Virus record (IMG/VR): IMGVR_UViG_3300032177_000079
Coordinates: 1-21,747 of that record
Source of the DNA: a virus
Length of the DNA: 21,747 nucleotides
Strand: one strand, 5' to 3'
How positions within the stretch are numbered: the first letter of the stretch is position 1; each line of letters opens with the position of its first letter. Position numbers and translations under genes: made by a program. The notes beneath the pieces are model-generated. The model was not told the origin of the DNA. It did no database searches and saw only the letters and a list, made by a program, of their open reading frames with translations. Below, in pieces: positions 1 through 21,747 of the stretch.

Positions 1-705
1 AGCATGCAAGGGCAAAGCAGCGTTGCGCCGAAGACCAATCCAAGTATTGCCCGTGCGGTAAGTACGACGATCAACGAGAAATATTGGCAGATAGTCAATT
101 ACCCCACCGAGGAATTGCTTGTACTAGTCTCCCCCATTCGTACCCTAGATAGCGGGCAGAGATATTCTTGGTGCATGTCTCACTTTAATCGGTCGTGGAC
201 TACCCTCACCATAATGGAGCCCTATTGTGCCGTACTCCATGATGGACAATTTATCTTCTCTAATCGCAGCGGTAAGGTGTACCAAGGATTCTTTGGGTTT
301 GAGGACGGCGCGTCCTACGATGAGACACTTACGGGCAACGAGGTCACGGGTCAATTCCAGACGGGCTTTCACGACTACGGCACTCCAAATGCGAATAAGC
401 GGGCTCAGCGGGTACGCATTCTAGGGCGGTCGGACGGGATGCCCACTTATCTACTCCGACTTGTACCCGAGTACAGCTTTGACGATATGCCCAATCCTGG
501 AGCGGCAGCGCTAACTGGTTCCGCTTTATGGGACGTAGCTTTGTGGGACGACGCTTTGTGGAAATCGCGATCAGCTACTTGGAAGAAGTGGTTTGGGGTG
601 GCTTCCTTCGGTAAGCGCATAGCCCTACAAGCTGCGGTACGCGGCAGCGGCTATACCTTGGTGACTGACTACGAGATCACCTTTGAGATAGGAATTGGGC
701 TATGA
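1..705 (+). CDS. Tail/nozzle-type structural protein, C-terminal part (5' end outside window)
   Basis: The frame is open from the first base, and the ATG at position 4 has no room for a ribosome site in the window, so this is probably the last ~235 residues of a longer gene. It reads like the C-terminal part of podovirus head-to-tail or nozzle proteins (gp12-like or DNA-stabilisation type): aromatic beta-rich sequence with an INEKYWQIVNY segment, a display-like FSNRSGKVYQGFFGF stretch, and the alternating ALWDVALWDDALW motif (residues ~174-186) that I recall from this class. It would sit in the virion between portal and tail tip. The stop codon overlaps the next start as ATGA, so the two are translationally coupled. 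The structural role is fairly secure from motif and context. Which tail component it is remains uncertain. Confidence 0.65.
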   Translation, partial: SMQGQSSVAPKTNPSIARAVSTTINEKYWQIVNYPTEELLVLVSPIRTLDSGQRYSWCMSHFNRSWTTLTIMEPYCAVLHDGQFIFSNRSGKVYQGFFGFEDGASYDETLTGNEVTGQFQTGFHDYGTPNANKRAQRVRILGRSDGMPTYLLRLVPEYSFDDMPNPGAAALTGSALWDVALWDDALWKSRSATWKKWFGVASFGKRIALQAAVRGSGYTLVTDYEITFEIGIGL

Positions 706-1964
706 ATAAGGCTCTCATTGGAGGCAACGGTTTCCAGTACGATACTGCGACAGGTGAGGGATACCTCAACGGACAGATCCAGCAAGGAGGCAATCGTCGC
801 CCCAATGAAATGTTTGGCCGGTATGGTCTTGCCCCCACGCAAGATGCGAACGACCCCAACGCCGTGTCGGACAATCCCTACTGGGAGAGGACTACCACCG
901 CCGAGGACGATACGGGACACTCCACTACGTCGTGGCGGCAGAATCAAGCCTACAACGACTACATGACTCAGCATGGGCTGACAGGAGTAAGTCAGCTGGG
1001 CCATGGCGGATTCCGCGAGGTCAAGAATCCCGGCGACGTTACTTGGGATGAGAACTTCGGCCTCGTTACCACGCCTGAGAACATGGGCGCGCAGGACCCT
1101 GCGTCTCGCAATCGTGCCCTCATGGTACGCAACCTGATTCTACTGGCTGGGGCAGGAGCTGCTGCCGGTGGGGCCATGGGCATGGCCGAGTTTGGCGGTA
1201 CTGGAGCAGCGACTACTGGAGCAGCGACTACTGGGGCGGCAGCAGAGGGAGGAGGGTGGGCAGCTGGAGGTGGATTCGGGGCCGGAGGGATTGCCCCCGA
1301 AGCAGGAGCTCTGGGATCGTCATCTCTTGGCGCAGGAGCGGGGGCAGGAACTCCTGCGCTTGGGTCGCTGGGGTCGGGTACGAGCCTGGCTGGTACAGGT
1401 CTGAGTTCTGCCAATATGGGAGCTCTGGGCACAGGCGGTAGTCTCACTGGTACTGGACTAGTGTCGGGAACTGGGGCAGGCCTCGCTGGAACGGCGGCAA
1501 CTGCGGGCGAAATCACAGCTGGTACGGGCGCACTCGGTGGCCTGTCAGCTGCAACGGGAGGAGCTGGCGTGGACTGGATGAGCCTGGCGAGGAACGCATA
1601 TGACATGTACAACTCCTATCAGAACTCGCATGGGAGCAACTCCCCCAACGCGGCGAATGATCGGCAAAACCAGTACATGCTGGAGATGTGGCAGCGTGCG
1701 CTGCAGGCCAACAGCCCCAACCAGAGCACGCCGTGGGGATCGTCCACTTGGACAGTTGACCCCGCTACGGGCCAGCGTACCCAGACGCAGACCCTGAACG
1801 CTCAGGACCAAGGTCGCCTCGACCAGTTCCGGAACATCGCCGGTGGGCGCATGAATGATGCGTCCCATCTGCTCCAGCCCGATTGGGCCCGCATCAATCC
1901 GAGGGTGGCCAATATGATGGCTGGCAACTCCTTCGGCGGCACTTCTCTTCATGGAGGCCAATAA
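702..1964 (+). CDS. Gly/Ala/Thr-rich putative internal virion (ejection) protein
   Basis: A 420-residue protein that starts inside the previous stop codon (ATGA), with a modest AGGA ribosome site about 8 bases upstream. Residues 1-130 are polar. A hydrophobic Ala/Gly-rich stretch (about 139-161, ALMVRNLILLAGAGAAAGGA) could cross a membrane or form a helical hairpin. Residues ~165-290 are Gly/Ala/Ser/Thr low-complexity sequence, including a perfect 15-bp tandem duplication at 1203-1232. The C-terminal ~130 residues are Gln/Asn-rich. Its place between a nozzle-type gene and two other low-complexity proteins, ahead of the fibre, matches the internal or ejection proteins of podoviruses, which leave the capsid with DNA and help it cross the envelope. 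That role is inferred from position and composition. No family motif was recognised. Confidence 0.6.
   Translation: MNKALIGGNGFQYDTATGEGYLNGQIQQGGNRRPNEMFGRYGLAPTQDANDPNAVSDNPYWERTTTAEDDTGHSTTSWRQNQAYNDYMTQHGLTGVSQLGHGGFREVKNPGDVTWDENFGLVTTPENMGAQDPASRNRALMVRNLILLAGAGAAAGGAMGMAEFGGTGAATTGAATTGAAAEGGGWAAGGGFGAGGIAPEAGALGSSSLGAGAGAGTPALGSLGSGTSLAGTGLSSANMGALGTGGSLTGTGLVSGTGAGLAGTAATAGEITAGTGALGGLSAATGGAGVDWMSLARNAYDMYNSYQNSHGSNSPNAANDRQNQYMLEMWQRALQANSPNQSTPWGSSTWTVDPATGQRTQTQTLNAQDQGRLDQFRNIAGGRMNDASHLLQPDWARINPRVANMMAGNSFGGTSLHGGQ
1203..1232 (+). repeat. 15-bp tandem duplication inside Gly/Ala-rich coding region
   Basis: Two adjacent identical copies of GGAGCAGCGACTACT, which add a second GAATT unit within the Ala/Thr/Gly-rich region of the internal protein. 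The duplication is in frame. It looks like slippage expansion of low-complexity coding sequence. Confidence 0.8.
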
Positions 1965-3271
1965 TGGCTATTCCTTCCGCTGGCGGCGCGCAACTCAACC
2001 CGCAAAACATGGCCATGCAGGGCAATCAGAATCAGGGCCAAGGTGTCAGCATGCAGACCAACCAGATGGAGAACTCCCAGGCTGGCGTCGGCATGCAGAC
2101 CAACCAGATGGAGAACTCCCAGGCTGGCGCGCCCGGAGTTCCCTCTGGCACTGATCCCACTCAACAGGGGTGGACATACGGCTCCAACCCAGGTGGTCCG
2201 GTTCAGGGGCAGATCAACAACCCCACGCTGAACACTGCGGCGATCAACCCCGCTCAGATGCCCGTCAGCCAGATCAATCAGGGCAAGCCGTACATGCAGA
2301 ACATGGAGGACGCCTACTATCAGCAGGGCGCCCGTCGGCTTGATCCGCAGATGCAGCAGCAACAGGCTGGGCTGGAGAACCAGCTAGCTCAGATGGGGCT
2401 TACCCGTGGCAGCGAGTCCTGGAATGCTGAGATGCAGCGGCAGGCGTTCAACTCCAATGACGCCTATGCGAACCTGCGTAATCAGGCCACACTCAACTCG
2501 GGTTCGGAAGCGGCTCGTATGCAGGGCATGGACATCAACGCCGGCAATTTCGCCAACAACGCGGCGCAGCAGAACTTCATGAATCAGGGGCAGTCACAGC
2601 AGTGGCAGAACGCTGCCCAGGGTCAGCAGTTCGGGCAGAATCTCCAGGCTGGCCAGTTCGGCAATCAGGCTCAGCAGCAGCAATGGGCCCAGGGCAACGC
2701 CAATGATCAGCTGCGAAATGCGGCCATGGCGTCGCAGGGTAACTTGGCCAATCAGCGCCAGTCCAATGCGAACACTCGCTTCGGGCTGGAGAACCAGTTC
2801 AGCCTGGGTCAGGAACAGAACCGCCTCACTGGCGTTGGGCAACAGAACCAGTACGAACTCGGCCAGGCTCAGAACGCCACCAACCGCTACGGCATCGATA
2901 CCGGCGCAGCCACTTCGCGTTACGGTGCTGACCAGGGCCTGGCGGCGGCAGGGCTGAGTGCCAATGCTCAGATGGCGGGGTATAACACGCAGCAGCAGAT
3001 CGCCAACCAGCGGTTCGGCCTCGACCAGCAGCAGCAGGACTGGAACCAGTACCGCCAGGGCATGGCCCTCCCGTACGAGTTGCAGAACCTGCAGATGCAG
3101 GGCATGTCCCCCACTGGCCCAGCGGCTCAGGGGCAGTATGGGCAGATGGGAGTGCCGAGCGGTGGCGGGCAGTATAACGCAGCTCTGGGGCAGTCAGCTG
3201 CCAACAACAACTACGGTCAGGCATTGGGCAACATGGGCGGTGCCTTGTACAACGCATACCGAGCCTGGTAA
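1964..3271 (+). CDS. Gln/Asn-rich putative internal virion protein
   Basis: A 435-residue protein starting MAIPSAGGAQ. The start is fixed by a GGAGG site six bases upstream and a one-base overlap with the previous stop (TAATG). The same frame is open further upstream, but only inside the preceding gene. The protein is extremely rich in Gln and Asn. A 14-residue unit ending MQTNQMENSQAG is repeated twice near residues 28-55. The middle (about 115-390) has long Gln/Ala helical segments with recurrent RFGL, RYG and QQQ elements, suggestive of coiled coil. There are no cysteines. With its neighbours it probably forms the internal core or ejection apparatus. The helical prediction comes from composition, and the function from context. 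Confidence 0.65.
   Translation: MAIPSAGGAQLNPQNMAMQGNQNQGQGVSMQTNQMENSQAGVGMQTNQMENSQAGAPGVPSGTDPTQQGWTYGSNPGGPVQGQINNPTLNTAAINPAQMPVSQINQGKPYMQNMEDAYYQQGARRLDPQMQQQQAGLENQLAQMGLTRGSESWNAEMQRQAFNSNDAYANLRNQATLNSGSEAARMQGMDINAGNFANNAAQQNFMNQGQSQQWQNAAQGQQFGQNLQAGQFGNQAQQQQWAQGNANDQLRNAAMASQGNLANQRQSNANTRFGLENQFSLGQEQNRLTGVGQQNQYELGQAQNATNRYGIDTGAATSRYGADQGLAAAGLSANAQMAGYNTQQQIANQRFGLDQQQQDWNQYRQGMALPYELQNLQMQGMSPTGPAAQGQYGQMGVPSGGGQYNAALGQSAANNNYGQALGNMGGALYNAYRAW
2045..2128 (+). repeat. Two tandem 42-bp coding repeats
   Basis: Two adjacent 42-bp units (2045-2086 and 2087-2128) differ at a single base, an AGC versus GGC codon. They encode VSMQTNQMENSQAG followed by VGMQTNQMENSQAG. Near-identity at the DNA level points to recent duplication within the Gln-rich protein. 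Confidence 0.9.
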
Positions 3272-3280
3272 GGAGCCATT

Positions 3281-5332
3281 ATGGCCATCACTGACCAATA
3301 CGCATTCGATCCGTACCAGTCCGAAGAAGAGGACATCAAGGCCAAGGAGCTGGCGGCCCGCGAGGTCCTCAAGCGACTGCGCACGCCTCAGCAGATGTAT
3401 ACCCAGGGAGGCGTACTCACCTCTGGGCGTACTGGCGGCCAGGCGTTCAAGGACACGGTAGATGAAGGCCAAGCCGAGAAGGACATCGCCGGCCTATCGT
3501 CCCGTCGCGCTGCTCTGTCTGCCCGTGTGCAGACCGAACTGGCTGACGCGCTTCGGCAGGGCACGCCCGAGGCCATGATTCAGAACCCCATCCTTCGCCA
3601 GGCTGGCCTGGGTGAAATGCAGGCCGATCGCAAACGTAGTCGGCAGATGGGCGAGATGCAGGACATCCTCAAATCTCTTGGCGGTGCTAGCGGCCAGCCT
3701 CAAGACGCTGGCCAGCCGCAGGGTGGGCCGGATGTCAACGATCTTCGGCGCAAAGCCATCGCGATGTCCATGCATCCGGATGCGGAGATCTCCAAGCGTG
3801 GGCAGATGATCCTCAAGCAGTTGGAGGGCGGGGATCCGTCGAAGCAGTTCGTCACCAACCCGTTGACTGGCGGCAGCGGAGTACTGCCTGGCGCCATGGA
3901 TGCTCAGCGCGGGCAGGAGCAACTCCAGCAGGACATCAAAGACAAGAGTACGATGATTGATGTCCCCATCGGCGGCGGAAGGTCGCAAAAGATGTCCCTC
4001 TACGAGTACAAGCAGCGTAGCGGTGGGCAGGCCCAGAGCCCGCAGAGCCCTCAACCTAGCGGGCCTATGGTAGGGCCAGGGGTTGGCGCCGCGCCAAGCG
4101 TAGGGCCTGCCGGGGCGCTCCCGAATAGCATGGCCGCTCAGGGCGGCTTTCCGGCCGGGCCGCGTGGAACGCTGGCTGAGCAGGCAGATCCGAACAGCCC
4201 GCCAAATGCCGAGGAGTTGCGGATTCATGGCGGGCCGGAAGGAATCCAGAAGGCGTTTGCTGATCTTACGGCCAAGGGCAAGATGCAGGCTGCGGACTAC
4301 TATGCCAATCTGGCTACCAAGTACAACATCCCGCTCTATGCGGCCAATCAGGGAACGGAGTCGCAACGGGCCAATATGGCCATGACCGATCCCCAGGGCA
4401 CGGCCCGAGCTCTGCCCAAGGCCACGGCGGCGAGTGGGGATGGGTTTGGAGTCAGCGACCCTGAAGGCGGCAAGTTCCGTGAGACAGCGATGGCTTCTGG
4501 CCGCAAGCTGCTGGATGCCGACAGGACCAACCTCGAGAAGCAGGTATCGGCCCTGAAGACTGTGCAGCAGATGAGCGAACTCAACCAGAAGGGCGATATC
4601 ATATCTGGCCCATTGGCAGGAGCCAAGTTGACTGCCAAGCGGGCATGGGCGCAGACGTTCGGCGGACCTGATCCCTCAGTATCTGATACGGAGTTCTACG
4701 ACAAGTTGAACTTGTCGCAGCTTCGTGACTCCCTGAAGGCGTATGGGTCAGGTACGGGCATTTCCAACCTCGACTTGCTCACGGCGATGAAGACTCTGCC
4801 TGGCACCAGCAACACGCCGGAAGGTCGGCAGTATATCATCGACTACATGCAGGGTACGCTGGTATCCAACGTCAAGAACTACCAGAATGCGGAAGCGTAC
4901 TATGCTCAGAACCGTACCCTGGATGGGTTCATGCCCAAGAACTACGACAAGGACGGCAATCCGATCGGCCAGCAGGAGATGAACGCCCGCATGGCGCAAA
5001 TCAAGAAGCAGGCGGACTTCAGCAAGAAGATCGCTGGTCAGTTGGAGCAGGACAAGGCGGCCGAACCTCTGTACATGAACACGATGAAGGATGTCGGCGG
5101 CCACTTGTTCGACCTCTCCAGAGGTGAGCCGGAGCACGTCAAGAACTTCGCGCAAGGCGCGGCAGTAGGGGCTGGTCTCACCCCAGTTGGCCGTGGGGCA
5201 ATGATGGCTGGCCGGGCTGCGATACCGGCAGCTCAAGGCATAGGCAGGTTCCTCTCCACCCCAGGAGGCGGCGCCCTGGGTGCGGGTTCGGTACTTGCGT
5301 TGGTAATGAAGGCACTCAACAAGGAGCAGTAA
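3281..5332 (+). CDS. Large putative internal virion / structural protein
   Basis: A 683-residue protein. The start is supported by AGGAG five bases upstream, just after the previous stop. The N-terminus is highly charged and helical (DIKAKELAAREVLKRL). A Gln/Gly/Pro-rich linker (about 250-310) is followed by a helical region with a possible structural fold (about 370-610). The last ~60 residues are Gly/Ala-rich and hydrophobic (GAAVGAGLTP through LALVMKALN), which could be a membrane-interacting tail. No enzymatic motif such as a lysozyme or transglycosylase was found. Length and position before the fibre gene suit a large ejection or internal core protein. I do not recognise the family, so function is inferred from gene order. 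Confidence 0.6.
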   Translation: MAITDQYAFDPYQSEEEDIKAKELAAREVLKRLRTPQQMYTQGGVLTSGRTGGQAFKDTVDEGQAEKDIAGLSSRRAALSARVQTELADALRQGTPEAMIQNPILRQAGLGEMQADRKRSRQMGEMQDILKSLGGASGQPQDAGQPQGGPDVNDLRRKAIAMSMHPDAEISKRGQMILKQLEGGDPSKQFVTNPLTGGSGVLPGAMDAQRGQEQLQQDIKDKSTMIDVPIGGGRSQKMSLYEYKQRSGGQAQSPQSPQPSGPMVGPGVGAAPSVGPAGALPNSMAAQGGFPAGPRGTLAEQADPNSPPNAEELRIHGGPEGIQKAFADLTAKGKMQAADYYANLATKYNIPLYAANQGTESQRANMAMTDPQGTARALPKATAASGDGFGVSDPEGGKFRETAMASGRKLLDADRTNLEKQVSALKTVQQMSELNQKGDIISGPLAGAKLTAKRAWAQTFGGPDPSVSDTEFYDKLNLSQLRDSLKAYGSGTGISNLDLLTAMKTLPGTSNTPEGRQYIIDYMQGTLVSNVKNYQNAEAYYAQNRTLDGFMPKNYDKDGNPIGQQEMNARMAQIKKQADFSKKIAGQLEQDKAAEPLYMNTMKDVGGHLFDLSRGEPEHVKNFAQGAAVGAGLTPVGRGAMMAGRAAIPAAQGIGRFLSTPGGGALGAGSVLALVMKALNKEQ

Positions 5333-5333
5333 C

Positions 5334-7163
5334 ATGCCGCGTAACAGTACTGGCGTCTACACTCTGCCCGGGTCCAATCCGGTAACGCCGCAGACCATTA
5401 TTGCGACTTCATGGGCCAACCCCACGTTGTCGGACATCGCAAACGAGCTGACCAACTCACTTGACCGCAGCGGTCGCGGGGGTATGTTGGCCCCATTCTA
5501 TGTCTTCGATGGATCCCTGTCGTTGCCAGGCTTGGGCTTCCTCAATGAGTTGGGCGCAGGTCTGTGGAGGTCAGCCACCAATACAGTCAATATGGCCATT
5601 GCTGGGGCCAATATCCAGACCTGGACTCCCACTGGAGTCAACATTGCTGGCACGCTGACGGTTGGGGGCGTACCCATAACGGGGGCGTACCTTCCACTGG
5701 CTGGCGGCACGCTGACTGGGCTGTTCACCGTGCAGTACAACTCGGCGGTGATCAAGCTGGTAGATACGCTTCAGGGCGGTAGTCTGATGATATACTCAGA
5801 TGCCGCTACTGAGATGATCCTCGACTGCTTTACCACGGCCACTCCTGCCACCAAACGCACGATATGGCTGAACAAGTACGGCGGCAACGTCGCGCTTGCG
5901 GCTTCTGGCGGTGCGGGCAGGGTAGCCGTTGGGCATGGCACCCCCACCTGCGTACTTGATGTGCGGGGTGTGGCGAACGAACCCGCGCAGACATGGAACG
6001 TAGATGGGGCCGGCATCACTACCGTACTCAAACGTGCCGCGGATGCGAGCGGTACTGCAGTATTCGGCACGTCCTCGGCCCACAACTTCCGCCTGATGGC
6101 GGGTGGGGTGGAAACCGTATTCCTAACCTCTGCTGGCAACTTGGGGGTGGGCGTGACGCCGACTGGATTCAGGGGCCGCAGTATAGACATACAATCTACT
6201 ACAGGTTCCTCCGTAATTATTAACACTGCAGTAGGGAGCGTTTCATCCCTTCGGTTTGCAACGATTGGATCAACAGACGGTTGGGATATCAACTACAACT
6301 TTCCTTCCGTTGGAGACCTGGGATTCCATTGGAACGGAGCGGGGGCAGCTAATCGCGTCACGTTCTCTTCTACAGGCAACGTCGGCATTGGGGTGGCGCC
6401 GACGAGCAAGTTGGACGTATTCGGTCTGAACCCAGTTCTCAAGGTGCGTCAAGATGGAGGCGCTGCGGGCAACGCCTCCATTCAGCTTCGCGCTGCGGGC
6501 GGTGCGAACTACGAGGCCATAGACTTCAGCAGCGGGTTTATGTTCTCCCGTACTGACGGGGGAACAGCCATATACTTTGGGCCGGATACTACGCTTGCCA
6601 ACGCTAGACTCTCTATCAATGGGGTGACCGGCAACGTCGGCATTGGAGTGGCGCCAACGCAGAAGCTGACAGTTAGCGGCAATATTAATGCCCTGAACTA
6701 CTACATTGGCGAGTCTACTGTAGGCGATGCAGGCACGTGGGGCTTCCCCAATTCCAATGGCCCCAAGATGATTACTTGGGGTACGGGCACTGCTGGTTCG
6801 GGTCAGATGCACCTTATTTCCGCCGATGGAAGTATCAGCATCAAAATCGGCGCGGCGGGGTCGCTGTTCTTGTCCAAAGTATGGACCATCAAGCAGCGTG
6901 ATCCCTCCACTCTTGGAGTGAACGCTGCGTGGGACTGGGACAATTGCCCCACTCACAACTACGTTGCGTCGGGGTCGGTTGTTACCGGCATCACCAATGC
7001 AGTACCGGGTGAGATGAAGCGAGCGTACATGGCTGGAGCGGGTAGCTTCAGCGGCCCGTGGGCATGGGCCACAGGATCACCTGTCTGGGGCGCGAACGGT
7101 ACGGTCGTGAGCGTAGTCTGCGTATCACCTGGCGCATACGTCGCCACCACGCTGCCCTTCTGA
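5334..7163 (+). CDS. Tail fibre protein
   Basis: A 609-residue protein beginning one base after the previous stop, with AAGGAG seven bases upstream. Residues 1-55 (NSTGVYTLPGSNPV, then TSWANPTLSDIANELTNSL) match the virion-attachment N-terminus I know from many podovirus tail fibres. YLPLAGGTLTG (119-129) is a common fibre linker motif. Three related GN(L/V)GxGVxPT repeats at about 268-278, 348-358 and 433-443 are typical of beta-structured fibre shafts. The C-terminus is rich in aromatic and Gly residues and lacks a recognisable intramolecular chaperone domain, so it may be the receptor-binding tip. It should determine host range. Bases ~6180-6310 are noticeably more AT-rich than the rest, suggesting a mosaic segment. 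Confidence 0.88.
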   Translation: MPRNSTGVYTLPGSNPVTPQTIIATSWANPTLSDIANELTNSLDRSGRGGMLAPFYVFDGSLSLPGLGFLNELGAGLWRSATNTVNMAIAGANIQTWTPTGVNIAGTLTVGGVPITGAYLPLAGGTLTGLFTVQYNSAVIKLVDTLQGGSLMIYSDAATEMILDCFTTATPATKRTIWLNKYGGNVALAASGGAGRVAVGHGTPTCVLDVRGVANEPAQTWNVDGAGITTVLKRAADASGTAVFGTSSAHNFRLMAGGVETVFLTSAGNLGVGVTPTGFRGRSIDIQSTTGSSVIINTAVGSVSSLRFATIGSTDGWDINYNFPSVGDLGFHWNGAGAANRVTFSSTGNVGIGVAPTSKLDVFGLNPVLKVRQDGGAAGNASIQLRAAGGANYEAIDFSSGFMFSRTDGGTAIYFGPDTTLANARLSINGVTGNVGIGVAPTQKLTVSGNINALNYYIGESTVGDAGTWGFPNSNGPKMITWGTGTAGSGQMHLISADGSISIKIGAAGSLFLSKVWTIKQRDPSTLGVNAAWDWDNCPTHNYVASGSVVTGITNAVPGEMKRAYMAGAGSFSGPWAWATGSPVWGANGTVVSVVCVSPGAYVATTLPF

Positions 7164-7165
7164 CC

Positions 7166-7762
7166 ATGCCTACTCTCAACCTAGTTCCTGCCGGCATTTG
7201 GGAGAATGGGTCCAGCGGCACTGCCTGGACCTACAATCCGGGCTACGCTGATAATCTACTGAAAGCCATTGACAGTCGGTACTGTCAGAGTATCATACCC
7301 CAGGGAGGACTGGACTCCAACGGTATGTGGGGGATAACTTGGGTAGACTCGGCTACGGGCCTACAGGTCAACTGGTCGGATAAGTTGATTACGCAAATCG
7401 ACCTACTGATGAACGCCTCGCAGATTACGCGCCCCACTACGTCCCTCCAGTTAGTGATCGCCAACTGGAATGCCCCAGGTAGTACGGCGCAGGAGGTATG
7501 GAATGGCAACGTAGCCCTGGCGGGTGGAGCAGGCTGGCAGTACTTCATCGGCGGGGCCGTTACCCCATCCGGCCACTCCTCCGTGTGGGACTACGTTCGG
7601 GACTACATACGGGGCAACTCATTCGTCTACTCAGTTCTGCACTACTTCCACGACGCCGACGCTAGTCAATCGCAAGTGATTCTTGATGCACTCCTCACCG
7701 CAGTGACTTACACAACAATAGTGCCACCCGCCGTCCCCTCAACCATGATTTGGGAGTTCTAA
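7166..7762 (+). CDS. Unknown protein downstream of tail fibre
   Basis: A 198-residue protein starting MPTLNLVPAGIW. The frame is open further upstream inside the fibre gene, but this ATG lies two bases after the fibre stop. No Shine-Dalgarno sequence is visible, so translation probably depends on coupling to the fibre. The protein is rich in Trp, Tyr, Thr and Asn, has no signal peptide or transmembrane segment, and shows no known catalytic motif. Its place after the fibre allows a fibre-tip, fibre-assembly or other tail-associated role, but I do not recognise the family. The stop overlaps the next start (TAATG). Confidence 0.65.
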   Translation: MPTLNLVPAGIWENGSSGTAWTYNPGYADNLLKAIDSRYCQSIIPQGGLDSNGMWGITWVDSATGLQVNWSDKLITQIDLLMNASQITRPTTSLQLVIANWNAPGSTAQEVWNGNVALAGGAGWQYFIGGAVTPSGHSSVWDYVRDYIRGNSFVYSVLHYFHDADASQSQVILDALLTAVTYTTIVPPAVPSTMIWEF

Positions 7763-7923
7763 TGAACCAAGAAATCGCTGTCAACCCGCAGGATATGCTG
7801 GACACCCTCACCGGCCAGCGCGATGCCGCCATGAATGAGATCGTCAAGATGGCGGCGATCATCAAGGCGTTGGAACGTCAACTGAAAGAGAAGGAGTCTG
7901 TCGATGGCCAACATCCTGCGTGA
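7762..7923 (+). CDS. Small coiled-coil protein, unknown function
   Basis: A 53-residue protein (MNQEIAVNPQDMLDTLTGQR at the start). The ATG shares one base with the previous TAA stop and has GGGAG five bases upstream. Residues ~15-46 form a charged heptad-like helix (RDAAMNEIVKMAAIIKALER). Small coiled-coil proteins of this look are common after tail genes in phages, but no role is established from the sequence. The next gene starts inside its last codons. Confidence 0.65.
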   Translation: MNQEIAVNPQDMLDTLTGQRDAAMNEIVKMAAIIKALERQLKEKESVDGQHPA

Positions 7924-8107
7924 GTATGGGAAGCTGATCGTTCCCAAGTCCGAGTACAACAAGTGGCTTCTGGCCCAGTTGAATCCACCATCGGGGGCGT
8001 TTGTCTCCTTCGGTGAATCAGTGGTTGTCGGTGACCGGATTGAGACGTACTACAATCTGGCCACCGATTTCCAGCCGGCGCCACCTCCGCCAGGAATCGT
8101 TATCTGA
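7904..8107 (+). CDS. Small hypothetical protein at the end of the structural block
   Basis: A 67-residue protein (MANILREYGKLIVPKSEYNK at the start). Its ATG has AAGGAG seven bases upstream and overlaps the preceding gene by 20 bp. The body has an SEYNKWLLAQ helix and a Pro-rich C-terminus (PAPPPPGIVI). There is no signal peptide or membrane segment. It is the last + strand gene, and its stop overlaps the 3' end of the convergent methyltransferase-like gene. Function unknown. Confidence 0.6.
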   Translation: MANILREYGKLIVPKSEYNKWLLAQLNPPSGAFVSFGESVVVGDRIETYYNLATDFQPAPPPPGIVI

Positions 8108-8855
8108 GGTCGATGATGCAAGGAGTGATGGGCTGGCCATCGCCGTCACTCCTGCTCTTCCTCTGCACCGTGGCGTAGACCACGGTGCCCTCGCGACATA
8201 GATCGACAATCTTCAGCCCCATGGTCCAGAGCCTGGCGTTGTACAGGCGGAAGTAGTCGTTGATATCGGCCACTGGGGACCCGAAGAACTCGCTGTATGT
8301 CTTGGTATGCAGCCAGATCTTGGACATAGCCGAGTCAACGAACCAGAAGTTGGGGCATGTCGACGCGCTCAGATTGGCCCACACGTCCCAGAGCAGGTCC
8401 TTCTTGACCGTCATCGCCGTGGGGTCAATATAGATGAGGTCGTACTGGTCGAAGAAGCGGGACTTGATGGCGGCGAGGTCGGCAAAGGAATCACGCGTAC
8501 GGGCCACATATACAGCCGACTCCCCCTCCCCATAGAACATCTCTTTCAGGGCGTCGCAGCAGTCCTTGTCGCGTTCCCAGAAGGCGTGGTGGAGCGCCTT
8601 GCCCAGCGTACGATCCATGCATTGGGCCGCCATGCCCAGCCCACCAAACGGGTGCAGGACGCTGTCGACATTGCTGAAGAACATCTTCGTGGCGCGATTG
8701 ATCGCCTCCATGTGGAGGAGGATGCCCTTGGTATTCTCCTGCAGGAACACCTGGTAGCCGACCTGGCCAACTCCCTTGGCGTTACCTGTCATTGGCACGC
8801 GCATGGGTGCCTCTAGTTTGGTCCCATCACGCAGCGTTATGGTCTGGAAGTCCAT
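8100..8855 (-). CDS. Putative SAM-dependent methyltransferase-fold protein
   Basis: A 251-residue protein starting at an ATG with a GAGAGGA site about 10 bases upstream, and 23 bp after the previous gene. HPFGGLGMAAQ (68-78) resembles the glycine-rich SAM loop (motif I) of class I methyltransferases. An acidic residue at the end of the next strand (AFWERD, E94) and YDLIYIDPTAM (138-148) at the motif IV position fit the same fold. The usual DPPY-type catalytic tetrad of N6-adenine or N4-cytosine methylases is replaced by DPTA, so it may be a divergent or inactive methylase, or act on something other than adenine or cytosine. It is last in the operon that begins with the thymidylate-synthase homologue, which allows a role in nucleotide or DNA modification. 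The fold call is moderate and the substrate is unknown. Confidence 0.45.
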   Translation of the reverse strand: MDFQTITLRDGTKLEAPMRVPMTGNAKGVGQVGYQVFLQENTKGILLHMEAINRATKMFFSNVDSVLHPFGGLGMAAQCMDRTLGKALHHAFWERDKDCCDALKEMFYGEGESAVYVARTRDSFADLAAIKSRFFDQYDLIYIDPTAMTVKKDLLWDVWANLSASTCPNFWFVDSAMSKIWLHTKTYSEFFGSPVADINDYFRLYNARLWTMGLKIVDLCREGTVVYATVQRKSRSDGDGQPITPCIIDLR

Positions 8856-8878
8856 TCTTGAAAATTCCTCTCGGAGAG

Positions 8879-9157
8879 TTAGAGATCAGGATTGATGTAG
8901 GTGCGACCAGGCTCGGCCGCTAGGTCAGCTTCGATGAGCTCGATGTACTTCTGCAGGAAATGCATGGCCTTCTTGAGGTCCTCAAGGCCATTCTTCTTCT
9001 TCCAGCGGGTCATGTACTTGATGACCTGCGCCTGGAAGTAGTCGAGGTCATTGGCCCACACGTAGTCCCAGTGCTGGATGGCCGTGCGGTAGTGCTTCCC
9101 ACCAACTTGCACATCGTTTGCACTAGTGCTTGGTGGATCCGTCGGGGTTGAAGTCAA
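8879..9157 (-). CDS. DUF3310 family phage protein (TTG start)
   Basis: A 92-residue protein containing the DUF3310 (SaV-like) signature: VGGKHYRTAIQHWDYV, then FQAQVIKYMTRWKKKNGLED and LKKAMHFLQKYIEL (about 17-78). This family is widespread in phages and often sits among nucleotide metabolism or replication genes. Its biochemical role is not settled. The start appears to be TTG: a strong GAGGAG lies seven bases upstream, and no ATG precedes the domain. A GTG at codon 16 lacks a ribosome site. The gene overlaps the end of the HD phosphohydrolase by 35 bp. Confidence 0.8.
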   Translation of the reverse strand: MTSTPTDPPSTSANDVQVGGKHYRTAIQHWDYVWANDLDYFQAQVIKYMTRWKKKNGLEDLKKAMHFLQKYIELIEADLAAEPGRTYINPDL

Positions 9158-9704
9158 CGATGAACTCCTCGATGTGAATGAATCGGTTAGATTTCAGCAG
9201 CTCCCACAACTCTATCGCCTGCGTATGACCCTTCAAGGTCGTGTTGAGCAGGTTCAAGCAGTAGCCGATGCCCCGTGACAAGATGGGGGCAAAGATCTCA
9301 TTGCCCGTAGCCATCTCCTCCACACCTTTGAAGCAGAGGTCCATCATGTCGGCATACTTCATCAGGGCGGCGTGCTGCTCTGTGATGGGGTAGCTCGTCA
9401 GTCCTCGCCGCTCCGATACCTCATCTTCGATCTTGTTGAGCATGGCGGCTAGCGGAGGATGGGCCCACTTGGTCGTGGCTGGTATGTCCCCCGTAGCCAG
9501 CTCAGCCGCGTCGTGGTGAAGCGCGTGCTTCACCAAGTAGAGAGGAGGCGCGTCGTCAAACAGGAAGAACAGTATGGCCATCACATTGCACGTATGGTGG
9601 CCAACTGTCTCGGGCTGGGACACGTATCCAACGGTGTGATACCGCTTGATCATGAAGGCCTCGCGGATGAACCCGTAATCAGCCTTCAGGGGTTTCTTCG
9701 ACAT
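9123..9704 (-). CDS. HD-domain phosphohydrolase, YfbR-like 5'-deoxynucleotidase
   Basis: A 193-residue protein with the metal-binding motifs of HD hydrolases: ETVGHHTCNV (H36/H37), ALHHDAAELATGD (H64, D65, E68, D73) followed by IPATTKW, and a later Asp in KYADMMD. The HD segment closely resembles YfbR, which dephosphorylates deoxynucleoside 5'-monophosphates. The start has GAGGAG about eight bases upstream and overlaps the thymidylate-synthase homologue by 26 bp, so they are co-translated. In this context it may remove canonical dTMP or another dNMP so the modified pyrimidine is used. Other phages use HD enzymes to deplete a canonical nucleotide, for example DatZ with dATP in S-2L. Family is confident; the exact substrate is inferred. 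Confidence 0.8.
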   Translation of the reverse strand: MSKKPLKADYGFIREAFMIKRYHTVGYVSQPETVGHHTCNVMAILFFLFDDAPPLYLVKHALHHDAAELATGDIPATTKWAHPPLAAMLNKIEDEVSERRGLTSYPITEQHAALMKYADMMDLCFKGVEEMATGNEIFAPILSRGIGYCLNLLNTTLKGHTQAIELWELLKSNRFIHIEEFIVDFNPDGSTKH

Positions 9705-10650
9705 TTGCCGCCCTCCTCTCGAGCCAGCTCACGCAGGCTTCCCGCCAATCTTCATCGAAGATATTGCGGGCGTGCACCATGGCTACATTGGGCTTGAACT
9801 CCTTATGGGCAACCCAGGCTTCCATCATGGGAACAGCGTTACGGGTGATGACATCGCACTTATACTGCTTGTCGGTATCCAGCCCGTGAAGCACGAACTC
9901 CCAGGCCTCATTGAGGTTGAGGCTGGTGGGTGACCAGACTATGCTGGCGTACAGGCGGTTCTTAGAGTACCACCGAACAGGTGGCCCGTACTTCCTCGTC
10001 CAGTCCTGATAGACGTGGAGGTTATTGGTCATCTGATAGTACGTCCCGGGAACCTTGCCGATGGCACTGGCCACGTACTCCTGCAGCAGAGACATGTGAA
10101 CCACGTTGGCCCCGAGAGCTCCCCATACGACGTCATTGCTGCGGTTGCAGACGGTCATGGTGAGTTGGTCGTTGACCAAGCGGAAGTACACGTGCGTATT
10201 GCACGGAAGGTCCAGGCTAGGCTCCCAATCCTTGTTGGGATCCCACATGGCGATGACAGCTCGCCTGGTCTTGGGGTCTTTCTTGAGGAGTTGGATAACC
10301 TCCTCGATTTGGTTGGTCATGAAGTTGCGGGCCCATCGGTGGCCATAGGCTCCGTTGAGTGAATGCCCATCATCACTGTAGTTCTTGAGGTTCTTGGCGA
10401 ACTGCGCCGGAAACCTCACGCTGTCGCTACCGGACATCATCCACAGAGCTTCCATGAAGTGGAAGAACGGGTTGGCATCGCGGATGGGGTCGAACAACAC
10501 GCGCCGGTTGGGATTCAGATGGGCGATAATGACCGGCTCCTGGAAGGCGTATGCCGGCCCATTTCGGGTATCCTCCAGGTGAGTGAAGTGATGCTGCATA
10601 GTCATCACTTCGTGATAGGCTTCGTTGACGTCAGCAAATGACCAGTTCAT
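9679..10650 (-). CDS. Thymidylate-synthase-fold enzyme, probably dUMP hydroxymethylase
   Basis: A 323-residue thymidylate synthase homologue, longer than bacterial ThyA (~264). Visible motifs are a conserved N-terminal block (RDANPFFHFMEALWMMSG, 57-74), SDDG followed by GAYGHRW (92-106), the catalytic Cys150 in DLPCNTHVYF, the phosphate/base loop RSNDVVWG (170-177) followed by ALGAN (N182), and NNLHVY (209-214). ThyA makes dTMP. Phage relatives such as SPO1 dUMP hydroxymethylase make 5-hydroxymethyl-dUMP with the same fold. The RSND...GANVVHMS version of the loop looks like the phage modification type, and a 5-hmdU kinase-like gene lies nearby, so I favour hydroxymethylase. Ordinary dTMP synthesis cannot be excluded. 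The start overlaps the upstream stop (TAATG). Confidence 0.85.
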   Translation of the reverse strand: MNWSFADVNEAYHEVMTMQHHFTHLEDTRNGPAYAFQEPVIIAHLNPNRRVLFDPIRDANPFFHFMEALWMMSGSDSVRFPAQFAKNLKNYSDDGHSLNGAYGHRWARNFMTNQIEEVIQLLKKDPKTRRAVIAMWDPNKDWEPSLDLPCNTHVYFRLVNDQLTMTVCNRSNDVVWGALGANVVHMSLLQEYVASAIGKVPGTYYQMTNNLHVYQDWTRKYGPPVRWYSKNRLYASIVWSPTSLNLNEAWEFVLHGLDTDKQYKCDVITRNAVPMMEAWVAHKEFKPNVAMVHARNIFDEDWREACVSWLERRAANVEETPEG

Positions 10651-10895
10651 TAGCGGCTCCAGAGAGTACGGAAACGGCCAGGAGAATCGATGTACACGCG
10701 TACCTGGCCAATGGTGAGACGAACGCTTACGATGTCCACCCCACGGCTGGTATCGTGGATCACCATGGGGATCTTGGTGGAGATGACTTCCGCCATGGTG
10801 GCGCGGAGCGCGCTACGGAGACTGTAGTAGCGACGCTTCTTGTTCACCCTGCCGGAGTTTGGTACGAGAAGGAGGTTACGAGTGCTAGACTTCAT
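10650..10895 (-). CDS. Small unknown protein leading the thymidylate-synthase operon
   Basis: An 81-residue basic protein (MKSSTRNLLLVPNSGRVNKK at the start). The chosen ATG has GAGG six bases upstream; the in-frame GTG four codons earlier lacks a site. The body ends in beta-like sequence (VRLTIGQVRVYID, then SPGRFRTLW). The strongly positive N-terminus could bind nucleic acid, but no domain is recognised. It is the first gene after promoter P3, with a leader of about 34 bases, and its stop overlaps the start of the thymidylate-synthase homologue (TAATG). Confidence 0.6.
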   Translation of the reverse strand: MKSSTRNLLLVPNSGRVNKKRRYYSLRSALRATMAEVISTKIPMVIHDTSRGVDIVSVRLTIGQVRVYIDSPGRFRTLWSR

Positions 10896-10935
10896 GAGAT
10901 TCCTCACTAGAACACGGCGGTATGCCGTATCTACT

Positions 10936-10977
10936 ATTATAACCTGTATACGCTACGAGGTAAAGTCCACTACGTTC
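10936..10977 (-). promoter_or_regulatory. Promoter P3 (repeated sigma70-like phage promoter)
   Basis: On the - strand, TTTACC (10964-10959) is followed by a 17-bp spacer and a perfect TATAAT (10941-10936). The -35 lies in a conserved block (10957-10977) shared with P1 and P2: GAACGTAG followed by TGGACTTTACCTC. It should start transcription near 10929 and serve the 81-aa protein, thymidylate-synthase homologue, HD hydrolase, DUF3310 and methyltransferase-like genes. Confidence 0.85.
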
Positions 10978-11153
10978 GTGAATAGTCGCTCTGAAAACCG
11001 TCCCTCGGAGGATATTCCACGAAAGGCGCGGGGTAGGGTACGGGGCTTTCTTTCAGGGAGCGTGTTCTAACGCTCTAGAACCAGGTTTAAGGCCTGGCCC
11101 GGCGGCGCGGCTAGGGGTAGCCTACCCTAGCCGCTGGCCAGTTTTCTAGAGCG
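10978..11153. other. Structured intergenic region with cruciform potential
   Basis: Together with P3 this fills a ~258-bp gap between the 81-aa gene and the hypermodification gene. Perfect 14-bp arms CTAACGCTCTAGAA (11067-11080) and TTCTAGAGCGTTAG (11144-11157) enclose two more hairpins: a perfect 10-bp stem GCGGCTAGGG/CCCTAGCCGC (11107-11134, 8-base loop) and CCAGG/CCTGG (11081-11097). The right arm includes the stop codon of the upstream gene. A G-run cluster (11030-11058) lies next to it. No U-tract follows the stems in the - direction, so it is not a textbook intrinsic terminator. It could separate two transcription units, protect RNA ends or act in replication. No convincing ORF was seen. 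Confidence 0.7.
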
Positions 11154-11975
11154 TTAGGGCTTGCCCCACCCGTCATATCTTCCCCGTGGGACACCCTGCC
11201 CGAGCTTGGTACGCATGTACTTGTCAAACTCGCACAAGCAGTTCTGGATGTCCTGCAGGCAGAGGTTGGTCTTCAGTTGAGACGCCAGTTCCCTCATCTC
11301 CTCTAGCCCATCTTCCTGACTAGGCTGGAAGTTGATGGGACGATCGTACAGACGGTTGAGTCCTCGGCTAGACCCTGGCCCAAGAGAGGCCCAGGTATAC
11401 CAGTCTGGAGCATCGCGTAGAATGGAGGTCCGCTTGAGATCCGCCAGTACCTGGCCCGCCATGAACGATCCCACCCCATTGTACTCCACGAGAGTATTGA
11501 ACGTATCCTCCAGAGTATAGTGTATATGTGGGGGTCTGGTGAAGTACTCGTTCGCGTTATCGGTCACGAGAATATTCTTCGGAGACCTAGACCCATACTG
11601 CGATACCATATAGGCGCCAGTATAGACCTTAACACCGCGAGCCTTGCGCGACTCCAGGCACTCGAAGACGCGCTCCTTGCTCCAGAGGATGGGGAACCCC
11701 AACTCCTCCAGAGTATCGGGCCAATTGATCGTACGGCCCAGGATAATGGCAGGCACGAAGTTCTTCTCCTGCCAGTATTTCGGCTGGCGCCAGTTCAGGG
11801 CGAACCAGCGAGTGACTCGGTCGTGCTCCCGGCTGACATTGCAGAACTTGAACTGCTGCAGGATGGGGTCGTGAGTCCAAGGCTTGGGCTCCCCAGCTTC
11901 CTTCTGCACACGAATCCGCTCACGCTCAGACATCCAGTAGCGGAGGTCCTCTACTGCGTTATTGTTCAGAGGCAT
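11154..11975 (-). CDS. Thymine hypermodification protein, 5-hmdU kinase helical / aGPT-PPlase-like family
   Basis: A 273-residue protein. PWTHDPILQQFKFCNVSRE and HDRVTRWFALNW (32-62), and near the C-terminus LCEFDKYMRTKLG with VPRGRYDGW, match the signature I associate with the phage 'DNA base hypermodification' families. These are the 5-hmdU DNA kinase helical domain and the alpha-glutamyl/putrescinyl thymine pyrophosphorylase clades defined computationally by Iyer, Aravind and colleagues. Such proteins act on phosphorylated 5-hydroxymethyluracil in DNA and are distantly glycosylase-like. The gene overlaps the P-loop kinase by 17 bp, which suggests the two work as a pair. In some phages the two domains are fused in one polypeptide; here they would be split. 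Family is fairly confident. The exact clade and reaction are not settled. Confidence 0.72.
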   Translation of the reverse strand: MPLNNNAVEDLRYWMSERERIRVQKEAGEPKPWTHDPILQQFKFCNVSREHDRVTRWFALNWRQPKYWQEKNFVPAIILGRTINWPDTLEELGFPILWSKERVFECLESRKARGVKVYTGAYMVSQYGSRSPKNILVTDNANEYFTRPPHIHYTLEDTFNTLVEYNGVGSFMAGQVLADLKRTSILRDAPDWYTWASLGPGSSRGLNRLYDRPINFQPSQEDGLEEMRELASQLKTNLCLQDIQNCLCEFDKYMRTKLGQGVPRGRYDGWGKP

Positions 11976-12534
11976 GGTAAAGGTCCAGTAGTTTGAGGCC
12001 AGGGTTGCGATGATTGATCACCGCCGTCTTGCGAACGGGGCACTTGTCACCATGGTCGAGCCGGTACTTCAGCCGGATGATGGCCCGGTACTTGTCGATG
12101 GTATTGTCCGGATTGAAGGCAGTCTTCGTACCGCGAGCCTCGCGCCGCTTGATGACTCGCTCCAGGCACACCTCGAGAGGCGTGTCCAGGAAGGCGAAGA
12201 CGTGATCGTCGCCGAATTGCTCGCTGGCCGTGCCGATCCTCCCGTAGAAGCCCGATTGGAGCAGCCCCTCGTAGAAGACGTGTCCCTGCGGGCCATACTT
12301 GAGAAGAAGCGCGATATGATCATCGGCCTCACCCAGAGCATCCAAACCGCCACAGGTAGTCTCGTACGGGCCCAGGATGAACAGGGGCTTCTTGAGGTCA
12401 GGGAGTTGAACACGATACCCCTCGGGGCGATTCTTGAAGATGGGAAGGGGATAACGTGGGGCTCCAAAGCTCATTAGTTCGCGAGCTGCGGTAGTCTTGC
12501 CGGAACCGCTAGTTCCGTGTAGCTTTATCAGCAC
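11959..12534 (-). CDS. P-loop kinase, putative 5-hydroxymethyl-dU DNA kinase
   Basis: A 191-residue P-loop NTPase. The Walker A motif GTSGSGKT (7-14) sits at the very N-terminus, with a later VFAFLDTPLEVCLERVIKRR segment (Walker-B-like strand plus Arg-rich lid) of the nucleoside/nucleotide-kinase type. The start is GTG, decided by GGAGG six bases upstream, and overlaps the helicase end by 26 bp. In phages with hypermodified thymidine, a P-loop kinase phosphorylates the 5-hydroxymethyl group of 5-hmdU within DNA, giving the leaving group for later steps. The overlapping hypermodification-family gene directly downstream makes this the most likely role. A deoxynucleotide kinase acting on free hmdUMP is the main alternative. 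Confidence 0.7.
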   Translation of the reverse strand: MLIKLHGTSGSGKTTAARELMSFGAPRYPLPIFKNRPEGYRVQLPDLKKPLFILGPYETTCGGLDALGEADDHIALLLKYGPQGHVFYEGLLQSGFYGRIGTASEQFGDDHVFAFLDTPLEVCLERVIKRREARGTKTAFNPDNTIDKYRAIIRLKYRLDHGDKCPVRKTAVINHRNPGLKLLDLYHASEQ

Positions 12535-13870
12535 GAATAGCCTCCATGAAGTTGCGTTGAGTAGCTGCTTTGTCGAGCAGTGTTCTTGCTACGGAGAAGT
12601 CGAGGGTTCCACCGGCGAGTATTCGGTGAACGAAAACTCGATTTGCATTTTGGCCTTGTCTCCAGACACGCTTGTACGATTGATGGTATAAGTCAAGATC
12701 CCACGTGAGCCCGTAGAAGCACACATGGTGGCAACTTCCTTGGAGATTAAGTCCATGACCGGCCGAAGCAGGATGTCCAAGTAGGACTGGTATATCCCCT
12801 GCATTGAAGGCGTCGATGGTGGCATCAAGTTTACTTCCAGACATTCCGGTGAGGCAGGGGGCGTCTTTGAAGACACGGCGTATCCTTTCGAGGTCGTGCT
12901 GGAACTCGTAGAAGCATAGTAGGGGATTGCCCTGTAGTTGCTCCACCAAGTCGTTCAGGGCAGCGGTCTTGATGTCGTGTATGAAATGGTACATGTGATT
13001 CTGGTCATACACGCCTCCATTCGCCACCTGTCGGCACTTGCTCCCCGAGGCGGCTGCGTTGACGCTGAGGATAACCGCGTCTCCCACCTCCGCCAGGAAC
13101 TCGTCCTCGAAGTCCTTATAGATCTGGCGGGACTTCTCATCGAGATCTACGACGATGTCGTTGAATATGAGCTCGGGCATGTCCAAGTGATCTTCAGCCG
13201 ACAGGCGCATCACGTATGGGCGGATACGATCCTGAATACGCTCTGCAGCGCCAGGCTGAAGCTTGTAGTCGTATCCCCCATAACCCGTCTGCATGAAGTA
13301 CTGGGCCCGGAAGTGAGTGATATACCGGCCCAGGGCCTGCCCCACGTCCATGATGTAGCACTGGCCAAAGAGGTCCATGTAGCCGTTGGGAGCTGGCTCA
13401 CCCGTTAGGATCAGCCTACGTTTGAAGTAAGGCAGAGCAGGCTTGATCAACTTGAATCTAGCTGTCGAGTAGTCCTTGAACTTCGTGGATTCATCGACCA
13501 CCAGCATGTCGGGATCTAGCTTGCGAAGCCCGCCGCTAGTGACCAGCCACTTCAGCCCCTCGGGGTTGATGAGGTAGATGTCGGATATCTGATCCAGCGC
13601 CCGTTCCTTGTCATCCCCATGTAGGATCGTATAGCTGAGGTGGCGGAACTCGTCCCACTTCTTGATCTCATCGGGCCATACCTTGTACATCGGCCTGATG
13701 GGGGCGATGATGAGCACGCGCTTCACGTGGTCCGTCTTGCGAAGGTGCGTGATGCAGGCAAGGGTCGTAGACGTCTTGCCCATGCCAGGATCTAGAAAGA
13801 TCCCAGCATTGCAGTTCTGAAGGATGAACTTCAGAGCATCAAACTGATACGGTTTGGGAATCCAGTTCAC
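12509..13870 (-). CDS. SNF2/superfamily 2 DNA helicase
   Basis: A 453-residue SF2 helicase of the SNF2-like phage type. Motifs in order: N-terminal Gln site (PYQFDALKFI), Walker A DPGMGKTS (27-34), motif Ia LIIAPIRPMYKVW, motif II DEST (126-129), motif III LTGEPAPNG (155-163), motif V HPASAGHGLNLQ (366-377) and motif VI QSYKRVWRQGQ (397-407). It should be an ATP-driven DNA translocase acting in replication, recombination or repair. The start is GTG inside the preceding stop (GTGA), with GGGGA six bases upstream. It sits between the two hypermodification-family genes, so it may also expose DNA to modifying enzymes, but that is inference. Confidence 0.92.
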   Translation of the reverse strand: MNWIPKPYQFDALKFILQNCNAGIFLDPGMGKTSTTLACITHLRKTDHVKRVLIIAPIRPMYKVWPDEIKKWDEFRHLSYTILHGDDKERALDQISDIYLINPEGLKWLVTSGGLRKLDPDMLVVDESTKFKDYSTARFKLIKPALPYFKRRLILTGEPAPNGYMDLFGQCYIMDVGQALGRYITHFRAQYFMQTGYGGYDYKLQPGAAERIQDRIRPYVMRLSAEDHLDMPELIFNDIVVDLDEKSRQIYKDFEDEFLAEVGDAVILSVNAAASGSKCRQVANGGVYDQNHMYHFIHDIKTAALNDLVEQLQGNPLLCFYEFQHDLERIRRVFKDAPCLTGMSGSKLDATIDAFNAGDIPVLLGHPASAGHGLNLQGSCHHVCFYGLTWDLDLYHQSYKRVWRQGQNANRVFVHRILAGGTLDFSVARTLLDKAATQRNFMEAIRADKATRN

Positions 13871-14070
13871 GATTTGTCCCCAGAGAGCAGGTTATGTCCT
13901 ACTGCGTAAGTCTCCCAGCCCTCCTTTGCCCTGGCAGTAAGGAACTCCCAGGCTGTGTGGTCACTTTTTACTAACACTACGTCGTGCGCCGTAGGAAAGT
14001 GGCAATCGGCAGGAATCATCCTTACGTATTTGGGGTTTTTACGTTCGTAGAGCATTTGTCCGGGACTCAT
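13867..14070 (-). CDS. Small unknown protein between hypermodification gene and helicase
   Basis: A 67-residue protein starting MSPGQMLYERKNPKYVRMIP. The ATG overlaps the upstream stop (ATGA), and its own stop overlaps the helicase start (GTGA), so translation of three genes is chained. The sequence is compact, with a conserved look in PADCHFPTAHDVVLVK and a C-terminal WEFLTARAKEGWETY helix. No known domain was recognised. Its position between a pyrophosphorylase-like protein and a helicase allows an accessory or adaptor role, which is only a suggestion. Confidence 0.65.
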   Translation of the reverse strand: MSPGQMLYERKNPKYVRMIPADCHFPTAHDVVLVKSDHTAWEFLTARAKEGWETYAVGHNLLSGDKS

Positions 14071-14939
14071 TCCAGCTCGCACGTAAAGGTGGTGAGAAGG
14101 AAGTCGTCGGGGAACATCATGATCATCTTGCTGGCCTTGTCCCCGTAGCCGATCAGCGATTTGCGCTTGTCCAGTACGTCATCACCCACGATGTGATTGC
14201 CGTACTTGGCCCGCTTCCAGTCGCACAGGATTGTCTCCACCTCGGCCGGCCCGATCAGTCGGTCGAAGAGAGGTGGGGCCAATAGACCAAGCGGCTTTAG
14301 CCTCTCACACGTCGCCTCAAAAGCACGAGCAACGACCTCGTTGGGGTAGAGCAGAGACGCGGCCTGGGCCGGTAGGGTGGGCAAGTTGATACTCAGCCCT
14401 GCGTAGTTGGTGATGGTCAGCCCAAGGCAGCGATCCATGTAGTCGCAGATCTTCAGGACGAAGTAAGACCCGAACCCGATGAGGTGCTTCTCGCAGTGCT
14501 TCATGACTTGATAGTACGTCCTGGGCATTTGCGTGAAGAACAGGTCAGGATCGGGGCTATATGCCCGCATGGAGGCCAGGCTACGCAGGCCCTGCGCTCC
14601 TCGCCAGTGCCGCCGTTCAGCTGCTCGCGGGGCCGTGGGATAGTGGCTGACAATGAAGTCCCAGAAATCGTCCCCTTCGTTATCGGCTGCCATCGCCGCC
14701 GTTCCCGTGTGGTAGAACGTGAGCATGGCCACAGCAAAGCGGGTAGCCCATCCGTTACCGAATGCGTCGCGAGCCCGGTAGATGGCGAAGTAGACCGGAT
14801 CGATGTCGCCCGTGTAGATGTCTACCCGCGCGAACTCTTCAAAGGTTCTGATTCTTTGCGGTAATACGGTCGATTGCAGCGCACCCGTCGCGCTCATTAT
14901 CGACCAATTCAACTGAACAACCGAACTTTCTGAGGACAT
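14067..14939 (-). CDS. Putative thymine pyrophosphorylase / amino:DNA transferase (aGPT-PPlase clade 2-like)
   Basis: About 290 residues with the chosen start. Motifs resemble the alpha-glutamyl/putrescinyl thymine pyrophosphorylase clade 2 family: ERRHWRGAQGLRSL (108-121), GFGSYFVLKICDYMDRC (155-171), INLPTLPAQAASLLYP (184-199) and VETILCDWKRAKYGNHIVGD (234-253). In characterised or predicted phage pathways, these enzymes replace the phosphate on 5-phospho- or pyrophospho-methyl-dU in DNA with an amine such as an amino acid or putrescine. Start: ATG at 14939 has AGGAG ten bases upstream. An ATG at 14897 is possible but has no site. Either overlaps the VRR-NUC gene. The match is from memory of family motifs, so family is moderate and substrate unknown. 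Confidence 0.65.
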   Translation of the reverse strand: MSSESSVVQLNWSIMSATGALQSTVLPQRIRTFEEFARVDIYTGDIDPVYFAIYRARDAFGNGWATRFAVAMLTFYHTGTAAMAADNEGDDFWDFIVSHYPTAPRAAERRHWRGAQGLRSLASMRAYSPDPDLFFTQMPRTYYQVMKHCEKHLIGFGSYFVLKICDYMDRCLGLTITNYAGLSINLPTLPAQAASLLYPNEVVARAFEATCERLKPLGLLAPPLFDRLIGPAEVETILCDWKRAKYGNHIVGDDVLDKRKSLIGYGDKASKMIMMFPDDFLLTTFTCELE

Positions 14940-15138
14940 TGTGGATATACTCCTGGAGTTTGCGAGGCTTCTCGCCCAGACGTTTGACTTCCATGAACAG
15001 CACGTGTGGCCCTGGTGCAATGAATAGGCGGTCGGGCCAGCCCCGCCTACCCATGACGTTCAACTTCAGACTCAAGCAGCCGTTTGCCTCCGCGTACTCG
15101 TGGATCTTGGTCTCTACAACGTTTTCTAGTACGGGCAT
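14839..15138 (-). CDS. VRR-NUC domain nuclease
   Basis: A 99-residue protein covering a minimal VRR-NUC fold of the PD-(D/E)XK group: N-terminal Glu in ENVVETKIHEYA, then GRRGWPDRLFIAP with the catalytic Asp, then LFMEVKRLGEKP with E-x-K, and a C-terminal helix ending in an IDRI segment. Phage stand-alone VRR-NUC proteins are thought to cleave branched or flap DNA. The ATG lies six bases after the TATAAT of promoter P2, so the P2 transcript may start on or next to this codon. The only Shine-Dalgarno-like sequence (GAGG, 12 bases upstream) lies within the promoter and would be used only by read-through RNA. Confidence 0.88.
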   Translation of the reverse strand: MPVLENVVETKIHEYAEANGCLSLKLNVMGRRGWPDRLFIAPGPHVLFMEVKRLGEKPRKLQEYIHNVLRKFGCSVELVDNERDGCAAIDRITAKNQNL

Positions 15139-15144
15139 ACAGGT

Positions 15145-15186
15145 ATTATACCTCAAACTAGGGCGGAGCTAAAGTCCAATACGCTC
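15145..15186 (-). promoter_or_regulatory. Promoter P2 (repeated sigma70-like phage promoter)
   Basis: On the - strand, TTTAGC (15073+100 to 15068+100, that is 15173-15168) is followed by a 17-bp spacer and a perfect TATAAT (15150-15145). The conserved block (15166-15186) reads GAGCGTAT followed by TGGACTTTAGCTC. It overlaps the stop codon of the Cas4-like nuclease gene by two bases. It should serve the VRR-NUC, pyrophosphorylase-like, helicase and kinase genes. Confidence 0.85.
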
Positions 15187-15835
15187 AAAACTGGCACGGC
15201 CCACCGTACTTCTTAGAGTAGTCGCACCATTTGCAGGCGCTGCCGGCGCGAGTTGGGTAGATCTTGTCGTCCTCAGCGTTCTTGATCCGCCCATCTAGCA
15301 TCATCCTTATGGGCTTGACGCGATCAGCTGGCGTGCAGACAGGCTTGGCGATGATGCCCTGGTCGATATAGATGGCGCGGCTGCGGAACTCCGTCGCTTC
15401 TGGGTGATGGGCCGCAGCGATAGCCACGTAAGTGGCCAATTGGTCAACGTGGGTGTCGTAGATCTGCCCCGTCTTCCTGTCCTGCACGTGGATGATACTG
15501 TCTTCAGGGTAGATAATGTCGATGATGGCCCTGAGATAGACGTTTTCATCTTCCCACTGCAGCGGCTCCCATTTGTCGTTGACCGCCAACTTCTGCTCAG
15601 GTACAGCATTGCGCGCCTTGAGCATCATGGTATGGCCCGACACCTTCTGGAACTCCGGCGGATAGAGCTTGATCTCGTTGAGCAAGTAGAGTTCCGCCTG
15701 CTTGTGGAGTTCCGTCCCACGGCTGGCAGCTGGCCCAGGCTCGCGTGAGCCGGGCAGCTTCTCGATGTAGTTGTACTGATACGCCCTGGGACACTCTTCC
15801 CATGTTTTGAGGCGGCTGTAGCTCCAAGGTCTCAT
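15185..15835 (-). CDS. Cas4/RecB-like PD-(D/E)XK exonuclease with probable Fe-S cluster
   Basis: A 216-residue nuclease. The RecB-like motifs are SYSRLKTWEECPRAYQYNY (5-23), GTELHKQAELYL (40-51), the catalytic Asp106 in RAIIDIIY, D-x-K in VQDRKTG (119-121), and QLATY (132-136). Four cysteines, Cys15 near the N-terminus and Cys201, Cys204 and Cys214 at the C-terminus (CKWC...GGPC), are spaced like the 4Fe-4S ligands of Cas4 and AddB. It should be a DNA exonuclease used in recombination or host DNA degradation. The start overlaps the ligase stop (ATGA). It ends the P1 segment, just before P2. No CRISPR array or other cas gene is present, so it is a phage recombination-type enzyme. Confidence 0.9.
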   Translation of the reverse strand: MRPWSYSRLKTWEECPRAYQYNYIEKLPGSREPGPAASRGTELHKQAELYLLNEIKLYPPEFQKVSGHTMMLKARNAVPEQKLAVNDKWEPLQWEDENVYLRAIIDIIYPEDSIIHVQDRKTGQIYDTHVDQLATYVAIAAAHHPEATEFRSRAIYIDQGIIAKPVCTPADRVKPIRMMLDGRIKNAEDDKIYPTRAGSACKWCDYSKKYGGPCQF

Positions 15836-16698
15836 GTGTCTTCCTTCATACGGAATCCTTTGAATACGGGATGCCGCGGTTTGTCTTTAATACCGATGGG
15901 GAGATACTCGTAGGTGATGAGAGAGCCGATGAGTTCGTGTCGCTTGCGCCAAATGGAAGCTCTATCCTCAGCGGTGAATCCGGTTCCAACGTTGAATTCC
16001 ACGCCTGCGTCACGGACAACAAGGGCTCCAAGTACTCCAGTTGGCACGAGGTTAGCTTGATGACTTGACCGTTCAGTGTAACCGAGATTGTCCATCTTCG
16101 CTTCGTTTGCATTGTGCATTTGCTCCACAAATCCGATGATAATCGCTTCGCTGGTCTTGCGCCGCTTGAGCTTGAGTAGTGTCCCCTCCCGTGCGGTGGC
16201 GCGTCCGAACTTGTACGCTCCTTCGGGATCACGAAGCATCAGCCCCTCGTAGCCGTGGGACAGCGCCGCATCTTCCAGGTAGTAGAGCTCAGCTTCCGTC
16301 TCCACGAACTTGTGGGGCAGGTGGATGATGGAGGAGTTGTTGCAGTAGTGGGTCGATTTATCCAGCCGATCCACAAACCTATCATCGCTCACCAAGTCAA
16401 AGACGTAGTACCGGAGGTCCTGGATATCGCCACTATGCGACATCACGGCCTTCATAGTGTCCCTGAACACGCTGGGGGAGGTGGGCTCCCCCAGGATCAG
16501 CTCGCCGTCGAGCGGAGCTAGGATGTTGAACTTGTCGTTCACGCTGCGATTGGGCAGAAGCTTCAGGCTTCGCGTCCTGAGTACTCCATCCAGCGAGGTA
16601 GCCCTCACCCCGTCCAGCTTGGGGCTGACGAGTAGAGGGAACTTCAGGTTGCCTAGGTTGGCGTCGTCCGCCAGCATCGGCTTGAAATCTTTGATCAT
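15832..16698 (-). CDS. ATP-dependent DNA ligase
   Basis: A 288-residue ligase. The nucleotidyltransferase motifs are in order: SPKLDGVRA (active-site Lys27 in KLDG), LDGELI (63-68), YEGLMLRDP (150-158) and LLKLKRR (174-180). A C-terminal OB-like region (GALVVRDAGVEFNVGTGF) follows. It is shorter than T7 ligase (~359 residues) but has the full catalytic core. It seals nicks during phage replication and repair. The start is the ATG at 16698, with GAGG seven bases upstream and an ATGA overlap with the radical SAM stop; the open frame continues upstream only inside that gene. Confidence 0.92.
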   Translation of the reverse strand: MIKDFKPMLADDANLGNLKFPLLVSPKLDGVRATSLDGVLRTRSLKLLPNRSVNDKFNILAPLDGELILGEPTSPSVFRDTMKAVMSHSGDIQDLRYYVFDLVSDDRFVDRLDKSTHYCNNSSIIHLPHKFVETEAELYYLEDAALSHGYEGLMLRDPEGAYKFGRATAREGTLLKLKRRKTSEAIIIGFVEQMHNANEAKMDNLGYTERSSHQANLVPTGVLGALVVRDAGVEFNVGTGFTAEDRASIWRKRHELIGSLITYEYLPIGIKDKPRHPVFKGFRMKEDT

Positions 16699-17759
16699 GG
16701 CATTACCTCGACATACTGGTAGATTGGGGAGTTCAGCACTTCGATCGGAACTTTGTAGTCCTTGATGCGGGCGTCTATCAATAGCCCCATGTAGCGGATG
16801 AGATCGCATATGGGGTCAGTGACCTTGGCCGCGTACTCGCTATCCTTGTCCACGTAGCCGATGTGCAGGTTCTTCAGGCAGTTGCTCTTGCACCATTCAA
16901 AGGCTGAGCACTTCCAGCAGGGCATATCCGGATCCTGCTGGAGTTTGCTGTGGTAGAGCTCGTTCTCCTGTATTGAGCCCATACGCAGTTCCTTGCGGTA
17001 CAGCATATCGGGGCATGGATAGATGTCCCCATTGGGCATTACGTTGAGCAGGTGAGTTGACGTCCTGCACTGCGTATCAAATGGGGCAAGATCAGGCCGG
17101 AGCTTGTTACGTACTGTACCCATGATGGGGACGATACGCAGCAGCGCCTTGGTGTCAAAGTACTTCGCCACCAGCTCATCCAGCAGTAGCTTCATCTTGA
17201 TCACGTATTCGGGCGAGTACGCCTCCCCTGCCACGAACTGGAAGTAGACGTAGTCGAAGGAATGCAGAAGATCGGTGATATCCTGGGCCGTGATGTCCGG
17301 ATCAGACAGCGTGACTCTAGCTGTTAGAAGTCCCGAGATATGGGGCCGGATATGCTCCACGTTGGCCATCACCTGATCGAACACGCCCTCACCACGATAC
17401 TTGTCGGTGACGTGCCGGTTGCCATCCACGCTGACGAGTATGTTGTCCATGTACTCGATCAGCGTGGGGGCCATCTTATGCAGGAGCGTGCCGTTGGTCT
17501 GCAGCTGGTATCCCCAAAAGGGATAGAGCTCGATTATGTCGGCCATGAACTTGTGGTTCATGGTCGGCTCCCCGCCGTAGAAGGTCACGTAGACGCCTAC
17601 CCCATCTAAGAACTTGTTGACGAAGGCGTCCAGTTGCTCGTACGTGTACTCGATTGGCGTGGGTACTGGGCTACGCGTCCCACCCACTTCCTCGCTGCAG
17701 TACGAACACTTGAGGTTGCACTGCAGCGTGGTGAGAAGTTGAAGCTCAATCTTCTTCAT
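16695..17759 (-). CDS. Radical SAM enzyme with SPASM domain
   Basis: A 354-residue protein. The radical SAM cluster motif is CNLKCSYC (C14, C18, C21), followed by YGGEP (61-65). The C-terminal region fits the seven-cysteine SPASM pattern: Cys231, 12 residues, Gly244, four residues, Cys249, then Cys281-x2-Cys284-x5-Cys290-x3-Cys294, and Cys318. Such proteins carry three 4Fe-4S clusters and usually modify peptides (sulfatase or RiPP maturases) or act in cofactor synthesis. No precursor peptide or sulfatase is visible here. In phage M6 a radical SAM enzyme is implicated in rearranging an amino acid attached to thymine. With the hypermodification genes nearby, DNA-base remodelling is the best guess. 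It overlaps the polymerase end by 14 bp. Confidence 0.9.
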   Translation of the reverse strand: MKKIELQLLTTLQCNLKCSYCSEEVGGTRSPVPTPIEYTYEQLDAFVNKFLDGVGVYVTFYGGEPTMNHKFMADIIELYPFWGYQLQTNGTLLHKMAPTLIEYMDNILVSVDGNRHVTDKYRGEGVFDQVMANVEHIRPHISGLLTARVTLSDPDITAQDITDLLHSFDYVYFQFVAGEAYSPEYVIKMKLLLDELVAKYFDTKALLRIVPIMGTVRNKLRPDLAPFDTQCRTSTHLLNVMPNGDIYPCPDMLYRKELRMGSIQENELYHSKLQQDPDMPCWKCSAFEWCKSNCLKNLHIGYVDKDSEYAAKVTDPICDLIRYMGLLIDARIKDYKVPIEVLNSPIYQYVEVMP

Positions 17760-19548
17760 TGTAGCCTTTCAGATCAGCCCAGTTAGCCCCGTACTCGACC
17801 TCCGCCCGGAAGGGGACATCCCAGCCAGCCTGATCTTCCATGCTAGCCTTGATCTCCTCAACCTCATGGGCAAGAAGGTTAGGGTTGACAGAATACACGT
17901 TTTCATCGTGGACGGTAGCCAGGAACCTGCGGTGTTTAGTCTTGTAGCCGCAGCGATTGACTGCCTCCTTCGTTTGATCTGCAGCACTCCCTTGGATGAG
18001 GTGATTAAGAAGCTTGTACTCAAAGCTCCACATCCCTCCATTGACCATCTTCGGCTTTTCAGCATAGATATGCCTCCCACCCCACGTTTTGACCGACATA
18101 CCAGCCCGGCCTCGCTCACTGACGTCTTCCATCAACTCCTGGAAGCCGGGCAGAGCATCGAAGTAATGCCTCTTGATGTTTGCGGCCGTGGCCCGATCAA
18201 CGCCAAGCTGTTCAGCAAGGGAGCTGATGCCTGCGCCGTAGATCAGGCTGAAGCCCGTGATCTTTACATCCTTGCGCGGCAGGTTCAGGCCCGCTTCTTC
18301 CCGAATGATCTCGGATACGACTTGGTGGAAGTCTGCACGAGGGTTCGTGCGATAGATGTCAGCAGCCCTCCCTTCGGCGAAGTGGGCCGCGATACGCATC
18401 TCTTGCCCGTTGAAGTCGGATGACACCAGCACGTCCCCCTCATCCGGTAGTATGTATCCTCGCATAATGGGGAGCGAGGGGAACTTATCCGGAGGAGTAC
18501 CCTTGAACTCCGTGGGAATGTTCTGGAAGTTGGGATTGGAGCTCGAGAGACGGCCCGTGCGCGTACCGTAGAAGTCACCCCGTACCTGATTGAACTGCGG
18601 ATGTAGGCGACCGTTGTTCTCCGCACCGATCCTGGCCCATGGCCGCATGAAGGTGGTGAGGATGGTCTTGAGCTGCCCCCGGTAGTTGATCAGCTGGACT
18701 AGGATCGGATCTTTGATAGCTGCTGCAAGAGAGTCCTTGCTTGTTGAAATCCTCCCGGTAGGCGTGCGAGCGAAATCAGTTTCTCGCGCACGTCCAGATC
18801 TAAGTAGTGCAGCGGCCAGTTCTCCAGAGCTATCTGGATTACAGTCGCCGATCTCTTCAATAAGCCGAGTTGTGATGCCGCCATAGATACCCTCCCAGAA
18901 TTGCAGGTCGAATTGCAGCTTGTTGAGATCAATGCGGATTCCATCCCGCTCGTTTTCCGTGAGGATGGGGGCAAGGATCTGCTCCCGGCGGTAGGCCGCG
19001 AGCATACCGTTTTTGTTGACGAAATCGATCAGCGGCTCATAGAGCTTGCGGGTACGGAAGGTATCGCCGCAGGCGTACTCACCCACCAGTTCCCCTGGGG
19101 CCTTGCTGATGTGCGCACCCCAATCCTTGCCGCTGTAGCCCTGCATGGCCAGGTAGTTCCTGAGCTTGGTCTGCTCATCAGGCGCGATGCCCAGGATACG
19201 CTCGGCCGACGGCTTGAGGCTGAGTGAGTCGGCATGCGCGTCGTAGAGATAGAGCAGGTACATCGTGTCGTGGATTCGGCGAGCATCCTTGGGGTACGGC
19301 AGGCCGAACCACTTGTGCGCCACCTCCATGTCGAAGCGCGCGTTGTGCATGAGGAGTTCCTGATCCCATATGGCGGACAGGACTCGCTTGGCCTCCTCGT
19401 ACGTGCAGTTGTTACCGGTGGGGTGGCCCCATGCCAGATAGATCGGCTGCTCAGCGATGGCGTACCATATGCTGACCCCGACTGGCTTGGGAGGGTAGTT
19501 TGGGTGCGGAAGGATAGCTTCCGTCTCAAAGTCAATGCATGTAATCAC
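17746..19548 (-). CDS. Family A DNA polymerase (3'-5' exonuclease plus polymerase)
   Basis: A 600-residue replicative polymerase of the Pol I/T7 type. The exonuclease motifs are CIDFETE (Asp6, Glu8), HNARFD (Asn69, Asp73) and YACGD (Tyr158, Asp162). The polymerase motifs are the TGRLSSSNPNFQNIP region (331-345), motif A VSSDFNGQE with Asp378, motif B RKDVKITGFSLIYG (Arg425, Lys429, Phe433, Tyr437) and motif C ATVHDEN (His547-Asp548-Glu549). There is no 5'-nuclease domain, as expected for phage enzymes. The start is GTG at 19548: it forms a GTGA overlap with the upstream stop and lies just before the first exonuclease motif. The longer open frame (to 19725) is upstream overlap without domain content. 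Confidence 0.95.
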   Translation of the reverse strand: MITCIDFETEAILPHPNYPPKPVGVSIWYAIAEQPIYLAWGHPTGNNCTYEEAKRVLSAIWDQELLMHNARFDMEVAHKWFGLPYPKDARRIHDTMYLLYLYDAHADSLSLKPSAERILGIAPDEQTKLRNYLAMQGYSGKDWGAHISKAPGELVGEYACGDTFRTRKLYEPLIDFVNKNGMLAAYRREQILAPILTENERDGIRIDLNKLQFDLQFWEGIYGGITTRLIEEIGDCNPDSSGELAAALLRSGRARETDFARTPTGRISTSKDSLAAAIKDPILVQLINYRGQLKTILTTFMRPWARIGAENNGRLHPQFNQVRGDFYGTRTGRLSSSNPNFQNIPTEFKGTPPDKFPSLPIMRGYILPDEGDVLVSSDFNGQEMRIAAHFAEGRAADIYRTNPRADFHQVVSEIIREEAGLNLPRKDVKITGFSLIYGAGISSLAEQLGVDRATAANIKRHYFDALPGFQELMEDVSERGRAGMSVKTWGGRHIYAEKPKMVNGGMWSFEYKLLNHLIQGSAADQTKEAVNRCGYKTKHRRFLATVHDENVYSVNPNLLAHEVEEIKASMEDQAGWDVPFRAEVEYGANWADLKGYNEED

Positions 19549-19754
19549 GGGCGACCCGCTGCGTAGGCCACGCATATGGCGTCGCCGGAGGACGCTGTCA
19601 TACACCGCACGGCTATGGGCTCGTTGCCGGCTCGCACCATGCCCTCCTGTATGTTTGCCATGTTCACGTTGTAGATTGTAATGCATACCATCAGTAGCGC
19701 AATGGTAGCCAGGCAGCCCATACAAAGATACAGCCAGAACTTGTTCTCATCCAT
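19545..19754 (-). CDS. Small single-pass membrane protein
   Basis: A 69-residue protein (MDENKFWLYLCMGCLATIAL at the start). One strong transmembrane segment spans about residues 6-29, followed by a polar domain with two cysteines (NEPIAVRCMTA...GDAICVAY). It resembles small membrane proteins seen in many phage replication regions, whose role is unknown. The chosen ATG has GGAG six bases upstream; the in-frame GTG four codons earlier overlaps that site. The stop overlaps the GTG start of DNA polymerase, so it is coupled to the replicase. Confidence 0.72.
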   Translation of the reverse strand: MDENKFWLYLCMGCLATIALLMVCITIYNVNMANIQEGMVRAGNEPIAVRCMTASSGDAICVAYAAGRP

Positions 19755-19766
19755 CATATTCTCCAC

Positions 19767-19813
19767 TAGTGGTTTAGGGCACTGCCCCCAGGCCTGGACC
19801 TGGAGGCAAGGTC
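19767..19813 (-). other. Short intergenic segment with three small hairpins
   Basis: On the - strand this 47-bp gap (with the last base of the upstream stop) can fold into GGACCT/AGGTCC (loop of seven), the palindrome CCAGGCCTGG, and GGGC/GCCC around AGT. No U-tract follows, so a normal intrinsic terminator is unlikely. It could slow RNA polymerase or be an RNA processing site before the polymerase genes. Confidence 0.35.
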
Positions 19814-20650
19814 CTAGAACTTGCGGGCCTGGGCCGGCGGAGCTGCTTCGCTCGGCTTGTCGTAGGGCAGGTACATCAGGTCGTGGATCTCCCCACGCTT
19901 CTTGAGCAAGTCAGGAAGATGCGCCTCCGGCACCTTGTCGACCAGCCGGAAGTTCACCTGCAGCTGATACCGGGGATCGGGCGTAACCGACATCTCGGTG
20001 ATAATGCCCAGCGGGGGCAGGTGAAGAGCGTTGGCCACCTGGTTCGCGTAGGTGGACCAGTTCTTCACGGAAGTGACCGGCAACTTGGCGATGGCGACTT
20101 CCGCCTTGGCCACCTTGTCGAGGTCCGTGGCCGACATGAGGCCCAGCCGTCGCACGTTCTTGCATGCCTTGCCCTTGCCGCCCTCGGGATCGCTACCCCA
20201 CTGGTTGTTGGGGCAATCGCGGCAGTTGGCCGCCTGCGGCTTGGCGCTTTCCGGGTGAGGCTTGAGGTCATCGTCGGTATCGCCGAAGGCGTAGCAGATG
20301 GGCGGCTGCGGGTTGTTGGGATTGTACTTGCTTTCGTACATCTGGTTCTCGAAGATGGCGTGCAACACGACCGCTTCCACCATGTTGTTCTTCATGGCGG
20401 TGCCGCCAATGGTGAGCTGCCCTCCCTTGAAGCTAACCCAGTTGCCGCTGGGCTTTTCGGCATCCGCCGTGGCGACAGCAAGCTTCTTCAGCTCTTCCTG
20501 CCAGTTGACGACTTCTGTGCCCTTCTTCGCTTCGTGCTCGGCGTAGTCCTGAGCCGCTACCGCCGCGATGTCCCGTTTGTCCTTTTCGGGAACAGGGACG
20601 ACTTCCTGTACTGCGTGCTTGACTTCCGGCTTCTTTGCTTCGTTACTCAT
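19814..20650 (-). CDS. Cysteine-cluster phage replication-region protein (possible ssDNA-binding)
   Basis: A 278-residue protein. The start MSNEAKKPEVK is supported by AGGAG seven bases upstream; the frame open above it lies inside the preceding gene. Residues 1-60 are charged and helical. Residues ~80-170 contain MVEAVVLHAIFENQMYESKY and four cysteines (Cys119, Cys143, Cys146, Cys163) with CRDCPNNQWGS and KACKNVRRL, which look like a zinc-binding module. The C-terminus is Pro/Ala-rich and basic. Proteins of this shape occur in phage early regions next to the 130-residue partner gene; a single-strand DNA-binding role is possible but not shown by the sequence. Confidence 0.75.
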   Translation of the reverse strand: MSNEAKKPEVKHAVQEVVPVPEKDKRDIAAVAAQDYAEHEAKKGTEVVNWQEELKKLAVATADAEKPSGNWVSFKGGQLTIGGTAMKNNMVEAVVLHAIFENQMYESKYNPNNPQPPICYAFGDTDDDLKPHPESAKPQAANCRDCPNNQWGSDPEGGKGKACKNVRRLGLMSATDLDKVAKAEVAIAKLPVTSVKNWSTYANQVANALHLPPLGIITEMSVTPDPRYQLQVNFRLVDKVPEAHLPDLLKKRGEIHDLMYLPYDKPSEAAPPAQARKF

Positions 20651-21039
20651 GACTTGGCTCCTGATACAGTGAGTTTGTAGACGGTCTTGTGACCAACGCC
20701 GGGGACTTCCACCCCGTCTTTCCAGCGCTCCTTTACAGCGGTACTGCCGACGCGCTTGTGGAGCAATTCCCACGCATCGTTTGCTTTGATGTAGGCATAC
20801 AGCTCGTCCCAGTTGAGAGGATCGGGCTCGTCCGTTTGCCCCATCTTCACCACGCCTGCGCCACCGCCCAGGGCCGACATACCCTGGCTGCGGAAGCTGG
20901 TGATCAGGTGATCCTTGAGTACTTCCTCGCGCTCCTTGAGATCGGCCGCTTGCCGGTCAGCCTGGAGCCGCTGGGCCCGCATGGCAATGTAAGCGTCCAC
21001 CACGTCGGGCAGGTGGGAGGAGATGACTACGCTGTTCAT
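20647..21039 (-). CDS. Conserved early-region phage protein with N-terminal coiled coil
   Basis: A 130-residue protein. Residues ~10-50 form a charged helix (RLQADRQAADLKEREEVLKD). A central SALGGGAGVVKMG turn and a C-terminal domain (WDELYAYIKANDAWELLHKR) follow. This layout recurs in phage proteins paired with the downstream cysteine-cluster gene and suggests a DNA or protein partner in replication. The reaction is unknown. It starts in an ATGA overlap with the upstream gene and ends in an ATGA overlap with the next, so the two products are probably made together. Confidence 0.72.
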   Translation of the reverse strand: MNSVVISSHLPDVVDAYIAMRAQRLQADRQAADLKEREEVLKDHLITSFRSQGMSALGGGAGVVKMGQTDEPDPLNWDELYAYIKANDAWELLHKRVGSTAVKERWKDGVEVPGVGHKTVYKLTVSGAKS

Positions 21040-21203
21040 TTGGGCGCCCTTTCGATCAGTTCCATCAACTTCATACTGACCTCGGTAACTTCGTTGCGGA
21101 ACTCGGAGGTGGGTATGCGATCTATCGCGCGCTCCACAGCCTCCTGAGCTCGTTGGAGCTCCACCTTCGCCAGGAAGCGCTCGCGTTCGAGGAAGAGGCT
21201 CAT
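21036..21203 (-). CDS. Small helical protein, unknown function
   Basis: A 55-residue protein (MSLFLERERFLAKVELQRAQ at the start). The ATG at 21203 has AAGGAG eight bases upstream and overlaps the preceding stop (ATGA); the 19 codons open upstream lie inside the previous gene. Nearly the whole sequence is a charged helix, probably coiled coil, with no known domain. Confidence 0.65.
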   Translation of the reverse strand: MSLFLERERFLAKVELQRAQEAVERAIDRIPTSEFRNEVTEVSMKLMELIERAPK

Positions 21204-21361
21204 GCCCTGTACTCCTTGCCCGTGCGCATGAACCGCTTGGCGCAGGAGATCGACTTGCACTTGCGTGTCGTCTTATCGGGGAAGGTGATCACATCTTCCT
21301 TGCGGGTGAGGCCCTGGGCCTTGCAGTAGTGGGCCATCTGAACTGGAACCTTGCGGCTCAT
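21200..21361 (-). CDS. Small Cys/Lys-rich protein
   Basis: A 53-residue protein (MSRKVPVQMAHYCKAQGLTR at the start) flanked by ATGA overlaps on both sides, which strongly supports the reading. It is basic and has three cysteines (HYCKA, RKCKSISCAKRF), of which the last two, with their Lys and Arg neighbours, could form part of a metal site or a nucleic-acid contact. No family recognised. Confidence 0.65.
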   Translation of the reverse strand: MSRKVPVQMAHYCKAQGLTRKEDVITFPDKTTRKCKSISCAKRFMRTGKEYRA

Positions 21362-21615
21362 TTGAGGTTCTCCTTCATTTCGTCAACGGTTAGGACGCAG
21401 TGGACGACCTGATCGGTTTCCCGATCGACAGCAAGCAGGATCACGCCGTCGAAATCGGCCGTCTCTTCTTTGGGTCCGGTGGTGAAGTCGCGGATAGAGG
21501 TATAGGGGCCACCTCTACGCGTCACGCTGAAGTCCTTCCCTGTTAGGAAGTCCTGGCGTGCATCTTTGAGCGATAGGGCTCGCCCATAGGCTTGGTGCAG
21601 CTTGAGCAGGTGCAT
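21358..21615 (-). CDS. Small unknown protein, first gene after promoter P1
   Basis: An 85-residue protein starting MHLLKLHQAYGRALSLKDAR. The ATG has AAGGAG six bases upstream; the longer open frame to 21714 passes through the promoter and is unlikely to be translated from P1. A predicted helix (1-25) is followed by a beta-type domain (FDGVILLAVDRETDQVVHCV). Function unknown. It is the first in a chain of four small genes linked by ATGA overlaps. Confidence 0.65.
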   Translation of the reverse strand: MHLLKLHQAYGRALSLKDARQDFLTGKDFSVTRRGGPYTSIRDFTTGPKEETADFDGVILLAVDRETDQVVHCVLTVDEMKENLK

Positions 21616-21660
21616 CTTTGACTCCTTGACTAGAACCGGACCGGCTTGGCCCGTATTACA

Positions 21661-21702
21661 ATTATACCCTGTTACGGTATTGAGGTAAAGTCCATTACGC
21701 TC
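21661..21702 (-). promoter_or_regulatory. Promoter P1 (repeated sigma70-like phage promoter)
   Basis: On the - strand, TTTACC (21689-21684) is followed by a 17-bp spacer and a perfect TATAAT (21666-21661). The conserved block (21682-21702) reads GAGCGTAA followed by TGGACTTTACCTC. The predicted start near 21654 leaves a leader of about 40 bases before the 85-aa gene. It overlaps the end of the upstream partial gene. Confidence 0.85.
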
Positions 21703-21747
21703 TAGGCTCTTCATTGATCACATGCAGGATTTCTTCTGCAGCATCCA
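21695..21747 (-). CDS. C-terminal end of an upstream gene (cut by window edge)
   Basis: The - strand frame entering the window encodes DAAEEILHVINEEPRA and stops with TAA at 21697-21695, inside the conserved block of P1. The acidic helical sequence and the stop's position, like the nuclease stop in P2, suggest a real gene end. Only 17 codons including the stop are visible, so this is tentative. Confidence 0.4.
   Translation of the reverse strand, partial: DAAEEILHVINEEPRA

Follow-up and report, generated by a model that had tools for sequence, protein, structure and literature searches.

In the thymidine hypermodifications known so far, tailoring is the work of PLP, FAD, acetyltransferase and radical SAM enzymes. 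M6-like cassettes use a radical SAM enzyme (rSAM), and their gene list is available from a paper on phage SN1 (PMC9476957). The M6 5-hmdU DNA kinase has also been reported (PMC6449724), and the route of Delftia phage phiW-14, the source of alpha-putrescinylthymine, is described as proceeding via 5-hmdUTP and a pyrophosphoryl intermediate formed in DNA (PMC5977210). The window considered here is the entire IMG/VR record IMGVR_UViG_3300032177_000079, 21.7 kb long and probably a fragment of a larger genome; searched with megablast against named phages, it gave no match. With M6 and SN1 it shares a thymidylate synthase (TS)-fold hydroxymethylase, an HD-domain protein, a DUF3310-type neighbour, a split P-loop kinase/HMUDK_hel pair and an amino acid:DNA transferase (ADDT), and the M6 order kinase-HMUDK_hel-TS-HD is conserved. 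Because many phages repeat the same genes in the same order, this cassette is far beyond chance. In contrast to M6, no PLP enzyme, gp53-type rSAM or Nmad5 was detected in the window, its ADDT sits in a separate clade, and it carries a SPASM-type rSAM of another subfamily together with a methyltransferase-fold protein, MT251. The explanation that we favour, and consider probable, is an M6-type hypermodified thymidine route that is tailored through methylation by MT251.

A first-pass annotation had proposed, from five genes on one strand, that the phage makes 5-hmdU, phosphorylates it in DNA and then substitutes an amine. All five proved to be intact ORFs on the minus strand, at or near the places given, each with a family match, and the proposed logic is supported, since matches to the hydroxymethylase, kinase, HMUDK_hel and ADDT families cluster here just as they do in M6-like phages. 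This M6-type core, with a single ADDT, lies on the minus strand, as do the SNF2 helicase, rSAM and PolA genes described below; the minus-strand genes for the HD protein (9123-9704), the DUF3310 protein (8879-9157) and MT251 (8100-8855) also belong to the cassette, the last of them having been overlooked in that annotation.

The TS-fold protein (9679-10650; PF00303, 3.9e-21; phrog_5131, 1.2e-90) was ruled out as a canonical thymidylate synthase: it carries PCN where the synthase has PCH, and its closest PDB sequence is a CMP 5-hydroxymethylase (1.6e-25). Both the PCN and the asparagine of a GxN motif are invariant in an alignment of seven cassette homologues, and from the PCN and the nearest PDB match it is predicted to act as a pyrimidine (dUMP) hydroxymethylase. 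Next to it, as gp59 in M6, comes the gene for a YfbR-like HD-domain 5'-deoxynucleotidase (PF12917, 7.2e-13), which probably edits the nucleotide pool, followed by the DUF3310 gene (PF11753, 8.3e-8), a usual cassette neighbour whose position is unchanged in most relatives. The family A DNA polymerase (PolA, 17746-19725; PF00476, 2.9e-56) is presumed to incorporate the modified nucleotide.

The P-loop kinase (KIN, 11959-12534), which resembles 5-hmdU DNA kinases, matches AAA_33 (29.6 bits, cut-off 27) and phrog_800 (1e-14) and shares an invariant GxxGSGK with M6 gp54 and five other proteins in the alignment; its score against PF18748, the 5-hmdU DNA kinase family, is 21.2 bits where the curated cut-off is 27, which counts against the favoured explanation. 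Its helical partner, the HMUDK_hel or aGPT-Pplase1 protein (HEL, 11154-11975), is 40% identical to M6 gp55 and far exceeds the curated cut-off of PF18723 (3.3e-43; 148.5 bits against 25), and the ADDT or aGPT-Pplase2 protein (14067-15020; phrog_6364, 8.9e-47) likewise exceeds that of PF18724 (8.1e-9; 36 bits against 26.2). The ADDT retains the invariant residues common to its homologues in phiW-14, M6, P26218 and Pam3; its listed start is a TTG, with an ATG at 14894 and others downstream, and its ORF overlaps that of a VRR-type nuclease (14839-15156). An SNF2-type helicase of the same operon (12509-13870; PF00176, 7e-16; phrog_62, 1e-133) is kept among podovirus kin. The first-pass annotation had also named PF18746; neither transferase-like protein matched it up to E = 1, in a search whose HMMER filters drop most weak matches. 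It had also read the split kinase/helical genes and the two transferase-like proteins as signs of novelty. Both are the ordinary M6 layout (gp54, gp55, gp51), and HEL and ADDT are distinct Pfam families and different enzymes of one pathway, so that the idea of two separate transferases was dropped.

Among named phages, the best match of the ADDT is that of phiW-14 (32.7%); identity over the alignment is only 31%, too low for the same amino acid donor to be assumed. The genome of phiW-14 has 157 kb, and the 40 kb examined show no comparable cassette near the homologue. Rhodoferax phage P26218, like the window phage in having a small podovirus-type genome, shows the same order of PolA, VRR-type nuclease, SNF2 helicase, ADDT, kinase, TS and HD, but unlike in the window HMUDK_hel, MT251 and rSAM were not found. 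The presence in the P26218-like lineage of an ADDT and a kinase with no detectable HMUDK_hel indicates that the split of tasks between the enzymes can vary, a further point against the favoured explanation. Pseudanabaena phage Pam3, the only cultured phage found with an MT251-family gene, combines a full M6-type cassette with a divergent member of that family, gp39, 5.4 kb from the ADDT, and differs from the window in that a PLP enzyme and a gp53-type rSAM are present.

The lack of a PLP enzyme had been taken as a hint of a different product. Neither a PLP enzyme nor Nmad5 was matched among the scanned window proteins, but since the record is probably a fragment this absence shows little, and tailoring genes could lie beyond its ends. 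That part of the argument is weak, but the suggestion itself fares better with the podovirus kin of about 41 kb: PALP, DAO and rSAM genes are absent there too, with M6 and PaMx11 positive as controls, and the searches turned up no established tailoring enzyme (PLP, FAD, gp53-type rSAM) in this ADDT clade. A product differing from that of M6 is thus plausible, with MT251 more likely than the rSAM to be the cause.

The rSAM gene (16695-17759; PF04055, 2.1e-14; SPASM, 6.9e-5) is inserted between the polymerase and ligase genes and overlaps the start of the latter in an ATGA. Its cysteines are intact, with CxxxCxxC at C14, C18 and C21 and the full seven-cysteine SPASM pattern (C231-x12-G-x4-C249; C281xxC284x5C290x3C294; C318). 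These features, namely the overlap with operon neighbours, the preserved SAM site and the cysteine sets of two auxiliary clusters, would suit an enzyme that tailors an aminoacyl thymidine to a new product as the rSAM of M6 does, all the more as M6-like cassettes employ an rSAM and SPASM-type rSAMs occur inside three other cassettes (L030, L049 and L050). We nevertheless consider this role unlikely. None of the podovirus kin searched, including the records of about 41 kb, has the gene, and it is missing from the PolA-ligase interval of L009, L010 and L012. Its only close relatives (41-51% identity) belong to five sequences, two of them large phage contigs and three of them genomes of betaproteobacteria (L133, L134, L212, L213 and L214), in which neither HMUDK_hel nor ADDT was found. 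The rSAMs of L030 and L049, moreover, are of other subfamilies and were not detected by the window sequence. In NCBIfam, the matches are TIGR04084 (AF0577; 3e-40, 138 bits) and peptide maturases of the PapB type (2e-28, 99.5 bits), with full-length similarity but short of the curated cut-offs of 225 and 340, respectively, and no peptide precursor context is seen at the window gene. Scans of IMG/VR with a single ADDT or rSAM sequence returned no matches, and the relatives of both were recovered with alignment queries instead. Matches in human-gut 'phage' records were rejected as phage kin, as they resemble SCIFF-type peptide maturases; plasmid matches are distant, and some lie in transporter/peptidase contexts. 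An rSAM adjoining a cassette need not belong to its pathway, and where the first-pass annotation had counted this one as a pathway member, it is better described as an accessory gene whose membership is unproven.

MT251, a protein of 251 residues encoded by the last early-operon gene, has no match in Pfam, in PHROGs, in named phages (tblastn) or in a pattern scan of 84,980 prokaryote genomes. Its AlphaFold2 model (pLDDT 85.6, pTM 0.87) finds SAM methyltransferases as best Foldseek matches (Trm1, 2dul, E 2e-8; RsmD-like YhhF), and FxGxG, acidic motif II and D/DxxxxT motifs are conserved across 28 members, the predicted fold and the glycine-rich motif I marking a class I SAM-dependent methyltransferase-fold protein. 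Residues D174, K179, Y187 and Y201 are conserved as well. The canonical N-methyltransferase motif (D/N)PP(Y/F) is missing, which weighs against the favoured explanation. A scan with MT251 peptides alone returned 25 viral loci, 24 of which adjoin a cassette: 22 have an ADDT, two are contigs beginning inside the cassette (KIN/HEL/TS present), and the remaining one is cut by the contig end. With divergent members included, linked by hhalign (99.1% against A5), there are 30 distinct loci, 29 of them with a cassette; a gene upstream of the ADDT in MT-free lineage 2 members was also considered as a divergent MT251, but gave no profile match. The slot varies, being before the ADDT, between SNF2 and KIN, between KIN and HEL, between HEL and TS, or after HD/DUF3310.

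MT251 could instead be an ordinary adenine or cytosine DNA methyltransferase, or act on another substrate, and be linked to the cassette through shared restriction protection only. Its fold is generic, tRNA and rRNA methyltransferases lead the structural matches, and its sequence does not reveal the target. Against this stand the lack of any DNA methyltransferase match in Pfam, PHROG and NCBIfam and the confinement of all sufficiently long loci to cassettes, with no relative elsewhere in the phages and prokaryotes searched; as an ordinary anti-restriction enzyme would be expected outside cassettes too, we regard this alternative as rather unlikely.

Known tailoring genes (FAD, PLP, gp53-type rSAM, GNAT) occur at 31 of 66 MT-free ADDT loci and at one of 27 MT-bearing ones, a separation that tracks ADDT clades and is thus not independent evidence for a shared step. 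L009-L013, the five closest ADDT relatives, have a cassette and no MT251 in the available sequence, which means that MT251 is not essential and again counts against the favoured explanation. Their minimal core, together with the branching of phiW-14-like ADDTs beside this ADDT clade, would fit an ordinary M6/phiW-14-type system whose amino acid-thymidine stays untailored, with both MT251 and the rSAM as passengers; linkage to cassettes that is exclusive and yet spread over several slots is hard to reconcile with MT251 being a passenger, and this reading appears improbable.

In the methylation-tailored route that we favour, the TS-fold enzyme would produce 5-hydroxymethyl-dUMP, the HD nucleotidase would probably help to shift the nucleotide pool, and the phage PolA would put 5-hmdU into DNA. 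Once in DNA, its hydroxymethyl group would be (pyro)phosphorylated by KIN plus HEL, after which the ADDT would replace the (pyro)phosphorylated group with an amino acid, whose amine or carboxylate MT251 may methylate in place of PLP, FAD or gp53-type rSAM tailoring; the SPASM rSAM would be a recently gained accessory gene. What we observe are families, gene order, a predicted fold of MT251 and its linkage; from these we infer the chemistry of every step, which amino acid is attached and that MT251 acts by methylation.

MT251 is proposed, on its modelled fold and its linkage, as an undescribed family and a tailoring enzyme of the modified thymidine. Its members were found only beside cassettes and come from two phage lineages and the cultured cyanophage Pam3. 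Its presence beside the gene set in every sufficiently sequenced relative probably points to a new modified-base variant. That it founds a family of methyltransferases whose substrate is amino acid-thymidine in DNA and whose product, an aminoacyl thymidine that is N-methylated or carries a methyl ester, is undescribed in any phage, is a tentative proposal to which we give a little less than an even chance; if true, methyltransferase tailoring would be a new step in thymidine hypermodification, and its product a new DNA nucleoside open to direct test.

The window is the entire IMG/VR entry, 21,747 bases with no end repeats detected. Its plus strand carries structural genes as far as about 8.1 kb, and its minus strand a replication and modification operon spanning 21.7 to 8.1 kb. 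The five genes that the first-pass annotation had assigned to thymidine hypermodification are all genuine open reading frames, with strong or moderate family support. In profile searches, the helical protein HEL (11154-11975, minus strand) matches HMUDK_hel PF18723 at 148 bits, and the amino acid:DNA transferase ADDT (14067-15020, minus strand) matches PF18724 at 36 bits and phrog_6364 at 8.9e-47. The P-loop kinase KIN (11959-12534, minus strand) gives a weak PF18748 match (21.2 bits against a cut-off of 27); it aligns with M6 gp54 and is located directly before HEL, as in M6. In PHROG 800, and in several GenBank entries, the family containing KIN and gp54 bears the label "terminase small subunit", apparently in error. 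For the thymidylate synthase (TS)-fold protein (9679-10650, minus strand), the nearest solved structure is CMP 5-hydroxymethylase (1.6e-25). Alignment with a true thymidylate synthase reveals the absence of the first folate-site Trp, and its catalytic cysteine lies in a PCN rather than a PCH context, invariant in 7/7 aligned cassette TS homologues; both features would favour hydroxymethylation over methylation.

The same core set is present in M6, as gp51, gp54, gp55, gp58 and gp59, and the cassette of SN1 (97% identical to M6) comprises a hydroxymethylase, Nmad5, aGPT-Pplase1, a kinase, a radical SAM enzyme, a PLP enzyme and aGPT-Pplase2 (PMC9476957). Since M6 and SN1 carry such sets, the division of kinase and HEL between two genes and the presence of a pair of "transferase-like" proteins, previously taken to hint at a different product, are the standard arrangement. 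The first-pass observation is confirmed and its interpretation upheld in part: family matches and the M6 gene set support the hypermodification core but not the novelty of its layout, and the pathway itself is already known. Among named phages the best ADDT match is phiW-14 (32.7%), too distant for transfer of specificity; the putrescinyl group of phiW-14 is ornithine-labelled (PMC5977210). In the podovirus-type lineage made up of Rhodoferax phage P26218 (L005) and loci L063, L065, L067, L068, L073 and L085, ADDT, kinase and TS are present and HMUDK_hel is not detectable, which suggests that the helical partner can be substituted or is missing.

Pathway membership of the radical SAM/SPASM enzyme (16695-17759, minus strand) fared less well. 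By sequence it is complete, with CxxxCxxC and 7/7 SPASM cysteines, and its gene overlaps its neighbours, sharing ATGA with the ligase start. No gene of its size lies between PolA and ligase in the related loci L009, L010 and L012, and in a search of 50 records none of the podovirus kin, including those with records of about 41 kb, has a PF04055 match. In a profile scan its close clade includes viral contigs of 222 kb (L134, 50%) and 101 kb (L133, 41%) and chromosomes L212, L213 and L214 (45-51%), beyond which the next full-length matches reach at most 28%. HMUDK_hel and ADDT matches are not detectable in any of these five records, the PF18723 model detecting the window and the ADDT profile the cassette loci as controls; this subfamily thus occurs independently of the pathway. 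The window's enzyme may have been recruited into it. The enzymes of the window, L133, L134, L212 and L213 share a conserved C-terminus, Y-x-(Y/F)-V-E-(V/I)-(M/I)-P, whose final position is also the last of the protein. SPASM-type enzymes of other subfamilies occur in cassettes L030 (13815-14840), L049 (8829-10025) and L050 (7991-9157), close to a FAD gene in the latter two.

An ADDT alignment query returned 80 IMG/VR loci. Five of them (L009-L013), with ADDT 49-59% identical to the window's, share its operon (PolA, ligase, PD-DExK, VRR, ADDT, SNF2, KIN, HEL, TS and DUF3310, where the contig covers them) and group with it in an ADDT tree, at 100/100, within a clade of 25 podovirus-type rows; a separate 37-row clade includes M6 and all cassettes with FAD, PLP or gp53-type radical SAM genes. 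A second lineage (L017, L018, L020-L023, L026, L034, L037, L039, L041 and L111) carries a tandem pair of kinase-like genes in the interval from ADDT to HEL, and one of the pair may encode a nucleotide kinase acting on 5-hmdUMP.

Overlooked in the first-pass annotation is MT251, a 251-residue protein (8100-8855, minus strand) with no significant match in Pfam, PHROG or NCBIfam. Structure prediction (pLDDT 85.6) gives it a class I methyltransferase fold, with tRNA and rRNA methyltransferases among the top PDB matches, and the family conserves F70, G72, G74, D96, D139, T149, D174, K179, L182, Y187, F191, Y201 and G213. Homologues occur in 15 of the 88 loci of the ADDT survey, always close to HEL, TS or ADDT. 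A scan with MT251 alone recovered 25 viral loci, 10 of them contigs unseen in the ADDT scan, and 22 carry ADDT; contigs L092 and L095 begin inside the cassette, with KIN, HEL and TS present, and L108 ends within the MT251 gene. Profile comparison (hhalign, 99.1%) adds divergent members in L015, L019, L035, L036 and phage Pam3, whose gp39 (L006, 13967-14593) places the family in a cultured phage and is experimentally useful. With these included, 29 of 30 distinct loci have the cassette. A tblastn search of named phages gave no match to MT251, nor did a single-pattern scan, of limited sensitivity, across 84,980 prokaryote genomes. The gene has at least five distinct positions in the cassette, and its presence changes at least five times on well-supported branches of the ADDT tree. 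A family that recurs at varying positions within a single cassette, and was not found outside it, shows the pattern expected of a pathway enzyme. In four MT251-free loci of the second lineage (L017, L018, L021 and L029), the MT251 slot, upstream of ADDT, holds a different gene, which by eye reads like a pyrimidine-dimer glycosylase.

FAD, PLP, gp53-type radical SAM or GNAT genes accompany 31/66 ADDT loci without MT251 and 1/27 with it, a contrast that is description rather than a test because it largely follows clades. PALP and DAO genes are absent from the approximately 41-kb kin of the window's group, both controls (M6 and PaMx11) being detected. The window's ADDT clade would make an amino acid-thymidine, which would then be methylated, on either its amine or its carboxylate, not decarboxylated or oxidised; a methylated amino acid-thymidine is the most economical reading of its product. 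The new and testable element is the exclusive methyltransferase-fold family MT251.
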